A stretch of DNA of 64,000 bases, from the NCBI RefSeq assembly GCF_030913635.1, contig NZ_CP133188.1, forward strand, positions 2,976,001 to 3,040,000, in the 5' to 3' direction. Below, piece after piece: positions 1 through 64,000 of the stretch. Origin of the DNA: Sedimentibacter sp. MB35-C1 (lineage in GTDB: Bacteria; Bacillota; Clostridia; Tissierellales; Sedimentibacteraceae). The notes below the pieces were generated by a model. It was not told the origin of the DNA, did no database searches, and saw nothing but the letters and a program-made list of their open reading frames with translations. The position numbers and the translations under genes were made by a program. Every line of letters starts with the position of its first letter. The stretch's first letter is position 1.

Positions 1-545
1 AAATGAATAATTTCACCAGTTGGAAGCACAACCTCAATTTCTTTTACCTGGTCTCTCATTACCCCGTACCTTACGGCCCTTACGCCACCAGCATTCATTG
101 CAACAAGTCCTCCTACTTGAGCTCCCTCATCACCAGGATGTATAGGAAAATATAAACTTTCATGCTTGCTGAACAGCTCAACCAGCTGAAGCAGCGTCAC
201 TCCTGCTTCACATTCAACAGTCAAGGCAGTTTCATCAACTTCTATTATCTTATTCATTCTTTCTGTTGAGATAATTATACTAGGCATAATTGCAACTGCA
301 GCTCCTGAAAGTGAAGTTCCTCCTCCACGCGCTATAACTGGGATTTTATTTTCGTTGGCATATTTTAGTATTTCAGATACTTCTTCTGAAGACGAAGGCT
401 TTGCAACCACACAGTCTGTACATACCTTTGGCATAACAGCCTTTTCAGTTTGATCTTCACAATAAACAGTAACTTTTTCCGTATCAGTTACAACCCAAGT
501 TTCTCCCACAATTTCATGCATTTTTTCTATGATTTTTTGATCCAT
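1..545 (-). CDS. FAD-linked 2-hydroxyacid oxidase (GlcD/LctD-like), N-terminal part
   Basis: The reading frame starts at an ATG at 545, behind a GGAGGAAAAAA ribosome site, and is still open at the window edge, so only about 181 N-terminal residues are present. They form the start of a PCMH-type FAD-binding domain, with the glycine-rich stretch ARGGGTSLSG and, later, HPGDEGAQVGG and AMNAGGVRAVRYG, as in glycolate oxidase GlcD and the LctD lactate dehydrogenase subunit. Such enzymes oxidise 2-hydroxyacids to 2-oxoacids in the cytoplasm. The gene follows etfB and etfA on the same strand, 61 bases after etfA, so EtfAB is the likely electron partner. The substrate cannot be told from this fragment; D-lactate is the default, and an aromatic or branched 2-hydroxyacid is possible given the T-box upstream. 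Confidence 0.88.
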   Translation of the reverse strand, partial: MDQKIIEKMHEIVGETWVVTDTEKVTVYCEDQTEKAVMPKVCTDCVVAKPSSSEEVSEILKYANENKIPVIARGGGTSLSGAAVAIMPSIIISTERMNKIIEVDETALTVECEAGVTLLQLVELFSKHESLYFPIHPGDEGAQVGGLVAMNAGGVRAVRYGVMRDQVKEIEVVLPTGEIIH

Positions 546-606
546 TTTTTTCCTCCAGTAATATCCATCGTATTAATTAAAAGTTTACTTGCCACGTTTA
601 TTTATA

Positions 607-1620
607 TTATTCCGAGCCTGAAAGGCTGGTATGAATTCCTTTATCTCTTAGCGCATTTATAATTTCCGGCACTATTTTATACATATCTCCTACAATCGAA
701 TAATCAGCAATATTGAATATTGGCGCTGATGGGTCATTATTTATTGCAATTATAATTCCTGATTCCTTCATTCCTGCAATGTGCTGCGGCGCGCCTAATA
801 TTCCACAAGCAATGTAAACCGCAGGTTTCACTCGGTTTCCGCTGTATCCTACCTGGTGCTCTTTTGATATTATTCCTGATTCAACTAATGCTCTTGATGC
901 TCCTACCTCTCCTCCCAGCAGTTCTGCAAGCTCTTTAATCATGTTAAGATCCTCTGAGTTTTTTACAGATGCTCCTGCGGCAACCACAACATTTGCATCA
1001 GCTATATTTATACTGTCCTTCTCAATTTCTTCTAATATTTCAACTGCATTTTGAACCGATTTAACCGGTTCAGCAACAACTACATCGCCTTTCCTATTCT
1101 CATCACGTATTGCTTCATTGAATTCTCTGTATCTTACCGTCGACATCTGAGGATATGCATCAGATTTTATGTGAGCCAGAATATTTTCGCTGAATGCCGG
1201 CCTGATCTGTATTAATTTTTTATCATCATCTATTCTTAAATCTGTGCAATCTGCGGTCAAACCTGTACCTGTCAACGCTGCGATTCTAGGAGCCAGGCTT
1301 CTGCCAAATGCCGTTGCACCGAACAGACAAATTTCAGGTTTTATTTCATCTATTAGGTGGACTGCATTTTCTGCATACAACACCTCGTCAGGTATGCTGA
1401 AAATTTCTTCATCTGATATGTGGTATACCTTGTCGGCTCCTCTGTATATGAGCTCTTGAACATCTATTTCCCCCGGTCCCATTATCAATGCAATTAGATT
1501 GCATTTGAGCTCATCAGCCAATAATCTTCCTTTCCCAAGAAGCTCATATGAAATCTTATGAATTTTTTTGTTTTTCTGTTCGGCAAAAATTAATACTCCG
1601 CTATATTGCTTTTCTGTCAT
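607..1620 (-). CDS. etfA: Electron transfer flavoprotein subunit alpha
   Basis: This 337-residue protein has the two EtfA parts: an N-terminal ETF alpha/beta fold (about residues 5-190) and a C-terminal FAD-binding domain. The latter holds GYSGNRVKPAVYIACG, then GAPQHIAGMK and INNDPSAPIF, the usual FAD-contact segments. With EtfB it makes a heterodimer that carries electrons between a flavin dehydrogenase and other carriers. It lies one base after etfB and 61 bases before the FAD oxidase, the order of lctBCD-type lactate dehydrogenase operons. As I remember it, LctC of Acetobacterium has an extra N-terminal iron-sulphur domain; this protein has none, having the length of ordinary EtfA, so electron bifurcation cannot be assumed. 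The ATG at 1620 follows GAGGCATAAC. Confidence 0.95.
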   Translation of the reverse strand: MTEKQYSGVLIFAEQKNKKIHKISYELLGKGRLLADELKCNLIALIMGPGEIDVQELIYRGADKVYHISDEEIFSIPDEVLYAENAVHLIDEIKPEICLFGATAFGRSLAPRIAALTGTGLTADCTDLRIDDDKKLIQIRPAFSENILAHIKSDAYPQMSTVRYREFNEAIRDENRKGDVVVAEPVKSVQNAVEILEEIEKDSINIADANVVVAAGASVKNSEDLNMIKELAELLGGEVGASRALVESGIISKEHQVGYSGNRVKPAVYIACGILGAPQHIAGMKESGIIIAINNDPSAPIFNIADYSIVGDMYKIVPEIINALRDKGIHTSLSGSE

Positions 1621-1621
1621 G

Positions 1622-2425
1622 TTATGCCTCCTTAAGAATCTTTCTTTCTTTTAAAACGTTTAATATATCCGTTACTACCTTTTCATCACATTCGGAATAT
1701 AATCTGCCTTCTCTGGTTGATTCAGGAGGCATTTCTATTTTCTTCACCTTTGTGGGTGAACCTTTAGCTCCTATTTTGTCTTTATTAATAAACTCACTTA
1801 TATCTTCATAGCTCCATTTGACTATTTCAGCCTTGCGTGCTTTCATTTTGTTTTTAAATGACGGAAGTCTGGGACTGTTTACGTCTTTTGTTACAGTCAG
1901 CAATATGGGATAAGCTCCTCTTTTTAAATACCGACTTTCCCAAACTGCACTTACAGCTTCTATGCTTTTTTCGGAGCACCTTTCTATTAACTCAACATTG
2001 CTTATATGGGGTATTCCTAGATAACCTGCAATCTCAGGTCCTACCTGACCGGTATCTCCGTCAACAGTCTGTATGCCAGCAATTATTAAATCGTATTCCC
2101 CTATTTTTTTAATACCAGAAGACAGTATACACGATGTGGCCTTTACATCTGATCCGCCAAATTTCATGTCTGTAAGAAGAATTCCCTCATCTGCGCCTCG
2201 TGCAATTGCTTCTCTCAATGCTTCTTCAGCTTGAGGAGGTCCCATTGTCAGTGCTGTAATGCTGGCATTTATATTTTCCTTAATTTGAAGCGCAGCCTCC
2301 AGCGCATTAAGATCAAAGGGATTAATTTCTGTGCCCGCCGAAGATCTGTCAATTCTTCCTTTTTCTCTGTCAAATCTGACCTTTTCCATATCAGGTACTT
2401 GTTTTACTAGTACTATTATTTTCAT
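1622..2425 (-). CDS. etfB: Electron transfer flavoprotein subunit beta
   Basis: A 267-residue EtfB. It begins MKIIVLVKQVPD, the classic EtfB start, and carries NPFDLNALEAALQ and DGDTGQVGPEIAGYLG, the AMP/FAD-binding loop region. It pairs with the EtfA encoded one base downstream. The gene is 70 bases after the YkvI-type carrier with no terminator that I can see between them, so it is probably part of the T-box-controlled transcript. The start at 2425 is preceded by GGGAGG at good spacing. In family terms the complex feeds or takes electrons from the adjacent FAD oxidase; which direction and whether ferredoxin takes part are not visible. Confidence 0.95.
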   Translation of the reverse strand: MKIIVLVKQVPDMEKVRFDREKGRIDRSSAGTEINPFDLNALEAALQIKENINASITALTMGPPQAEEALREAIARGADEGILLTDMKFGGSDVKATSCILSSGIKKIGEYDLIIAGIQTVDGDTGQVGPEIAGYLGIPHISNVELIERCSEKSIEAVSAVWESRYLKRGAYPILLTVTKDVNSPRLPSFKNKMKARKAEIVKWSYEDISEFINKDKIGAKGSPTKVKKIEMPPESTREGRLYSECDEKVVTDILNVLKERKILKEA

Positions 2426-2495
2426 TTGAACCTCCCGATGTATAGTTATCAGGAAGGAATCTCTAAACTATCAAAAAATTCCTCCTGAAACTGAT

Positions 2496-3659
2496 TTACT
2501 TGTTTAATAATTTCATCTCTTTATTTCTTTTTATTCCAACAACAATGAACGGAAACATTACTACAAATATTGAAAAATATCCAAGGTACTTATATCCCAC
2601 ATTAATTATCTGAGCTATTCCAAAGCTGGCAACAATGACATCCAAAATCAACATTACCAGAACTATAAACAAATTTCTGCTCCTTTCGGATTTTATATTT
2701 CTTACAAGGATCTGCTTTCCTCCAAACCTTACTACAAGTGAAAAAGCAAAAGTAATTATCGTTGACACTGAAGCCATAACAACAAACAATACATATACAC
2801 TCTCAAGAACGGGCATTCCCAGCTGCTGTACTATATAGAAATTAGGAAGAAGACTATTAATTGATTCCGGCTGAAATCCGTAGTTAACAAGCGCTATAAA
2901 AGCCAGCATTAATCCATTCAAAACCGTTCCAAGCACCGCCGCCTTCATGGAATCTTTTCTTGAATCCAAACCTTCAGATACCGATATGCAGTTCCCTATT
3001 ATGCCAGTTGACTGAAACCCCGCATAAGAAATTGCAATCCAAATGCCTCCTACAATGTGGAAGTCTGAAAAAGATGTAGATGCCCAATTAGATGCGATAG
3101 TTCCGCTGCTTAGCTTTATCCCAAGTGTAACTATGATTGCAAGTATAACAAGAATTCCAAGTGTAAGTCCTGTAGATGCTGCTTTAACCAGCTCTGCACC
3201 ATAAATAACAAGCGCAACCGAAACTATAACCAATATTATTGTACCTGTCCACATACTCAGTCCGAAAAACTGCTCAAGCAGCTTGGCACTTGTTGCAATA
3301 CAAAGCCCAGGCGCCAAAAGACATGTCACGAGAAAGCAGATTTCAAAAAAAGTACTGAATAATTTTTCGTAGGGATGAAAAAACTTATTTGTAAAAGTTT
3401 TAAAATCATGTATCTTGTTCACTCTTGAATATTCCAATGCAAAATATATTGCCAATGCCAGCAATGACATTGCTATTATAGGTGTAAATATGCCCAGTTT
3501 ACCATAAGCTGCATAATATGATACCACCTGTTTTCCTGATGCCACACCAGGACCCACATGTGTTCCGAACCACACAGCAGCAATACCTATGAATGTCGGT
3601 ACTATAGACTTTCGCTTTTTTTGTGTGATGTTTTCCTTGTCTCCCAAATTGATATCCAT
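2496..3659 (-). CDS. YkvI-family membrane carrier, T-box controlled
   Basis: A 387-residue hydrophobic protein with about ten membrane segments and a short charged N-terminus. The first membrane segment holds GTHVGPGVASGKQV, the glycine-rich motif of the YkvI family, which belongs to the APC-like carriers; members have no settled substrate. It is the first gene after the T-box leader and terminator at 3727-4018, so its expression should rise when one tRNA is uncharged. That argues for import of an amino acid or a close derivative. A second member of the same family is encoded at 8817-9875, next to a 2-hydroxyacid dehydrogenase. The start at 3659 follows AGAGGAG. Function as an amino acid or 2-hydroxyacid carrier is inference. 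Confidence 0.8.
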   Translation of the reverse strand: MDINLGDKENITQKKRKSIVPTFIGIAAVWFGTHVGPGVASGKQVVSYYAAYGKLGIFTPIIAMSLLALAIYFALEYSRVNKIHDFKTFTNKFFHPYEKLFSTFFEICFLVTCLLAPGLCIATSAKLLEQFFGLSMWTGTIILVIVSVALVIYGAELVKAASTGLTLGILVILAIIVTLGIKLSSGTIASNWASTSFSDFHIVGGIWIAISYAGFQSTGIIGNCISVSEGLDSRKDSMKAAVLGTVLNGLMLAFIALVNYGFQPESINSLLPNFYIVQQLGMPVLESVYVLFVVMASVSTIITFAFSLVVRFGGKQILVRNIKSERSRNLFIVLVMLILDVIVASFGIAQIINVGYKYLGYFSIFVVMFPFIVVGIKRNKEMKLLNK

Positions 3660-3726
3660 TTATTGCTCCTCTAATTTAAATTTATAAATTTATATAATAA
3701 CTTTGGCCAAAGTCTATATATTGAAT

Positions 3727-3787
3727 AAAAAAAATCTTTCATTCCTATAAACACATTTGAATTCAACTGTGCTTATAGGGACGAAAG
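3727..3787 (-). terminator. T-box regulated intrinsic terminator
   Basis: On the minus strand CTTTCGTCCCTATAAGCACA pairs, with a few mismatches, with TGTGTTTATAGGAATGAAAG, followed by ATTTTTTTTA. The left arm begins directly after the T-box, so formation of the antiterminator would block it. Confidence 0.9.
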
Positions 3788-4018
3788 ATTCCGCGGTACC
3801 ACCCTTATTATGATATAAATATCATCACTTCAAAGTCTAACAACTTCTAACTCTGTAACGTGAGTTCACGCATCCGTCTACTCGGTTCCCCTTTGAACAG
3901 ACATGCTCAACAGTGAATATTACATATTTCTTCCGCTACCGGTTCACACCATCACCGACTCTCTGTAAACGACTAAAATATCTTTCTCTGCTTCAACGCA
4001 TATAATATTTTTTTGATA
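3727..4018 (-). ncRNA. T-box riboswitch leader
   Basis: On the minus strand the 14-base T-box AGGGTGGTACCGCG lies at 3805-3792. Upstream is a Stem I whose base pairs TTGAAgCAGA (3996-3987) with TCTGTTCAA, and whose tip carries AGAGAGTCGGTGATGG, as in class I T-boxes. An intrinsic terminator (3727-3787) overlaps the T-box 3' part, giving the normal antiterminator/terminator switch. A promoter sits just upstream. The leader ends 68 bases before the YkvI-type carrier gene. The likely specifier is UUC (Phe) in AATATTCACTG, but the specifier loop was folded by eye, so the amino acid is uncertain. Confidence 0.93.
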
Positions 4019-4024
4019 TTTGTA

Positions 4025-4053
4025 ATAATAATTCATTTGCTTTTGTTTGTCAA
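4025..4053 (-). promoter_or_regulatory. Sigma-A type promoter for T-box transcript
   Basis: Minus strand: TTGACA (4053-4048), 17-base spacer, TATTAT (4030-4025). A start near 4018 would give a leader that begins about 22 bases before the Stem I base of the T-box. Confidence 0.75.
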
Positions 4054-4080
4054 TATGTTTTTTTATTATTATTAAAATTA

Positions 4081-4133
4081 ATTTAAAAAGAACCCGCAAG
4101 CTGACATTTTAATTTTCTCCAGTCTTGCAGGTT
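4081..4133 (-). terminator. Intrinsic terminator after DUF2892 gene
   Basis: Minus strand: AACCTGCAAGACTG, a loop of about 20 bases, then CAGCTTGCGGGTT and CTTTTTAAAT. It ends the transcript of the gene at 4190-4642. Confidence 0.7.
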
Positions 4134-4189
4134 CCCTGTGGGTTTTTATGTAAAAGTCATATATCGATACCGGCGATTAAATAAATTTA

Positions 4190-4642
4190 TTATTTTTCAG
4201 CAACGCTGTGCAATTCTTCAACATTTGCTGATTTTACAGAAAAGTCATCTCTCAACATCTTGTATACGATTTTTTCATTATTTATTTCTTCAGAAGTTCT
4301 GATTCCCAATTTCCTTATTATAGGAACAGAAGGGCACCATCCTTGCAAAGCATGCTGCATCAAAAATAAACCTGCTGTTCCCGAAAGCATAAACCAATAT
4401 TTTTTATTTGTTGTTAGTCCTATAATAGTGCTTGCAAGAACTATACTTGCTGCACGTACTTCGATAATCCTGTCTATGTCCCATTCGCTATTTAACTTAT
4501 CAATGTTGTCAGACAATATCTTGTCACTGCTGTTTTTATATATGTTTATCCTTCTTAATGTATTATTTTTTATATTTGCATTTGTGGCTGAATTTGTATT
4601 TAATGCTATTCTTTTTGTTGTAGGTGGAAATATTTTTTTCAT
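4190..4642 (-). CDS. DUF2892 (YgaP-like) membrane protein
   Basis: A 150-residue protein. Residues about 50-140 match the DUF2892 pattern: DRIIEVRAASIVLAS, two short membrane segments, then HALQGWCPSVPI with the usual CP, and LGIRTSEEI. DUF2892 proteins resemble the membrane tail of YgaP; their role is unknown, though they often sit near rhodanese or sulphur genes. The first 50 or so residues are polar and asparagine-rich, with no clear family match. The gene is separated by 77 bases from the upstream hydroxyacid dehydrogenase, with a CGTAG-TATT-CTACG inverted repeat (4660-4673) just ahead of its GGAGTG ribosome site. A terminator follows the gene, so it is probably its own unit. Confidence 0.75.
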   Translation of the reverse strand: MKKIFPPTTKRIALNTNSATNANIKNNTLRRINIYKNSSDKILSDNIDKLNSEWDIDRIIEVRAASIVLASTIIGLTTNKKYWFMLSGTAGLFLMQHALQGWCPSVPIIRKLGIRTSEEINNEKIVYKMLRDDFSVKSANVEELHSVAEK

Positions 4643-4719
4643 ATAATCACTCCTTTTTACGTAGTATTCTACGAAAAAAAGATAAAATACGCGTATATTT
4701 CTGCCATAAAAATCCTTTT

Positions 4720-5688
4720 TTACTTCAGCTCAGGCACTACATTTGGCGGAACTTCTTTAAATAGCGCTTTAACCAGATTTTGAGCTGCGAGCATTGCCAT
4801 ATCATCCCTAGTTTTTTTTGTGGCAGACCCTATATGAGGAAGTAAAACAACATTGTCCATATTAAGCAGAGGATTGCATTTATCAATTGGTTCCTGTTCA
4901 TATACGTCGAGACCTGCTCCCAATATTTTCTTATTTTTCAGTGCCTCTATTAATGCTTTTTCATTTACGGTTGATCCTCTCGACGCATTAATAAATATAG
5001 CATCGTCCTTCATCATGTTAAATTGCTCTTTATCAATCATGTGATAAGTTTCATCTGTCAAGGCTGTCATTATCAAAATAAAATCACTTTTTTGGAGAAG
5101 CATGTTAAGATCTGCATACTTTACGCCCATTGTTTTTTCAGCTTCAATCTTTCTTGACCTGTTGTAATACAATACATCCATATTAAATCCGTAACGTGCT
5201 CTTTTGGCCACATCTTCTCCTATTCTTCCCATTCCTATGATGCCCAGGGTCGCATGGTGAACATCTTTTCCAAACATTTCTTCAGATTCAGCCGAGTTCC
5301 ACATTCCTTCTCTTACATATCTATCCATCTGTACAACTTTTCTGGCAGTTGAAAGAATAAGTGCAAAAACCAAATCAGCAACAGTATCATTAAGAACGCC
5401 AGGAGTATTAGTACCAATAATATTTCTTTTTTTCATGGCTTGTATATCAAAATTATTGTAACCTACAGAAATATTACTGACTACCTTCAGCTTAGGTGCA
5501 TGTTCAAGAAAATTTTCATCTACCCTTGTACCTACCGTAAGCAGCCCTTCCTTGTCTTTAAGCTTAACAATAAGTTCGTCGTAGCTTTCTATGCCGTTTC
5601 CCTCATACTTTTCGTAATCACAGTGCTGTCCTATGTACTCTTCCACAAAATGTGGTATTTTTTTTGCAATATATACCTTTGGTTTCAT
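4720..5688 (-). CDS. D-2-hydroxyacid dehydrogenase (glyoxylate/hydroxypyruvate reductase type)
   Basis: A 322-residue NAD(P)-dependent D-isomer-specific 2-hydroxyacid dehydrogenase. The substrate-binding part has SNISVGYNNFD; the Rossmann motif is GIIGMGRIGEDVA (about 150); the catalytic Arg lies in INASRGSTVNE, the Glu in DVYEQEP, and the His in LPHIGSAT. After the first strand of the nucleotide site it has NRSRK, which suggests NADP preference. It most resembles the GhrB/2-ketogluconate reductase group. It would interconvert 2-oxoacids and 2-hydroxyacids in the cytoplasm. A more distant second copy is encoded at 7767-8729. The start at 5688 follows AAGGGGTGGACG. The true substrate is not readable. 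Confidence 0.9.
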   Translation of the reverse strand: MKPKVYIAKKIPHFVEEYIGQHCDYEKYEGNGIESYDELIVKLKDKEGLLTVGTRVDENFLEHAPKLKVVSNISVGYNNFDIQAMKKRNIIGTNTPGVLNDTVADLVFALILSTARKVVQMDRYVREGMWNSAESEEMFGKDVHHATLGIIGMGRIGEDVAKRARYGFNMDVLYYNRSRKIEAEKTMGVKYADLNMLLQKSDFILIMTALTDETYHMIDKEQFNMMKDDAIFINASRGSTVNEKALIEALKNKKILGAGLDVYEQEPIDKCNPLLNMDNVVLLPHIGSATKKTRDDMAMLAAQNLVKALFKEVPPNVVPELK

Positions 5689-5760
5689 CGTCCACCCCTT
5701 ATGATTTTAATGTAGCTTATTATAACATTTTAATGTAATTTTCTCAATATTTTGGCAAAT

Positions 5761-6495
5761 TTATTTGATAAAGCTTCTCCGCATATTAAGTGCGGTCAAC
5801 CTCTGTATGTCATAAAAGAAATTATGCATTAAACCTGCTGTTGTCTTTTGAGCTACAACCAGCACTATGGAAGTAATTTTATTGAATCTTATATGTTCAT
5901 TATTAATGCAGGAATATTTACGATATGTCTCCAGCGCTTTTTTAGTGTTAAAAAATATATACCCCTCAACCGTATTTAGATATATTCCCCCTTTTTCAAC
6001 TTTAAATTTCTGATGCTTATTGTACATTTTTATAACCCAGTTTTCGTAAGATCGATGGCTGTGCAAAAGTTCCACATTAGCATGCTGAGGAATAGTCAAA
6101 TCCTGTATAAGGTGACATGATGCTCCAAGAAAAAACATTGCAGTTTTCACATCCCCAGCCATATATTCCCTTATTGCTCTGTTATAATATGACAGGCATT
6201 CTATTTTTGCATTGCTGTTTCCATACAACCCTCTTTTAGTATTAGGGTTAAAAAAATGATTACTGCTTTTAAAATCCTGATCAGCCCATACAACCCCTTC
6301 ATTTATATTTACAGCATACTTGCTCAGCATCCTGTAAATATTTTCATGCCCGTCTTTTTTTAATATTTCTAATGCCTGATTGTTTATAAATTTATGTACT
6401 ATGCATTCTGTTTTTACAACTTTCTTTTTTAAAGGATTGACTGCCTTAACTACCTTTTTGTACAAATATCCGTATGATTTTTCAATAGCTCCCAT
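5761..6495 (-). CDS. Zinc-dependent phospholipase C-like protein, short form
   Basis: A 244-residue protein that matches the catalytic domain of clostridial alpha-toxin and Bacillus PLC. Probable zinc ligands can be read in order: the His of CIVHKFINNQA, the Asp of WADQDFKSSNHFFNP, His and Asp of CHLIQDLTIPQHANV, and His plus Glu of HSHRSYENW. Differences from toxins are clear: I see no signal peptide, no N-terminal Trp ligand of the mature toxin, and no C-terminal PLAT lipid-binding domain. Such short forms are common in clostridial genomes and their substrate is not known. It may act inside the cell or leave by another route. The gene stands alone; the start at 6495 follows GGAAGGCAGTT. Confidence 0.8.
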   Translation of the reverse strand: MGAIEKSYGYLYKKVVKAVNPLKKKVVKTECIVHKFINNQALEILKKDGHENIYRMLSKYAVNINEGVVWADQDFKSSNHFFNPNTKRGLYGNSNAKIECLSYYNRAIREYMAGDVKTAMFFLGASCHLIQDLTIPQHANVELLHSHRSYENWVIKMYNKHQKFKVEKGGIYLNTVEGYIFFNTKKALETYRKYSCINNEHIRFNKITSIVLVVAQKTTAGLMHNFFYDIQRLTALNMRRSFIK

Positions 6496-6609
6496 AACTG
6501 CCTTCCATATGTTAATTTATGATTATTTTGTTCATGTTTTTTTCTATTATCCTCTAATATAATCAAAAAAGAATTTTCCGCATTTACAAAAAATTCTTAA
6601 TTATTGTTT

Positions 6610-7530
6610 TTATTTGTTTATTGTTATTGAGTATGTTCTGTCTTGAATTCCTTCCTTGGACACTGTTATTTTAACAACCGTACTTTCCAATTCAGCCAGC
6701 TTGACTTCTGCCGTACAAACAATACCACCTTCTATATCTGATGCTGTACTCACAATTATTTCTGAACCTTCTGTATCCGAATCAAAATTAATTACCGTTC
6801 CTTTCACCGTGTCAGCTACAAATACAATCTTTGAAGTATCTTGTGATGCATTTGCATTATATACAGTTTTTTCTTCATCAAAAGCCTGGTTCATTTCTGC
6901 ACCTTCTATTGATAATTCAGATATTACGGCATATTCAACATCCCTATTTATCGATCTGTCTAATGTTACCAACACTTCTGCTCTCGTTATGTAATTATTA
7001 GGATTAAAGTTACTATCGTTATCTCCGATCATGTATCCATTACTTGCAACTGCACCAACGTAATCAATCGCCCATTCAGCAATATAATTCTTGTCTGAAA
7101 ACACAGATACATCTCTACTGCCTGAAATGTTATTTATTCTGCAGATAACAGCCGCAACTTCCTGTCTTGATACTTCATCTGAAGGTCTTACTTCTCCATT
7201 ATCATCTCCCACAATATATCCAGCCTTAACAGCCTTTTGTATTTCTAAGTAATACCATTCACTCCCGTCAATATCATTAAATTCTACTTCTGCAGTTTCT
7301 TCAAAACCATATGCTTTGTTTACCATGGTAATGAATTCAGCTCTAGTTATAGAATTATTCGGTTTGAAAGAACCATCTTCATACCCTGATATTCTTTTTT
7401 CATTAAACCATTTTTGTATAGTTTCTCCAGCCCAATGATCAGTATAATCAAATCCAAAAGCAGGAGCTGTTAACATTAATAATACAATCATGGCTGTTCC
7501 TATTAACATCATAAATTTTCTATTAATCAT
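6610..7530 (-). CDS. S-layer homology (SLH) protein with cadherin-like tail
   Basis: A 306-residue exported protein. Residues 1-27 are a signal peptide ending near APAFGFDY. Three SLH repeats follow, with typical pieces GYEDGSFKPNNSITRAEF, GDDNGEVRPSDEVSRQE and GDNDSNFNPNNYITRAE, so it should bind the pyruvylated secondary wall polymer. The last 100 or so residues form a beta-rich domain ending in RTYSITINK, like the cadherin-like beta-sandwich (Pfam PF12733). Its role is structural or unknown. It is monocistronic and diverges from the dehydrogenase gene at 7767. The start at 7530 has AAGGGGACATAA before it. Confidence 0.92.
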   Translation of the reverse strand: MINRKFMMLIGTAMIVLLMLTAPAFGFDYTDHWAGETIQKWFNEKRISGYEDGSFKPNNSITRAEFITMVNKAYGFEETAEVEFNDIDGSEWYYLEIQKAVKAGYIVGDDNGEVRPSDEVSRQEVAAVICRINNISGSRDVSVFSDKNYIAEWAIDYVGAVASNGYMIGDNDSNFNPNNYITRAEVLVTLDRSINRDVEYAVISELSIEGAEMNQAFDEEKTVYNANASQDTSKIVFVADTVKGTVINFDSDTEGSEIIVSTASDIEGGIVCTAEVKLAELESTVVKITVSKEGIQDRTYSITINK

Positions 7531-7710
7531 TTATGTCCCCTTACAAACAATCTATCTAATTTATTCTTATTTTCGCACGTTCAACATTGAAAGTCAAAAC
7601 ACTAAATATGTAAGTTATAAAAATAATTACCACCATCTGAAAAAATTAGTCTGTTTATCTGACAATTTTTTTATAATATTGGCATTCTACATGACAAGTA
7701 TCTGGTTATC

Positions 7711-7739
7711 TTGCAAAGCCCAGCAATATTTAATATAAT
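7711..7739 (+). promoter_or_regulatory. Promoter for 7767 operon
   Basis: TTGCAA at 7711-7716, a 17-base spacer and TATAAT at 7734-7739. A start near 7746 leaves a leader of about 20 bases with the ribosome site AGGAGG ahead of ATG 7767. Confidence 0.75.
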
Positions 7740-7766
7740 GTTTAAAATAGTACATAGGAGGTACTT

Positions 7767-8729
7767 ATGAAAATAGTTGTTTTAGATGGATATACCACAA
7801 ACCCGGGAGACTTGTCCTGGGATGAAATAAAAAGAATTGGTGATGCAGACATATATGACAGGACACCTGTGGATCTCACAGCCGAAAGAATAGGATCGGC
7901 TGAAATTGTTCTTACAAACAAATCTCCTGTTTCAAGAGAAACTATAGAAAAATGCGGAAACATTAAATATATTGGTGTTCTTGCAACGGGCTATAATATT
8001 GTAGATGTAGATGCTGCTACAGAAAATAATATTGTTGTTACAAACATACCTTCTTACGGAACAGCGGCAGTAGCACAATTTACTATTGCGTTATTGCTTG
8101 AAATATGCCACCATATAGGCGAGCATAACAGAGCAGTCATGAACGGAGACTGGACAGCAAGCAATGACTGGAGCTTCTGGAACTATCGCCTTACAGAACT
8201 GGAAGGTAAAGTAATGGGAATTATAGGATACGGACGAATAGGCCAAAAAACAGGTCAGATCGCACAGGCGCTCGGTATGAAAATACTGGCAAATGCCAAT
8301 CACCCTGATCCTTCGTTGGAAAATGAAAATTGTAAATATGTTGACTTTAAAACATTGGTAAGAGAATCTGATGTTGTGGCACTTCACTGCCCGCTTACCC
8401 CTTCTACACATGGAATCATAAACAAGGATACTATTGCAAAAATGAAGGATGGCGTAATTATAATTAATACGTCAAGAGGTCCTCTGATTGTTGAAGAAGA
8501 TCTAAGAGATGCCTTAAACAGCGGAAAAGTAGCTGCTGCAGCATGCGATGTCGTTTCTGCTGAACCAATAAAAAACGATAATCCGCTGCTGACGGCTAAA
8601 AATATTATCTTAACACCTCACATTGCATGGGCACCAATCGAATCAAGAAGAAGGCTGATGGACTTAGCTGTAAAAAACTTGAGCAAATTTATTGACGGAA
8701 ATCCTATTAACGTGGTGAACCGACAATAA
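7767..8729 (+). CDS. D-2-hydroxyacid dehydrogenase (glycerate dehydrogenase type)
   Basis: A 320-residue D-isomer-specific dehydrogenase. It shows YIGVLATGYNIVD in the substrate site, GIIGYGRIGQKTG as the Rossmann loop, the catalytic Arg in INTSRGPLIVEE, an Asp in CDVVSAEP at the usual loop before the conserved Glu, and the His in TPHIAWAP. The HIAWAP ending is typical of HprA-like glycerate/hydroxypyruvate dehydrogenases. It differs from the family copy at 4720-5688, so the two are not a recent duplication. It is followed after 87 bases by a YkvI-family carrier on the same strand, likely one transcript from the promoter at 7711. Substrate unknown; a 2-oxoacid from amino acid breakdown is possible. 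Confidence 0.9.
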   Translation: MKIVVLDGYTTNPGDLSWDEIKRIGDADIYDRTPVDLTAERIGSAEIVLTNKSPVSRETIEKCGNIKYIGVLATGYNIVDVDAATENNIVVTNIPSYGTAAVAQFTIALLLEICHHIGEHNRAVMNGDWTASNDWSFWNYRLTELEGKVMGIIGYGRIGQKTGQIAQALGMKILANANHPDPSLENENCKYVDFKTLVRESDVVALHCPLTPSTHGIINKDTIAKMKDGVIIINTSRGPLIVEEDLRDALNSGKVAAAACDVVSAEPIKNDNPLLTAKNIILTPHIAWAPIESRRRLMDLAVKNLSKFIDGNPINVVNRQ

Positions 8730-8816
8730 TGCATAGGAAATATCTTATTAAAATGAATGTAATATAATACATGTTCTCTAATACAATATCTATATAGATT
8801 GAAAGGATGTGTTGCG

Positions 8817-9875
8817 GTGAACAGAAAAGGTGTATCCCCATCAAAGGTTGCAGCCACATATATCGGAACTGTTGTTGGCGCCGGCTTTGCAACCGGCCAG
8901 GAAATACTTCAATTCTTTACTAGATTTGGAGCATTGGGAATCTTCGGACTTGCATCTGCCACAATAATGTTCATTATATTCGGATATATCATAATGAGTC
9001 TGGGAAGAAAACTTAATGCACAATCTCATCTGGAAATAGTAAGGCACATAGGTGGGGGAAAATTAGGAACCATTATGGACTTCATAATTACATTCTTTCT
9101 TTTTGGATCATTTTCTGCAATGATAGCCGGCACCGGAGCTTTATTTGCACAACAGTTTAATATGCCTGCTTTGTGGGGAAATATTTTGATGTCAGTACTT
9201 ACTGCTGCAACAGTGTTAACAGGAATAAACGGTGTTATTAATTCAATAAGTTTTGTTGTGCCGTTTTTGCTTGCAGCTGTCATCGGCACAAGTATATTTT
9301 CTATCTTAGAATCTCCTCCCGACTTGGCAGCTTCAGTCCCTTTATTTGCAGATAACAACCTTATAAGCAATTGGGCTTTATCATCTGTGTTGTATGTTTC
9401 ATATAACATAATTCTATCTGTAGCCGTCCTAGGCTCTCTAGGGCATGCAGCTATAGATGAAAAGGCTGTGAAAAAAGGGGCTGTTCTTGGCGGTCTAGGG
9501 CTCGGCATAGGAGCTGCCATGATATATTTGTCTTTGATAGGAAATATTGCAGAAGCATCTTCCCTCGAAGTACCCATGGTTTACATTTCAGGTAAAATGG
9601 GTAATATAGCTCAAACGTGCTATGCAATAGTATTAATAGCCGAAATTTATACTACCGCAGTCGGCTCACTATATGGATTTGTATCCCGAATAACCGACAT
9701 AAAGGAATTTTCATCCGGCAATATTATAATTATCTTAATAATTACCATAGCTGCATTACTTGCAAGCCAGTTCGGATTTTCAAACCTTGTGAAGTTTTTA
9801 TATCCTTTAATCGGATATGTTGGAATTATGCTGTTATTGTGTCTTATTGCAATAAAGTTTCGAGGGAAAGTTTAA
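8817..9875 (+). CDS. YkvI-family membrane carrier
   Basis: A hydrophobic protein of 352 residues with about ten membrane segments. The first segment reads TYIGTVVGAGFATGQEI, the YkvI family motif; the family is APC-like with unsettled substrate. I chose the GTG at 8817 because GAAAGGA lies about eight bases before it; a TTG at 8799 is in frame but has no ribosome site. It follows the dehydrogenase gene on the same strand, mirroring the pairing of the other YkvI gene (2496-3659) with hydroxyacid oxidase genes. It overlaps no gene; the next gene converges with only eight bases between, without a visible hairpin. Confidence 0.85.
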   Translation: MNRKGVSPSKVAATYIGTVVGAGFATGQEILQFFTRFGALGIFGLASATIMFIIFGYIIMSLGRKLNAQSHLEIVRHIGGGKLGTIMDFIITFFLFGSFSAMIAGTGALFAQQFNMPALWGNILMSVLTAATVLTGINGVINSISFVVPFLLAAVIGTSIFSILESPPDLAASVPLFADNNLISNWALSSVLYVSYNIILSVAVLGSLGHAAIDEKAVKKGAVLGGLGLGIGAAMIYLSLIGNIAEASSLEVPMVYISGKMGNIAQTCYAIVLIAEIYTTAVGSLYGFVSRITDIKEFSSGNIIIILIITIAALLASQFGFSNLVKFLYPLIGYVGIMLLLCLIAIKFRGKV

Positions 9876-9883
9876 AAGGCATA

Positions 9884-11134
9884 TCAGCGAACACAATTAC
9901 GCCCGTCAGCCTTTGCCTGATACATCATTTTATCTGCCCGCATAATAATTGAATTAGATGTATCTCCTTCAATGTATCCGGCAACACCGAAACTTCCTGT
10001 AAAGCTGTCTACTCCCGTAATTTTTATTTTACTTATTCCTAGTCGAAGTTCCTCCAAAATACCATACGCCTTTTCAATTGGTGTATCAACGAGCAGTATG
10101 ACAAATTCTTCTCCTCCCCAGCGTGCCAGACAGTCTACACTTCGTATTCTTTTTTTTATAAGATCGGCAATACTTTTTAAAACCAAATCTCCAACGCTAT
10201 GACCAAAACGATCATTTACGCTTTTGAATCTGTCTATATCAAGCATTGCAAGAGAAAATTCTCTTCCCGTTCTTTTTGCTCTCTCAATCTCATCTTCAAG
10301 CTTTTCGATAAAATATCTTCTATTGTATGTATTTGTAAGAAAATCAGTAACACATAACTTTTCAAGCTCTTCCCTTGCACGAATCCTCTCGCTTATATCA
10401 CGTACAATTCCTACAAAATAATTTTCATCTTTTATTTTAAGGCTGGATATGGAAATTTCGACCTCAAACTCGTGACCATCCTTGTGAAAAGCCTTAAGCT
10501 CTTTAGTCACTTCATAATCATCAAGAACTATATGCTTTTCAAAATTAACTTTATATCTGTTGTAACTTAATTCACTTAAGCCCATAACCTTATGAAGGTC
10601 CTTTCCGATCATCTCTTCTTTTGTATATCCGAAAAGTTGGTTCGCAGCAGGGTTCCACAAAGTTACAGCGCCATTCCTGTCAACCATGACTATCGCATCG
10701 CGCACCGAATTAATTACAGCATTCAAAATAGTTTCTTTTTCTTTTATTTCTTCTTTAACAGAATGAAGCTTTAGTGCCATTTCTATTGTTGCCAAAAGGG
10801 CAGCATTGTCCATGCCTTTTTCTATAAAACCATATGCATTAACATTTCTTATCTGTTCAATAATTTCGTCTGTTGCATTAGCAGTAAGAAAAATAATCGG
10901 TATTTCCTTACATTTGATGATTGCACGCGCAGCCTCTATTCCGTTCATTCTACCTGCCAGTTCAATATCCATAAGAATTAAATCCGGGTGCAGTTCCCCG
11001 CACGCTTTTTCTACTGCTTCTTCACCTGAAACAGTATTATAAATATCAAACCCATATTTTTTGAGAAAACCTCCCACAACCATTGCAATAAAATGACTGT
11101 CCTCAACTAACAATATACTCTTTCTGTTTCGCAT
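9884..11134 (-). CDS. Response regulator-PAS-GGDEF diguanylate cyclase
   Basis: A cytoplasmic signalling protein of about 416 residues. An N-terminal receiver domain begins ILLVEDSHF, with the phosphoacceptor Asp in LILMDIELAG and a Lys-like position in GFIEKGMD. A PAS domain follows (MVDRNGAVTLWNPAANQLFG), then a PAC segment (YFVGIVRDIS), then GGDEF. The active site reads RWGGEEFVIL, the intact GGEEF form, so it should make cyclic di-GMP from GTP. No RxxD inhibitory site was sought beyond the motif. The ATG at 11134 was chosen because GGTGGGG lies just before it, though spacing is short; a longer reading frame to 11203 has no ribosome site. Partner kinase not in the window. Confidence 0.9.
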   Translation of the reverse strand: MRNRKSILLVEDSHFIAMVVGGFLKKYGFDIYNTVSGEEAVEKACGELHPDLILMDIELAGRMNGIEAARAIIKCKEIPIIFLTANATDEIIEQIRNVNAYGFIEKGMDNAALLATIEMALKLHSVKEEIKEKETILNAVINSVRDAIVMVDRNGAVTLWNPAANQLFGYTKEEMIGKDLHKVMGLSELSYNRYKVNFEKHIVLDDYEVTKELKAFHKDGHEFEVEISISSLKIKDENYFVGIVRDISERIRAREELEKLCVTDFLTNTYNRRYFIEKLEDEIERAKRTGREFSLAMLDIDRFKSVNDRFGHSVGDLVLKSIADLIKKRIRSVDCLARWGGEEFVILLVDTPIEKAYGILEELRLGISKIKITGVDSFTGSFGVAGYIEGDTSNSIIMRADKMMYQAKADGRNCVR

Positions 11135-11236
11135 GTCCCCACCATAAATTTTCATAAAATATATTATTTTTATTATATAACAAAATTTTACAAAACAAAA
11201 CACAAAATTATATATTTAGTGTAAATTTCTAGTTTG

Positions 11237-11371
11237 TTAATTCAGATTTCCCCCTAAAATCTGAGGCTCTTTTTCTTGAATATCTAAAGGCCAAACAACT
11301 TTATATTTTCCATCTTGTATTTGTACCATAAATGATATGGTTCTTATGTTTTGGCCCTCTTCATTACAATT
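11237..11371 (-). pseudogene. Remnant of ABC transporter substrate-binding protein
   Basis: In the 347-base gap before 11551 the minus strand carries about 44 open codons that read like a real protein C-terminus: NEEGQNIRTISFMVQIQDGK then YKVVWPLDIQEKEPQ and a stop at 11237. This looks like the end of a branched-chain amino acid/amide type ABC binding protein. The frame is closed by TAG immediately upstream, there is no ribosome site, and no more of the gene is visible. I take it as a decayed leftover of a deleted gene. The rest of the gap is AT-rich with no other feature that I can name. Confidence 0.5.
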
Positions 11372-11550
11372 CTATGATAAATAATTTTTATTATTTATAT
11401 ACTATAAAAGCATGTTATAATATAATTAACATATACAAAAGAAATATCATGCTTACATAGGAAACACTTTCAGATGCCTAATTTCAACTGGCAGAAGCAT
11501 GGGATATAAGTTTGAAGTATAATTTAATCCAGACAATACAGGAGGAAACT

Positions 11551-12105
11551 ATGAATCAAATGAGAAGAAAAGACCGAGAAATGAAAAAGGAATTTGCACT
11601 TGGAATAATAGATAAATCAGAGTATGCTACGCTGGCAACCGTAAACGAAGACGGGACCCCTTATTGCATCCCCGTTTCCGCGGCAAGAAAAGGTGATACA
11701 ATATATATTCATTGTGCAAAAACAGGAACAAAAGTTATCAATATAAAGCATAATTCAAAGGTATGCATGTCATTCGTGGGAGATGTGCATGTTCCAGTAG
11801 AATTTAATGACAAGTCATCTGTTGAGGACTCGGACAAACTTATTAAAACAAGATTTACAACGGAATTTGAATCTGCCGTTGTATTCGGAACAGCATGCGA
11901 AATTAATGATAAGGACGAAAAGATGTTGGGGCTCAGGCTTATAAGTGAAAAATACACCCCTTTGGACATGCCGTATTTTGAAGCATATGTAAGTAAGAGT
12001 ATTGATATAACAAATGTTATTAGAATTGATATAGATACTATCACAGGTAAAAGAAAGAAGTTTGATAAGAACGGAATCGAAATGAAATTCGGCAGAGTAG
12101 AATAA
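11551..12105 (+). CDS. Pyridoxamine 5'-phosphate oxidase-fold (NimA-like) flavoprotein
   Basis: A 184-residue protein of the split-barrel FMN-binding family. It starts MNQMRRKDREM, then has YATLATVNEDGTPYCIPVS, the FMN-site strand, and YIHCAKTGTKVINIKHNSKV, as in NimA/nitroimidazole-resistance-like proteins. Members bind FMN (or haem) and reduce small substrates; the natural substrate is usually unknown. The ATG at 11551 is behind AGGAGGAAACT, so an upstream in-frame ATG at 11512 is not used. It stands alone between the GGDEF gene and the homoserine dehydrogenase region. It could equally be a pyridoxamine oxidase relative with another role. Confidence 0.85.
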   Translation: MNQMRRKDREMKKEFALGIIDKSEYATLATVNEDGTPYCIPVSAARKGDTIYIHCAKTGTKVINIKHNSKVCMSFVGDVHVPVEFNDKSSVEDSDKLIKTRFTTEFESAVVFGTACEINDKDEKMLGLRLISEKYTPLDMPYFEAYVSKSIDITNVIRIDIDTITGKRKKFDKNGIEMKFGRVE

Positions 12106-12250
12106 ATTATATTGTTTAGTGTTTAAGGTAAATACTTATGGGTATATTATTAATACAACTTAAGTTAGCTGAAATATACAAAAACACAAAATCTATTAGT
12201 AATTTGATAGTGATATACTGTAACAATATTGAAGATGGGAGCATTTCTAT

Positions 12251-12387
12251 ATGAAAGCTCAAACAGCAGTTAAAAAATATCGGCAAATGAAATATATAGA
12301 CTTGTATGTGGCAGCTAAACAGTTAAATAGGGAAGTATGAAAGGGGTGATTCCAACAGGCTTCGAACTAGAAAATCCTAATAAATAG
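12251..12387 (+). other. Two overlapping mini-ORFs before a terminator
   Basis: In the 493-base gap before hom, an ATG at 12251 (GGGAG ten bases upstream) opens 29 codons to TGA at 12340, starting MKAQTAVKKYRQMKY. Its stop overlaps (ATGA) a second 16-codon ORF, 12337-12387, reading MKGVIPTGFELENPNK. The terminator stem at 12382 begins inside the last codons. They could be a leader-peptide pair, a tiny gene pair, or decayed coding DNA. I do not recognise either. Confidence 0.3.
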
Positions 12388-12437
12388 CGCTCGATTTTTG
12401 AATAAAAAAGAAAATCGGGTGCTATTTATATTTTCTG
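12382..12437 (+). terminator. Strong intrinsic terminator upstream of hom
   Basis: AAATAGCGCTCGATTTT (12382-12398) pairs with AAAATCGGGTGCTATTT (12411-12427), followed by ATATTTTCT. It ends whatever is transcribed through the mini-ORFs, unless it is an attenuator for hom. Confidence 0.8.
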
Positions 12438-12453
12438 TTCCCAATCGAAACTT

Positions 12454-12515
12454 GTTCAATAAAATAATTGTCATATTTCAAAAAAATTTGAAAAATTATA
12501 ATTATTTTATTGAAC
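12454..12515. repeat. 16-bp inverted repeat over hom promoter
   Basis: GTTCAATAAAATAATT at 12454-12469 is exactly inverted as AATTATTTTATTGAAC at 12500-12515. Between the arms is a smaller palindrome, TTTCAAAAAAATTTGAAA. The right arm ends with the -35 hexamer of the hom promoter, so it may be an operator or a cruciform-forming site. Confidence 0.7.
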
Positions 12516-12538
12516 TTGATTAAAAGCTGTGATATATT
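12510..12538 (+). promoter_or_regulatory. Promoter of hom
   Basis: TTGAAC (12510-12515), 17 bases, TATATT (12533-12538). The -35 lies in the right arm of the inverted repeat. A start near 12545 gives a leader of about 54 bases to ATG 12599. Confidence 0.65.
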
Positions 12539-12598
12539 GGTGTAGTATTTAAACAAGACACAATTGTTTTTAATTTGAAAACAGCTAGGAGGAACGCA

Positions 12599-13876
12599 AT
12601 GGAAGAAATAAAATTAGGAATTTTAGGAATGGGCACTGTTGCAACAGGACTAATAAACATACTTGATATGAACGGCTCAAAAATTACAGGAAATTTGAAT
12701 AAAAAAATAACCGTAGAAAAGGTATTGGTTAAGAATAAGAATAAATCAAGAAACTCAAATCTTTCTGCAGATATATACACTACAGATGCTTATGAAGTAA
12801 TTGAAAATCCAGATGTTCAGATAATTGTTGAGCTTATTGGAGGAATAAATCCTGCCTATGAATATATAAAAGCTGCTCTGAAAAATAAAAAAAATGTTGT
12901 TACAGCTAATAAAGCTCTTTTAGCTACATATGGTGATGAACTTGAAAAGCTGGCTGATGATAATGATGTTGAATTAATGTATGAAGCCAGTGTCGGCGGC
13001 GGCATCCCAATAATTAATACTATGTCCGATTATCTCTCTTCAAATGAAATAAACCAGATAGTCGGAATCATAAACGGAACCACAAACTATATTCTTACTC
13101 AAATGTCTGAAAATGGCCTTGAATACGAACAAGCTGTAAAGCAAGCCCAAGATCTTGGCTTTGCAGAAGCAGATCCTTCTTCCGATGTGGACGGTGATGA
13201 CGCTGCTTATAAGATAGCAATCATGTCAACTATTGCCTTTGGACAAAGAGTCAATATTAACGATATACCTAAAGAGGGAATCAAAAGAATTTCTAAGGAA
13301 GATATCAGCTACGCGAAAGAATTGGGATATGAAATTAAGCTACTTGCTTCTGCCGTGAAAAATGGCAACGAAGTAGAGCTTAGAGTTCATCCTGCATTTA
13401 TACCGCATGATCATCCTCTCTCAACAGTTAAAAATGAATTTAATGCCGTATTTTTAAAAGGCAACGCAATAGGGGAGCTTATGCTTTATGGCAAAGGTGC
13501 AGGGTCATTGCCAACAGGGAGCGCTGTACTTGGCGATATAATGAGTATAATAAAACGTAATAATACTGAAAGACGGTCACCAAAGAAATTATCATCAAAT
13601 ATAGTTGTTAACAGAGCGTGCAAGCCATACTATATACGTTTTGAAGTTATAGATAAGCCGGGTGTGTTAGGGAGAATCGCCGAAATATTTGGAAAAAACG
13701 GCATCAGCCTTGCATCGGTAGTTCAGAGACAAAAAAACGGTGACTCTACTGCACCACTTATATTTATTACTCATAAAACTGAACGAAAAAATATAGATGC
13801 TGCACTTGAAGAAATTAGCAATTACGATTGTGTAACCAAAATTGCAAGCATAATGCTGGTTGAAAACTTTAAATAA
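12599..13876 (+). CDS. hom: Homoserine dehydrogenase
   Basis: A 425-residue homoserine dehydrogenase, which reduces aspartate-4-semialdehyde to homoserine for threonine and methionine. The NAD(P) site is GILGMGTVATGL, followed by NVVTANKALLA, the substrate site GGGIPIINTMSDYL, and NGTTNYILTQM with GFAEADPSSDVDGDDAAYK, which hold the catalytic Asp and Lys. The C-terminal ACT domain begins about residue 350 (RFEVIDKPGVLGRIAEIF) and points to feedback control by threonine. The ATG at 12599 is behind AGGAGGAACGCA. thrB and thrC are not adjacent, and a strong terminator follows, so it is transcribed alone. Confidence 0.95.
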   Translation: MEEIKLGILGMGTVATGLINILDMNGSKITGNLNKKITVEKVLVKNKNKSRNSNLSADIYTTDAYEVIENPDVQIIVELIGGINPAYEYIKAALKNKKNVVTANKALLATYGDELEKLADDNDVELMYEASVGGGIPIINTMSDYLSSNEINQIVGIINGTTNYILTQMSENGLEYEQAVKQAQDLGFAEADPSSDVDGDDAAYKIAIMSTIAFGQRVNINDIPKEGIKRISKEDISYAKELGYEIKLLASAVKNGNEVELRVHPAFIPHDHPLSTVKNEFNAVFLKGNAIGELMLYGKGAGSLPTGSAVLGDIMSIIKRNNTERRSPKKLSSNIVVNRACKPYYIRFEVIDKPGVLGRIAEIFGKNGISLASVVQRQKNGDSTAPLIFITHKTERKNIDAALEEISNYDCVTKIASIMLVENFK

Positions 13877-13880
13877 TTTT

Positions 13881-13914
13881 ATAAGGAGTGCAAAATTGCA
13901 CTCCTTATTTTTTA
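13881..13914. terminator. Bidirectional terminator between hom and SGNH gene
   Basis: AAGGAGTGCAA pairs perfectly with TTGCACTCCTT, followed by ATTTTTTAAA on the plus strand; the minus side has TTATAAAATTATTT. It serves the convergent genes hom and 13905-14486, and reaches the last codon of the latter. Confidence 0.88.
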
Positions 13915-14486
13915 AATGAACTTATCGAGCGGCAAAATATTTCTGCCATTATTTCATTTCCCTTTTCGTTAAAGTGAAGTCCGTCTAGATATAATTCTTT
14001 TGTGTTGCCGCCGGCCTCATTTTCAAATTCGCTGTAAAAATCTATATATTTAATATTAAACGTCCTGCAAAACTCTTTAGTCCAAGACCGAAGTGTATTC
14101 ATTTCATTGGCAACTTTCTCGAAATCCGAAAATCCAGCCCAGTCCTCTCTCACATTTTCAGGATAAATTCTTGTGGGAATTCCTACGATGGGATCTATGT
14201 ACTTTGAAATAGACTGGTGAGCCATCGCCATTATATTTGACTTAACATTTCCCGAATCTGCTCCAACAATCATATCATTTACTCCGCCCATTATCAGAAC
14301 TGCATCAGGCTTTTTAGCATATACCGCACTATGAAATCTGCTCAGCATACCGCTTGTTGTATCTCCGTTAATTCCCTCATTCATTACTTCAATTCCAAGC
14401 TTTTCCTGTGATAATTTAGTCCAAGACCTTGACCTTCTTACTCCGTAGCCATATGTCAGACTGTCACCCAAACATACAATCTTCAT
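13905..14486 (-). CDS. SGNH/GDSL hydrolase (esterase or lipase)
   Basis: A 193-residue SGNH-fold hydrolase. Block I is CLGDSLTYGYG with the nucleophile Ser; the block II Gly is in NEGINGDTTSGM; block III is MGGVNDM; and block V is YLDGLHFNEKG with the catalytic Asp and His. It resembles TesA-like and lysophospholipase-like enzymes. No signal peptide, so it is expected in the cytoplasm, acting on an acyl or acetyl ester of unknown nature. The start at 14486 follows AAAGGAATATAAGC. It lies 82 bases after the TIM-barrel gene on the same strand and may share its transcript. Confidence 0.9.
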   Translation of the reverse strand: MKIVCLGDSLTYGYGVRRSRSWTKLSQEKLGIEVMNEGINGDTTSGMLSRFHSAVYAKKPDAVLIMGGVNDMIVGADSGNVKSNIMAMAHQSISKYIDPIVGIPTRIYPENVREDWAGFSDFEKVANEMNTLRSWTKEFCRTFNIKYIDFYSEFENEAGGNTKELYLDGLHFNEKGNEIMAEIFCRSISSFKK

Positions 14487-14568
14487 GCTTATATTCCTTT
14501 CATTTCATCAACATTATTTCTATCAGTATGCCCTACTATCTCTGCACTAATTTCAACTGCATTGCTAA

Positions 14569-15357
14569 CTATATAATTTTTCTTTCCAATAATGAATTAA
14601 TGGATTTCTTTAGAGATTCAGAAGTTTTAACCTCAACAAGAGCCCTTATATTTCTTGTCTGCGCAAATTCTAAAAATCCACATATGTTTAAGTCTCCCTC
14701 GAATAAAGACTGATGATCCTTTTTGCCTATAACATCATGCATATGCATGTGACATATTTCATTTTTATAATTCATAAGATACTGTTTGTCGGTAAAATTG
14801 CTTACAGCATCATGCCCTATATCCCACGTCAGTTTAACATTAGGATAAAGTATTGATTTATCCAATGCTTTCTGAATATGACTCTTGCCAAAATTACTGC
14901 TGTTTTCTATTGCAAGGAGAACATTCTTTCCTCTTGCTCTTTCAGAAAGGGTTTTAATAGATTTAACAAAATTATTTTGAAATTCCTCCGAATATTGTTC
15001 ATAAATATATACCTTCCTGTCCGGTAAAGTCATTTTCGCACCTTCTATTATGTGCATATTTAATAATTCAACCCCTGCTTCTTCAGCCCAGTCAATTGTA
15101 TCACTGAACAACGATACGTATCCTTTCCTGACACTCTCATAAAATGTTCCTAAATCTGCATCGTCAGGCATATGCATGGTAAATTCAATTTTTGTCTCTC
15201 TTTTAATTTTTCTTAATTCTTCAGGAGCTATTCTTTCTATAAAATTATATGGCAAATTCATGTTCAGCTCTATGAAATTCAATCCAAGCTTTAAGCACAA
15301 ATCCACAAGCTCACTTAAAGTATTATATTCTACTAATGCCGGCATTCCAATTTTCAT
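14569..15357 (-). CDS. Sugar phosphate isomerase/epimerase family TIM-barrel protein
   Basis: A 262-residue protein of the AP-endonuclease-2/xylose isomerase-like TIM-barrel family. It starts MKIGMPALVEYN, has FIELNMNLPYNF, a metal-site-like FTMHMPDDADLG, AIENSSNFGKS with the Glu, LTWDIGHDAVS and HMHMHDVIGKKDHQSL, ending with ALVEVKTSESL. These Glu, Asp and His positions match the divalent metal site of the family. Substrate unknown. The ATG at 15357 has AGGAG at eight bases; a GTG at 15366 is less well placed. The gene is 17 bases after the pseudouridine synthase gene, so the two are probably cotranscribed. Confidence 0.85.
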   Translation of the reverse strand: MKIGMPALVEYNTLSELVDLCLKLGLNFIELNMNLPYNFIERIAPEELRKIKRETKIEFTMHMPDDADLGTFYESVRKGYVSLFSDTIDWAEEAGVELLNMHIIEGAKMTLPDRKVYIYEQYSEEFQNNFVKSIKTLSERARGKNVLLAIENSSNFGKSHIQKALDKSILYPNVKLTWDIGHDAVSNFTDKQYLMNYKNEICHMHMHDVIGKKDHQSLFEGDLNICGFLEFAQTRNIRALVEVKTSESLKKSINSLLERKII

Positions 15358-15374
15358 TTTTCCCACTCCTGTTT

Positions 15375-16091
15375 TTAGTGTAGAAGTGAACTTAATTCAT
15401 ATGCTGTTAAATGTCTGTATTCCCCCAGACTTAGGCTTTCATCAAGCTTGATAGGGCCCATTGAAATTCTTTTTAGATAGATCACTTCATTTTTTATTGC
15501 ATTAAACATCCTTTTGACCTGATGAAACTTCCCTTCTTTGATTGTGACATAGCATGTTGATGGGTACCCGGACTCAATTATTTCAAGTTTGGCAGGCAAT
15601 GTTTTATAATTTTCATTTGTAAGGATTACTCCCTCCTCAAATGTTTTAACATCCTTTTCTGTCAATTCTTCCTCAACTTCGGCATAATATGTTTTATCCA
15701 CATGCTTCTTAGGTGAGAGAAGGTTATGGGCAAGCTGCCCGTCATTTGTCAAAAGAAGCAGGCCCTCAGTATCCTTATCGAGTCTTCCCACGGGAAATGG
15801 ATTATAAACCTTATCTTCATCGTCAAGCAAATCCAAAACAGTACTGTCATAATTATCCTCTGTTGCTGAAACAACTCCACCGGGCTTATTCATCATTAAA
15901 TATATGTACTGCACATATTTAACCGTCTGACCCTTGTAATTAACTAAATCTTTGTCAGAATCAATAATTCTGGAACTGTCCTTTTCTGTTTTGCCATTTA
16001 TTTTAATATAACCATTTCTTGCATCCTGCTTAATTTGTTTTCTTGATCCCAATCCCATGTTAGAAAGCATTTTATCTATTCGAAGCTTCAT
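15375..16091 (-). CDS. RsuA/RluB-family rRNA pseudouridine synthase
   Basis: A 238-residue enzyme with an N-terminal S4 RNA-binding domain (KLRIDKMLSNMGLGSRKQ) and the RsuA-type catalytic domain. The catalytic Asp is in PVGRLDKDTEGLLLLTNDG, preceded by MMNKPGGVVSA. It would turn a uridine in rRNA into pseudouridine; 16S U516 (RsuA) is the likeliest site by overall form, but RluB/E-type 23S sites cannot be ruled out. The ATG at 16091 follows AGAGG; an in-frame GTG at 16097 is less likely. A near-consensus promoter lies at 16119-16146. Confidence 0.9.
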   Translation of the reverse strand: MKLRIDKMLSNMGLGSRKQIKQDARNGYIKINGKTEKDSSRIIDSDKDLVNYKGQTVKYVQYIYLMMNKPGGVVSATEDNYDSTVLDLLDDEDKVYNPFPVGRLDKDTEGLLLLTNDGQLAHNLLSPKKHVDKTYYAEVEEELTEKDVKTFEEGVILTNENYKTLPAKLEIIESGYPSTCYVTIKEGKFHQVKRMFNAIKNEVIYLKRISMGPIKLDESLSLGEYRHLTAYELSSLLH

Positions 16092-16118
16092 ACACACCTC
16101 TTGTTTTCCTTTTATAGT

Positions 16119-16146
16119 ATTATAACATGCTAAAAAACAGTGTCAA
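16119..16146 (-). promoter_or_regulatory. Promoter of pseudouridine synthase operon
   Basis: Minus strand: perfect TTGACA (16146-16141), 16-base spacer, perfect TATAAT (16124-16119). It drives the gene at 15375-16091 and probably the two genes after it. Confidence 0.85.
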
Positions 16147-16224
16147 TGTCAATAATAATTTAGTATCAATACATATGCAAGAACGCACATATGGCTTCAA
16201 AATTATTACATATACCTAGATATC

Positions 16225-16268
16225 AAAAATGGTATGATATTTGTTTCAATTAACAAATATCATACCAT
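16225..16268 (-). terminator. Intrinsic terminator after radical SAM gene
   Basis: A perfect 15-bp stem, ATGGTATGATATTTG with CAAATATCATACCAT and a ten-base loop, followed on the minus strand by TTTTTGATA. Confidence 0.85.
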
Positions 16269-16273
16269 ATAAT

Positions 16274-17137
16274 TTAAAGCCGATCGTTTCCCATGGGTAT
16301 AAAGTTGCTGCTGTTTCTAAATTTCTTTAACCTCTCAATCAGTGCATCCTTATCTTTATTAAGAACTCCAGCCTGATTGACATAGTTTGAAACATGATTT
16401 GCTCTGAATATACAGTTATCCAGTTCCATATTTTCAAGCATCATAATATTTTCATCCAGTATCTGCAACGGTGTAAGCAGATGGAATTTCCCCTGCCGTA
16501 TGTCTTCAGCCAGATCTGAGTCTTCTTCAACAACAAGCCTCAAAAGCGAGAAATAATTAGGGTTAATTGCCGATATTACCTTAGCGGAATCCAACGCATG
16601 CTCTTTCATATGTTCTGTTCCTCCAAGCCCTGAAATAATCATGCATGAAAATTTAAATCCTGCCTTCATTGCTTTTTGTCCCGCTTCTATCATCTGCTTC
16701 TGACTTACACCCTTTTGCATTATTGTTAAAACTCTGTCAGATCCGCTTTCAACACCCATATATAGGAGCTCCAAGCCTGCTTCGCGTATCAGCTTTAGCT
16801 CTTCGTCTGTTTTACGTATTAAATCAAGCGGTCCAGAATACGAGCTTATCCTTTGAGCATACGGGAATTCTCTTTTTATATATTCTAAAAGTTTAATAAG
16901 TTCCTCAGTTTTTAAACACAGCACATTTCCGTCAGCAAGAAATATTCTTTCAGGTTCATGGTAATAAGATTTGAGAGCAGCAATATGCTCTGTAATCTCT
17001 TGCCACGACTTCAATCTAAACTGCTTGTGCTTATACATATAGCAAAACCTGCACTTATTATGCGAACATCCTTCCGTAATTTGTATTATAAGACTCCTCG
17101 CCTCACTTGGCGGTCTGAATAAAGGCATTGAATACAT
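16274..17137 (-). CDS. Radical SAM protein
   Basis: A 287-residue radical SAM enzyme. The cluster site is EGCSHNKCRFCYMYK, the CX4CX2C spacing of the group often written as GCxWNxCxFC, and GVESGSDRVL is the SAM-binding GxES-like strand. The substrate is unknown; these proteins are annotated only as radical SAM domain proteins, distantly Elp3/HemN-like. I chose the ATG at 17137 (MYSMPLFRPP) since AGGAG lies seven bases upstream; a TTG at 17176 would overlap murA. The gene starts ten bases after murA on the same strand and ends at a strong terminator, so it is the second gene of a murA transcript. Confidence 0.85.
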   Translation of the reverse strand: MYSMPLFRPPSEARSLIIQITEGCSHNKCRFCYMYKHKQFRLKSWQEITEHIAALKSYYHEPERIFLADGNVLCLKTEELIKLLEYIKREFPYAQRISSYSGPLDLIRKTDEELKLIREAGLELLYMGVESGSDRVLTIMQKGVSQKQMIEAGQKAMKAGFKFSCMIISGLGGTEHMKEHALDSAKVISAINPNYFSLLRLVVEEDSDLAEDIRQGKFHLLTPLQILDENIMMLENMELDNCIFRANHVSNYVNQAGVLNKDKDALIERLKKFRNSSNFIPMGNDRL

Positions 17138-17147
17138 TTCCTCACTC

Positions 17148-18401
17148 CTATTTCTCATATCTAATAGCTGCTCCAATGTTTTGAAGTTTTTCCACTATAT
17201 TTGAATATCCTCTTTTGATATGATATATTTCTGTAATTTCAGTTTCTCCATCAGCAATAAGCCCTGCTATTATAAGTGCGGCTCCAGCCCTCAAATCCGT
17301 AGCTTTGACCTTTGCTCCGCTAAGCATGCTTCTGCCTTTTAGTATTGCGCTGCTCCCCTCTATTTTAACATCCATACCCATCCTTGAAAGTTCATTGGCA
17401 TGCATAAACCTATTTTCAAAGATTGTTTCATGCACTATGCTTGTACCATCAGCCATTGAGAGCATAACCATGAACTGAGCCTGCATATCAGTCGGAAATC
17501 CCGGATAAGGAAGGGTTTTTATATCAACAGGCTTAATGTTTCTATCAGAAATCACTCTTATTTTGTCATCAAATTCCACAACCTTCACGCCAGCTTCCCT
17601 AAGCTTTGCAATAACCGGTTGCAGATGGCTTGGGACAACATTTTCTACTGTTACATCCCCTCCTGCTGATGCAGCCGCAAGCATATATGTTCCGGCTTCG
17701 ATTCTGTCAGGAATAACGGTATGCTCCGTCTTATGTAACTTCTTCACACCCTTAATTCGTATTGTCTTTGTTCCTGCACCAATTATATTGCCGCCCATAC
17801 TGTTTATAAAATTTGCTAAATCTACTATTTCTGGTTCTTCAGCAGCATTCTCAAGCACAGTTTCACCTTCTGCCAGTGTTGCAGCCATTATAATATTCTC
17901 AGTAGCCCCTACACTTGGAAAATCTAAATATATATCATTTCCAACCAATTTTTCTGCTGTTGCATGCACATATCCGCTTTCTGATCTAACTTCAGCACCA
18001 ATGTGTTTAAATCCCTTTAGATGCAAATCAATCGGTCTTGTTCCTATTGCGCATCCTCCGGGCATGTATACCTTTGCGTTCTGGCATCTTGCCAAAAGCG
18101 GACCCATAACAAGAAAAGAAGCCCTCATTTTAGTAATCAGTTCATAGGGCGCTTCACACGTCTTTATATTTTCTGCCGAAACCTTCAGCGTACTTTCTCC
18201 GAGCTCTTCTATTTTAGCTCCCAGTTCCTCGAGGAGCATACACATTATTTTAACATCCTCAAGGTTAGGAATGTCATGAATTATACAATCTTCCTGTGAT
18301 AATAACGTTGCCGCCAAAATCGGCAAAATCGAATTTTTTGAACCATCCACTCTTATATTACCATTAAGCCCAAGGCTTTTTTTTACCAATATTCGTTCCA
18401 T
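17148..18401 (-). CDS. murA: UDP-N-acetylglucosamine 1-carboxyvinyltransferase
   Basis: A 417-residue MurA, which transfers enolpyruvate from PEP to UDP-GlcNAc in the first committed step of peptidoglycan synthesis. It has the substrate-binding NSILPILAATLLS, the active Cys in the loop MPGGCAIGTRPIDLHLKG (about residue 117, so it should be fosfomycin-sensitive in principle), and GFPTDMQAQFM with the Asp base. Low-GC bacteria often have two copies (murA, murZ); which this is cannot be told. The start at 18401 follows AAGGAG. The 195 bases upstream are AT-rich spacer with no feature that I can name. Confidence 0.95.
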   Translation of the reverse strand: MERILVKKSLGLNGNIRVDGSKNSILPILAATLLSQEDCIIHDIPNLEDVKIMCMLLEELGAKIEELGESTLKVSAENIKTCEAPYELITKMRASFLVMGPLLARCQNAKVYMPGGCAIGTRPIDLHLKGFKHIGAEVRSESGYVHATAEKLVGNDIYLDFPSVGATENIIMAATLAEGETVLENAAEEPEIVDLANFINSMGGNIIGAGTKTIRIKGVKKLHKTEHTVIPDRIEAGTYMLAAASAGGDVTVENVVPSHLQPVIAKLREAGVKVVEFDDKIRVISDRNIKPVDIKTLPYPGFPTDMQAQFMVMLSMADGTSIVHETIFENRFMHANELSRMGMDVKIEGSSAILKGRSMLSGAKVKATDLRAGAALIIAGLIADGETEITEIYHIKRGYSNIVEKLQNIGAAIRYEK

Positions 18402-18596
18402 TTTTCTCCTTAAAACCTGAATTATATAATGAAAATCAATTATTTTTCAATAATTAATAAAGTAATCAAATTGACTTGTTCATAATATCATTAATTCAAA
18501 AATATTTCAATTGAAAAATATTTAACTTTATTTTAAAAATAACTTCATATTTATTAACAGAGCAAAACATTAAAACAAATAGCAGCGTATGCTAAT

Positions 18597-19511
18597 TTAT
18601 TTTTTAAATTTAATTGTTTTATTAAGACTATCTACCTCACACATTGTACCTAATGGTATCGTAGACGTAGGAATGCAATGCCCGCATTTTATGTTGTACA
18701 TAACAGGTTTGCTAAGTCCTTCAAAGAATTCTTTCATCAAATCATCGATTCCATAGGAAGGATCACGATGATTTTTACACTCTAAAAAATCACCTATAAT
18801 AATTGCAGCAGCATCGTTTATTTTATTTGAAAATTTTAATTGATACAGCATTCTGTCAACCTTTGTGATATTTTCATGTATATCTTCAAAAAACAGAACT
18901 TTATCTTTTGTGTCTATCTCATATGGGGTTCCGATCATAGATGTTAATAAAGAAAGATTTCCTCCAACAATAGTTCCTTCAGCCGTCCCGTCACATATAA
19001 CTCTGAAATCCTGACCTTCCGGATTCTTCAAATAAAGCTCATCTCCCATATTAATTGCATTTTTGAAGCTTTCCCTTGAAAAGTCGTCAAAATCGTTAAT
19101 CATATTTGACTTTACCATTGGGCCATGAAATGTCACCATATCTGCCTTTTGGTTGAAATATACATTTAAATTGGTAACGTCGCTGTATCCTACGAATATT
19201 TTTGGATTGTTCTTCACTATATTTAAATCAATCTTATCAATAACATGGCTGCTGGTATCTCCACCTCTGATACAAAATATGGCCTTTACTTCCTTGTCCG
19301 AGAACATTTCGTTTATATCACGAGCTCTTTCCTCTCCTGTTCCTGCCTTATAACCGTGAAGGCTTTTATATGTGGACCTGCCCATTCTTACCTTGTATCC
19401 CATATTCTCCAAGAATTTTCTACTGTGATCCGCCTCTTGTTGTGTGACAGGAGAAGACGGGGCAACGATTGCAACTTTGTCTCCTTTTTTTAATTTTTCT
19501 GGAAATATCAT
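18597..19511 (-). CDS. LD-carboxypeptidase (LdcA/MccF family, S66)
   Basis: A 304-residue serine peptidase of family S66. It begins with KLKKGDKVAIVAPSSPV, has CIRGGDTSSHVID at the oxyanion side, the nucleophile Ser in FVGYSDVTNLN, a Glu in FFEDIHENITKVDR and the His in HCIPTSTIPLG near the C-terminus. Family members cut the L,D-peptide bond of peptidoglycan tetrapeptides in recycling (LdcA) or remove microcin C-like nucleotide peptides (MccF). Lack of a signal peptide fits a cytoplasmic recycling role. It is transcribed alone, away from the small ORF at 19762. The start at 19511 is behind TAGGAG. Confidence 0.9.
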   Translation of the reverse strand: MIFPEKLKKGDKVAIVAPSSPVTQQEADHSRKFLENMGYKVRMGRSTYKSLHGYKAGTGEERARDINEMFSDKEVKAIFCIRGGDTSSHVIDKIDLNIVKNNPKIFVGYSDVTNLNVYFNQKADMVTFHGPMVKSNMINDFDDFSRESFKNAINMGDELYLKNPEGQDFRVICDGTAEGTIVGGNLSLLTSMIGTPYEIDTKDKVLFFEDIHENITKVDRMLYQLKFSNKINDAAAIIIGDFLECKNHRDPSYGIDDLMKEFFEGLSKPVMYNIKCGHCIPTSTIPLGTMCEVDSLNKTIKFKK

Positions 19512-19761
19512 ATTTAACTCCTAATTTTTTTATGATTATTTTATTATATGCTTAAATTATCCAAACATTATATTTGTTACAGCAACTGCAGTTAACAGTT
19601 CAAAAGCAGATAAATTAATTCCATAAAAACCAGTAGATTTATTTATTACATTATTATAGCACTTTTTGCAAATTTTTCAATATAAACTCAATTACATCGA
19701 GACTCAAATGTAAAAAATGGCTTATCGTTTGATTTTTTTCAATAAAAAAAGAAAAAAGCGT

Positions 19762-19854
19762 ATGATTAAAATAAAGGGGGACGTTATATTTAAAAGTTAC
19801 ACGCTCTTTTCTTTTGTTTTATTATTGGCAGTATTCATTTTATTATTCACTTAA
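19762..19854 (+). CDS. Possible 30-residue single-pass membrane peptide
   Basis: In the 400-base gap between convergent and divergent neighbours, ATG 19762 opens 30 codons that begin MIKIKGDVIFKSYTLFS and then run as one hydrophobic helix to the stop at 19852. The GD plus hydrophobic pattern faintly resembles small DUF4083-like Bacillus proteins. There is no good ribosome site before the ATG; AAAGGGGG lies inside the ORF. An 11-bp inverted repeat, GAAAAAAGCGT with ACGCTCTTTTC, brackets its first half. Not recognised with confidence. The rest of the gap (19512-19750 and 19855-19911) is AT-rich with nothing else that I can name. Confidence 0.35.
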   Translation: MIKIKGDVIFKSYTLFSFVLLLAVFILLFT

Positions 19855-19911
19855 TTTTTAAATTTTTCTTCATTAATTTTAAGTATTATAAACATAAGTA
19901 TCATTACAAAT

Positions 19912-22011
19912 TCATTCGAATTTTGAAAGTCTTATTTCCGCTTTAAATAAATCTCCATCAATAATTATATTCAAAACTCCATTCTGAATTTCCATAAGAC
20001 TTTTTGCTATGGCAAGACCAAGCCCGCTGCCCTCAGAGCTTCGTGATTCATCTCCTCTTTTAAATCTCTCTAATAGCTCATCTGCAGGTATATTCAACTC
20101 ATGTGCAGAAATATTCTTAAAACTGACAATAACTTCTTTATACTTTTCAAAAATATCTATATATACTCTGGAATTTTTTAAAGCATACTTAAATATGTTT
20201 GACAGAAGGTTTTCTGTTACACGGCTCAACAGCCTTCCGTCAGCTCTGGCATAAATTCTGTCATTCTCAGTACTGACTTTTAGCATGAGCCCTGATTCTT
20301 GAACCTTTTCATCTAATTCACCTAATATTTGAGAAATTAAAGCATTAACGTTCACTCGTGAAAAATTCGGTTCAATACTTCCGCTTGTTGCCTTAGCCGC
20401 CTCAAATAAATCCTCTGTCAATGTTTTAAGTCTGTTTGACTTTCGATCCAACACATCAAGGTATTTAGGTGCATTAGCAGATGTAAGGCCTTCTCTTTTC
20501 AAAAGATCTACGTATGATATAATTGATGTAAGCGGCGTTTTAATGTCGTGGGACACGTTTGTAATCAATTCAGTTTTAAGTCTCTCACTTTTAACCTCAT
20601 TTTGAACGGCTGCTTTCAGTCCGCTCGTCATATCATTAACATCTTTCGCCATCAATCCAAACTCACCAGGTCCGTCCAGCTTTATTTTATAATCATAATT
20701 TCCGGTCTTCGCTACCTTAAGTCCTTCTTGTACAGTCTGGAACTTTCTTACCTTTGTATACACATAGTAAACTGTGCCTGCTGATAAAGGAATTAGTAAT
20801 ACCGGTGCTTTTGAAGAGTAATATGAAGTACCAATTAAAATAATAACTGCAGCCATTGATTTAATCATAAGCGGTCCGCCTGATGCAATCTTTACAAACA
20901 TTCTTGCTGTATATAAAAACACCAAGTATATGAAAGAATGTTTAACCACTGTTCCACTCTTAATGTGCCTTACAATTGAATAAAACATCATTAAAAACAA
21001 CGATGATAATACAGCCGTAGACAGCAGCATGACAAATTTCATGATATTTTCACTTGTATACCTCAAATCTAATACGGCATAAAACTGAGTAAATCCAAGT
21101 GTGACTATTCCCACAATTAAAATAAGACTTATATCTGAATAAATCCGGTCAATAAATTGCATATGAACTTCTTCGTCACCTGTTACTCTGCCTGCAACCA
21201 CCGTCAAATAAACAAAGCACATCAGGACTATGATTACCGATAAAGCTATAACAAAAGAATTTTTTATAAGAATAATTCTATCTTTATTCCACTGCTCAAC
21301 CCTTTTCAAAAGTCCTTCCTCAGTAATAGCGGCATAAATTGAAATTTTATTTGTACCGTCCTCTATATCTTCCAGCGTATCAATCAGCGAAGCTGAATAG
21401 CTGCTGTATCCGTTTTCCGGGTAGAGAACTACTCCTTTTTCGTCTACAAGAATATATACATTTTGTAGTTTATAGTAATCTCTGCCCGGGTTATTTGTAT
21501 TTGTTACTTCTCTTTTTCCGTCAGCAGCATAATAAATTAACCCTCCATACTCATCGAGATTTTCCATAATTTGCTCATAAGTAGTTAAATCAGATTTCAT
21601 TATGGAAGTTTTAATATCTTCTATGGCTTCTCTTTTTTCAGCCCAGAAAATATCTCTTGCCTCACCGCTGTCATCCAAACCCTTCTCAGCAATAAAATTA
21701 TTGTAAAGATTTTTAAGCTGCCAGCTATCTTCAATATCAAGTTTATTTACTGTACCTCCGCTCAGTATATAATCCTTGCTTTTATAAACTCTGAGCACAT
21801 ATTCTAGTCGATTTGCCACATAGCGAAGTTCATTGCTTAAGGTGTTGCTTTTCATATAGTTTTTGACTGTAATACTTTCATAATTTTTCACATTCTCATA
21901 TACTGTCAAAGCTGATGCTGCTCCAATCAACAAGAATACGACAAGCAGTATGAAGGCCAAAATTTTGCTTAAAGCTTTTCTGCTATATGTCTTCCACTTT
22001 GTAACCAACAC
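19912..22011 (-). CDS. Multi-pass sensor histidine kinase
   Basis: A 699-residue kinase. An N-terminal membrane helix (about 15-37) is followed by an extracellular region of about 210 residues, then several membrane helices from about 250 to 420. A HAMP-like stretch leads to the phosphoacceptor His in NVSHDIKTPLTSIISYV, and then the ATPase domain with N box NLLSNIFKYA and G box EGSGLGLAIAKSL. It should phosphorylate the regulator encoded just upstream. The reading frame starts inside the regulator gene (29-base overlap, GTG 22011), so translation is coupled. The cluster of helices between the outer region and the HAMP is more than usual and may be part of the sensor. Signal unknown; there is no transporter gene next to it. 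Confidence 0.92.
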   Translation of the reverse strand: MLVTKWKTYSRKALSKILAFILLVVFLLIGAASALTVYENVKNYESITVKNYMKSNTLSNELRYVANRLEYVLRVYKSKDYILSGGTVNKLDIEDSWQLKNLYNNFIAEKGLDDSGEARDIFWAEKREAIEDIKTSIMKSDLTTYEQIMENLDEYGGLIYYAADGKREVTNTNNPGRDYYKLQNVYILVDEKGVVLYPENGYSSYSASLIDTLEDIEDGTNKISIYAAITEEGLLKRVEQWNKDRIILIKNSFVIALSVIIVLMCFVYLTVVAGRVTGDEEVHMQFIDRIYSDISLILIVGIVTLGFTQFYAVLDLRYTSENIMKFVMLLSTAVLSSLFLMMFYSIVRHIKSGTVVKHSFIYLVFLYTARMFVKIASGGPLMIKSMAAVIILIGTSYYSSKAPVLLIPLSAGTVYYVYTKVRKFQTVQEGLKVAKTGNYDYKIKLDGPGEFGLMAKDVNDMTSGLKAAVQNEVKSERLKTELITNVSHDIKTPLTSIISYVDLLKREGLTSANAPKYLDVLDRKSNRLKTLTEDLFEAAKATSGSIEPNFSRVNVNALISQILGELDEKVQESGLMLKVSTENDRIYARADGRLLSRVTENLLSNIFKYALKNSRVYIDIFEKYKEVIVSFKNISAHELNIPADELLERFKRGDESRSSEGSGLGLAIAKSLMEIQNGVLNIIIDGDLFKAEIRLSKFE

Positions 22012-22675
22012 CCCACACCACCTTCAGGTATTTTGGATTCTTAGGATCAATTTCAATTTTTTCCCTTATTCTTCTTATGTGAACAGCTACTGTATTTTCG
22101 GGATTAAATGACGGTTCGTTCCATACCGCTTCATAAATATCGTCAATAGAAAAAACCCTTCCTTTGTTCTTGGTTAAGAACAGAAGAATTTTGTATTCAA
22201 CCGGCGTCAGTTTAACTAATTCTCCATCGATTATAACTTCTTTTCTTTCGTCATCTATAACAAGGTTTCCGGTTTTATAAAAGTTACTTTTCTCACTGTC
22301 TATAGCTCCGCCCAGCGCGGTGTACCTTCTAAGCTGCGACTTAACTCTTGCAATCAGCTCCAAAGGATTAAACGGCTTAGTTATATAATCATCCGCTCCC
22401 ATATTCAGACCGAGAATAATGTCTGTTTCTTCAGATTTTGCAGACAGCATTATTACGGGAATGTTTTTTATTTCCCTGATTTTGGTAGTTGCCTTTATTC
22501 CGTCCATTTCAGGCATCATTATATCCATTATTATTAAGTGAATGTCATTGTCTTCAACTGTCTTTATTGCCTGAAGACCAGAATAGCACTTCAATATATT
22601 ATAACCTTCATTTTTTAAATATATTTCTATGGCCTCAACAATTTCTTTATCATCATCGCATACTAATATGTTCAT
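21983..22675 (-). CDS. OmpR-family response regulator
   Basis: A 230-residue two-domain regulator. The receiver has the acidic pair in ILVCDDDKEI, the phosphoacceptor Asp in LIIMDIMMPEMDG, and the Lys in DDYITKPFNPLEL. The winged-helix DNA-binding domain runs from about 130 and holds LTPVEYKILLFL and AVHIRRIREKI. It is the first gene of a two-gene unit with the kinase that overlaps its 3' end. Targets are not visible. The start at 22675 has AAGGAGGACATT before it. Confidence 0.95.
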   Translation of the reverse strand: MNILVCDDDKEIVEAIEIYLKNEGYNILKCYSGLQAIKTVEDNDIHLIIMDIMMPEMDGIKATTKIREIKNIPVIMLSAKSEETDIILGLNMGADDYITKPFNPLELIARVKSQLRRYTALGGAIDSEKSNFYKTGNLVIDDERKEVIIDGELVKLTPVEYKILLFLTKNKGRVFSIDDIYEAVWNEPSFNPENTVAVHIRRIREKIEIDPKNPKYLKVVWGVGYKVEDI

Positions 22676-22744
22676 AATGTCCTCCTTGGTTGATAATACA
22701 TTATAACATTATTTATAATAAATCAACAAAAAAATGTACTGTGT

Positions 22745-22780
22745 CAAAAAAACCATTAAGGCTGCTGAAAAAGCAGCCTT
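22745..22780 (-). terminator. Intrinsic terminator after DUF3221 gene
   Basis: Minus strand: AAGGCTGCT, short loop, AGCAGCCTTAATGG then TTTTTTTG. It ends the transcript of 22810-24719 before the two-component genes. Confidence 0.88.
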
Positions 22781-22809
22781 GCGTTGTTCTTAAGTAGTAA
22801 ACACCTGTT

Positions 22810-23154
22810 TTATTCAGCAAATTCCACTCTATAAGCATTTATCTGAGCCGGATAACTTTCCATAATTTCACCGCCATAGGTTATTTTTACCTTGCTTCCT
22901 ACGACAAATTCGGATAAATCATCTAGCACAGCACCATCTATAGCTACCCTTACAACTATTTTATCACTTGAGTTTAATTCACTTTGTCCTTCATCAGGTT
23001 GAACCATGATTGATGTCCTTTTATTTTCCAGGACTGTTGCCGTAAAATAGTTCTCTACATCAGCAACTTCTCTGCCCTTTAAATTGTTTACAATTATTAC
23101 AGCAATTAATGCCAAAAGCAGAACCGTTATTATAATAATTAACTTCTTATTCAT
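22810..23154 (-). CDS. DUF3221 (YobA-like) membrane-anchored protein
   Basis: A 114-residue protein with an N-terminal membrane helix (about residues 4-24, MNKKLIIIITVLLLALIAV) and a small beta-rich domain outside. Segments TATVLENKRTSIMVQP, SSDKIVVRVA and KVKITYGGEIMESYPAQIN match the DUF3221/YobA OB-like pattern. Function unknown. The ATG at 23154 follows AAAGGAGGTAATTAT; a longer frame to 23202 has no ribosome site. It lies 47 bases after the HTH gene on the same strand and before a terminator, so the pair seems to be one operon. Confidence 0.8.
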   Translation of the reverse strand: MNKKLIIIITVLLLALIAVIIVNNLKGREVADVENYFTATVLENKRTSIMVQPDEGQSELNSSDKIVVRVAIDGAVLDDLSEFVVGSKVKITYGGEIMESYPAQINAYRVEFAE

Positions 23155-23201
23155 ATAATTACCTCCTTTTATATCAGACGTAATATATTTTAAAAAGTTC
23201 A

Positions 23202-24719
23202 TTATACCGATTCTGCTACCATAAATAATTTGTCGGCCAGTTTTTCCAGATAAAGAATTACTTCTTTCTTATCTTTTATCTGGGCATCATCCGAGAGTCT
23301 GCTCAGATAGTCCCAAAACGCGGCGGACATATTAGGTTCATTTATTGCAAATGCTGAACTTGGCGGACCCGACTTTGAGACGATTATGCCCCTGTCCTCT
23401 TTCCCGTAAAGAAAAATATCATCTTTTCTGCCTCTATTCAGCAAAACATTATAATTCTTATATTTTTTTAGATTGTATATGAGACTTTCAATATGTTCTG
23501 AAAATTGTTCCTTTGTATAATATAGTTCTCTTCCGAAAATCATATCTGAATAAGGAAGAGTAACCGTTCCTTCAAATATCTTTTCAATTGAAGGTATAGA
23601 AAGTATTTCAGTTATATTTGCATCATTGATGATATTTTCGAAACTTTCTTTACTTTTGTTATAAATTTTTACAAATAAATTATTTTTTGTCAAATTCATA
23701 ATTTCTTCCGCCATGCTACATGGCATTGTCATAATGAAAGGCACCTGCCCTGTAATAATACACGTGCATTTCTCTTTTTCTATTTCTTCAAATAAATTCC
23801 AAAATTTATTGTAGTTAACCGTATTAAAAATTTTCATTAGAGGTCTGCACAATGTGTAATAATTGTTATATTCTATTGTAAGTGAATTTACTGCAACTTT
23901 ATCGGTAACGAAAAAATTCACCATGTCCTGAAACTTATCCTGAACTGATGTTGAAACAACAGCTGCGGTTTTAGGAGCTATAAAAAGCGTACGCTTGAAG
24001 ACCCCGTCTCTGATTCTTGGATAATAATAAGGTTCAATAGCCCCTCCTATATATACTGGAAGCCATTTAGCCAATGCCTCAAGCATTTCGTTTATATCTC
24101 TGTTTATAGTATGAATTATCTTAATTCTATTTCCCTTTGACAGAACTCTTTTCAGCATTTCTGCCCACATAATTGAAAATTTTCTGTCTCCGTAAAGCCA
24201 TGACAACTCTTCGTCGCTAAAAAGCAGCAAAGTCTGAGGTTTTTCGGCATCTGCAACCATAGAAAGGAAGCGTACTACAGCCTCTCTTTTTCCCTCCAAG
24301 CCGTAATAATATTCCTTGTCAATATAATTTTCACTGTCTGCACCTTCTCCGTGTACCATTGCATCATTTCTGGTTGTTCCCGCAGTAAAACTGTTAAGAA
24401 TTTTCTCCACAGACGGCTCGCTTATTTCCTTCTCCTCCATCAACCATTCGCAAATCATCCGTGCAGCCATATTATAATCATTCGGAAAATAATCATACGA
24501 ATTAATTGCCTCAAGTATCATATTTTTTTGATATTCTTCTTTAATTTGTCGTGCGAAATATTCTGACATTGGCAATAAATAGTTCTGTTTTTTGGGAAGC
24601 TTTCTCTCCCCTCTTCTAAGCCGGCTGACATGTGATGCATCAAGAGATACGTTATGCGCAATAGTGCTGTTTGACGTATTTGTTATATTCATCAGGAAAT
24701 TAAGCTTGTAGGAAAACAT
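23202..24719 (-). CDS. Large XRE-type helix-turn-helix protein of unknown function
   Basis: A 505-residue protein. The N-terminus is an XRE-like HTH (SNSTIAHNVSLDASHVSRLR, then RGERKLPKK), with the second helix well marked. The remaining 420 residues show no motif that I know; they include FSDEELSWLYGDRKFSIMWAE and look like a mixed alpha/beta ligand or effector region. I saw no membrane segment. The ATG at 24719 was chosen because GAGGTGAT lies at ordinary spacing; two earlier in-frame ATGs are less well placed. The promoter at 24738-24766 gives an extremely short leader. The DUF3221 gene follows, so it may be a regulator of a surface response, but this is inference. Confidence 0.7.
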   Translation of the reverse strand: MFSYKLNFLMNITNTSNSTIAHNVSLDASHVSRLRRGERKLPKKQNYLLPMSEYFARQIKEEYQKNMILEAINSYDYFPNDYNMAARMICEWLMEEKEISEPSVEKILNSFTAGTTRNDAMVHGEGADSENYIDKEYYYGLEGKREAVVRFLSMVADAEKPQTLLLFSDEELSWLYGDRKFSIMWAEMLKRVLSKGNRIKIIHTINRDINEMLEALAKWLPVYIGGAIEPYYYPRIRDGVFKRTLFIAPKTAAVVSTSVQDKFQDMVNFFVTDKVAVNSLTIEYNNYYTLCRPLMKIFNTVNYNKFWNLFEEIEKEKCTCIITGQVPFIMTMPCSMAEEIMNLTKNNLFVKIYNKSKESFENIINDANITEILSIPSIEKIFEGTVTLPYSDMIFGRELYYTKEQFSEHIESLIYNLKKYKNYNVLLNRGRKDDIFLYGKEDRGIIVSKSGPPSSAFAINEPNMSAAFWDYLSRLSDDAQIKDKKEVILYLEKLADKLFMVAESV

Positions 24720-24737
24720 TATCATCACCTCAGTAAT

Positions 24738-24766
24738 ATTGTACTCCATATGACAACATACGTCAA
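24738..24766 (-). promoter_or_regulatory. Promoter of the HTH gene
   Basis: Minus strand: TTGACG (24766-24761), 17-base spacer, TACAAT (24743-24738). A start near 24731 would leave only about 12 bases before ATG 24719, just enough for the ribosome site. Confidence 0.7.
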
Positions 24767-24944
24767 CAAAATTGACACATATTATATACGCCTGAAAGAC
24801 GAGAACGGTAATTACTATGATGACGGTACGATATATTTAGACTGCTACGATCCATACTTGCATCTTGAATCGAACGGTATGCCTCAAGATGTATGCACAA
24901 ATATTTCATCTCTGCCATTTGACATGACTTTGAGTGGTGCAGAC

Positions 24945-24982
24945 GGAAATGGGCTTGCACCGATTGATGCAAGCCCATTTCC
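24945..24982 (-). terminator. Hairpin at end of GH26-like gene
   Basis: A perfect 15-bp stem, GGAAATGGGCTTGCA with TGCAAGCCCATTTCC and an eight-base loop, begins at the stop codon of the gene at 24982-26502. There is no U run on either side, so it may be a terminator without a tract, or an RNA 3' stabiliser. Confidence 0.5.
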
Positions 24983-26502
24983 TATTTATAACTCTGCAGC
25001 CCTTCTTTGACTGCTTCAATAACATCATTTTCTAAATCCAGCCTGTAATTTCTAGAAATTGTTTTTCCCGGCTTTGTCATATCATAGTCCTGTCCGTTCC
25101 ATAGAACAGCAAGCTTAATTCTATCGTAGCCGGATATTCTCTCAAACATATCCTTAAACCATTCAGCTTTGTTACCTCCTAAGGAAGCACCGCTGAATTC
25201 TGTTATCATCATAGGATGCTTAAAATGGCGTACATAATCGTAATAAAAATGATCATAAGCCTGAGAAAAGCTTCTCCACGTCTCTCCTTGATAATAATTA
25301 CCTGTATTATAAGAAGTCAATCCTACTATATCCACATATTCGTTTCCCGGGTAATAATTTAAATAGTGATTATATGCAAAATTCGGAAATGATTTTTCGT
25401 TAGGATTCCACACAAAAATAACATTATCTACTTCATTTTTTTCAAATCTGTCATATATGTATCTCCAGCATTCAATAAACAAATCCGTGTCCTTGCCAAC
25501 CTTGTGAGCTGAATACCAAACCCATTCTCCATTCATCTCATTATTTAATCTAAAAAGCACTGGGTAATCATACTCATTAAAGCTTTTTGCCAGTTCATCA
25601 AGATAATTATCATAATTGCCCTTAAGTATTTCAAGAGTAATGTCTTTTTCTTCTCCGTCAATTAAGTCCGTAGTATACAATCCGTATTCCACTACCTTCC
25701 CTTCCTGCTTTGCTCTGTTCATATGCTCAGTTTTAAATGGAAGCTGAAAAGAGTTGTAAAGCAACACCACGGGAAATTCATAATTAAACATATTCTCCAG
25801 CTGCTTCAATCTGTATGCGTATGTAGGATACGTTGGCTCAAAAATCCCAAAATGCATTTTGTCATTGTTTATAAAATATTTATCATAAAACTCCTGAGTT
25901 TTTTCATCAAACTTCTTTTCAACAGGCTCGAACACGGCATCTTCTTTTATTTCAGATGTTTTATCAATTAACTTAAAAGATGGCATTATGTATTCTATGT
26001 ATATCTGCTGCGAAGACTTCATAAATACTGTTATAAGCTCCTTGTAGGATCTGGCAAATGTAATCATCGCATAATAATTTCGATCATGCCCTTTGCCTTC
26101 TATTTTGGCCCTCTCATAAAGAATTATATGGCCGTTCAATCCATTAAAATTATAATTGTATTCATCGATTATTTTAAATTCCGGGTTATTCCCTATTCCT
26201 CTATTTCCGTAGTCGATATAAGTTGTAATGTTGTTGTTCAAGTCATTATAGAAGCTGTCATATAAAACATCCACAACAATATCATCTGATTCAAACCTGC
26301 TTTTTACGCTTACAATATCTTCGCTTAGCTTCAGATTGTTCAAAAGCACTATTTCATATCCATAGGCATTGTTTACATATTTATAGTAATTATCAGAGTA
26401 CGGAACTAAAACAGTGCTTTCCGAAAGCTCTTCTGCAAATGCATTGCCAGCAGTCATCACTATAAGAACTGAAATTAAAATCAATATTTTTTTGAAATTC
26501 AT
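24982..26502 (-). CDS. Secreted GH26-like glycoside hydrolase
   Basis: A 506-residue exported protein. Residues 1-23 are a signal peptide (ending near AGNAFA). Residues about 25-180 form a domain that I do not recognise. The rest is a TIM-barrel of the GH26 type: acid/base Glu in RLNNEMNGEWVWYSAH, then FVWNPNEKSFPN, LTSYNTGNYYQGE, the nucleophile Glu in MITEFSGASLGG, and LAVLWNGQDYD. GH26 enzymes cut beta-mannans or related glycans by retention. The substrate cannot be read here. It is a single gene behind CAGGAGAGTAAAT, without other carbohydrate genes, so a role on its own wall or matrix polysaccharide is as likely as food use. Confidence 0.85.
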   Translation of the reverse strand: MNFKKILILISVLIVMTAGNAFAEELSESTVLVPYSDNYYKYVNNAYGYEIVLLNNLKLSEDIVSVKSRFESDDIVVDVLYDSFYNDLNNNITTYIDYGNRGIGNNPEFKIIDEYNYNFNGLNGHIILYERAKIEGKGHDRNYYAMITFARSYKELITVFMKSSQQIYIEYIMPSFKLIDKTSEIKEDAVFEPVEKKFDEKTQEFYDKYFINNDKMHFGIFEPTYPTYAYRLKQLENMFNYEFPVVLLYNSFQLPFKTEHMNRAKQEGKVVEYGLYTTDLIDGEEKDITLEILKGNYDNYLDELAKSFNEYDYPVLFRLNNEMNGEWVWYSAHKVGKDTDLFIECWRYIYDRFEKNEVDNVIFVWNPNEKSFPNFAYNHYLNYYPGNEYVDIVGLTSYNTGNYYQGETWRSFSQAYDHFYYDYVRHFKHPMMITEFSGASLGGNKAEWFKDMFERISGYDRIKLAVLWNGQDYDMTKPGKTISRNYRLDLENDVIEAVKEGLQSYK

Positions 26503-26741
26503 ATTTACTCTCCTGATGTTATTTTAAAAAACATTCAAATCGTTATAAGCAGTATTAATAAAAAATGCCAATATGCAATTCTATCAAATGTGGTAATGTA
26601 TGTCAATAATTTCAAACAGCCTTAAAAGCAATTTCAAAACCATTATAAATACATTCTCATATATTATACGTGGAAATAAAATGCACATTGTTTAAAAATG
26701 ACCGCTATGATATAATTCATTCATTATATTGGAGGGAAATA

Positions 26742-27170
26742 ATGCTTTCTATAGGTACACTTAAAAGAGGATTCGTAAATGGAGTCAAAACTCTGCTTGA
26801 TCTTACAAAAATTTTAGCGCCCGTTTATGTTGGTGTGCAGATTCTTTCGGTTTCAGGAATTTTAAATGTAATGGCACAATTTTTTTCACCTGTAATGTCT
26901 GTTTTCGGCCTTCCGGGAGAAACATCCCTTGTATTAATCTTAGGATGGGCTTCCGGTACGTATGCAGCGCTAGGCGCACTTGCTGCCATAAATCTTACAG
27001 GAATTCAAATAACAACTATTGCTATTATGATATCAACTGCACATAATCTTATAACCGAAGGGGCTGTTGTCAAAAAATTAGGAGTAAGTATGTTTACCAG
27101 TATTTCACTAAGAATAATAATGTCTCTTATACTGGGATTCTTATTTTATAGGATGTTTGGGGGATTTTAA
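26742..27170 (+). CDS. Nucleoside recognition (Gate) domain membrane protein, part 1
   Basis: A 142-residue membrane protein with about four helices, matching the nucleoside recognition/Gate domain: GTLKRGFVNGVKTLLDLTKI, then FGLPGETSLVLILGWASG and MISTAHNLITEGAV. It pairs with the next gene, which has a second Gate domain; together they resemble the SpmA/SpmB or NupC-gate arrangement split over two genes. Transport or spore-maturation roles are known for relatives, but not shown here. The ATG at 26742 is behind TGGAGGGAAATA. The stop overlaps the next start. Confidence 0.8.
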   Translation: MLSIGTLKRGFVNGVKTLLDLTKILAPVYVGVQILSVSGILNVMAQFFSPVMSVFGLPGETSLVLILGWASGTYAALGALAAINLTGIQITTIAIMISTAHNLITEGAVVKKLGVSMFTSISLRIIMSLILGFLFYRMFGGF

Positions 27171-27637
27171 TGGAAACGGTTTTAGAAATATTATTAAATT
27201 TAACTTTATTCATATGGAGCATAGCAAAAGTTCTGATACCTTTGATGATAATAATTGAAATATTTAAGGATACAAAGATGATAGATAAAATATCACACAT
27301 GATAAAGCCTGTCACCAATTTTTTCACCATAAGCGAAGATTCAGGAATTTCACTTGTCTTTGGGCTGATATTCGGCCTGACAATAGGAGCAGGCGCAGTT
27401 ATTCAAAGTGTTAAGGATTATAATATTGACAAAAGAAGCGTATTTCTGGTAACAATGTTTCTTTCAATGTGTCATGCAGTATTTGAAGACTCTATGATTA
27501 TGGGGGCAGCAGGAGCAAACCCATTTGCTGTGTTAGCAGCAAGAATTTTATCTGCCATATTCGTTACTTTTATTCTTTCCCGATTCGTTAAAAAAGATAT
27601 TCCTTTAAATGATATTCAAAAAGACGGCTCGTATTGA
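27170..27637 (+). CDS. Nucleoside recognition (Gate) domain membrane protein, part 2
   Basis: A 155-residue membrane protein, start overlapping the previous stop (TAATG), which implies coupled translation. It contains IWSIAKVLIPLMIIIEI, DSGISLVFGLIFGLTIGAGA and MCHAVFEDSMIMGAAGANP, the second half of the Gate fold with its His and Asp/Glu motif. It probably forms a hetero-oligomer with the product of 26742-27170. Substrate unknown. A rho-independent terminator follows directly. Confidence 0.8.
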   Translation: METVLEILLNLTLFIWSIAKVLIPLMIIIEIFKDTKMIDKISHMIKPVTNFFTISEDSGISLVFGLIFGLTIGAGAVIQSVKDYNIDKRSVFLVTMFLSMCHAVFEDSMIMGAAGANPFAVLAARILSAIFVTFILSRFVKKDIPLNDIQKDGSY

Positions 27638-27672
27638 TTGACTAAAATCAATACAAACCGTCCCTATTTTTC
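27623..27672 (+). terminator. Intrinsic terminator after Gate genes
   Basis: GACGG and GTATTGAT pair with ATCAATAC and CCGTC, with a small internal bulge, followed by CCTATTTTTC. The 3' end abuts the stop of the convergent hisS. Confidence 0.75.
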
Positions 27673-28931
27673 TAGTTGGAAGATAAATCTTTCAATTCTA
27701 TTTCTTCGTTCCCACTATAAACCGCAAATTTATTAAATCCAAATCCAGCAAACTGATTCAGCTGTTTTCCAAGTTTCTTAGCCTTTTCATATACTGATAC
27801 TGAATATCCCTCTTCTCTGAATTCATCAGCTTTCTTCATAACATCAATATATTTGCTCGATCTTTCATAAAGCAGCACTACTTTTTCTTTTGCAGGCACC
27901 TTGAATTTTTCATCCATCAGCTGATTAACAAGCCTTTCAAACCCTATTGAAAAACCTATGGCAGGAACTTTTTCTCCTATAAAATTACCCACCATTTCAT
28001 CGTACCTTCCACCTCCTGCTATTGAATATCCAAGGTCCTTGTATGCAATTTCAAAAATCGAACCTGTGTAATATCCCATTCCTCTTATTAAAGTAAAATC
28101 AAACTCAATATCATACTTTCCGTTCGCATATTCTCTTGAGCTGTCTAAAACATCTTTAACTTCATTTACGACATCCTGAGAAACACCGTATTCCAATAGG
28201 CATTCGGTTCCCTTATCATTTATGTTCCTAAGAGCCTCCATTATGTTTAAGATTGAATTTTCTTTATACTCTTTACCCTTAAGCTCTTTTTCAACTCCAT
28301 CAAATCCGATTTTGTCCAGTTTGTCTACTGCAATGCACACACTGTCAAACTCTTCTTCTGAGAATCCACAATTCATTATTACCGCTTTTAAAACTCTTCT
28401 GTCATTAAACCTAACTGCAAAATTCTTAACTCCAAGGGCATTCAGCGCCTTGGCAGTTGTGGCTATCAATTCAAGTTCTGCAGCGTTGGTGCTATCCCCT
28501 ATAATATCTATGTCGCATTGCTTAAAGCTCCTATACCTTCCTTTTTGTGCTCTTTCCGCCCTGAACACATTGCCCACCTGCATTGCTTTAAAAACTGAAG
28601 GAAGGTTCGATCTGTTATTGCAGTAAAAACGACTTAATGGAACTGTCAGGTCATATCTCAACCCTAAATCGGCCAAATCATCTTCGTTTAAATCTGCTTT
28701 TGTAAAGTCAAGCTTTTCTCCTCTTTTTAATATTTTAAATATAAGCTTTAAATTCTCTCCGCCCTTGCTTCCGATTAAATTTTCTATATTTTCAACAACA
28801 GGCGTTTCTATAAGTTCAAATCCGCTTTGTTTATATGTACTCACTATAACGCCTTCAACATAATCTCTTATTTCTTTTTCCTGAGGTGTTATATCTCGCA
28901 TCCCCTTTGCAGGGTTTGTATTAACTTTCAT
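27672..28931 (-). CDS. hisS: Histidyl-tRNA synthetase
   Basis: A 419-residue class II synthetase that charges tRNA-His. Motif 1 begins near GMRDITPQEKEIRDYV; motif 2 is FRAERAQKGRYRSFKQCDID; the histidine loop is RGMGYYTGSIFEIAY; motif 3 is GGGRYDEMVG with PAIGFSIGFERL; and a C-terminal anticodon domain follows. All active-site pieces are present, so it is a true synthetase and not HisZ. It sits after dsdA, not next to aspS as is common, so the genome may hold a second copy. The ATG at 28931 follows GGGAGGAAAA; an earlier in-frame start lacks one. Confidence 0.95.
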   Translation of the reverse strand: MKVNTNPAKGMRDITPQEKEIRDYVEGVIVSTYKQSGFELIETPVVENIENLIGSKGGENLKLIFKILKRGEKLDFTKADLNEDDLADLGLRYDLTVPLSRFYCNNRSNLPSVFKAMQVGNVFRAERAQKGRYRSFKQCDIDIIGDSTNAAELELIATTAKALNALGVKNFAVRFNDRRVLKAVIMNCGFSEEEFDSVCIAVDKLDKIGFDGVEKELKGKEYKENSILNIMEALRNINDKGTECLLEYGVSQDVVNEVKDVLDSSREYANGKYDIEFDFTLIRGMGYYTGSIFEIAYKDLGYSIAGGGRYDEMVGNFIGEKVPAIGFSIGFERLVNQLMDEKFKVPAKEKVVLLYERSSKYIDVMKKADEFREEGYSVSVYEKAKKLGKQLNQFAGFGFNKFAVYSGNEEIELKDLSSN

Positions 28932-29000
28932 TTTTCCTCCCGTATTTTTTCCATTTGTATTTTTATTAATGTTAACAAATAAATTATTGATTATCAACCT

Positions 29001-30332
29001 TTAATTTAAATGTGTTTTTAAAAATTCCTTATTTATTTCTTCAGGCACCAGACACCCTCCTGTGGCCCAAGATATATGCACTGCATTTTTAATATTGCTT
29101 ACCAAATCATGCTTCCTTATATATTCTTTTCCTTCATCAGTTGTTTCTATTTTTACTATTCCCTCAAATGCTGCACATGCTGACGGTTCAATGTTAATAC
29201 TTTCCGTATTATGAAGCATTCTCATATAGTCATATAGTTTGTAATCTTCAATAGTAAAAATTCCGCTAAGCAAATTGTCCATCATTTTGCCCACAAGCTT
29301 TGAAGGCCTTCCCACCGCAAGCCCGTCTGCGTGAGTTCTGCCATCTATTCCAAGATCCTGCACACATATGTCATTATGAAGCCCTGTAGCCATACCTGCC
29401 AGCATTGACGGTGCATGTGTAGGCTCAACAAAAAAGCAATGAACATTGTCTTGATAAACCGATTTCAACCCGTAGGTGATTCCACCCGGCGCACCTCCTA
29501 CCCCACATGGCAGATATACGAACAAAGGGTGGTCTTCATCTATTACTATATTCATTTCATCCAGCTGCTTCTTTAATCTTCTTGCAGCTACTGAATATCC
29601 TAAAAATAAATTCATAGAATTCTCATCATCAACAAAATAACTCATGGTATCCTGGTCTGACATCTTTCTTCCTTCTTCAACAGCTTTAGAAAAATCGCTG
29701 TCATATTCAACCACCTGCGCACCTTTTGATCTCAATAAATCCTTTTTCCACTGTTTTGCATCTGATGACATATGTACTATAACGTTAAAACCCATTGCGG
29801 CAGATGTAATGCCGATACTCAATCCAAGATTTCCTGTAGAACCAACTTGTATTTTATACTGATTAAAAAAATCTCTGTATTTCTGCTGAGCCATTATAGA
29901 ATAGTCATCATCTTCAGAAATCATGTTATTCTTTAGAGCCAAATATTCGGCATATTTCAGCACCTCATATATTCCTCCCCGAGCTTTAACACTTCCGGCA
30001 ATTGCAAGGTGGCTGTCCATTTTCAAAAGCAGTCTTCCCTGGATTTTTGTACCACAATCTTGTACGAGTTGGCTTTTCATATTCTTTATTTCTTTAAGCG
30101 GAGATTCGATAATACCATGAGATGCCTCTGTTTCAGGGAAAAGAATTTCTATTAGAGGTGCAAATTTGGCAAGGCGCATTTCTGCATCGTCTATTGCCGA
30201 TATATCAACTGGTGTATTTTTTGCAGCTTCTCTATATGTGCTTAATTCTGGATTAAGCCAAAATACTTCCTTCAATTGAGCTGCCTTTTTCAATGTCAAA
30301 TTATTATTTATTATTTCATCTTTGTTTATCAT
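29001..30332 (-). CDS. dsdA: D-serine ammonia-lyase
   Basis: A 443-residue PLP enzyme that splits D-serine into pyruvate and ammonia. The PLP lysine is in AIAGSVKARGGIYEVLKY; the phosphate-binding and cofactor loops are VGSTGNLGLSIGIT and LPCGVGGAPGGITYGLK; near the end it has ATGGCLVPEE. Length and the whole sequence match DsdA. It would both detoxify D-serine and supply pyruvate. hisS follows after 69 bases on the same strand with no terminator, so they may be cotranscribed. There is no DsdX or DsdC near. The start at 30332 has AAGGAGG before it. Confidence 0.95.
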   Translation of the reverse strand: MINKDEIINNNLTLKKAAQLKEVFWLNPELSTYREAAKNTPVDISAIDDAEMRLAKFAPLIEILFPETEASHGIIESPLKEIKNMKSQLVQDCGTKIQGRLLLKMDSHLAIAGSVKARGGIYEVLKYAEYLALKNNMISEDDDYSIMAQQKYRDFFNQYKIQVGSTGNLGLSIGITSAAMGFNVIVHMSSDAKQWKKDLLRSKGAQVVEYDSDFSKAVEEGRKMSDQDTMSYFVDDENSMNLFLGYSVAARRLKKQLDEMNIVIDEDHPLFVYLPCGVGGAPGGITYGLKSVYQDNVHCFFVEPTHAPSMLAGMATGLHNDICVQDLGIDGRTHADGLAVGRPSKLVGKMMDNLLSGIFTIEDYKLYDYMRMLHNTESINIEPSACAAFEGIVKIETTDEGKEYIRKHDLVSNIKNAVHISWATGGCLVPEEINKEFLKTHLN

Positions 30333-30415
30333 GAAACCCTCCTTAAAATTCGCGAATCATCATGCGCCTTACTTATTTGTCACAGCTTCACAATAGGCGT
30401 ATATTTTCTATATAG

Positions 30416-30439
30416 GGGCGGAGCTTTACTTCTCCGCCC
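30416..30439 (-). other. GC-rich hairpin upstream of dsdA
   Basis: A perfect 8-bp stem, GGGCGGAG with CTCCGCCC and an eight-base loop, stands out in AT-rich spacer. It lies after the DUF2922 gene and before dsdA, both minus strand. No U run follows, so it may be a weak terminator or a leader structure of dsdA. Confidence 0.5.
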
Positions 30440-30495
30440 ATTCAATGGTTATTATATCATATTATTACCATTTTTTATATTAGAATTATTATCAT

Positions 30496-30708
30496 TTATA
30501 TCAAAATCTGCTCAGTTGTGGTTATGATTTCGGCAGATTTTACTTCCACTAAATCTCCGCTGTTTGTATTAAATAAATTTTTATCTATAATATTATCCAT
30601 AACAGTTCTTACATCAATGTCGGTCAACTCGCTCTTAGGTTCATCAACTGTCAATGATAATGTTGATCCGCCGGCAGTTTTAAATTTCATTAATAGTTTT
30701 TTTGACAT
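30496..30708 (-). CDS. DUF2922 protein
   Basis: A 70-residue protein of the DUF2922 family: KKLLMKFKTAGGSTLSLTVD, VRTVMDNIIDKNLF and VEVKSAEIITTTEQILI fit the family. Function unknown; it is almost always encoded next to a DUF1659 gene, as here (30784-31014). No signal peptide. The ATG at 30708 follows AAGGGGTGATATA. The pair may form a small complex, which is inference. Confidence 0.85.
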   Translation of the reverse strand: MSKKLLMKFKTAGGSTLSLTVDEPKSELTDIDVRTVMDNIIDKNLFNTNSGDLVEVKSAEIITTTEQILI

Positions 30709-30783
30709 TATATCACCCCTTACAGAAATTTATTGTTATGATGGAAGCTTTCTGCTCCCTAAATTAAATATTCATTTTAATTA

Positions 30784-31014
30784 TTATTCTATTTCATTTA
30801 CAAGTTCATATTCTTCGTATCTTACAAGACTCTCAAGTGAAAATGACTGCATATCACTTACTGCAGTTCCTAAATCATATAAATCTTCATTAGTTGCCGT
30901 TGGCTTGATGCTTGCAAGAGTCTTACTTTTAGTAATATTTTTATTATTTTCATCAAGACCAACATTGAAAACCATCTTTAGCTTTGAATTTGCTTGGTTT
31001 ACAGCTATTGCCAT
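30784..31014 (-). CDS. DUF1659 protein
   Basis: A 76-residue protein of the DUF1659 family: AVNQANSKLKMVFNVGLDE, then the pattern ASIKPTATNEDLYDLGTAV. It is encoded 75 bases upstream of the DUF2922 gene on the same strand, the normal pairing in Bacilli and Clostridia. Function unknown. GGAGGTGATATT precedes ATG 31014. Confidence 0.88.
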   Translation of the reverse strand: MAIAVNQANSKLKMVFNVGLDENNKNITKSKTLASIKPTATNEDLYDLGTAVSDMQSFSLESLVRYEEYELVNEIE

Positions 31015-31126
31015 AATATCACCTCCAAATGATTCTACCTCTATATAGCATTTAAGCGCCGATTATATTGATTTAATTTCCGCCTCATGTTAATATGAAC
31101 TAAATATATCAACTCAAGAGGTAATT

Positions 31127-33001
31127 ATGCATAAAACACTGCTGAAAGAGTTAATTTCCTTAATAAAAAAGATAGATTTGCACGATTATATAACAAAGGT
31201 AAAGTACGTAATCTATATTTTTTCAAAAATTATATACCAATGCAGGGCATCGGAATCAAATGTTTCAAAAGAATTATTTCTTTTAAATCATACCCCGAAT
31301 TTTTTGCACAACAATAAGAATATATTTAATGAATATGAAATCTTTAATCTCAACATTTCCGGTGTAGAGAGATCAATATTTAATTTAATCAAAGCCAACA
31401 AAGATAATATTGATTTCAATAATTTTAAACCTGCAGAGTTATATGAATCCATGCTTACCGCTGGTGAAAAGAAAGTTTTGGGGCAGGTTTATACACCTAT
31501 TAGCATTATCAATAGAATGCTGGATCAATTATTTGATTTAAATTTAATAGGCAAAAATACCAAATTACTTGACCCTTCATGCGGAGGCGGATATTTTCTA
31601 ATAGAAGCGTTCAAAAAAATCAAATCTAACTTTGGAGATGAAATTGACGATAAACATATTATTGAAAGCATGCTGTTCGGTATTGATATAGACGATTTTT
31701 CTATATTTATGACTAAGGCCGGCTTAATGTTTGCAGGATTCTCAATAGAAGCTGATTTTAATGTTTTCAGGTTAGATTATTTAACTGATTCTTTTGAAAT
31801 GAATAATTTTGACATAATAGTCGGAAACCCTCCTTATGTTGGTCACAAAAATTCTACCTGTGAGTACAAGAAAGCTCTGTATGAGAAGTACTCTGAGGTG
31901 TTTTACAACAAGGCTGACATATCATATTGCTTTTTTAAAAAAAGCAGGGAAATTCTTAAACCGGGTGGAGTAATATCATTTATAACTTCAAGATACTTTA
32001 TGGAAGCCCTATATGCAGACAGAATAAGAGCATATATAAAAAATAATTTCAACATAATATCTCTTGTTGATTTCAGCGGAAACAATATATTTAAAGGGGC
32101 TATGGTAAGTCCGGCCTTAATAACATTGGAAAATAATGGATGGAACAAAAGCGATTTTTCATACGTCATAATTAATAGTGATAGTATTGAAGAAAAATTC
32201 TCATATAGTCAGGACAAGCTTAAAGATACCGGATGGACTATACTTAAGCATGCTGACGAACAGCTTTTCAATAAGATAGAAGAAAAATCAAACATAAAAA
32301 TTCAGGATGCATGTAAGATTAAGCAGGGAATTATAACCGGGCTGGATAAAGCTTTTATTGTTGATAAAAAAACAATCGAAAAATATAACATTGAAAGTGA
32401 TTTACTCAAAAAATGGATAAAAAACAGCAACATATCAAAATCAGAAGTGCAATATAATAACTTATACTTGATATATTCCAATATAATTAATGAAGAAAAA
32501 AATTATCCCAATGCTATTAAGTACCTTTCCTTCTATAAGGATAAATTACAAAATAGAAGAGAATGTCTGAAGGGATATAGAAAATGGTATGAACTTCAAT
32601 GGGGACGTATTCAATCTGATTTTGATAATCCAAAAATAATATTTCCGTTCAAATCCACAGGCAGCAATTTTTATTTTGACACAAATAAATATTACTGCAG
32701 TGCAGATGTATATATTATGAATAATTTCAACACACATATTCCAGTAAATTATCTTTTGTCATACTTGAATTCGGATGTTTTTGAATTTTACTTTAAGTGT
32801 CTGGCAAAAAAAGTAGGGACAAATATTTATGAATATTATCCCAATAAATTAAGTGAAGCTAAAATATATTTACCCCTTGAAAAAGCTCAACAAAATATAT
32901 CTGATTTAGGAAAAATTAGTATTGATATTTTACTAAAAAAGGTGTTTAATATATCCGAAGAGGAGGTAAATATAATTTATAAATACGTTCATGAAGGGTG
33001 A
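31127..33001 (+). CDS. CamA-like solitary N6-adenine DNA methyltransferase
   Basis: A 624-residue Eco57I/TaqI-class methyltransferase. Residues 1-100 are an alpha-helical region of unknown role. GQVYTPISIINRM starts the MTase domain, motif I is LLDPSCGGGYFL (about 145), motif IV is VGNPPYVGHKN (about 232). The target-recognition part holds KQGIITGLDKAF (about 398) and RRECLKGYRKWYELQWGR (about 475-492), then YEYYPNKLSEAKIYL. From memory, these and long stretches between them parallel the C. difficile CamA enzyme, which methylates CAAAAA and affects sporulation. I see no nuclease motif and no restriction or specificity gene on either side, so it looks orphan. The ATG at 31127 follows AGAGGTAATT. 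Confidence 0.9.
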   Translation: MHKTLLKELISLIKKIDLHDYITKVKYVIYIFSKIIYQCRASESNVSKELFLLNHTPNFLHNNKNIFNEYEIFNLNISGVERSIFNLIKANKDNIDFNNFKPAELYESMLTAGEKKVLGQVYTPISIINRMLDQLFDLNLIGKNTKLLDPSCGGGYFLIEAFKKIKSNFGDEIDDKHIIESMLFGIDIDDFSIFMTKAGLMFAGFSIEADFNVFRLDYLTDSFEMNNFDIIVGNPPYVGHKNSTCEYKKALYEKYSEVFYNKADISYCFFKKSREILKPGGVISFITSRYFMEALYADRIRAYIKNNFNIISLVDFSGNNIFKGAMVSPALITLENNGWNKSDFSYVIINSDSIEEKFSYSQDKLKDTGWTILKHADEQLFNKIEEKSNIKIQDACKIKQGIITGLDKAFIVDKKTIEKYNIESDLLKKWIKNSNISKSEVQYNNLYLIYSNIINEEKNYPNAIKYLSFYKDKLQNRRECLKGYRKWYELQWGRIQSDFDNPKIIFPFKSTGSNFYFDTNKYYCSADVYIMNNFNTHIPVNYLLSYLNSDVFEFYFKCLAKKVGTNIYEYYPNKLSEAKIYLPLEKAQQNISDLGKISIDILLKKVFNISEEEVNIIYKYVHEG

Positions 33002-33010
33002 TAATGCAAA

Positions 33011-34639
33011 TTGAAAAAATTTATTAAGCTATTATTATTAATTACTGTTTTTATTGTGTTATCCGTTCAGCCTGCAATGGCGAAAACTGTATATTACGAT
33101 ACTTATAATCATTGGGCATCAAGTGATATTGATTTTACGTCCAACACATTGAAAGTCTTCAAGGGCTATGGAGACTTCACGTTCAGACCGGAAAATAATA
33201 TTACCAGGGCTGAATTTATAACTATCCTTGCAAAAACAGCTTATCGACAAAACAAAATGAATGAAATTTACACAAGCGATATGCCATACAGCGATATGAC
33301 AAATCAGCACTGGTCTTATACATTTATTATATCAATGTATGAGCACCTGAAACCAAACCAGGATTATACATTTGAAGACATATTCCCGGGATCGAATTTT
33401 TACCCTGACAAAGCGATTACAAGGGAAGAATCCGTTGCATTAATTGCTGCCTTCTGCAAAGATGCAATATATGATAATCCTTTAAATTTTAATGATATTC
33501 GCAACAATAGCAAATATTATAATGAAATAAAAAGACTTTATAACGCAGGAATAGTTTCAGGATATGAAGACCGTACATTTAAAGGCAATAATAATATTAC
33601 AAGAGCAGAATCTGCTGCATTAATTAAAAGAGTTTATTATGATATTAAAACCAGTGATCAAAGCAATTATTTAACCAAACTTGAATTTCTCCCCATAAAA
33701 GGAGAAGAAATATATTCATATTTTGGCAGTTATAATTGGAATACCGCAAACAATAATGATAAAAGGTATATAAAGGCTAAAGATACTCTGGAGTATGTTT
33801 CTTTCGGAGGGTATATTTTTCCTGAAGATAAGCATTTATACGACTTGAATGCTGTAGAAACAATGGAGGCATTGCGTTCAGAAGGATACTCCAATATAAC
33901 CGGAACGAATTTTTACCTTATTACTTTCGGTAATTATTCAGATGATGAAAAATCACAGTTTGCCAATGACATGCTTGCAAATGTTATTGAACGAAATGAT
34001 CTGAAAGATTCAGAACTGATGCAAATATTTGCTATGGCCAGCAAGTATGCTGTTCAGGAAGATTTGTACATGAGCGCACTGGAGAAATGGGATAGTCTTA
34101 CTTCAAGCAACAACGCAAAAGCAAATATATTATTTTTTAGGTATGCTTTTTACATTAAAAATAATAACGAAGAAATGCTTAAAACCTTAGTTTATGATGA
34201 TCTAAAAAAAGCAAATAACATACCTTCTCTCCTGAACATCAACTGGGGTTTAGCAGCTGGATCGGAAAAAACTGATTTTAGAAATTATACATTCGGTAGT
34301 TATAGTTTTTCTCTTTATAAAGATACCACGCTTTACAGGTATACACTTAGCCCGGTAATGCCTGTCAGCAGCAGCTCGAAAATTGTTGAACTTGTTAATC
34401 TGCTTATGATTGAGAAGTCTGTCAAACCTTCTACTGAAAGCTTGACAAACTACGAAAGCATTTTCAGCAAATATTCCTTGAACCGATTATATGTTTTAAA
34501 CTTCATAGGCGAAAAGGAAAGAGCCTTTGTAGAAGGAATCAATGATTATGAAATTATCAAAACATTTGAAATCTATGAAACAAACAAATTAGTTATTGAT
34601 GATACCTACACCGGAATTTTGAAAAAAGTAAAAGAATAA
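33011..34639 (+). CDS. SLH-domain surface protein
   Basis: A 542-residue exported protein. The signal peptide is MKKFIKLLLLITVFIVLSVQ with cut after PAMA. Three SLH repeats lie in about 30-215, with FKGYGDFTFRPENNITRAEF, FYPDKAITREESVAL and SGYEDRTFKGNNNITRAES. The rest, about 320 residues, matches no family that I know. The start is TTG 33011, with GGGTGAT eight bases before it. It begins nine bases after the methyltransferase gene on the same strand, so the two are probably cotranscribed, which is odd for a DNA methyltransferase. It ends at a strong terminator. Confidence 0.88.
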   Translation: MKKFIKLLLLITVFIVLSVQPAMAKTVYYDTYNHWASSDIDFTSNTLKVFKGYGDFTFRPENNITRAEFITILAKTAYRQNKMNEIYTSDMPYSDMTNQHWSYTFIISMYEHLKPNQDYTFEDIFPGSNFYPDKAITREESVALIAAFCKDAIYDNPLNFNDIRNNSKYYNEIKRLYNAGIVSGYEDRTFKGNNNITRAESAALIKRVYYDIKTSDQSNYLTKLEFLPIKGEEIYSYFGSYNWNTANNNDKRYIKAKDTLEYVSFGGYIFPEDKHLYDLNAVETMEALRSEGYSNITGTNFYLITFGNYSDDEKSQFANDMLANVIERNDLKDSELMQIFAMASKYAVQEDLYMSALEKWDSLTSSNNAKANILFFRYAFYIKNNNEEMLKTLVYDDLKKANNIPSLLNINWGLAAGSEKTDFRNYTFGSYSFSLYKDTTLYRYTLSPVMPVSSSSKIVELVNLLMIEKSVKPSTESLTNYESIFSKYSLNRLYVLNFIGEKERAFVEGINDYEIIKTFEIYETNKLVIDDTYTGILKKVKE

Positions 34640-34640
34640 A

Positions 34641-34682
34641 CAAAAACCTCAATGGTTTCTTCTCCATTGAGGTTTGTTTTTT
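34641..34682. terminator. Bidirectional terminator, SLH gene and pepT
   Basis: ACCTCAATGG pairs with CCATTGAGGT around an eight-base loop, with AAACAAAA before and TTGTTTTTT after, so it can end both convergent genes. Confidence 0.88.
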
Positions 34683-34687
34683 ATGTA

Positions 34688-35905
34688 TTATGCATACAGC
34701 TTAATTATTTCAATTAGTATCTGAACAACTTTTTCCATAGACTGTACAGGTATATACTCATATCTACCATGGTAGTTATGCCCGCCTGTACACAAATTCG
34801 GACAAGGAAGCCCTCTGTACGACAAGCTTGCACCGTCAGTTCCCCCTCTTATTGGAATTACCGCAGGCTCAACTCCTATGTTTTTCATAGCTTTTTCAGC
34901 AGTTTCAATAATGTGCATATGCGGAAGAATTTTTTCTTTCATATTATAATACGAATCTTTCAATTCAACCTTGACGGTTCCTTCTCCATATTTTTCATTT
35001 AAATATTCAGATATTTTATTGAATCTATCCTTTTTGACATTAAATTTATCAAGATTGTGATCTCTTATTATGTAATTCAAATACGTTTTTTCAACGTTTC
35101 CGCTAATATCATCCAAATGATTGAACCCTTCGTAATTTTCCGTATTTTCCGGTGTTTCTCTAGAAGGCAGCATAGCCTGAAACTCCATAGCTATCAATAT
35201 TGAATTTTTCATTTTGTTTTTTGCTGAGCCAGGATGAATGTTCACTCCACTTACCTCAACTTTTGCACTTGCGGCATTAAAATTTTCATACTCTATTTCT
35301 CCAAGCTCTCCTCCGTCGACAGTATACGCAAAATCAGCTTTAAATCCATCTATGTCAAACATTTTTGCTCCGTTGCCCACTTCTTCATCTGTCGTAAATG
35401 CTATTTTTATGTCTCCATGCTTTACATCAGGATTATTTATAAAATATTCAGCCATTGACATTATCTCAGCTATGCCTGCTTTGTCATCAGCACCAAGCAA
35501 TGTTGTTCCGTCAGTCACTATAAGATCATCGCCGACATAATCCAATAAATGCTCAAACATATCTGTTTTCATTACAATTTTCTTTTCATCATTTAAAACA
35601 ATATCTCTTCCGTCATAATTTCTGACTATTTTAGGCTTAATATCATTGCCCGGCATATCAGGAGCTGTATCTATATGGGCAATAAAACCAATGGCAGGAA
35701 CCTTTTTACCTGTATTAGAAGGAACATTGCCGTATACATAACCGTGATCATCCATAAAAGCGTCTTTTATTCCCAGTGATTTCATTTCCTCAACCAAGTA
35801 TCTGCCAAGATCTTTTTGCTTTTCACTGCTTGGAACAATTTCCAAATCAGGAACTGATTGAGTATCAATTTTAACATAATTTAAAAATCTATCTTCTATT
35901 TTCAT
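34688..35905 (-). CDS. pepT: Peptidase T (tripeptide aminopeptidase)
   Basis: A 405-residue M20B metallopeptidase that removes the N-terminal residue of tripeptides. Zinc-site parts are GFIAHIDTAPDMPG, TTLLGADDKAGIAEIM, TTDEEVGNGA with the catalytic Glu pair, and YTVDGGELG; the C-terminal TDGASLSYRGLPCPN and TGGHNYHGRYEY are the dimer and last ligand segments. Cytoplasmic. It is a single gene, bounded by a terminator. The start at 35905 is behind AAAGGATACGGAACT. Confidence 0.95.
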   Translation of the reverse strand: MKIEDRFLNYVKIDTQSVPDLEIVPSSEKQKDLGRYLVEEMKSLGIKDAFMDDHGYVYGNVPSNTGKKVPAIGFIAHIDTAPDMPGNDIKPKIVRNYDGRDIVLNDEKKIVMKTDMFEHLLDYVGDDLIVTDGTTLLGADDKAGIAEIMSMAEYFINNPDVKHGDIKIAFTTDEEVGNGAKMFDIDGFKADFAYTVDGGELGEIEYENFNAASAKVEVSGVNIHPGSAKNKMKNSILIAMEFQAMLPSRETPENTENYEGFNHLDDISGNVEKTYLNYIIRDHNLDKFNVKKDRFNKISEYLNEKYGEGTVKVELKDSYYNMKEKILPHMHIIETAEKAMKNIGVEPAVIPIRGGTDGASLSYRGLPCPNLCTGGHNYHGRYEYIPVQSMEKVVQILIEIIKLYA

Positions 35906-36047
35906 AGTTCCGTATCCTTTCTACATTTGTTTGCTTGTTTATTAATAATTATATCATATCACTGCTAAATTGCCATATCAATTTATTTTTAAAAGCCCTT
36001 AATTGTACCATTATAAGCATGTCATTACTTTCAGCTTTATTTAACAA

Positions 36048-36076
36048 TTGAATTTAAAAATAAAATATAATATAAT
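36048..36076 (+). promoter_or_regulatory. Promoter of LUD gene
   Basis: TTGAAT (36048-36053), 17-base spacer, TATAAT (36071-36076). It leaves a leader of about 28 bases to ATG 36111. Confidence 0.7.
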
Positions 36077-36110
36077 TGGGTAAATGATTAAATGAATGCG
36101 GAGGTATAAA

Positions 36111-36746
36111 ATGGATTTTGTAAAAGAAGCATATAAGGTAAAAAGCGAGACCATAATTAAAAATCTAAAAAAAAGATTTATGGATGGTTACTATGCTGAT
36201 ACAAAGGAAGAAGCTGTAAAACTGGTAATGTCATTAATTGGTCATGATGATATTGTATCATGGGGGGGCTCTTTAACTATTGATGAATTGGGAGTTAAGA
36301 AGCTTCTTGAAAAAAAAGGTATCTCTGTTATTGACCGTGAAAAGGCAAAATCTCCCGAAGAAAGAGTTAAATTCATGAAGCAGGCTTTAACTGCGAATGT
36401 TTTTTTAACAAGTACAAACGCAATAACAATGGACGGCGAATTAATGAATGTTGATGGAAACGGAAACAGAGTTGCCGCCTACTGCTACGGCCCCGACTCA
36501 GTAATTGTTGTAGCCGGAATGAACAAAGTAGTCCCGAAGCTGGACTATGCTTTGGCAAAATTAAGGACAGATGCAACGGTTCCAAATGCAGTAAGATTCA
36601 ATGCTCAGACACCGTGCAGATTTACAGGAAAATGTTCAGAATGTACAACCAAGGACACTTTATGCAGCCAAATATTGATTACAAGATTCTGCAAACCGCA
36701 GAACCGAATTAAAGTAATACTTGTTGGGGAACATTTAGGATTTTAG
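36111..36746 (+). CDS. LUD-domain protein (LutC/YkgG-like)
   Basis: A 211-residue LUD-domain protein. It has DIVSWGGSLTIDELGV, the glycine-serine loop seen in LUD proteins, ANVFLTSTNAITMDGELMNVD and SVIVVAGMNKVVPKLD. The C-terminal CRFTGKCSECTTKDTLC has four Cys and recalls clostridial LUD proteins with a metal or cluster site. LutABC partners oxidise L-lactate, but this form is usually alone and its role is unknown. It may join the hydroxyacid theme of the first 10 kb, though it is distant. The ATG at 36111 follows GGAGGTATAAA. Confidence 0.88.
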   Translation: MDFVKEAYKVKSETIIKNLKKRFMDGYYADTKEEAVKLVMSLIGHDDIVSWGGSLTIDELGVKKLLEKKGISVIDREKAKSPEERVKFMKQALTANVFLTSTNAITMDGELMNVDGNGNRVAAYCYGPDSVIVVAGMNKVVPKLDYALAKLRTDATVPNAVRFNAQTPCRFTGKCSECTTKDTLCSQILITRFCKPQNRIKVILVGEHLGF

Positions 36747-36801
36747 TTTAAATTCAACTGAATGACACTGTATCGGACTTTACTTTACAGTTAATGTGTG
36801 G

Positions 36802-36824
36802 CAGGCAGAATTTTTGCCTGCCCA
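36802..36824 (+). terminator. Hairpin after LUD gene
   Basis: GGCAGGCA pairs with TGCCTGCC around a short loop. Only CATTTAATTG follows, so it is a weak terminator at best. Confidence 0.45.
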
Positions 36825-36862
36825 TTTAATTGACAGTCCAGTATTATTGGAGGGAGTATATA

Positions 36863-37990
36863 ATGAAAATAATTCATACATCAGACTGGCACTTAGGAAT
36901 AAGCCTGCACAATGCAAGTTTAATTGAAGAGCAAAAAAACTTTATAGAATTTTTAATAGAAGCAGTAAAGAAAAACGGCATAGATGCAGTAATGATTGCG
37001 GGAGATATTTTTGACCATTCGGTATCAAGCGCTGAAGCTATTTCTTTATATAATTACGCTGTAACAGAATTATGCAATGAAATAGGAATTCCTGTAATTA
37101 TATCTGCAGGAAATCATGATGGAGCAGTACGTCTTGCTTCTTGCAGCGAGCTGCTGAAAAAAACCGGACTTTATGTATTTGGGAAACTGACAAATGAAGT
37201 GGCAGTAGTGGAATTAAAAAATGCAGATGTTTATGTCCTTCCTTATTTCAACATTGATGAAACGAGAGCAATCTTCCCCAACGAAAAAATAAACAGCTAT
37301 TTAGATGCAATGAAGTGTGTCTTGGATAATATGAATCTTAAGTTTCGTAGCGGCAGAAAAAATATTCTTATGAGTCACTGCTTCGTAAGCGGATCTGTTC
37401 TTTCAGAAAGCGACCGTTCCGCAATGGTAGGCGGCGCTTCCGTAGTGCCTTCGGAGATTTTTGAAGGCTTTGATTATGTTGCTCTCGGCCATCTTCACAA
37501 GCCGCAAAATAGAGGCTTTAATGCCAGATACAGCGGCTCTCCCCTAAAATACTCATTCAGCGAAGCAGATCATCAGAAATCCGTTACTATATTGAACATA
37601 GAAGATGAAATAACCATTCAAGAACTGGAAGTTGTTCCTTCAAGAGATATTAGAGTTATTCGGGGAACCTATGAAGAAATCCTTAAAATTGCAGAAAACG
37701 ACTTAAAAAAGGATGACTATATAAAAATAGAAATGACTGATAAATATGCAGGCATGGAGGCTGTTGAAGTATTCAGAAGTTACTACGAAAACCTTCTGAA
37801 TATTACAGGCAAAGTTAATGAGGCCGAAGAAAATGAGCTAACAGTCAATGAATTATACACACTTTCTCCTAATGATATTTTGGAGAAATTTTACAAAGAA
37901 GCTACAGGAAATGACCTGACTGACGAGCAAAATGATTTGTTTAATCAGGCTTTGTTTTCTGTTGAAGGTAAGGAGGACGCAGCGCAATGA
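36863..37990 (+). CDS. sbcD: SbcD exonuclease subunit
   Basis: A 375-residue calcineurin-like nuclease. Metal-binding motifs appear in order: IHTSDWHLG, IAGDIFDHS, SAGNHDGAV, MSHCFVSG and ALGHLHKPQ. With SbcC it forms the Mre11/Rad50-type nuclease that cuts hairpins and blocked DNA ends. The ATG at 36863 is behind GGAGGGAGTATATA; an upstream in-frame start at 36830 has no ribosome site. Its stop overlaps the sbcC start (ATGA), so the two are translated together. Confidence 0.95.
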   Translation: MKIIHTSDWHLGISLHNASLIEEQKNFIEFLIEAVKKNGIDAVMIAGDIFDHSVSSAEAISLYNYAVTELCNEIGIPVIISAGNHDGAVRLASCSELLKKTGLYVFGKLTNEVAVVELKNADVYVLPYFNIDETRAIFPNEKINSYLDAMKCVLDNMNLKFRSGRKNILMSHCFVSGSVLSESDRSAMVGGASVVPSEIFEGFDYVALGHLHKPQNRGFNARYSGSPLKYSFSEADHQKSVTILNIEDEITIQELEVVPSRDIRVIRGTYEEILKIAENDLKKDDYIKIEMTDKYAGMEAVEVFRSYYENLLNITGKVNEAEENELTVNELYTLSPNDILEKFYKEATGNDLTDEQNDLFNQALFSVEGKEDAAQ

Positions 37991-40900
37991 TACCTATAAC
38001 TTTAAAATTCCAAGCATTCGGTCCCTATGTAAATAAACAGGAAGTAGATTTCAAAAAATTTGCGGACTCTGGCATATTTTTAATTCATGGAGCCACAGGC
38101 TCAGGAAAAACTACCATACTTGATGCAATATCATACGCGCTGTACGGAAAATCAAGCGGCGGTCAAAGAGGTGACATTACTTCTATGCGATGCCAAACCG
38201 CAAGCGAGCATATACCTACTGAAGTTGAATTCGTTTTTAAGATTGCTGATAAAACATATAAATTTACCAGAAGCATAGCCGTGAAAACTAGACGGAACGG
38301 CTCCAAACATTACAATGTTACACAAAACGCTCTATTTTTAAATAGCGAAGAAATATTTGTACCATTTTTTGAAAACCCTAAAATCAGGGAAACTGAACAA
38401 AAAGCATGTGAACTTATAGGACTTAGCCACGAACAGTTCGTACAAGTAATAATGCTTCCCCAAGGTAAATTTGAAAAGTTCCTCATGGCAAAATCAGATG
38501 AAAAGGAAGAAATACTTGTTACCCTTTTTAATGCCGGAAAGTGGCAAGAAGTTGCTGAATGGATATGTGATCAGGCAAAAGAAACGGCTAGAGACATAGC
38601 CGCAAAAAGAGATAATATAAATACACTGCTTAAATCAGAAAATGCTGAGAACATTGATGACTTAAATGTACAAATAAATGAAATTACAAAATCAGTCAAT
38701 AGCGCTACTGAAATAATAAATAAGAAATCAAGTCAGCTGTCTGCAGAAAAGGACAAATTCTCACTTCAATCAGAAATTTTTAATTTTTTTGAAGAAAGGT
38801 TAAGGACAGAAAAAGAACTGGCAAAAATAAAGGAACAGGAAAAAGAAATAAATGAACTGATGGCAAAGATCGAAAATGGCAGAAAAGCACTAAATGTTTC
38901 ACAAAAATATTCAACAGTTATGAATTTATACAAACTTATGCAAGCTGCAAATTTAAAACTTACAAAAGAAAAAGAAAACAATTCTATATATAAATCTACT
39001 GCGGAAAAAAACGACAACGAACTTTGTGAACTTAAAAAAAATGAACAAGCCATTGAAAAATCAAAGGAAAATAAAATTAAATCCGAAGCTCTGGTTACTG
39101 TATACAAGGAAATTACAAAAGCTCAAACAAGTTCTGAAAGAGAAAATAAAAAACTTGAAGCATTAAAAAAAGAAAATACGAGCAAACAAGAGATTTATAA
39201 TTCCCTTAGGGAAAAACTCAAGCAACAAAAGGAGCTTAAAGATCACATATTTAACACATACAGTATGAAGCTGCCTGAGCTAAAGGAAAAATCAGAAAAA
39301 TTCGCAATGCTTGAAAAGAAAAGTCATGAACTTAGCTTGCTTGATAAAAATATTAATACAACAGACAGACAGCTCATTATGCTGAATAAACAACTTGGAA
39401 AATTTAAAGAATTGATAACACTTAAGAAACAAGAATACGAATCTGTTTACAGCAGTTATATAAAAGGAACCGCATACCTGTTAAGCGAAAGCCTGAAAGA
39501 AGGAAATGAATGCCCTGTATGCGGAAGCGTGCATCATCCCAAAAAGGCTATAAATACTAATTCGAACATAGATGCTGCAACAGTCAAAATGCTCAGTACA
39601 GAACTGGATGAACTAAATGAAAAGTTCAATGCAACAATCAATGCAATAACAAAACAGGATGCCATAAAACTGTCGTCTGTTGAAAGCCTTGAAAAGCTTC
39701 AGCAGGAAAAAAATGAAATAAAGAAAACTCTCGGCGAAGACAGCAAAGAAGATGTACTTGCTCAATTGAGAAAAGCTGAAAAAGAATCAAGCAGATTAAA
39801 TGATATTATCCGTTTGGAATCAGACTTGTCTGAAAAAATCAACAATACGGAAACAGAATTAAACCAATTAAGCTTAAAACTGAACGAGCAGAGCAGATTA
39901 AAAGAAGAGTCAGCTGCAATATACAGCTCAATGAACTCTCAAAAAATAAGCGGAATAGAAACCGAAACTGAATTGCTCAAGAAAATAAATTCGTACAAAC
40001 TCTCAATAGACAGGTATGTAAATGAATTAGACGCTCTGACAAACAAGAAGGCATCAGCAGACAAGCTACTAAGCTCGTCAAATACAAGCCTTGCTTTCTT
40101 AAAAGAGGATTTTGAAAATAAAAACATTGAATATGAAAAAGAAAAAAATGAGTACTATTTATTGTTAAAAGAAAATGGATTTGCGGACACTTCTGAATTT
40201 AAGAAGTTCTTAGTACCACAGGAGCAAATTGACGAATGGGATAAAAAAGTACAGGCATATATAATTGAAAAAGGCTCCGTTGCCAAAAACCTTGAGCGCC
40301 TTATCAAACTTACAACGGGTAAAGAAAAACCTGACATTGAGCTAATAAAAAGTTCAATTGCTGCACTTGAAAATACTATTAAAGAATATGACAAACAAAT
40401 TGCGCTGAAAGCAGATAAAAAAGAAAGAATCAATAAAACAATCAAGCAAGCTGAAAAGATCCAAAAAATCCTCCAAGAAATGATGAGAAAATACGACATG
40501 TATTACAATTTTGGAACAACACTGCGAGGTGACAGAGGCGTAAGCCTTAGGCGATATGTTTTAGGAGTCATGCTCTCATCAGTAACGTCAGAGGCAAATC
40601 GTCTTTTGAAAAATGTTCACGATGGACGATATCAGCTATGCAGAACTCTTGAAGGAAGCGGCAGGACAAGAAAAGCAGGTCTGGAGTTAGAGGTTTATGA
40701 TGCCTATTCAGGTGAAAAAAGAAGTGTTACAGGCTTATCCGGCGGAGAAAAATTCCTTGTGTCCCTGGCACTCTCTCTTGGACTTTCTGCAGTAGTACAA
40801 GCACAGTCCGGAGGAATAAGGATTGATACTATGTTTATTGACGAAGGCTTCGGCAGCCTGGACAGCTCATCAATAGGAGATGCCATGAACATATTAAGCT

Positions 40901-41025
40901 CTGTCAAAGGCTCCAAAAGGCTTGTAGGAATAATATCTCACGTACAAATGCTTAAGGAGACAATTGAATCATCCATATCAGTTGAAAAGAGCCGAAAAGG
41001 TAGCACACTGAGAGTTAACGGTTAA
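37987..41025 (+). CDS. sbcC: SbcC ATPase subunit
   Basis: A 1012-residue SMC-like ATPase. Walker A is HGATGSGKTTILDAISYALYG (about 33-45 for the P-loop GATGSGKT); two long coiled coils, lysine- and glutamate-rich, flank the zinc hook CPVCGSVHHP (about 512); the C-terminal part has the signature LSGGEKFLVSLALSLGLS and Walker B MFIDEGFGSLD. It is the structural partner of SbcD. The gene begins inside the sbcD stop and is followed by 55 bases of spacer without a clear hairpin before the convergent GNAT gene. Confidence 0.95.
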   Translation: MIPITLKFQAFGPYVNKQEVDFKKFADSGIFLIHGATGSGKTTILDAISYALYGKSSGGQRGDITSMRCQTASEHIPTEVEFVFKIADKTYKFTRSIAVKTRRNGSKHYNVTQNALFLNSEEIFVPFFENPKIRETEQKACELIGLSHEQFVQVIMLPQGKFEKFLMAKSDEKEEILVTLFNAGKWQEVAEWICDQAKETARDIAAKRDNINTLLKSENAENIDDLNVQINEITKSVNSATEIINKKSSQLSAEKDKFSLQSEIFNFFEERLRTEKELAKIKEQEKEINELMAKIENGRKALNVSQKYSTVMNLYKLMQAANLKLTKEKENNSIYKSTAEKNDNELCELKKNEQAIEKSKENKIKSEALVTVYKEITKAQTSSERENKKLEALKKENTSKQEIYNSLREKLKQQKELKDHIFNTYSMKLPELKEKSEKFAMLEKKSHELSLLDKNINTTDRQLIMLNKQLGKFKELITLKKQEYESVYSSYIKGTAYLLSESLKEGNECPVCGSVHHPKKAINTNSNIDAATVKMLSTELDELNEKFNATINAITKQDAIKLSSVESLEKLQQEKNEIKKTLGEDSKEDVLAQLRKAEKESSRLNDIIRLESDLSEKINNTETELNQLSLKLNEQSRLKEESAAIYSSMNSQKISGIETETELLKKINSYKLSIDRYVNELDALTNKKASADKLLSSSNTSLAFLKEDFENKNIEYEKEKNEYYLLLKENGFADTSEFKKFLVPQEQIDEWDKKVQAYIIEKGSVAKNLERLIKLTTGKEKPDIELIKSSIAALENTIKEYDKQIALKADKKERINKTIKQAEKIQKILQEMMRKYDMYYNFGTTLRGDRGVSLRRYVLGVMLSSVTSEANRLLKNVHDGRYQLCRTLEGSGRTRKAGLELEVYDAYSGEKRSVTGLSGGEKFLVSLALSLGLSAVVQAQSGGIRIDTMFIDEGFGSLDSSSIGDAMNILSSVKGSKRLVGIISHVQMLKETIESSISVEKSRKGSTLRVNG

Positions 41026-41080
41026 GACCAATAAGAAACAACAGTACCATTAGGCAGCCAGCACAGAATATCCAATACTA

Positions 41081-41572
41081 CTAATTCCTGGTATATTGAT
41101 AAGCTATTCTGGGGCTGCCATCCTTTACATATATAATACCGCATTTTTCAAAACCGTTTTTTTCTATCAAGTGCCTCATAGTACTATTATTTTCGTGGGT
41201 ATCTATGCGCAAGTTATGTATAAGTTCCTTACAATAATCCAAGCATCGGGAAAAAATACCTTTAACTTTACCATCACTGGCGATGCGGTGTATTGTACCG
41301 TAAGGATCGTCATTTTTCCATGAACCATTTTCTATGTAGACGTATGACTCATCCGATCCAATGATAAATGCAAAAGCTCCGTGTATTTCATTGTTTTCAA
41401 TATATACAAACAAATGCTTTTTTTCTATGTCATCCTTCAGCATTTCAAGTGCTGGGTATGAATCACCCCACTGTGTAGGATTGCCGTTATCCTCCATGTA
41501 CCTTCTGGCGATTGCATATACCCCCATAATTTTATCTAAATCTTCATATTTAGCCAAACGTATACTATACAT
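41081..41572 (-). CDS. GNAT-family N-acetyltransferase
   Basis: A 163-residue acetyltransferase of the GNAT fold: MYSIRLAKYEDLDKIM at the start, HLFVYIENNEIHGAFAFI, and the acetyl-CoA-binding strand and helix with LRIDTHENNSTMRHLIEKN, then GFEKCGIIYV. The acceptor is unknown; the form is close to small-molecule or ribosomal N-acetyltransferases annotated only as GNAT. The start at 41572 follows GGAGATGAAGC. It is close to the B12 operon but lies 97 bases past its last gene and seems separate. Confidence 0.88.
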   Translation of the reverse strand: MYSIRLAKYEDLDKIMGVYAIARRYMEDNGNPTQWGDSYPALEMLKDDIEKKHLFVYIENNEIHGAFAFIIGSDESYVYIENGSWKNDDPYGTIHRIASDGKVKGIFSRCLDYCKELIHNLRIDTHENNSTMRHLIEKNGFEKCGIIYVKDGSPRIAYQYTRN

Positions 41573-41669
41573 GCTTCATCTCCTTATCCTTTATTATAAA
41601 TAGTATACTAAACCAAAACTTAAATTTCAATGTCTTTACATAAATGACATAAATATTTATAAAAAAGCA

Positions 41670-42818
41670 CTAATATATCTGATTAGTGTTAATATTTTCA
41701 AGTGCATCAGTGCTTTCCACAACTTTTATGCCTTCGGACACAGCAATTTCGTACAGAGCTTTATTTTTTTTATTTATTTCACCATATTTTTTCAAACAGT
41801 TGATTACCGTGTCACAGGATTTCATACGGCGCAGGGCACTATGGAAGACATCATCTCCGATAGGCTCAAAGCTTTTTTCAAAAAATACTTCGCTTGCCAA
41901 ATCACACGCCAGTTGATAATCAATATCGTTTTCGTGAAGTATACCTGTTATAAAAGGTATTCTCTTTTTTTGCAGTGCGCGGTATTCCCCAATCCCTGTT
42001 CCGCCCCCTGCTATTACAAATATTTTTGGCTCCCCCTTTGACCTCTCCATCTCGAAACTGCCAAACAAAGGATTATAGCTTCCGTTAGTCAATTCGTAAA
42101 GTTCACTTATAAGGTCCTTTTGGAATATTTCTCGGGGAGTGCCTAAGTGGGTAATATACTCTCCCTTTACACACATCACTAAATCTGATACCTTTTGAGC
42201 CATATCCAGCTCGTGGAGGGACATGATGACTGTTATATTGCGTTCTTCTGCTAAGGTTCTTAAAATGTTAAGAAGCTCAAGCTCATAATGTATGTCTAAA
42301 AAAGAAGTTGGCTCATCCAAAACTATTATTTCAGGTTCCTGGCAAATTGCTCTTGCAATCAGTATTCTCTGACGCTGTCCATCACTGATTTCATTGAAAT
42401 CTCTATCTCGCAATTCCCATGCATTCACAAGATCCATAGCCTTTCGAATTTCGATATTATCCTGTTCCGAGAGTATGCCAAGCATTCCAGTATATGGGTA
42501 CCGCCCTGTTGCGACCACGTCTTTGCAGGTCATAAGCTCCGTTTTAAGCTTTTCTGTCAACACGACAGCTAATAGATAGGACATTTCTTTGTTACTCATA
42601 GTATCTATTGATTTATTGTCAATATAGACTGTTCCGTATATACTGTTTAGATGTTTTGTTATGCTTTTTAGAATGGTGGATTTGCCTGAGCCGTTAGGAC
42701 CGATCAAAGTCAGTACCTGCCCCTTTTTTAAACGTATTGCAATATCTTTTATCATAGGCTTACCGTTATAGCCTACCGTCAGCTGCTTTGTGCTGAAAAA
42801 GTATTCCGTAGTCATCAT
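41670..42818 (-). CDS. BtuD/FecE-type ABC ATPase with extra C-terminal domain
   Basis: A 382-residue protein. Residues 1-255 are an ABC ATPase of the iron/cobalamin importer class: Walker A LIGPNGSGKSTILKS, signature EISDGQRQRILIARAI, Walker B IIVLDEPTSFLD, switch His in MSLHELDMA. The family usually ends near 260; here about 115 more residues follow, with FVIAGGGTGIGEYRALQKK, GILHENDIDYQLA and SCDTVINCLKKYGEINKK, which look like a small alpha/beta Rossmann-like domain of unknown role. It overlaps the permease gene by four bases and is the last gene of the operon under the cobalamin riboswitch at 47165-47345. Confidence 0.9.
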   Translation of the reverse strand: MMTTEYFFSTKQLTVGYNGKPMIKDIAIRLKKGQVLTLIGPNGSGKSTILKSITKHLNSIYGTVYIDNKSIDTMSNKEMSYLLAVVLTEKLKTELMTCKDVVATGRYPYTGMLGILSEQDNIEIRKAMDLVNAWELRDRDFNEISDGQRQRILIARAICQEPEIIVLDEPTSFLDIHYELELLNILRTLAEERNITVIMSLHELDMAQKVSDLVMCVKGEYITHLGTPREIFQKDLISELYELTNGSYNPLFGSFEMERSKGEPKIFVIAGGGTGIGEYRALQKKRIPFITGILHENDIDYQLACDLASEVFFEKSFEPIGDDVFHSALRRMKSCDTVINCLKKYGEINKKNKALYEIAVSEGIKVVESTDALENINTNQIY

Positions 42819-43840
42819 TGTACTCTCTTTCTTAACATAATGTAAATTACAATAGGAACCCCAAATACTGAGCTCACTGAACTTACGCTTAGTTCCACAG
42901 GAGCAAATAAAACCCTTGCTATAAGATCACAGCCTAAACAGAAAACAGAACCGCCTAAGAAGCACATCGGAGTGACAATAAGCGGCTTTGATGTTTTCAA
43001 AAATGATTTTACCAAATGTGGCACTGCTATACCTACGAATGATATAGGTCCGGCAAAAGCAGTAACGCAAGCGCACAGAAAGCTGGAAAGCAATATAAGC
43101 ATGATGCGAAACAATTTGATGTTTACACCCATATTCTGCGCATAGCTTTCGCCCATCTGATAAGCACCTATAGATTTAGACATAAGAAACACTATTGCCG
43201 AGGCAGTCATTACCACCATAGCCATTACACGTACGTCCCTCCATGAAGTTCCCGAAAAGCTGCCAAGAGACCAATTATGAAGATTTACAATGTTTGCATC
43301 ATTGGCAAATGTAATCATTATGTCTGTGGCCGCAGAGCATATATAGCCAATCATAACGCCGCAGACAATAAGCATTGACGCCTTCTTAACCTTTCTTGAT
43401 ATGATAAGGACAAAACCCATGGAAATCATAGCTCCTGCAAATGCTGCAGTTATAAGGACTCCGGAGCTGACAGCATTGTACTTACTGAGTACTGTTATCA
43501 TCACTATGGCAACCATCATTTTTGAACCGGATGAAATCCCCAGCACATATGGTCCCGCAATAGGATTATTGAAAAACGTCTGGAGCAAGAATCCTGACAG
43601 AGTCAATGCCCCTCCCAGTATAATACCTGCTGCTATTCTTGGTAGTCGAACTTTCCATATTATGCTGTAATCAGCCTCATTTCCGCCACGGTTAAACAAT
43701 ATTTTGATAATATCTTTCACCGAAACGTCTACACTTCCTAACTTAATATTCAATAATAACAAAACCACAAAGAGAACAATTAATATCGTCAGTGTGATAA
43801 AGTACCTTAAATATCTTGCGCTTTTGTTTTCTATTTCCAT
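42815..43840 (-). CDS. BtuC/FecD-type ABC permease
   Basis: A 341-residue FecCD/BtuC-family permease with about nine or ten membrane helices. Typical pieces are LPRIAAGIILGGALTLSG in the second helix, GPYVLGISSGSKM, and FAGPISFVGIAVPHLVK, the last before the loop that meets the ATPase. It forms the channel for the lipoprotein-bound ligand. It overlaps the ATPase gene by four bases and starts 21 bases after the binding protein gene. Ligand by context: a corrinoid or related tetrapyrrole, since the operon is under a cobalamin riboswitch. Confidence 0.93.
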   Translation of the reverse strand: MEIENKSARYLRYFITLTILIVLFVVLLLLNIKLGSVDVSVKDIIKILFNRGGNEADYSIIWKVRLPRIAAGIILGGALTLSGFLLQTFFNNPIAGPYVLGISSGSKMMVAIVMITVLSKYNAVSSGVLITAAFAGAMISMGFVLIISRKVKKASMLIVCGVMIGYICSAATDIMITFANDANIVNLHNWSLGSFSGTSWRDVRVMAMVVMTASAIVFLMSKSIGAYQMGESYAQNMGVNIKLFRIMLILLSSFLCACVTAFAGPISFVGIAVPHLVKSFLKTSKPLIVTPMCFLGGSVFCLGCDLIARVLFAPVELSVSSVSSVFGVPIVIYIMLRKRVQ

Positions 43841-43861
43841 TCATCTTTCCCCGCTGAGTTA

Positions 43862-45007
43862 TTAATGCAGCTTGTACATAAAATTTAATTCTGTCAGATT
43901 TTTGTCGTCATCAGTTAGCATCTGGCGTATATCTGAAATCATCAGGCCAAACTGTGTGGTTTCTTGAAACAGATTTTTGCTTGTACACCATACATTTCCG
44001 TTTTGAACCGCCTTAAAATCTTCCATCAAGCTGTTTTTATTTATCAATTCTTCTACGGAAGAAAGCTCACCGTCTATAGTGCTGTTATATATGATAAAAT
44101 CTGCATCTTTTGCTGTGGAATAAAATTTCTCCATCTCAAGTGTAACTGTGCTGGTGGCGCTTTCTGGATCTCCAAGGTCATCATATATATAATCACCTCC
44201 GGCAAGCTTAATCATTCTTGTTACATAGTCACCTGATTTTCTGGCGATGGCATTGCCTGAAGAGCTTATATAAAAAAACGCTACTGTTTTACCTGTGTTT
44301 TCCTTATTTGAAATTTCCTCCAAATAACTTGCCTGTTCGTTAAAAACCTGTTTTGCAACTGATTCTTTTCCTGTTAGGACTCCGTAAAGTTTTATCCACT
44401 CAGTACGTCCAAGAGGATGAACTTCATAGCTTGACTGGTCTGTAAGCACCGGAATACCCAGCTCTTCCAGTTTTTCTTTAACCTCTGGATTATGGTTTAT
44501 CATTGTGGACTCAACTGCAAGGCTGCAGCCATTTGACATAATTAGCTCATAGTCCGGCGCATTATATTTCCCCGCATATATAATATCGCCGGCTTCCATT
44601 GCTTCCCTTGCATTTTTAATATACCAGTCTTTCGATTTTGTTCCTGATAGGCTGATACTATCTAAGGAATTCAGGGCATCAAACAGACACATGGAAGAAG
44701 TGGCAACGAGATAGATATCCTCAATGGGCCGCCTCAGAACCGCAATGTCTGAATCTATGCCTTCTGGTATATCAATGGACTCCGGTACAACCAGATATCT
44801 GCCACCATCTGATATGGTTATCAGGGCATACCCGCCGTTGTAATAGTCTACACTAAAATTTTCTGCATACTTAAGCTCTAAACTACTTTCTGGCTCCCAT
44901 CCGTTTCCAAGCCCTTTCTTGCTTACATGCTTGCTACCGGTGCATCCTGTAACCAGAAAAATAATCATCACACATATCGTAATGAGTATATTTTGCTTTT
45001 TTATCAT
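43862..45007 (-). CDS. BtuF/FepB-type substrate-binding lipoprotein
   Basis: A 381-residue lipoprotein: signal with lipobox LVTGC, cysteine near residue 22. The mature part has the two-lobe helical-backbone binding fold of cluster A binding proteins, with LAVESTMINHNPEVKEKLEE and LGIPVLTDQSSYEVHPLG, as in iron-complex and cobalamin binders. Part of the N-terminal lobe is more unlike standard BtuF, so I do not give it a symbol. It lies 23 bases after the small NEAT-like gene and just before the permease gene. Probably anchored on the outer face of the membrane and hands ligand to the permease. Confidence 0.88.
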   Translation of the reverse strand: MIKKQNILITICVMIIFLVTGCTGSKHVSKKGLGNGWEPESSLELKYAENFSVDYYNGGYALITISDGGRYLVVPESIDIPEGIDSDIAVLRRPIEDIYLVATSSMCLFDALNSLDSISLSGTKSKDWYIKNAREAMEAGDIIYAGKYNAPDYELIMSNGCSLAVESTMINHNPEVKEKLEELGIPVLTDQSSYEVHPLGRTEWIKLYGVLTGKESVAKQVFNEQASYLEEISNKENTGKTVAFFYISSSGNAIARKSGDYVTRMIKLAGGDYIYDDLGDPESATSTVTLEMEKFYSTAKDADFIIYNSTIDGELSSVEELINKNSLMEDFKAVQNGNVWCTSKNLFQETTQFGLMISDIRQMLTDDDKNLTELNFMYKLH

Positions 45008-45030
45008 TTTTTAATCCTTATTTTTTTTAT

Positions 45031-45585
45031 CTAGTTTTTTTGTTTTGATTTAACAGTAACATATGAAAAGAGCCCTATTATCAAAACTATGATTACAGCT
45101 GCGATGCTGATGTCAAACAGGATTTCAGCTGCCCCACCACCGTTAAAGGGCTTAAGTGTATCGGAATTAAAACGAATCGTGTAGTCAATTTCGTGGGGTA
45201 CGCTCATTGCCACAGTTTGTGCACTTACAGCCATATCCTTGTCCAGTGAAACAGGAATCTCGAATGTGGAATTCCCGTCAGTATTGACGGGATAATAGTA
45301 ATTTCCATCTACCAGCATATACTCGTAATACGGACTGCTCCAAATTACAGAAGCAGTCATAGTACCGCTTGCAACTGTCAACTCTGCCGGAGATTCGATC
45401 TTCACTCTGCCCGACCCTCCAGAGAGAGTTGCTTCCACAGTGTACCTGCCGTCTGCCGGAAAATCCGCAGCAATTGCTTTAACCGGCAATATTGCTATTA
45501 ATAAAAGAATAACCAAAGCTATAATTTTTTTCATCTCATATTTCATTTTACTATAAACAAAACCTAGTGCATTTTTTGCATACAT
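45031..45585 (-). CDS. Membrane-anchored NEAT-like domain protein
   Basis: A protein of up to 184 residues: an N-terminal signal sequence (MKKIIALVILLLIAILPVKA, which might be the true start region near 45534), a domain of about 115 residues, and a C-terminal membrane helix (AEILFDISIAAVIIVLIIGL) with a basic tail. The domain begins DGRYTVEATLSG and holds ELTVASGTMTASVIW, FEIPVSLDKDMAVSA and PHEIDYTIRFN, the pattern of NEAT domains that bind haem. It is clearly related to the C-terminal part of the CbiK-like lipoprotein encoded just upstream. The ATG at 45585 overlaps that gene's stop (TAATG), implying coupled translation. Ligand unknown: haem, a corrinoid or a precursor. Confidence 0.7.
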   Translation of the reverse strand: MYAKNALGFVYSKMKYEMKKIIALVILLLIAILPVKAIAADFPADGRYTVEATLSGGSGRVKIESPAELTVASGTMTASVIWSSPYYEYMLVDGNYYYPVNTDGNSTFEIPVSLDKDMAVSAQTVAMSVPHEIDYTIRFNSDTLKPFNGGGAAEILFDISIAAVIIVLIIGLFSYVTVKSKQKN

Positions 45586-46952
45586 TATTCCACTGTCACA
45601 GCTTCTTCTGGTATCATTGAGGATTGAAATACCAGAACCCTATCATACCATGCTTCTTTATTTATACTCCATGCAGCGCAGTTAATATCCTGGTTAAGTG
45701 CTACCACCGGTACTTCATATGTGTACTTACCTTCACTGTCCTCTACATAATAAATACATTTATCATCAGTATCGGCAAGTGCCTCTTCACCGGTACCCAT
45801 GTATAATTTCTCATAACCCGTTCCACTGAGAGTAATTACTGCTGACATTTCACCCTTTGCTACAGTTAGTTGTGCATCAATTATGCGAAACATACTGGAA
45901 CTGGAAGAAACTTCAATCTGATACGTGCCGTCCTTAATCTGGTCACCCTGTAATGTTTGAGCTTTTTCGGCTTCTTCTAAGTCATCCGTATCTTCAGCAG
46001 GCACATTTTCCTCATTAGTACTTTGATCTATGGCTTCACCCAAATGCTTAACAATCATATTCTGAACACCTGTGTACTCACCCATACCTTTAAGCACAGT
46101 CTCAACCTCATATCCTTCTGCTTCAAATGCGCTTTTCCATGAATCTTCTTCATCACCTGCCATATCATTGTTAGCATGATCTCCTGCAACAATCATAAAT
46201 GGTAGCAAGACAACCTTGTTTGCTCCAGATTCTTTAACAAGAGCAATAACATCATCTAAAGATGGAGTTGCTTCCACTGTGCCCATAAAATAATTATCAT
46301 GACCTGCATCGGTAATGTATTGTTGAACCTTTGAATATACAGCATTTGACTCATGTTCTGTTCCGTGACCCATGAACACAATTGCAGTTCCCTCTGTGTC
46401 ATATGATTTTGTCTCTTCAGTTATAACTGAGACAATTTCTTTAAAATCTTCATCTGAGGCAAGCAATTGTTTGCCAACCTTAAAGCTTTCAAATTTGTCC
46501 TTATATGCTGATACTTCGTTGATAATATCATCATACTCAAAACCGTTCATAACATGTGTAGGCTGTATTACAACCTCTTTTACACCATCTGCTACCAAAC
46601 GATCCATTGCTTCTGTTACATTGTCAATTTCTAAACCGTCGCGATCTTTAAGCTTGTCAATGATAATCTGACTTGTAAATGCACGTCGAACCTCATATTC
46701 AGGATAAGCTTCTTGCAACGCTTTCTCAACGCCTCCAATGGATAAGTCACGGTTGTCATTGTAGCTTGTACCAAAACTTACTGCCAGTATAACTTTGGAC
46801 GGGGAATCTTCTGATAGATTTTCAACTGGAGGGTTTTCAGCCAGAGGATTTTCGTCTGCAGCATTTGTTGAATTTGAACATCCTGTTGCCATTATTAGCA
46901 ATAACGACAGTGCCAGTATAAGCGTAAATAATTTTTTAATTTGTTTCTTCAT
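45585..46952 (-). CDS. Surface lipoprotein CbiK-type cobaltochelatase fused to NEAT-like domain
   Basis: A 455-residue lipoprotein: lipobox LIMATGC puts the lipid on Cys near 25. Residues about 50-310 are CbiK-like chelatase with the two active His in VFMGHGTEHESNAVY (about 194) and MIVAGDHANNDMAGDE (about 257), plus AVSFGTSYNDNRD at the start; these match the S. typhimurium CbiK His145 and His207 as I recall. A charged linker (about 310-340) leads to a NEAT-like domain of about 110 residues, starting GDQIKDGTYQIEV. CbiK puts cobalt into sirohydrochlorin; this is normally in the cytoplasm, although exported CbiK forms are known in Desulfovibrio. It is first in the operon after the cobalamin riboswitch and a terminator. 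Confidence 0.88.
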   Translation of the reverse strand: MKKQIKKLFTLILALSLLLIMATGCSNSTNAADENPLAENPPVENLSEDSPSKVILAVSFGTSYNDNRDLSIGGVEKALQEAYPEYEVRRAFTSQIIIDKLKDRDGLEIDNVTEAMDRLVADGVKEVVIQPTHVMNGFEYDDIINEVSAYKDKFESFKVGKQLLASDEDFKEIVSVITEETKSYDTEGTAIVFMGHGTEHESNAVYSKVQQYITDAGHDNYFMGTVEATPSLDDVIALVKESGANKVVLLPFMIVAGDHANNDMAGDEEDSWKSAFEAEGYEVETVLKGMGEYTGVQNMIVKHLGEAIDQSTNEENVPAEDTDDLEEAEKAQTLQGDQIKDGTYQIEVSSSSSMFRIIDAQLTVAKGEMSAVITLSGTGYEKLYMGTGEEALADTDDKCIYYVEDSEGKYTYEVPVVALNQDINCAAWSINKEAWYDRVLVFQSSMIPEEAVTVE

Positions 46953-47045
46953 TATTAATACTCCTTTTTAATTGTTTTTATATATTGCTTTATGTCATAT
47001 CCGGTGGATTTTAGAAAAATCCGCCGGCGTTAATAAGACCGAAAC

Positions 47046-47076
47046 TAAAAAACGTCTGCGATTAACTCGCAGACGT
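47046..47076 (-). terminator. Riboswitch-linked terminator
   Basis: Minus strand: ACGTCTGCG, AGTTAAT loop, CGCAGACGT then TTTTTAG. It lies between the cobalamin riboswitch and ATG 46952 and is the likely off-state of transcription control. Confidence 0.88.
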
Positions 47077-47164
47077 AAATAAAACGTGAGACTATAACAT
47101 ATTCATACAAAATGAAATATGTTTGTATTGCATCCATAGCCATGGTAGTCCGCAGGGCTGTACG

Positions 47165-47345
47165 CACTGCACTGTAAGTGCAGCAAGGAAACCGGCAAGT
47201 ATTCTGGCTTATCACCCTGCGTTTACATAGAACGCTATCTTTGACACCTTCCCGGAATAATTTCCAGTGGTATTAGTCAAAGCATCAGTGAATTACAGCA
47301 ACGGTCTTGCGTGGGATTTGCACCCAACTTCCATAACCTGATTCC
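47165..47345 (-). ncRNA. Cobalamin riboswitch
   Basis: On the minus strand the aptamer shows the conserved AAGTTGGGTGCAAATCCCAC and GCAAGACCGTTGCTGTAA, and the B12 box AAGCCAGAATACTTGCC at 47210-47194. The downstream terminator at 47046-47076 is the expression platform. High cobalamin should switch off the chelatase-NEAT-BtuFCD operon. The 480-base gap 46953-47432 is filled mainly by this leader. Confidence 0.95.
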
Positions 47346-47432
47346 TATATTCAATTTAAATCAGTATAGCACCATAAGAAACACTTTGTCAATAATATTT
47401 AGTCATTGCATTGGTGCTTTTTCATAATGTGT

Positions 47433-47951
47433 TTACGCTTTTTCCGGTTCTTCGTAGGTTTCTCCGAAGGTTTCTATCGTTACTTTTTTTAATCTCACAT
47501 CTTCCATAGGTTTATCTCTGTAATCAGTCTTTGAATTTGCAAGTTTATCTACTATGTCCATTCCTTCCGTAACTTTGCCAAATCCAGCATATTGTCCGTC
47601 TAGATGTGGTGATTTTTTATGCATAATAAAAAACTGAGAACCTGCAGAGTTGGGAGCCATAGCTCTTGCCATTGATAAAACACCTTCAGTGTGTTTTAAA
47701 TCATTCTTAAAACCATTGGATGTAAATTCACCTTTGATTGAATATCCAGGACCTCCTGTACCATTTCCTGTTGGGCATCCTCCTTGAATCATAAACCCTT
47801 TAATTACTCTGTGAAATGTTAAGCCGTCATAAAAATTTTTATTGATCAATGATATAAAGTTCTTCACAGTATTAGGAGCAATTTCGGGATAAAGCTCTGC
47901 CTTTACTGTATCGCCGTTTTCAAATTCAAATGTTACTACCGGTAATTTCAT
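47433..47951 (-). CDS. Cyclophilin-type peptidyl-prolyl isomerase
   Basis: A 172-residue cyclophilin with the active segment FHRVIKGFMIQGG, GTGGPGYSIKGEF, GVLSMARAMAPNSAGSQFFI and HLDGQYAGFGKV. No signal peptide, so cytoplasmic. It helps proline isomerisation during folding. It is transcribed alone; TGGAGGATAT precedes ATG 47951. The 31 bases to the start of the cobalamin leader on the other side hold nothing that I can name. Confidence 0.95.
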   Translation of the reverse strand: MKLPVVTFEFENGDTVKAELYPEIAPNTVKNFISLINKNFYDGLTFHRVIKGFMIQGGCPTGNGTGGPGYSIKGEFTSNGFKNDLKHTEGVLSMARAMAPNSAGSQFFIMHKKSPHLDGQYAGFGKVTEGMDIVDKLANSKTDYRDKPMEDVRLKKVTIETFGETYEEPEKA

Positions 47952-48156
47952 ATATCCTCCATTTATTATGTTATTATTTACTATACTTTACACTATCATG
48001 CAGAATTATTCAAGACGTAATTGCTGCAATGATGTTGATAAAATAATAAAATTTGCATATTCTTTCTGAATATTTTAATTTTAAGGTTGTAACAACATCT
48101 ATACACCGGAATATATTAAAGTAAAGTTATAGTAAATATGAGGAGGTTATATAAGC

Positions 48157-49122
48157 ATGAAATGCTCAGATAGAAACAACGTTCTAGGTACCGGCGGAGT
48201 AGCTGAAAGATGCTGCACCGGCCAGTCAGGTTGTGATTGGGACGGAACCCTGAGAAACGTAGTAACAGAGCCAATATATGTTCAAAAAGTATACGATGCA
48301 GTACTATTTAATTTACAAGGGCTTAAAACTGCTCCCGATACTTGCTTTGAGCCAAGATTAGGATGCGGAACAAATGTAATAAGAATATCAGAAATAAGAT
48401 GCAGAAAATTCTTCAATCCCGAAAACATTAATGACGAATGCAATATGAAAATTAATCCTATTACAACTTTATCAGGTGGTCAATTTGTTAAGAAAGAAGA
48501 TGGCTGCGATTATAAGGTTATAGGTCCTGATGGTACATTAAGTCAAAAATTAATTTGGGCAGACACTCAGTTCTGTGATGATGAAGAGCAGGGAACACCT
48601 GTATTCGGAACACAAAACATTGAAGTTTCCGGATGTGTTGAAGTAGAAATGGATTTAGTTGTAACACCATGTGATTCAAACAGTGAAAGCATTATTACAT
48701 TGACAGCTGTAGTTGAAATTGCTCCTACATGTAATCCTTTAGTACTAACGAACTTCTTTGAAATTTGCGTACCTTCAGTATATGACACAGCATTCCTGCC
48801 AAGATTTACTGAATTCTGCAATTTAGACTGTGTGGTAAGACTTGCAACAAATAGCATTCAAAGAGATTTCACTCTCGATCCGAGGACAGGTGAATTATCC
48901 GTTAACTTAATAATTTCACTTTGCATCTCCTGCGAAAAGAAAATAGTTGTTCCCGTACAACTATGTGTTCTGTCAACAGGATTTGTGCAGCTCTCTCCTG
49001 AACAAGCAAGCATTTGTCCTACATTCCCTCGCTTATTCCCGAGACAGATTGATGAAAACTCTGTGGGAGGAGCAGGCGGCGGCTCCGGATGCAGACCAAG
49101 GTGCCAATCAGCTGAAGAATAA
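48157..49122 (+). CDS. Cysteine-rich protein of unknown function
   Basis: A 321-residue protein with 22 cysteines (about 7 percent), spread over the length, many singly and some close (ERCC, CNLDC, CISC, GCRPRC). No signal peptide and no membrane segment. It is rich in beta-strand-like hydrophobic/polar alternation in the middle, and ends with a Gly-rich stretch SVGGAGGGSGC. I do not recognise a family. The composition recalls spore coat or exosporium proteins of Clostridia, which are also cytosolic-sided and Cys-rich, but there is no further support. It is monocistronic, with GAGGAGG before ATG 48157 and a terminator after. Confidence 0.8.
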   Translation: MKCSDRNNVLGTGGVAERCCTGQSGCDWDGTLRNVVTEPIYVQKVYDAVLFNLQGLKTAPDTCFEPRLGCGTNVIRISEIRCRKFFNPENINDECNMKINPITTLSGGQFVKKEDGCDYKVIGPDGTLSQKLIWADTQFCDDEEQGTPVFGTQNIEVSGCVEVEMDLVVTPCDSNSESIITLTAVVEIAPTCNPLVLTNFFEICVPSVYDTAFLPRFTEFCNLDCVVRLATNSIQRDFTLDPRTGELSVNLIISLCISCEKKIVVPVQLCVLSTGFVQLSPEQASICPTFPRLFPRQIDENSVGGAGGGSGCRPRCQSAEE

Positions 49123-49127
49123 TATTC

Positions 49128-49157
49128 AAAAACCTGCTTATAAGGCAGGTTTTTTTA
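49128..49157 (+). terminator. Terminator after Cys-rich gene
   Basis: AAACCTGC, TTATAAG, GCAGGTTTTTTTAC: a short GC-containing stem with a U run. Confidence 0.88.
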
Positions 49158-49164
49158 CATATAT

Positions 49165-50280
49165 TCAGTGTCTAAATCTACGTCTTTTTACATCTGTTCT
49201 CAGCTTTTCTTTCTCTATGTCCCCTATTCCTTTTTCTATTAACAATACATCTACGGATTCTTCAATAACAGTTTTAATAAGTACCACAATCGGAACTCCA
49301 AGAATCATTCCAAGAACTCCGAACATATTTCCTCCTACCGTTACTGATGTAATAATCCATAGCGGACTTACTCCCACATTTTTCCCCACAATGCGCGGGT
49401 CAAGAAAATTAGCATCCAGCTGTTGCACTATAACAATTATAATTAGCGCCGTTATTGCTTTGGATGGGTCCACGAAAAAAGACACTACAATCACAGGAAC
49501 AGATCCTATAATGGGTCCAAAGTAAGGAATTATGTTAAACGTCCCAATAATTGTCCCCATAAGTGGCGCATATGGAACACGGAATATAAAAAATAAAATC
49601 ACGCATACAATTCCTACTATTGTAGAATCAAGAAGCTTGCCGTTTAAAAAGCTCTTAAAAATTCTATTCGCCTCAGTGAAGGTACGAAGCATCTTTTTAG
49701 CTCTACTTTGCTCAAAAAATGCATATATAAATCTTTTCCCTCTGGCTAATATATCTTCCTTTTCAATAAGCATGTAAATATTGATTATAAAGCTTGTTAT
49801 TATTGTCACGGCACTTGCACCAAAGTTTCCAACCATACGCATCAGCACAACGGATATTTCAGTAAAAGCATTATTTATAAGATTCCTGACCAATTCGCTA
49901 GCATGAAGGATATAATCAGCTATATGATGGATATACTCACTGTCAGACTTATTTTTTAAATCCATCACAATTTTAGTTATATCAACATTGCCTTCCATTA
50001 TAAAATATACTATATTGTTTATATTTTCTACTATCTGAGGAACCAGCTTGTATATGAGCAAACCTATCATGCCAATTAAAATTATACACGCCAGCAATAT
50101 GCCCTGGCACCGTCTTACCTTCAATTTTCCCATAAGGAGGGTAACGACAGAATCCAAGAGATACGCCATAATCAGTGCATAAAGCACAGGCTTAAATGAA
50201 TTTTTCAGCCAATTAACTGTGTCCAGGCTGAAAACAAACATTAAAATTATCCAAATTACAAATAATATCGGCAACAACAA
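49165..50280 (-). CDS. AI-2E family membrane protein, unusual start
   Basis: A membrane protein of 371 residues from the first usable TTG, with helices at the start, a cytoplasmic or outer loop, then a C-terminal bundle containing GTIIGTFNIIPYFGPIIG, FLDPRIVGKNVGVSP and MFGVLGMILGVPI, the family hallmarks. Members are permease-like; some export autoinducer-2 or sodium, most are unassigned. No ATG exists near the start. Reading upstream in frame gives IGKYKSILRLLLPILFV, a natural basic-then-hydrophobic start, and AUA at 50307 has GAGGGG seven bases before it, so AUA may be the real start (see finding). It follows pyk on the same strand. Confidence 0.85.
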   Translation of the reverse strand: MLLPILFVIWIILMFVFSLDTVNWLKNSFKPVLYALIMAYLLDSVVTLLMGKLKVRRCQGILLACIILIGMIGLLIYKLVPQIVENINNIVYFIMEGNVDITKIVMDLKNKSDSEYIHHIADYILHASELVRNLINNAFTEISVVLMRMVGNFGASAVTIITSFIINIYMLIEKEDILARGKRFIYAFFEQSRAKKMLRTFTEANRIFKSFLNGKLLDSTIVGIVCVILFFIFRVPYAPLMGTIIGTFNIIPYFGPIIGSVPVIVVSFFVDPSKAITALIIIVIVQQLDANFLDPRIVGKNVGVSPLWIITSVTVGGNMFGVLGMILGVPIVVLIKTVIEESVDVLLIEKGIGDIEKEKLRTDVKRRRFRH

Positions 50281-50319
50281 CCTTAATATGCTTTTATATT
50301 TTCCTATGCTACCACCCCT

Positions 50320-52077
50320 CTACATTACTTTTGCCTGCCCCCTGTATACAACTCCTTGTTTTCCGTTTACCGTTAATATTTCTCCATCCTTAATTTCTCT
50401 TATACAATTTTCGGCTCCAACTACAACTTCTTTGCCGAGATTTAATCCAGCAATAAATGCGTGAGATGTTAAACCGCCCTCTTCTACAATGATGGCTGAT
50501 GCTCGTGCCATATATTCAATTACGTCTTTTCCAGTTGCCGACATTACTATTATATCCCCATCTTCAAATTTATCCCTAAGTTCGGCAGCATTTTTTGCAA
50601 TTATTGCTCTTCCTATAACTGTTTCTTTCCCTACTCCCACAGTCTTATACAATAGTTCGCTTACTATATGAACCTTAAGAAGGTTAGTGCTTCCTGATAT
50701 TCCAACGGGAACACCGGCTGTTATAACTATAAGATCTCCGTTTTCAATGTATCCAAGTTCCAAAGCTCCTTCAACAGATTTTTCTATAATTTCGTCTGTT
50801 GAATGCATCTTGCTTATTTTAACAGGATAAACTCCCCAGTAAATAGACATTTTTCTCATTACATGTTCGTTTTCAGTTGCAGCTATTATTGGAGCCAGCG
50901 GTCTGTACTTGGATACTGCAGCCGCCGTATAACCTGAAGATGTTGCAGATATAATTGCAGAAGCCTTTAAATCAAGACAAGTCCTGCATGTAGCATAGCT
51001 TATGGAATCTGTTATACTGTTGTTAAAGCCCATATTTTTTGTTTTTAGTATTTCCTCATAATCCAGCGAATTTTCTATCATCTGTGCAACTCTTGCCATT
51101 GTTTGTACAGATTCAACAGGATAACTTCCAGATGCTGTCTCTCCTGAAAGCATTATAGCATCTGAACCTTCAAAAATAGCTGTTGCAACGTCTGAAACTT
51201 CCGCTCTTGTAGGTCTCGGATTTCGTATCATGGAGTCAAGCATCTGCGTTGCAGTAATTACAGGTTTCCCTGCATCGTTGCATTTCTTTATAAGCATCTT
51301 CTGAACAAGTGGCACTTCTTCAGCAGGGATCTCCACCCCCAAATCACCTCTGGCAACCATGACTCCGTCCGACACTTCAATTATTTCATCGATATTTTCT
51401 ACACCCTGTCTATTTTCAATCTTAGAAATAATCATAATATTGTCTGCATTTTTGTCTTCAAGTATCCTTCTGATTGAAATAACATCCTCAGCCTTTCTAA
51501 TAAAGGATGCTGCTATGTAATCCACGTCATTTTCAATACCGAACATTATATCATCAATGTCTCTCTCAGTAAGCGCCGGAAGATTTATTTTTACATTTGG
51601 AACATTGACACCTTTTTTATTCTTGACCGTTCCTCCGTTTTTAACAATACATCTTAAATCCGTATCATTTATTTTTTCTACTACTTCCAGTCTTATAAGC
51701 CCGTCATCTATAAGAACCATATCATTTTCATTTACATCTTTAGCAAAATCCTCATATGTAACGCTGGCTATTTTATTTGTTCCAAGAACATCTCTTGTAG
51801 TAATAATGAATTCCTGATCTTTTACAAGTTCAACTCCGCCATTTTCAAAATCTTTAGTCCTTATTTCCGGACCTTTTGTATCAAGCATAATTGCAGTGCA
51901 AGCCCCTAAATCATCTCTTACTTTTTTAATTACTTCTATTTTTTCTTTATGCTCTTCATGTGTACCATGAGAAAAATTCAGTCTGGCCACATTTAATCCA
52001 CTTAGAACTAATTCTTTAAATGTTTTTTCATTTTCTGAAGCCGGCCCTATTGTGCATACAATTTTAGTTTTGCGCAT
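50320..52077 (-). CDS. pyk: Pyruvate kinase with C-terminal PEP-utiliser domain
   Basis: A pyruvate kinase of 585 residues, the long form found in Bacilli and Clostridia. It makes pyruvate and ATP from PEP and ADP. It has RKTKIVCTIGPASEN, the substrate site NVARLNFSHGTHEEH, IISKIENRQGVEN with the Lys-Glu pair, MVARGDLGVEIP and MLDSMIRNPRPTRAE. The extra C-terminal part from about 475 has GGLTSHAFIAGLNLGKEVVVG, the PEP-utiliser swivel fold with its His-containing loop. I chose the ATG at 52077, nine bases after AGGGAG. pfkA lies just upstream, the usual glycolytic pair after dnaE. Confidence 0.96.
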   Translation of the reverse strand: MRKTKIVCTIGPASENEKTFKELVLSGLNVARLNFSHGTHEEHKEKIEVIKKVRDDLGACTAIMLDTKGPEIRTKDFENGGVELVKDQEFIITTRDVLGTNKIASVTYEDFAKDVNENDMVLIDDGLIRLEVVEKINDTDLRCIVKNGGTVKNKKGVNVPNVKINLPALTERDIDDIMFGIENDVDYIAASFIRKAEDVISIRRILEDKNADNIMIISKIENRQGVENIDEIIEVSDGVMVARGDLGVEIPAEEVPLVQKMLIKKCNDAGKPVITATQMLDSMIRNPRPTRAEVSDVATAIFEGSDAIMLSGETASGSYPVESVQTMARVAQMIENSLDYEEILKTKNMGFNNSITDSISYATCRTCLDLKASAIISATSSGYTAAAVSKYRPLAPIIAATENEHVMRKMSIYWGVYPVKISKMHSTDEIIEKSVEGALELGYIENGDLIVITAGVPVGISGSTNLLKVHIVSELLYKTVGVGKETVIGRAIIAKNAAELRDKFEDGDIIVMSATGKDVIEYMARASAIIVEEGGLTSHAFIAGLNLGKEVVVGAENCIREIKDGEILTVNGKQGVVYRGQAKVM

Positions 52078-52130
52078 CTTTTTCATCTCCCTTTCAAACA
52101 GTCAATTATTAGTAAATAAAACTTTGTTTT

Positions 52131-53090
52131 TTATATTGATAATATCTTAGTCAAATCATAAGTTGTTTCATCAAATCTTTTCTCAACCAAAAGTGCTTCT
52201 TCCATATCCATATCAAATATTTCATTGCCTCGCACTCCAAGTGCCCGATTTTTATTTGAATTAAATAAAAGCTCAACTGCTTTTGCGCCCATCTGGCTAC
52301 CTATGAGTCTGTCAAACGCTGACGGAGTGCCTCCTCTTTGTGTATATCCCAAAACGGAATATCTCGTAGTTACACCTGTCTTTTTTTCTATTATTTCACT
52401 AATATCTTTTGCGTCTCCAGCTCCCTCTGCAAGTATGATTATGCTATGTCTCTTTCCTCTTGCCCTTCCTTGCATTATTTTGTCACACACTTCATCCATA
52501 TTATTCTCAACTTCAGGGATAATAACCATTTCGGCTCCGCCTGCCAGCCCCGCATAAAGAGCAAGGTCTCCGCAATCTCTCCCCATTACCTGAATGACAT
52601 TTGTCCTTGAATGAGATGAAGATGTGTCGCGTATCTTTTCAACAGATTCCAGCACTGTTGTAAGAGCCGTGAAAAATCCAAGAGTGTACTGAGTATATGG
52701 AAGGTCATTGTCTATAGTTCCCGGAATTCCTATAACCGGTACACCAGCTTTTCCAAGCTCCAGTGCTCCTTTAAACGTTCCGTTTCCTCCAATTGTAACA
52801 ATTCCATCTATTCCTAGGTACTTAATATTTTTAAGTGCTTTTTCAAATCCTTCTTTTTGTTGGAACTCCTTACTTCTAGCACTTCCAAGAACGGTGCCTC
52901 CCCTATGAATTATGTCCGCCACAGATGATAAACTCATTTCAACGCTTTCACCTTCCACAAGCCCTCTGTATCCACTTTTTATACCTACCACATTAATATT
53001 ATTATAAATTGCATACCTTACAACGGATCTTATTGCGGCGTTCATCCCCGGTGCATCTCCACCACTGGTAAGCACTCCAATTTTTCTCAT
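52131..53090 (-). CDS. pfkA: ATP-dependent 6-phosphofructokinase
   Basis: A 319-residue PfkA, making fructose 1,6-bisphosphate. ATP site [20 protein letters not shown] and GGNGTFKGA; catalytic Asp in [20 protein letters not shown]; substrate site [19 protein letters not shown]; and [15 protein letters not shown]. It follows dnaE after 84 bases and precedes pyk after about 53 bases, all minus strand. Gly in the ATP motif GGDAPG marks ATP rather than PPi use. The start at 53090 follows GAGGAGGTAGATTGTA. Confidence 0.97.
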
Positions 53091-53174
53091 TACAATCTAC
53101 CTCCTCAATCAAATTTGACGTCATAATGTCCGACTATAATATAATGAATTTTCTATTACTGAATATACCATTTC

Positions 53175-56100
53175 TTACTTTATTACAATATTGCCTTCAC
53201 CAAACATTACCTTGAGAAAAGCAATTAGTTCTCTGTTGTTAGCATCCACCCAATTCTTTACAGGCATAACCATATTGGCTCTTTCCTGGTGATTATATAT
53301 TATAACGCAGTCGCTTCCCGGATATTTGCATATACTGCTAAAAAGATCTTTTTTTATTTTCTTATAGTGCTCCTTGTTTTCAACCTTCAAATACAGCTTC
53401 TTTGATGAAGTTTTACCTGTATCAATTTTTCTGATTTCGTAGACCTTATTGCATATAAGCTTTGGAGCTTCTTCTTCCGATGCATCTATTGTTCCTTCTA
53501 CCATTACAATATTGTCCTCGTATAAAATATCCTTGCAGCTTTCGTAAATCTTAGGAAAAATTATGCCCTCCACTGTTCCGTATAAATCCTCTAAAGTTAT
53601 AAATGCCATCATGTTATTGTTTTTAGTTATTTTATTTTGTTTTTTTATAATTATTCCGCCTATTGAAATCCTACTTCCATCTGAGAGTCTGCTATTTTCA
53701 CCGGATTCTCTTATTTCTGATATTTCATTGGTATTAGTTGTAGCTGATTTTTCAAGCTCCTTTTCATATTCCGACAGCGGGTTACCGCTTAAGTATATGC
53801 CAAGCATTTCCTTTTCCATGGCAAGAAGCACTTTTTCATTATATTCCTGCATATCAGGTATATCATCTCTGTCCATTTCCATACTTCCCGGCGAAATTTC
53901 ATCAAACAATGAGAATTGGCCCTCTATATTTTTCTTCTTTTGGTTAACTACATCATCAATTATCCTTTCATAAACCGCCATAAGCTGGGCACGCTTAATT
54001 CCCAAAAAATCAAATGCGCCACATTTAATCAATGATTCAATCTGTCTTTTATTCAATACACTCTGATCAACCTTTTTGCAGAAATCAGTAAAACTCTTAA
54101 ATTTCCCCTTTGACTCTCTTACTTTAATAACTTCGGCAATTACATTTGTTCCTACATTTTTGACAGCAGAAAGGCCAAAACGTATTTTTCCTCCTTCAAC
54201 AGTAAATTTGTCCCTACTTTCATTTACATCAGGAGGCAAGATTTGTATTCCCAGTCTCTTACATTCTCTTATATACAACGATACTGTTCCCGAGCTGCCC
54301 ATAATGCTTGAAATAAGTGCTGCCATAAATTCAACGGGATAATAATACTTCAAGTAAGCAGTTTCATATGCCAATGCTGCATACGCAACAGAATGTGCCT
54401 TTGGAAACGCATATTTTGCAAATTCAACCATCAAATCATAAATGTCATTGGCTGTTTTCTCGTCCACCCCGTTGTTAACAGCACCAAGAATCGCCGCCTC
54501 ACCATTTTCAGCTTCTTTTCCATATATAAAGTTTTTTCTTTCTTCAAGCATAACACTCATTTTCTTTTTACCCATGGCACGTCTCAACAAGTCGGAACGT
54601 CCCATTGTAAAACCGCCTATGTCTCTCACTATCTGCATTACTTGTTCTTGATAAACCATGCAGCCGTATGTAACATTTAATATGGGTTCAAGTTTTGGAT
54701 GAAGATAAGTTACATTTTCAGGATTAAGCTTGTTCTTTATGTATACGGGAATCTGCCCCATAGGCCCAGGCCGGTACAGAGCATTTGCTGCTGACAGGTT
54801 TTCAAATTCTGTTGGTTTCAACTCGCCTAAAAACGCCCTCATTCCTGAGCTTTCAAACTGAAATATTCCCAATGTTTCCGCATTAGCAAACATTTTGTAA
54901 ACCTTGCTGTCATCATACTTGCAATTACTGAAATCCACCTTTACATGATGGTTACTTTCAATAAGCTCAATCGCATCACGTATTACAGTCAGAGTCCTCA
55001 AACCCAAAAAGTCCATCTTTAAAAGTCCAAGCTCCTCCAGTTCTATCATGTTAAATTGAGTTGTTATTACATCTTTGTTTCTTGAAAGAGGTACATATTC
55101 GGTAACATCCTCCTTAGATATCAAAACTCCTGCAGCATGGGTTGAAGCATGTCTGGGAAGTCCTTCTACCTTAAGAGCAAGGTCAATAAGTTTCTTAACC
55201 TTCGAATCTCCTTCATATAAGTCATTCAATTCCTTATTTACTTCAAGAGCTTTTGAAATAGTCATTCCAAGGCTCATTGGTATTTTCTTTGCGACAAAAT
55301 CAACTTCACCATAAGACATATCCAGAGCCCTTCCAACATCTCTGATTGATCCTCTGGCTGCCATTGTTCCGAATGTTATAATTTGTGCTACCCTTTCCTC
55401 ACCGTATTTATTTCTGACATACTCTATTACTTCTTCACGTCTTTCATAGCAAAAATCAACATCAATATCCGGCATGCTAACACGATCCGGGTTAAGAAAC
55501 CTTTCGAAAATCAAATTATGTTTCATTGGATCAATATTTGTAATTTTCATTGAATATGCCACTAAACTTCCGGCAGCCGAACCTCTTCCAGGCCCCACCA
55601 TTATTTTATTGTCCTTGGCATATTTTATGAAATCCCATACAATAAGGAAGTAATCAACATAACCCATTTGCTCAATTACGCTTATTTCGTAATCAAGCCT
55701 TTTTTGAAGTTCGCTATCAATTTTGTTATATCGGTCTATTAAACCATTTTGACATATTTCCCTGAAATATTCTGATTTTGTATGTCCTTCTGGAATCTCA
55801 AATTCCGGAAGATGTACAGTGTCAAAATCCAGTTCAACATTGCACCGCTCAGCTATATCCATCGTATTCTTAAGCGCATCCTCCGGAAACAACTCCAGCA
55901 TTTCTTCATAAGATTTAAGATAAAATTCATCCGAAGGAAACTGCATTCTGTCATCATCCATAACTGTTTTTTGCATTTGTATGCACAAGAGTACATCATG
56001 GAAATATGCATCTTCCTTGTTTACATAATGAACATCATTTGTAGCCACAAGTTTGATACCAGTTTCACGACTGATCCTGACAAGCTCCTTGTTCACGGTT

Positions 56101-56654
56101 TGCTGCTCTTTCATTCCATGATCCTGCATTTCAAGAAAGAAGTTATCTTTTCCAAAAATGTCCTCGTACATCAGTGCTGTATTTAATGCCTCAGCATAAT
56201 TGTTGTCAAGAATATGCGATTGCACCTCTCCAGCAAGGCATGCACTCAGTGCAATTACACCACTGCTATATTTTCTGATTGTATCATGATCAATTCTGGG
56301 TTTGTAGTAATAACCGTCTACAAATCCTATTGAACAAAGCTTTATAATATTTTTCCATCCTTCTTCATTCTCTGCAAGCAACACTAAATGGAACTGATTT
56401 TTATCCCTTTGAGGATCCTTGTCAGTAAGCCTTCTTGGTGAAACATATGCTTCAAATCCAAGTATAGGTTTAATTCCCGCTTTTTTTGCCTGCTTAAAAA
56501 ACTCCACAACTCCGTACATGACTCCATGATCCGTAATTGCCAATGAAGACATGTTGAGCTCCTTCGCTTTATTTACTAGCTCTTTAATCCTGCACGCTCC
56601 GTCCAGCAGGCTGTATTCAGTATGTACATGTAAATGTGTAAAATTATTGTTCAT
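53175..56654 (-). CDS. dnaE: DNA polymerase III alpha subunit, DnaE type
   Basis: A 1159-residue replicative polymerase subunit. The N-terminal PHP domain has FTHLHVHTEYSLLDGACRI and ITDHGVMYGVVEF; the polymerase palm has VGPGRGSAAGSLVAY and MPDIDVDFCYERREEVI with the catalytic aspartates; fingers contain LYRPGPMGQIPVYI; then a helix-hairpin-helix (about 850) and an OB domain near 990 (GGIIIKKQNKITKNN). Because low-GC Gram-positives also have PolC, this is probably the second, DnaE-type enzyme. First of the dnaE-pfkA-pyk row. The ATG at 56654 follows AAGGAGTATTAT. Confidence 0.97.
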   Translation of the reverse strand: MNNNFTHLHVHTEYSLLDGACRIKELVNKAKELNMSSLAITDHGVMYGVVEFFKQAKKAGIKPILGFEAYVSPRRLTDKDPQRDKNQFHLVLLAENEEGWKNIIKLCSIGFVDGYYYKPRIDHDTIRKYSSGVIALSACLAGEVQSHILDNNYAEALNTALMYEDIFGKDNFFLEMQDHGMKEQQTVNKELVRISRETGIKLVATNDVHYVNKEDAYFHDVLLCIQMQKTVMDDDRMQFPSDEFYLKSYEEMLELFPEDALKNTMDIAERCNVELDFDTVHLPEFEIPEGHTKSEYFREICQNGLIDRYNKIDSELQKRLDYEISVIEQMGYVDYFLIVWDFIKYAKDNKIMVGPGRGSAAGSLVAYSMKITNIDPMKHNLIFERFLNPDRVSMPDIDVDFCYERREEVIEYVRNKYGEERVAQIITFGTMAARGSIRDVGRALDMSYGEVDFVAKKIPMSLGMTISKALEVNKELNDLYEGDSKVKKLIDLALKVEGLPRHASTHAAGVLISKEDVTEYVPLSRNKDVITTQFNMIELEELGLLKMDFLGLRTLTVIRDAIELIESNHHVKVDFSNCKYDDSKVYKMFANAETLGIFQFESSGMRAFLGELKPTEFENLSAANALYRPGPMGQIPVYIKNKLNPENVTYLHPKLEPILNVTYGCMVYQEQVMQIVRDIGGFTMGRSDLLRRAMGKKKMSVMLEERKNFIYGKEAENGEAAILGAVNNGVDEKTANDIYDLMVEFAKYAFPKAHSVAYAALAYETAYLKYYYPVEFMAALISSIMGSSGTVSLYIRECKRLGIQILPPDVNESRDKFTVEGGKIRFGLSAVKNVGTNVIAEVIKVRESKGKFKSFTDFCKKVDQSVLNKRQIESLIKCGAFDFLGIKRAQLMAVYERIIDDVVNQKKKNIEGQFSLFDEISPGSMEMDRDDIPDMQEYNEKVLLAMEKEMLGIYLSGNPLSEYEKELEKSATTNTNEISEIRESGENSRLSDGSRISIGGIIIKKQNKITKNNNMMAFITLEDLYGTVEGIIFPKIYESCKDILYEDNIVMVEGTIDASEEEAPKLICNKVYEIRKIDTGKTSSKKLYLKVENKEHYKKIKKDLFSSICKYPGSDCVIIYNHQERANMVMPVKNWVDANNRELIAFLKVMFGEGNIVIK

Positions 56655-56917
56655 ATAATACTCCTTAGCGGTATTTTAACACTTTTCATATGCATATTCA
56701 ATTTATTTAATAAATTTATAAATAACAAACAACACAGTACAATTCCAATATTCTCAAGCCATGGAAACTGCTTCTTTATCTTCACCTCATAAAATATTTT
56801 TATTATTTAAATAGCAATTCAATTAATTTAATAGTACAATAAGTTTGATTAAAATCATGCCTTCTGCATGTTGAATTCATAAAATATAAAAAGAACCTGA
56901 ATAAAAAGGAGATTTCA

Positions 56918-57658
56918 ATGTTAAGTTCTAAGACTGTTATTGTAACCGGAGCATCAAGAGGTATTGGTCATTCAATTGCAGAATTATTTGCCCATAAAGA
57001 ATATAATGTTTTAATTAATTATAACCATTCCAAAGAAAGTGCCATGCATTTATATGATAAGCTTAAGAGTGAAGGATTATTTGTTAAAACTTACAAAGCG
57101 GATGTATCAAACAGATATGAAGTTGATTTAATGACAAAGTTTTGTATAGAAGAATTCGGCGGTCTTGATATTCTTATAAACAATGCGGGAATTTGTCAGG
57201 AAAAACTGTTTACTGATATTACAGATGAGGATCTGGATCACATGTTGAATACTAATTTTAAAAGTGCATTTTATTGCTCTCAGAGTGCATTAAAGCATAT
57301 GCTTCCCAATAAACAGGGAAAAATTATTAATATTTCTTCTATATGGGGAATTGTAGGAGCATCATGTGAAGTGCACTATTCAGCAACAAAAGCAGCAATA
57401 ATTGGATTTACTAAAGCGTTGGCAAAAGAGCTTGGGCCTTCAAATATTCAGGTGAATTGCATAGCTCCTGGAGTAATACAAACAGAAATGCTCTCTTCGT
57501 ATAATGAAAATGAATTAGGTGAGCTAAAAGAGCATACTCCATTAATGAGGCTTGGAAATCCAAATGATATAGCCGGATGTGCACTTTATTTAGCATCTTT
57601 GTACTCTAATTTTGTGACAGGTCAGGTAATCAGCCCAAACGGCGGTTTCGTAATTTAA
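56918..57658 (+). CDS. SDR-family oxidoreductase (FabG-like)
   Basis: A 246-residue short-chain dehydrogenase. NAD(P) site TGASRGIGHSIAELFA, then INNAGICQE, catalytic Ser in NISSIWGIVGA, Tyr and Lys in HYSATKAAIIGFTKALAKEL, and CIAPGVIQTEM. It is close to 3-oxoacyl-ACP reductase FabG and, by general form, to YmfI-like enzymes; away from fatty acid genes the substrate is open. AAAAGGAGATTTCA precedes ATG 56918. The 263 bases before it are AT-rich, with promoter-like hexamers that I cannot order firmly. Confidence 0.9.
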   Translation: MLSSKTVIVTGASRGIGHSIAELFAHKEYNVLINYNHSKESAMHLYDKLKSEGLFVKTYKADVSNRYEVDLMTKFCIEEFGGLDILINNAGICQEKLFTDITDEDLDHMLNTNFKSAFYCSQSALKHMLPNKQGKIINISSIWGIVGASCEVHYSATKAAIIGFTKALAKELGPSNIQVNCIAPGVIQTEMLSSYNENELGELKEHTPLMRLGNPNDIAGCALYLASLYSNFVTGQVISPNGGFVI

Positions 57659-57669
57659 TCATTTTATTA

Positions 57670-57698
57670 AAACCTGTGCAAAACATAAGCACAGGTTT
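57670..57698. terminator. Hairpin between SDR gene and chromate transporter
   Basis: AAACCTGTGC pairs with GCACAGGTTT around a nine-base loop. On the minus strand TTTTAATAAAAT follows. It may serve both convergent genes; the U tract is weak on the plus side. Confidence 0.65.
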
Positions 57699-57744
57699 GG
57701 AAATATCAGTTTAATAATTAAAAATCCAGCATATGTACATCAAA

Positions 57745-58317
57745 CTATACTATCGAATATACTACCATTCCAATAACACCTGTTGCTATCATTACCTTTA
57801 TTGGATCTGCACCGTACTTTCTTAAAACAAACAAACCTATTGCAACCAGCAGCAAGGAAATATAATTAATGTCACCTGCATTCATAGTCATCAAAGTAAC
57901 ACCTTCAGATTTAAAAGCTGCTAAAAGCAGGATAGATAATCCGGCTGACCCTATCAATGATACAACCGCAGGCCTTAGTCCTTTTAGTACACCTTGAATA
58001 CCTGAAAGATTTTTATATTTAAAATAAAAATATGCCAAAGTCAGCACTATAATACAAGAAGGTGTTATACAACCTATAGTCGCAACTATTGCTCCTGGAA
58101 TCCCTGCTGTTCTAATTCCAACAAATGTTGAAGCGTTCAACGCAATAGGCCCCGGTGTCATTTGAGAAATTGTAAGCAAATCCGCATACTCAGAAAGGGT
58201 AAGCCAGTTATGCACTTCAATCACTTGGTATTCTATAAGAGGAAGAGCGGCGTAACCACCGCCTATGGCAAAAAGGCCAATTTGAAAGAAGCTCCAAAAT
58301 ATTTCAATCAAAATCAT
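57745..58317 (-). CDS. Chromate transporter, half-size subunit
   Basis: A 190-residue membrane protein, one half of the CHR family, with IEIFWSFFQIGLFAIGGGYAALPLI, MTPGPIALNASTFVG and IGTRTAGIPGA-like spacing (VGIRTAGIPGAIVAT). Bacterial pairs of short ChrA proteins act together to export chromate, or transport sulphate-like anions in some cases. It overlaps the next-upstream half by four bases. The C-terminal segments are more divergent. The start at 58317 sits inside the stop of the other gene. Confidence 0.88.
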   Translation of the reverse strand: MILIEIFWSFFQIGLFAIGGGYAALPLIEYQVIEVHNWLTLSEYADLLTISQMTPGPIALNASTFVGIRTAGIPGAIVATIGCITPSCIIVLTLAYFYFKYKNLSGIQGVLKGLRPAVVSLIGSAGLSILLLAAFKSEGVTLMTMNAGDINYISLLLVAIGLFVLRKYGADPIKVMIATGVIGMVVYSIV

Positions 58318-58883
58318 TTGTTAATACCTTCCTTCTTAAAGAGATTATAATAAAAACCCCCAAATACACCACTGAATATAATTATCAATGCAGCATTAAT
58401 ATTAAAAACTACCGCTGCTAAAAAGGTTACTGCCATAATCATTATTGACACTATATTTTTAGTTTTAAAAATATCCATAGCCATTCTAATAATTACATCC
58501 AAAATAACTGCTGCAACTCCGGCTCTCATTCCAAGAAGCATATAATTAACAATTCTATTTTCCTTAATAAATGAATAAAAATGAGCAATCACAGTAATTA
58601 TAATCAGAGGAGGAAGTATTGTCCCTAGTATGGTTACAAATGCTCCAACGATCCCTGCAATTCTGTATCCTACCATTATTGAAGTATTGACTGCAATCGG
58701 TCCGGGAGCTGATTGAGAAATAGCCACAAGATTTAGCATTTCTTCTTCATCTATCCATTCAAGTTCCTCAACAAACTTTTTTCTCATAAGAGGAACTATT
58801 ACATATCCTCCTCCTACAGTAAAAGCGCTCAATGAGAATGTTGACCAGAAAAGCTTCAAGTAAAATTTATAATTTCTTTCCAT
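58314..58883 (-). CDS. Chromate transporter, half-size subunit
   Basis: The 189-residue partner half: LFWSTFSLSAFTVGGGYVIVPLM, ISQSAPGPIAVNTSIMVGYR and ILPPLIIITVIAHFYSFI. It has the same family motif as the gene at 57745-58317 but is clearly different, as is normal for paired CHR halves. First gene of the pair; GAAGAGAA precedes ATG 58883. No regulator gene is near. Confidence 0.88.
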   Translation of the reverse strand: MERNYKFYLKLFWSTFSLSAFTVGGGYVIVPLMRKKFVEELEWIDEEEMLNLVAISQSAPGPIAVNTSIMVGYRIAGIVGAFVTILGTILPPLIIITVIAHFYSFIKENRIVNYMLLGMRAGVAAVILDVIIRMAMDIFKTKNIVSIMIMAVTFLAAVVFNINAALIIIFSGVFGGFYYNLFKKEGINK

Positions 58884-58924
58884 TTCTCTTCCTTTTTTTG
58901 ATTTACTTTCAATATGATAAATAT

Positions 58925-60457
58925 TTACATCAAAGGTGCAAATATTTTTAGAATGGTTCTTATAACTTTCTTTACTCTTGATATTTTCTTAACCTCATAC
59001 AGAGTTATTTTTCTGCTCTTCTCAAGAGCATCCAATGTACTTTCTTTAACCTGCTTTATACTATCTGTATCAAACATCCATACTCCACATTCAAAATGCA
59101 GATACAAACTTCTGTAATCGAGATTTATTGTTCCTACAACAGCATATCTGTCATCAATAACGAAAGTCTTTCCATGATTGAATCCCGGTGTATACCGGTA
59201 AATGGACACTCCTGAATCTAAAAGCTCTTCATAGCTTGATTGGGTAACGGCAAATGCATACCTTTTATCAGGGATACCTGGAGTAAGAATTTTTACATCC
59301 ACACCTCTTTTTGCTGCAAGACTTAATGCAATCATCATTTTATTGTCTGCAATAAGATAAGGAGTCTCGATATAAATATATTTTTCCGCCTGATTAATTA
59401 AATTCAAATATACCGCTTCACTTACGTGCTCATCATCCAGCGGACTGTCGTCAAACGGCTGAACATAACCACAGCACCCAAGGTTTTCGTCCAACGAGTC
59501 CGGCATAAACTTTTTATAATCTTCTTCCGTATCCTTGAGAAAAGTCCATATAGATAAAAACATCACTGTAAGGCTCCAGACTGCATCTCCCTTTATTTTT
59601 ATGGCACAGTCTCTCCAATGTCCGAATTTTTCCACTGCATTGATATATTCATCAGCAATGTTAACTCCTCCCGTAAAAGCTGTCTTTCCATCAATAACAG
59701 CAATCTTTCTATGATCCCTGTTATTTAGCCTTAGGGACAAAACAGGAATAAATGGATTGAAAACACAGCATTTAATTCCATATTCCTCCAATCGCCTGTT
59801 ATATCTGAAAGGAAGTTTGAACATGCATCCCACATCATCATAAATGACACGAACGTCAACACCATTTTTAGCTTTATCCTTCAATATGTCAAGAATAGTG
59901 TTCCACATCTCGCCCTCGTCAATAATAAAAAATTCAAGAAAGATAAATCTTTTCGCATTTTTTAATTCATCTATCAAATGTTCAAAAAATTCCTCTCCTG
60001 ACGGTAGAAATTTTGTATATGAATTATTGTAGACTGGACACATAGTATATTTTTCAATATACTTAGCCTGATTAAATGCAACATTGCTATCTTGCTTCAA
60101 AAGTTTCAGAGTTTCCTGATTCTGATTCATGCACTCTTTCATTTTATCAGAAATACGTGACATCTTTCTTTTCATTCTTCCAGATAATCCTGTTCCACCC
60201 AGCGTCAAATAAAAAAGCCCCCCGAATATGGGAAACAGCATAATTGGAATAATCCATGCAACTTTATAAGCCGGATCACTCCTACTGTTCAGTATATGTA
60301 ATACGGCCAGAATACTTATAATAGTAAATATTACATCAAATACAACAAAATAATCGCTGAATTTTCTGATCATTATAACAAATGTCAAAAGCTGCAGCAA
60401 AATCGATAAAGCAACAAGCACAACTCTGCTAAACAACATATTTCTAATTCTCTGCAT
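58925..60457 (-). CDS. Cardiolipin synthase
   Basis: A 510-residue membrane enzyme. Two N-terminal helices (about 5-60) are followed by two phospholipase D-type HKD motifs: HRKIAVIDGKTAFTGG (about 238) and HGKTFVIDDRYAVVGTINLDYRS (about 418, first eight residues HGKTFVID are the motif). It joins two phosphatidylglycerol molecules into cardiolipin plus glycerol. The ATG at 60457 was chosen after GGTTGGTGAG; a TTG at 60472 has no ribosome site. Single gene between the chromate pair and CstA. Confidence 0.93.
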   Translation of the reverse strand: MQRIRNMLFSRVVLVALSILLQLLTFVIMIRKFSDYFVVFDVIFTIISILAVLHILNSRSDPAYKVAWIIPIMLFPIFGGLFYLTLGGTGLSGRMKRKMSRISDKMKECMNQNQETLKLLKQDSNVAFNQAKYIEKYTMCPVYNNSYTKFLPSGEEFFEHLIDELKNAKRFIFLEFFIIDEGEMWNTILDILKDKAKNGVDVRVIYDDVGCMFKLPFRYNRRLEEYGIKCCVFNPFIPVLSLRLNNRDHRKIAVIDGKTAFTGGVNIADEYINAVEKFGHWRDCAIKIKGDAVWSLTVMFLSIWTFLKDTEEDYKKFMPDSLDENLGCCGYVQPFDDSPLDDEHVSEAVYLNLINQAEKYIYIETPYLIADNKMMIALSLAAKRGVDVKILTPGIPDKRYAFAVTQSSYEELLDSGVSIYRYTPGFNHGKTFVIDDRYAVVGTINLDYRSLYLHFECGVWMFDTDSIKQVKESTLDALEKSRKITLYEVKKISRVKKVIRTILKIFAPLM

Positions 60458-60562
60458 ACTCTCACCAACCAAATGCTTATTATCATTTCAAATACTGTAT
60501 CTGCTTGATTGTACCAAATTTTTATTTGTTTGTAAAGTTTGTCTTAATTCTAAAATTGAGAT

Positions 60563-60588
60563 TAAAAAAGGCTGCCTACGCAGCCCTT
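60563..60588 (-). terminator. Intrinsic terminator after cstA-like gene
   Basis: Minus strand: AAGGGCTGC, GTA, GGCAGCCTTTTTTAAT. Strong GC stem with a U run, directly after the stop at 60596. Confidence 0.88.
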
Positions 60589-60595
60589 CAATGTC

Positions 60596-62080
60596 TTATG
60601 ACACGACATTCTTTAAAATTTGCTCTTTATTTGTTTCCGCACGTCTTTTAATAAACCATGCATATCCTATGCACATAACCGCAGCAAGTATAAATGAAGC
60701 AGTGTAGCTTGAAGGATCAAGTCCTACCAGCTCATCCAGCCTTAATCCTATAGGAGCGTGGAATATAAAGCTTAATGTTATAAAAAAGTAAAACATGCCT
60801 GGCAATAATGCGACAAAATAGTTCTTTCCTGTAATATAAAGGTACACTGCAATTGTTCCTAATGCAAATGTAGCAACAAATTGGTTTGTGAACGCAAAGT
60901 ATCTCCACAAAATATTAAATCCCTGAGGGCTTAATTTTGAAATATATAACACCACTGCAGCAGGTACGAACAATGCAGCAGATGTTAAAATTCTGTTTTT
61001 GGGACTCTGCTGATTAATGTTAAACTGTTCAGAAACCATAAGTCTCAGTGATCTGAATGCTGTATCTCCGGATGTAATAGGCAGTACTATAACTCCTACA
61101 ATTGCTATCATACCTCCGATTGAACCCAAGAATTCTTTTGACACCATACCAACTATAAGTGTAGACGCTGTACCAACGTCTGTTCCTCTTCCAAACAATA
61201 CCATTGTTCCTGCTGCCCAACACATAGCTATAAAGCCTTCTACCAGCATCATATTGAAGAATGTCATTCTTCCTTCTTTTTCGGATTTAACTGTTCTGGA
61301 AATTAATGTAGCCTGGGTAGCATGAAATCCTGACATTATTCCGCAGGCAACCGTTATAAAGAACACCGGTATAAACGGAAGACCTTGTGGATGCTGACTG
61401 AACATTCCTGCAAGTGAAAGGTTTGTTAGGTTTGCACCTCCGTCAAGCAAGATTCCTATAAAAATACCTATTGCTGAAACTATAAGGAATCCTCCGAATA
61501 TAGGATATACCCTTCCGATAATTGCATCAATTGGGAACAGTGTAGCAATCAGGTAATAAGCAAATATAGCTCCGTAAACTATCCACACTGTAGGATTGCT
61601 TACTGCTGCTTCCTGACTGAAAACCTGAGTTACAATTAAGTCTCCCGGTGTGTATACAAAAACAACACCAACAAGGAACATCAAAATCCACAAGAAGAAA
61701 TTGTAAAATTTTATAACGTTGTTTCCCAAATATTTTTTGATTAACTTAGGCATTTGTGCTCCGCCGTTTCTCATGGAAATCATGCCTGAAAAATAGTCAT
61801 GCATAGAACCGGCAATAACACAACCGATAGGTATTGTAATAAATGCCACAGGTCCGAACAGAATACCCTGAATAGGTCCGAATATAGGGCCTGTTCCAGC
61901 AATATTCAATAATTCGATTAATGAGTTCTTCCATTTTTTCATTACAACGAAGTCCACTCCGTCAGCTTTAGTAATTGCTGGTGTTTCTCTATCATCAGGT
62001 CCAAATACTTTTTCACAGTATGAACCGTAAAAATAACCACCAACAACAAGAATAATAATTCCGATTAAAAATGTTGTCAT
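60596..62080 (-). CDS. Carbon starvation CstA-family carrier (short form)
   Basis: A 494-residue CstA-family protein with about 14 membrane helices. Typical pieces are GTGPIFGPIQGILFGPVAF, GGAQMPKLIKKYLG, FFITVACGIMSGFHATQATL and ITSGDTAFRSLRLMV. CstA/BtsT relatives import peptides or pyruvate. It is the shorter of two CstA-family genes here (the other is 62365-63978) and clearly not identical, so probably different substrates. The ATG at 62080 follows TAGGAGGAAGT. A hairpin lies between the two genes, so they may be separate transcripts. Confidence 0.9.
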   Translation of the reverse strand: MTTFLIGIIILVVGGYFYGSYCEKVFGPDDRETPAITKADGVDFVVMKKWKNSLIELLNIAGTGPIFGPIQGILFGPVAFITIPIGCVIAGSMHDYFSGMISMRNGGAQMPKLIKKYLGNNVIKFYNFFLWILMFLVGVVFVYTPGDLIVTQVFSQEAAVSNPTVWIVYGAIFAYYLIATLFPIDAIIGRVYPIFGGFLIVSAIGIFIGILLDGGANLTNLSLAGMFSQHPQGLPFIPVFFITVACGIMSGFHATQATLISRTVKSEKEGRMTFFNMMLVEGFIAMCWAAGTMVLFGRGTDVGTASTLIVGMVSKEFLGSIGGMIAIVGVIVLPITSGDTAFRSLRLMVSEQFNINQQSPKNRILTSAALFVPAAVVLYISKLSPQGFNILWRYFAFTNQFVATFALGTIAVYLYITGKNYFVALLPGMFYFFITLSFIFHAPIGLRLDELVGLDPSSYTASFILAAVMCIGYAWFIKRRAETNKEQILKNVVS

Positions 62081-62282
62081 ACTTCCTCCTAAATATGTGT
62101 ATTACATTTCAACCTTTAGTATAATGAAGAAAATTTCAAAAAAATGAAAAGGCTGATTTGTATCTAATACTAACACACATGACAAATTTCGTCAATAATT
62201 TAAATTGCTATTTATTCAAAATTATGTAAAACATTTTCCTGCGCTAAATACTGCCTAAGCAGTGTAATTTAAAGCACTATAA

Positions 62283-62316
62283 TAGGGTGCTGCAGCTATG
62301 ATCTCTGCAACACCCT
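62283..62316 (-). terminator. Hairpin after long CstA gene
   Basis: On the minus strand TAGGGTGTTGCAG pairs with CTGCAGCACCCTA with one G-U pair around an eight-base loop. It stands 48 bases after the stop at 62365; the U run after it is weak. Confidence 0.6.
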
Positions 62317-62364
62317 ATGCATAATAATATTATCTATTAGAATTATTAAAGATAGTTCCTATTT

Positions 62365-63978
62365 TTATTCAGATGTATTTTTTAACTCATCTTTTTTAAA
62401 TACAATTGAGTATCCCTCTTTAGCAAGAACAACCGCAAGTACAAACAGCAGAACAGGGAATATTACCAATATATAATTTCCCGCAGCCAAATTTGACTTA
62501 ATCAACAGAATTAGTGCAGTAAGTGTAACGAACAGCATAAATATCATAGGAATAGTCAGCATATGATAATTCTTGCCTGTTTTTTTGAGCCAAACTGCTA
62601 TAGCAAGCAATGACAAAGCTGCTAAAAGCTGGTTAGCTGATCCGAATATAGGCCAAATCTTAGAATATCCGCCAGCAGCAAGGTATCCGCCTATCAAGAC
62701 AGTTATAGCTGTTGAAACATACATATTTGACAAGACTGATTGTTTTTCGCTTTCAGGGTTATCGAAGAACTCTTGGAATATAAATCTCGCCAATCTCGTA
62801 GCAGTGTCAAGACTTGTTAATGCAAATGCAGATACCGCCAATGCAACGAATGATTTTCCTACTTCAAAAGGAATGCCAAACTTAGACATAAATGTTCCTA
62901 CACCACTTGAAAATACATTTACAGGCCCGCCCTTCAGCAGTTCGGTTAATTCTCCACTGGAAATATATGCAGCTGTAATGAGGGCTATTATAGCTAAAAG
63001 GCCTTCTATCAGCATCGAACCATATCCAATGAGCTTGGTGTCATTTTCATTATTTACCTGCTTGGACGTAGTACCAGAACCAACAAGTGAGTGGAATCCG
63101 GAAATAGCACCGCAGGCAACTATTACGAACAACATAGGGAACATATACTGGTTGCCTACGTAAAATCCGGTAACTGCCGGCAGTTGAATACCAGGTCTGT
63201 ATACAATAAGCCCTACTACAGCACCGGCTATCATAGCATATAACAGGAATGAATTAAGATAATCTCTCGGTTGCAGTAGAATCCATACAGGTGCCACTGA
63301 AGCAGCAAAAATATAAACCATTAAAATTAATATCCAAGTATTAACACTTAACTGCAAAGGGAACAATTGACCTAAATATACACATGTGAAAAGTAGAATA
63401 ACTCCAACAACAGTACCAATTTTCAATGAAAGTCCCTTTCGGTATACAGCATAACCAAATACTAATGCTAAAATTATAAACATTAAGGAAGAAGAAGCTG
63501 CAGCAGGAACAGAAGAAAATGTTGCCGCAACTATATTAGTGAAAGCCGCAACCACCAATATCAATGTAAGCCAGGCAAATATAGAAAATAATTGCATTCC
63601 TCTTTTTCCCATATTTGTGTGTATTACTTCACCTATAGATTTTCCTTTGTGACGAACAGAAGCATACAGTGAGCCAAAATCATGAACTCCTCCTACAAAT
63701 ATGCTTCCAATAACTATCCAAAGAAGTACAGGTACCCATCCAAATATAGCTGCCTGAATAGGACCATTTATAGGCCCAGCGCCTGCTATTGAAGCAAAAT
63801 GATGTCCTAACAATACAGCCGGTTTTGCCGGAACGTAATCTACCCCGTCATTTATTTCGTGTGCCGGTGTTTTTCTTGTTGGATCAACCCCCCATTGTTT
63901 AGCCAGCCAGGCTCCATAAGTCACATAAGCTATTACAAAAACAATAATACCAAGTAAAACTAAAAGCAATGCGTTCAT
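62365..63978 (-). CDS. cstA: Carbon starvation protein CstA
   Basis: A 537-residue CstA with about 16 membrane helices. It has KTPAHEINDGVDYVPAKP, GAGPINGPIQAAIFGWVPV, VRHKGKSIGEVIHTNMG, IVACGAISGFHSLVGSGTT and ALTSLDTATRLARF, all CstA hallmarks. E. coli CstA takes up pyruvate and peptides during starvation. The ATG at 63978 follows AAAAGGAGGTTATT, so the start is complete inside the window. A second, shorter family member is encoded downstream. Confidence 0.93.
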   Translation of the reverse strand: MNALLLVLLGIIVFVIAYVTYGAWLAKQWGVDPTRKTPAHEINDGVDYVPAKPAVLLGHHFASIAGAGPINGPIQAAIFGWVPVLLWIVIGSIFVGGVHDFGSLYASVRHKGKSIGEVIHTNMGKRGMQLFSIFAWLTLILVVAAFTNIVAATFSSVPAAASSSLMFIILALVFGYAVYRKGLSLKIGTVVGVILLFTCVYLGQLFPLQLSVNTWILILMVYIFAASVAPVWILLQPRDYLNSFLLYAMIAGAVVGLIVYRPGIQLPAVTGFYVGNQYMFPMLFVIVACGAISGFHSLVGSGTTSKQVNNENDTKLIGYGSMLIEGLLAIIALITAAYISSGELTELLKGGPVNVFSSGVGTFMSKFGIPFEVGKSFVALAVSAFALTSLDTATRLARFIFQEFFDNPESEKQSVLSNMYVSTAITVLIGGYLAAGGYSKIWPIFGSANQLLAALSLLAIAVWLKKTGKNYHMLTIPMIFMLFVTLTALILLIKSNLAAGNYILVIFPVLLFVLAVVLAKEGYSIVFKKDELKNTSE

Positions 63979-64000
63979 ATAATAACCTCCTTTTAATTAA

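Follow-up and report, generated by a model that had tools for sequence, protein, structure and literature searches.

The locus described here lies in a 64-kb stretch of the Sedimentibacter sp. MB35-C1 genome (the window) and comprises five consecutive minus-strand genes behind a cobalamin riboswitch, their junctions ranging between an overlap of 4 bases and a gap of 23. The first gene encodes a lipoprotein in which a CbiK chelatase is joined to a NEAT-fold domain. Those after it encode, in order, a second NEAT-fold protein anchored in the membrane, a binding lipoprotein, a permease of the FecCD type, and an ATPase.

47363..47392, minus strand: promoter-like site (TTGACA, 18 bases, TATACT; 11/12, a consensus match only)
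47177..47356, minus strand: cobalamin riboswitch aptamer (Rfam RF00174, model positions 1-189 of 189, full)
47052..47076, minus strand: terminator-like hairpin (10 pairs, 6 G-C, then a T run)
45585..46952, minus strand: 455-aa lipoprotein, a CbiK chelatase carrying a NEAT-fold domain at its C terminus (Pfam CbiK)
45588..45977, minus strand: NEATc, the NEAT-fold domain of the CbiK protein, residues 326-455 (AlphaFold2 and PDB fold match)
45031..45585, minus strand: NEATs, the membrane-anchored NEAT-fold protein, 184 aa (modelled domain 45136-45471)
43862..45007, minus strand: substrate-binding lipoprotein, 381 aa (PF01497 Peripla_BP_2, 5.8e-33; lipobox by eye)
42815..43840, minus strand: FecCD-type ABC permease, 341 aa (PF01032, 2.3e-79)
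41670..42818, minus strand: ABC ATPase, 382 aa (PF00005, 4.6e-28)
about 41670-42077, minus strand: extra C-terminal domain of the ABC ATPase

The aptamer scores 67.6 bits against the RF00174 gathering score of 31.5 (E = 1.6e-14 over the 64-kb window). The promoter-like site lies just upstream of it and the terminator-like hairpin between it and the CbiK-NEAT gene; as classes, neither promoter-like sites (28 versus 20.8 +/- 5.7 expected) nor terminator-like sites (3 versus 3.9 expected) are above chance there. The hairpin is likely to act as the off-switch. An earlier note, made from the sequence alone, had placed a cobalamin riboswitch ahead of a five-gene operon, and the full aptamer and all five genes bear this out.

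In the 455-aa protein, Pfam CbiK (PF06180) covers residues 53-308 at 1.2e-86 (290.7 bits versus a cut-off of 26.2), and the leader ends in ...LLIMATGC, a lipobox as judged by eye. The best solved relative is Salmonella CbiK (1qgo, 6.2e-54), which has the same histidine pair and glutamate and differs in having no leader before the matched region (the match begins at residue 3). E139, H196, and H259 align with E89, H145, and H207 of the Salmonella enzyme, the glutamate being the third metal-site residue of CbiK. All three are kept in 107 of 107 aligned CbiK domains, and the loss of the active histidine that would have spoken against a working chelatase was therefore not seen. The histidine pair is named as part of the CbiK metal site in the excerpted text of PMC7689651. 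FetB (9b86) of Porphyromonas gingivalis is the second-best solved relative. Desulfovibrio CbiK (PDB 2xvx) matches at 4.4e-38 and, in its periplasmic form CbiK-P, is a CbiK acting outside the cytoplasm, but the matched chain carries no NEAT domain and lies far away in the CbiK tree. The score against NF047852, the sirohydrochlorin cobaltochelatase equivalog, is below cut-off (252.8 bits versus 400), and the exact substrate is therefore not assigned; nor do the kept residues prove it, since FetB, which has the same ones, is reported to act on protoporphyrin. Overall, the evidence supports a predicted chelatase that bears an export signal and retains its metal-site residues, and we infer that metal may be loaded outside the membrane.

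NEAT domains are binders of flat tetrapyrroles, haem among them. Neither NEATs nor NEATc of the window has a PF05031 match at E <= 1, a single-sequence PDB search gave no NEAT domain, and a NEATc profile compared with PDB sequences still gave none. The empty single-sequence Pfam and PDB searches raised the prospect of a chance or mis-called domain, which was rejected because family alignments and fold searches did give NEAT. PF05031 was found at E <= 1 in 38 of 56 aligned NEATs copies (best 1.3e-6) and 30 of 55 aligned NEATc copies (best 5e-5). AlphaFold2 models reached pLDDT values of 93.8 for NEATs and 93.1 for NEATc, and IsdX1 was the best PDB match in Foldseek for both (E = 2.0e-5 and TM 0.79 for NEATs; E = 1.9e-4 and TM 0.60 for NEATc), with Hbp2, IsdH, and IsdA also among the matches. 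By eye, NEATs has a leader and a C-terminal hydrophobic anchor. The earlier note had read the CbiK lipoprotein as fused to a NEAT-like domain and followed by a second, membrane-anchored NEAT-like protein, and both calls proved correct. On these models the two domains have the NEAT beta-sandwich fold, with a tetrapyrrole as putative ligand. The arrangement resembles the Isd/NEAT haem relay of Gram-positive bacteria in its surface NEAT folds, binding lipoprotein, and FecCD importer, but differs in its B12 riboswitch control and in having a chelatase in the chain, and its ligand is putative.

The importer is a type II FecCD system with a Peripla_BP_2 binding protein. It had been proposed to be BtuFCD; the type holds, but the identity is not established, as the permease falls below the cut-off of the curated BtuC model (192.7 bits versus 334). 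The extra C-terminal domain of the ATPase has no credible relative in Pfam or the PDB; its assignment as a SirC-like Rossmann domain was considered and found unsupported, the best PDB row (E = 0.011) being a designed repeat protein.

To place the operon among its relatives, we used the best 80 of at least 583 relatives (at least 597 stretches) in named genomes, which are best matches and not a census, and which include one pair of near-copies (L092 and L095). A NEAT domain lies nearby in 72 of these 80 and a binding protein in 71. A hydrophobic leader precedes CbiK in 77, as judged by the hydrophobic stretch before the CbiK fold with start codons taken as the first possible, so that in a few loci the stretch may lie upstream of the true start; on leader sequence only, a cytoplasmic chelatase is unlikely for these 77. 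The predicted layout of exported CbiK, NEAT, and importer is thus widespread, and the same gene order was found in many other Clostridia. Such a coupling in a Gram-positive organism had been unfamiliar to the earlier note; the layout is in fact widespread, and a Gram-negative counterpart, Iht, is described in the excerpted PMC10913741. In open-licence PubMed Central, mostly as titles and the starts of abstracts, we recognised no description of a NEAT-linked CbiK. Single frames in the best 80 loci join CbiK to NEAT (21) or NEAT to the binding protein (9), fusions that suggest that neighbouring steps are linked. A cobalamin riboswitch stands ahead of CbiK or the CbiK operon in 16 of 21 scanned loci, and cbi genes adjoin 38 of the best 80 named loci. 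In some operons (L057, L069, and L109) the run of CbiK, NEAT, binding protein, permease, and ATPase continues directly into cbiD or cbiA, and in L044 cbiD comes after CbiK-NEAT. The CbiK tree singles out no origin for export: two exported forms, L033 and L038, branch apart from the main exported group, and the cytosolic L013 pairs with L038. Nested in an otherwise exported branch is a leaderless CbiK-NEAT pair (L049 and L053) with no importer in the flank, from genomes that carry SUMT, HemC, and SirC. Long branches lead to FetB, CbiK-P, Salmonella CbiK, and L035.

B12 riboswitches commonly control corrinoid import, and the module might accordingly scavenge late corrinoids, the importer taking cobinamide or cobalamin while CbiK and the NEAT domains do no more than bind at the surface or help with release. 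The ATPase and permease do match curated B12 transporter models, far below those models' cut-offs. However, a mere binder would need none of the three metal-site residues that all 107 CbiK domains keep, NEAT domains hold flat tetrapyrroles, and the module is joined into cbi operons, where it occupies the place of the missing chelatase; we consider this explanation unlikely.

Iht of P. gingivalis (IhtB/FetB and IhtC-E), which together with Desulfovibrio CbiK is the nearest described precedent, likewise combines a CbiK-like lipoprotein with a binding protein, a permease, and an ATPase (PMC10913741, in excerpt). It differs in being Gram-negative and in having an outer-membrane receptor, IhtA, with no equivalent among the five window genes; moreover, the excerpted description names no NEAT domain and interprets Iht in terms of haem/iron uptake and the making of Mn-porphyrin, not B12. 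In the CbiK tree FetB does not group with the clostridial branch, and P. gingivalis is given in the excerpted PMC6461909 as lacking the steps to precorrin-2. By analogy with Isd and the proposed role of Iht, the window module might acquire haem or iron, with NEAT taking haem, the CbiK-like protein removing or exchanging the metal, and the importer taking iron or porphyrin. Such a role would suit domains known as haem binders, a CbiK protein whose closest solved relatives include the haem-binding FetB, and a binding protein for which IsdE ranks first in NCBIfam, although its 24.3 bits fall far short of the cut-off of 298.65. It is made very unlikely by the cobalamin riboswitch of the window and the scanned loci, by the adjoining cbi genes, and by the lack of a recognised haem-breakdown gene among the five operon genes.

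The strongest clue comes from beyond the window, in the organism's own genome, a single contig rated 98% complete. It contains a cbi cluster including CbiD; searches found no SUMT over cut-off and no HemC, and the window CbiK is the only one, with no separate CbiX. Three weak PF13241 matches (26-30 bits, above the Pfam cut-off of 22.1) were judged not to be SirC. The search for early genes covered SUMT, HemC, and SirC. With corrin-ring genes present and SUMT and HemC missing, the genome is by its predicted genes that of a salvager, and the bacterium apparently cannot make the early portion of B12 itself. In this it resembles the tetrapyrrole precursor salvagers of Shelton et al. (PMC6461909, in excerpt), which have corrin-ring genes, lack early steps, and are mostly Firmicutes. 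It differs in that the verified cases take up ALA, the use of which was shown for three, and in that no uptake machine or exported chelatase is named in the excerpt. The same pattern occurs in Evtepia gabavorous KLE1738 (locus L055, genome G165), where the operon and CbiD are present and our searches found no SUMT, HemC, or strong SirC match.

Early genes were surveyed in 80 genomes, chosen and not random, of which 60 have exported and 20 cytosolic CbiK. They comprise 12 order-level exported genomes and a further 18 at order level treated as cytosolic, 8 of them from loci that were read and 10 from the length of their open frames (254-287 aa). The remaining 50 come from the 80 named loci (L040-L084 by rank, together with L087, L088, L100, L115, and L116, the other 30 being left out), and L049 and L053 among these were counted as cytosolic. 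A PF13241 match had to reach 85 bits to count as SirC, presence lists were copied by hand, and a SUMT fragment in G195 (183.4 versus a cut-off of 185) was counted as absent. SUMT, HemC, and strong SirC were all missing from 38 of the 60 exported-CbiK genomes. SUMT was present in 18 of 60 exported-CbiK versus 10 of 20 cytosolic-CbiK genomes, and over the 80 genomes CbiK export had no significant link to the absence of SUMT (p = 0.11), HemC (p = 0.20), or SirC (p = 0.29). The initial expectation that exported CbiK marks SUMT-less genomes was dropped on this result. Because these 18 exported-CbiK genomes keep SUMT, and 13 of them have no further short-frame CbiK, export does not go hand in hand with losing the early pathway. 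A separate CbiX-like protein is present in three exported-CbiK genomes (G158, G169, and G195).

Half of the cytosolic-CbiK genomes (10 of 20) also lack SUMT, HemC, and SirC, which implies that external cobalt insertion is not needed for salvage. These ten would fit an import of metal-free sirohydrochlorin, with cobalt inserted inside by an unrecognised enzyme and the exported CbiK mainly holding the ligand or stripping iron from siroheme. In three of them whose loci were read (L019, L020, and L021) CbiK directly adjoins a binding-protein gene. In genome G074 a NEAT importer operon under a riboswitch contains no CbiK (L039), and a short-frame CbiK is found elsewhere. Against this stand the kept metal-site residues and an own genome that offers neither a second CbiK nor a separate CbiX, and we regard it as decidedly unlikely.

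In Sedimentibacter sp. MB35-C1 the sole recognised cobalt-inserting enzyme is predicted to lie outside the membrane, joined to a NEAT domain and beside an importer, which suggests pigment pick-up and external cobalt loading. We therefore favour, at about an even chance of being right, a surface module that B12 represses and that serves late tetrapyrrole salvage, in which cobalt is loaded outside and the product imported for corrin synthesis. When B12 is low, the riboswitch would permit reading of the operon, and the external NEAT-fold domains would catch a tetrapyrrole that other cells have made, with sirohydrochlorin and siroheme the likeliest candidates. Still outside the membrane, the CbiK lipoprotein would insert cobalt or put it in place of iron. 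The NEAT protein would then hand cobalt-sirohydrochlorin on to the binding lipoprotein, from which it would enter the cell through the FecCD-type importer, where the ordinary anaerobic corrin enzymes would complete the ring. What was observed is the gene content, the export signals, the NEAT folds, the metal-site residues, the riboswitch, cbi adjacency in relatives, and a genome that has a cbi cluster but neither SUMT nor HemC, no strong SirC match, and no second CbiK or CbiX; we infer the cargo, the external entry of cobalt, and the sequence of relay steps. The fusions, the 38 exported-CbiK genomes without the early genes, and the leaderless pair L049 and L053 also speak for the scheme. Against it speak the SUMT-positive exported-CbiK genomes, the ten cytosolic-CbiK genomes without early genes, the reported action of FetB on protoporphyrin, the three weak PF13241 matches, and the CbiX-like proteins of G158, G169, and G195. 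The earlier note's suggestion of tetrapyrrole capture, metal loading, and uptake is thus supported in part, by the export signal and kept residues of the chelatase, the NEAT folds, the importer, and the B12 riboswitch, with external metal loading still the conjectural part.

More broadly, and with somewhat less than even confidence, we suggest that a wide range of bacteria, most of them from the gut (Clostridia and some Actinomycetota and Spirochaetota), carry out the first cobalt step of anaerobic B12 synthesis, whether sirohydrochlorin loading or a siroheme iron swap, outside the membrane; that in Clostridia and Actinomycetota a NEAT relay carries a corrin precursor instead of haem; and that B12 is completed from a neighbour's half-made tetrapyrrole. 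The excerpted PMC6461909 names no uptake route for salvagers that lack everything up to sirohydrochlorin, and the module would be one. If true, part of B12 synthesis would proceed on the far side of the membrane, NEAT domains would have a ligand besides haem, and a compound traded in gut communities would be defined.

A promoter-like site, a riboswitch, a hairpin, and five tightly packed genes occupy 41670-47392 of the minus strand, as follows.

47177-47356, minus strand: full cobalamin riboswitch (Rfam)
47076-47052, minus strand: terminator-like hairpin (motif scan)
Gene 1, minus strand: 455 aa; lipobox leader (by eye), CbiK domain at residues 53-308 (Pfam, E = 1.2e-86), and a C-terminal domain (NEATc)
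Gene 2, minus strand: 184 aa; leader, one domain like the C-terminal one of gene 1 (NEATs), and a C-terminal hydrophobic anchor
Genes 3-5, minus strand: binding lipoprotein, FecCD permease, and ATPase (Pfam)

The Rfam, Pfam, and fold matches bear out the earlier note's description of a B12-riboswitch operon encoding a lipoprotein CbiK-NEAT, an anchored NEAT protein, and an importer. The note had called the importer BtuFCD; a binding lipoprotein, FecCD permease, and ATPase are present, but curated model scores did not establish the BtuFCD identity. The ATPase has a C-terminal extra domain (41670-42077) that is common to relatives (36 aligned) and has no convincing relative in Pfam or PDB; by eye, a cysteine-rich tail replaces it in loci L057, L058, and L060. 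Elsewhere, the window holds a T-box leader (3774-4005, minus strand, 126.8 bits) and, at 60596-63978, two adjoining large membrane proteins of 494 and 537 aa, by eye CstA-type transporters.

A PDB sequence search returned Salmonella CbiK, P. gingivalis FetB, and Desulfovibrio CbiK as solved relatives of the CbiK domain, the fourth entry being a CbiX (E = 0.3). Counterparts of Salmonella E89, H145, and H207 are kept in all 107 aligned CbiK domains (three PDB chains included), with no loss of the active histidine. A strongly hydrophobic stretch lies ahead of the CbiK fold in 77 of the best 80 named among at least 583 CbiK relatives, and a rough lipobox pattern in 66 of these 80; L049 and L053 are leaderless, and the third exception, L103, is a frame cut at a contig end. 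Judged by residues and leader sequences, the chelatase appears to be active and to be exported beyond the membrane, where the earlier note had placed it.

The window copies of NEATc and NEATs matched no NEAT model. Among aligned copies, 38 of 56 (NEATs) and 30 of 55 (NEATc) matched PF05031 at E ≤ 1, with best E values of 1.3e-6 and 5e-5, respectively. AlphaFold2 models were confident (pLDDT 93.8 for NEATs and 93.1 for NEATc), and the top PDB structure matches of both were NEAT domains; against IsdX1, NEATs gave E = 2.0e-5 (TM 0.79) and NEATc E = 1.9e-4 (TM 0.60), the NEATc matches past the first few PDB entries being weaker than E = 0.001. Family matches and modeled structures together identify both small domains as NEAT folds.

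The gene order, which the earlier note had proposed seeking in other Clostridia, is widespread. On the same strand and within 7 kb of CbiK in the best 80 named loci, several of which end early, we found NEATc in 72, NEATs in 67, a binding protein in 71, a permease in 66, and an ATPase in 64. By record titles, hosts include Lachnospiraceae, Oscillospiraceae, Ruminococcus, Christensenellaceae, Propionibacteriaceae, and Collinsella, and also Treponema and other spirochaetes, whose loci lack NEAT. Adjacent steps are fused in these 80 loci as CbiK-NEAT (21 frames) and NEAT-binding protein (9 frames). In L107, a 980-aa frame fusing five NEAT-type domains to the binding protein adjoins a second frame that has a tandem CbiK and two further NEATc domains. 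The 8.6-kb contig bearing the L040 operon comes from a bin whose title is Alistipes (Bacteroidota); in the tree, this operon clusters with Ruminococcus copies, and it is possibly mis-binned or transferred. L125 (G086:C36, 2807-10374) has a second, leaderless CbiK beside a radical-SAM-like gene, near a 1250-aa gene that is CobN/ChlH-like by eye and two AAA-type genes.

Of the 21 CbiK loci scanned, 16 have a cobalamin riboswitch ahead of CbiK or of the operon that holds it; none was found there in L063, L100, L116, L044, and L057. At least one cbi (corrin-ring) gene flanks 38 of the best 80 named loci, and three or more flank 26; the module continues directly into cbiD or cbiA in L057, L069, and L109, and CbiK-NEAT is followed by cbiD in L044. 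Within the window's genus, the L026 operon is divergent from a cbi cluster and the exported CbiK of L027 is followed by cbiL. A third congeneric locus, L028 (G018:C13, 5543-9707), is a NEAT-binding protein-permease-ATPase operon with no cobalamin riboswitch at gathering score, the exported CbiK lying on a different contig.

The window's genome, a single 3.62-Mb contig rated 98% complete, has one CbiK, and a CbiX search matched nothing except that protein. Its cbi cluster (~1161-1173 kb), read as D, F, J, ET, A, G, C, L, and H (CbiD and the methylases from profile searches, the others by reading), contains no chelatase and is followed by another importer. Genome profile searches found no SUMT above cut-off and no HemC, and three frames (459, 301, and 220 aa) matched PF13241 at 26-30 bits, above the Pfam cut-off of 22.1 and far below the 85-118 bits of clear SirC proteins. 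By these searches, therefore, the genome retains enzymes for cobalt-sirohydrochlorin while sirohydrochlorin synthesis itself seems impossible.

Among 60 exported-CbiK genomes, 38 lacked SUMT, HemC, and a strong SirC, 18 had SUMT, and four (G018, G169, G173, and G195) lacked SUMT but had HemC or SirC. The 80 exported- and cytosolic-CbiK genomes compared include 50 named ones, many of which are metagenome bins with no stated completeness. The 12 order-level exported-CbiK genomes have completeness ratings of 90-100%, and all three early genes are missing from 10. The 20 genomes with only cytosolic CbiK divided equally, 10 lacking all three and 10 having SUMT, and export was not significantly linked to lack of SUMT (p = 0.11, 60 exported versus 20 cytosolic). 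CbiD is present in 79 of the 80 genomes (absent from G194). A second, short-frame CbiK occurs in 5 of 18 SUMT-positive versus 2 of 42 SUMT-negative exported genomes, and a clear CbiX-like protein besides CbiK in G052 and in three exported-CbiK genomes, G195, G158, and G169. L049 and L053 encode leaderless CbiK-NEATc (around 7884-9176) beside cbiA, cbiC, cbiD, and cbiF, and their flanks contain no importer; they nest inside an otherwise exported 11-row branch (support 99/97), and SUMT, HemC, and SirC are all present in the two genomes. This reversal, a loss of both leader and neighboring importer, is a single evolutionary event and hence only suggestive.

SUMT makes precorrin-2, so a cell lacking it has to take up precorrin-2 or something later in the pathway, from which we infer the cargo. 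The NEAT domains would capture sirohydrochlorin or siroheme, cobalt would be inserted outside the membrane, and the product would be relayed to the binding protein, imported, and used by CbiL. In G074, a riboswitched operon (L039) comprises ATPase, NEATc, NEATs, and binding protein; a short-frame CbiK lies elsewhere, and the genome lacks SUMT, HemC, and SirC. This arrangement, an importer operon without CbiK, fits a cargo that the chelatase either acts on or produces, but it also shows that cobalt insertion outside the membrane is not obligatory.

In the excerpts available, P. gingivalis Iht comprises a receptor, CbiK-like lipoprotein, binding protein, permease, and ATPase (PMC10913741), IhtB is a putative ferrochelatase (PMC13227078), and FetB, according to a review, makes Mn-protoporphyrin (PMC13402209). 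Excerpts of Shelton et al. give a definition of tetrapyrrole precursor salvagers, report verified ALA use in three species, and describe P. gingivalis as without the steps to precorrin-2 (PMC6461909); others treat the CbiK histidines (PMC7689651) and list CbiK among pathway enzymes (PMC6593275). Our literature search found no recognised description of a NEAT-linked CbiK. The earlier note's observation is confirmed, and its reading as capture, metal loading, and uptake is partly supported and now more specific: the operon anatomy, export signals, folds, and genome gaps are shown, while capture, insertion outside, relay, import, and use by CbiL are the proposed steps. Overall, the window system is a variant of exported CbiK systems, in which a tetrapyrrole captured at the surface may be loaded with cobalt before uptake.
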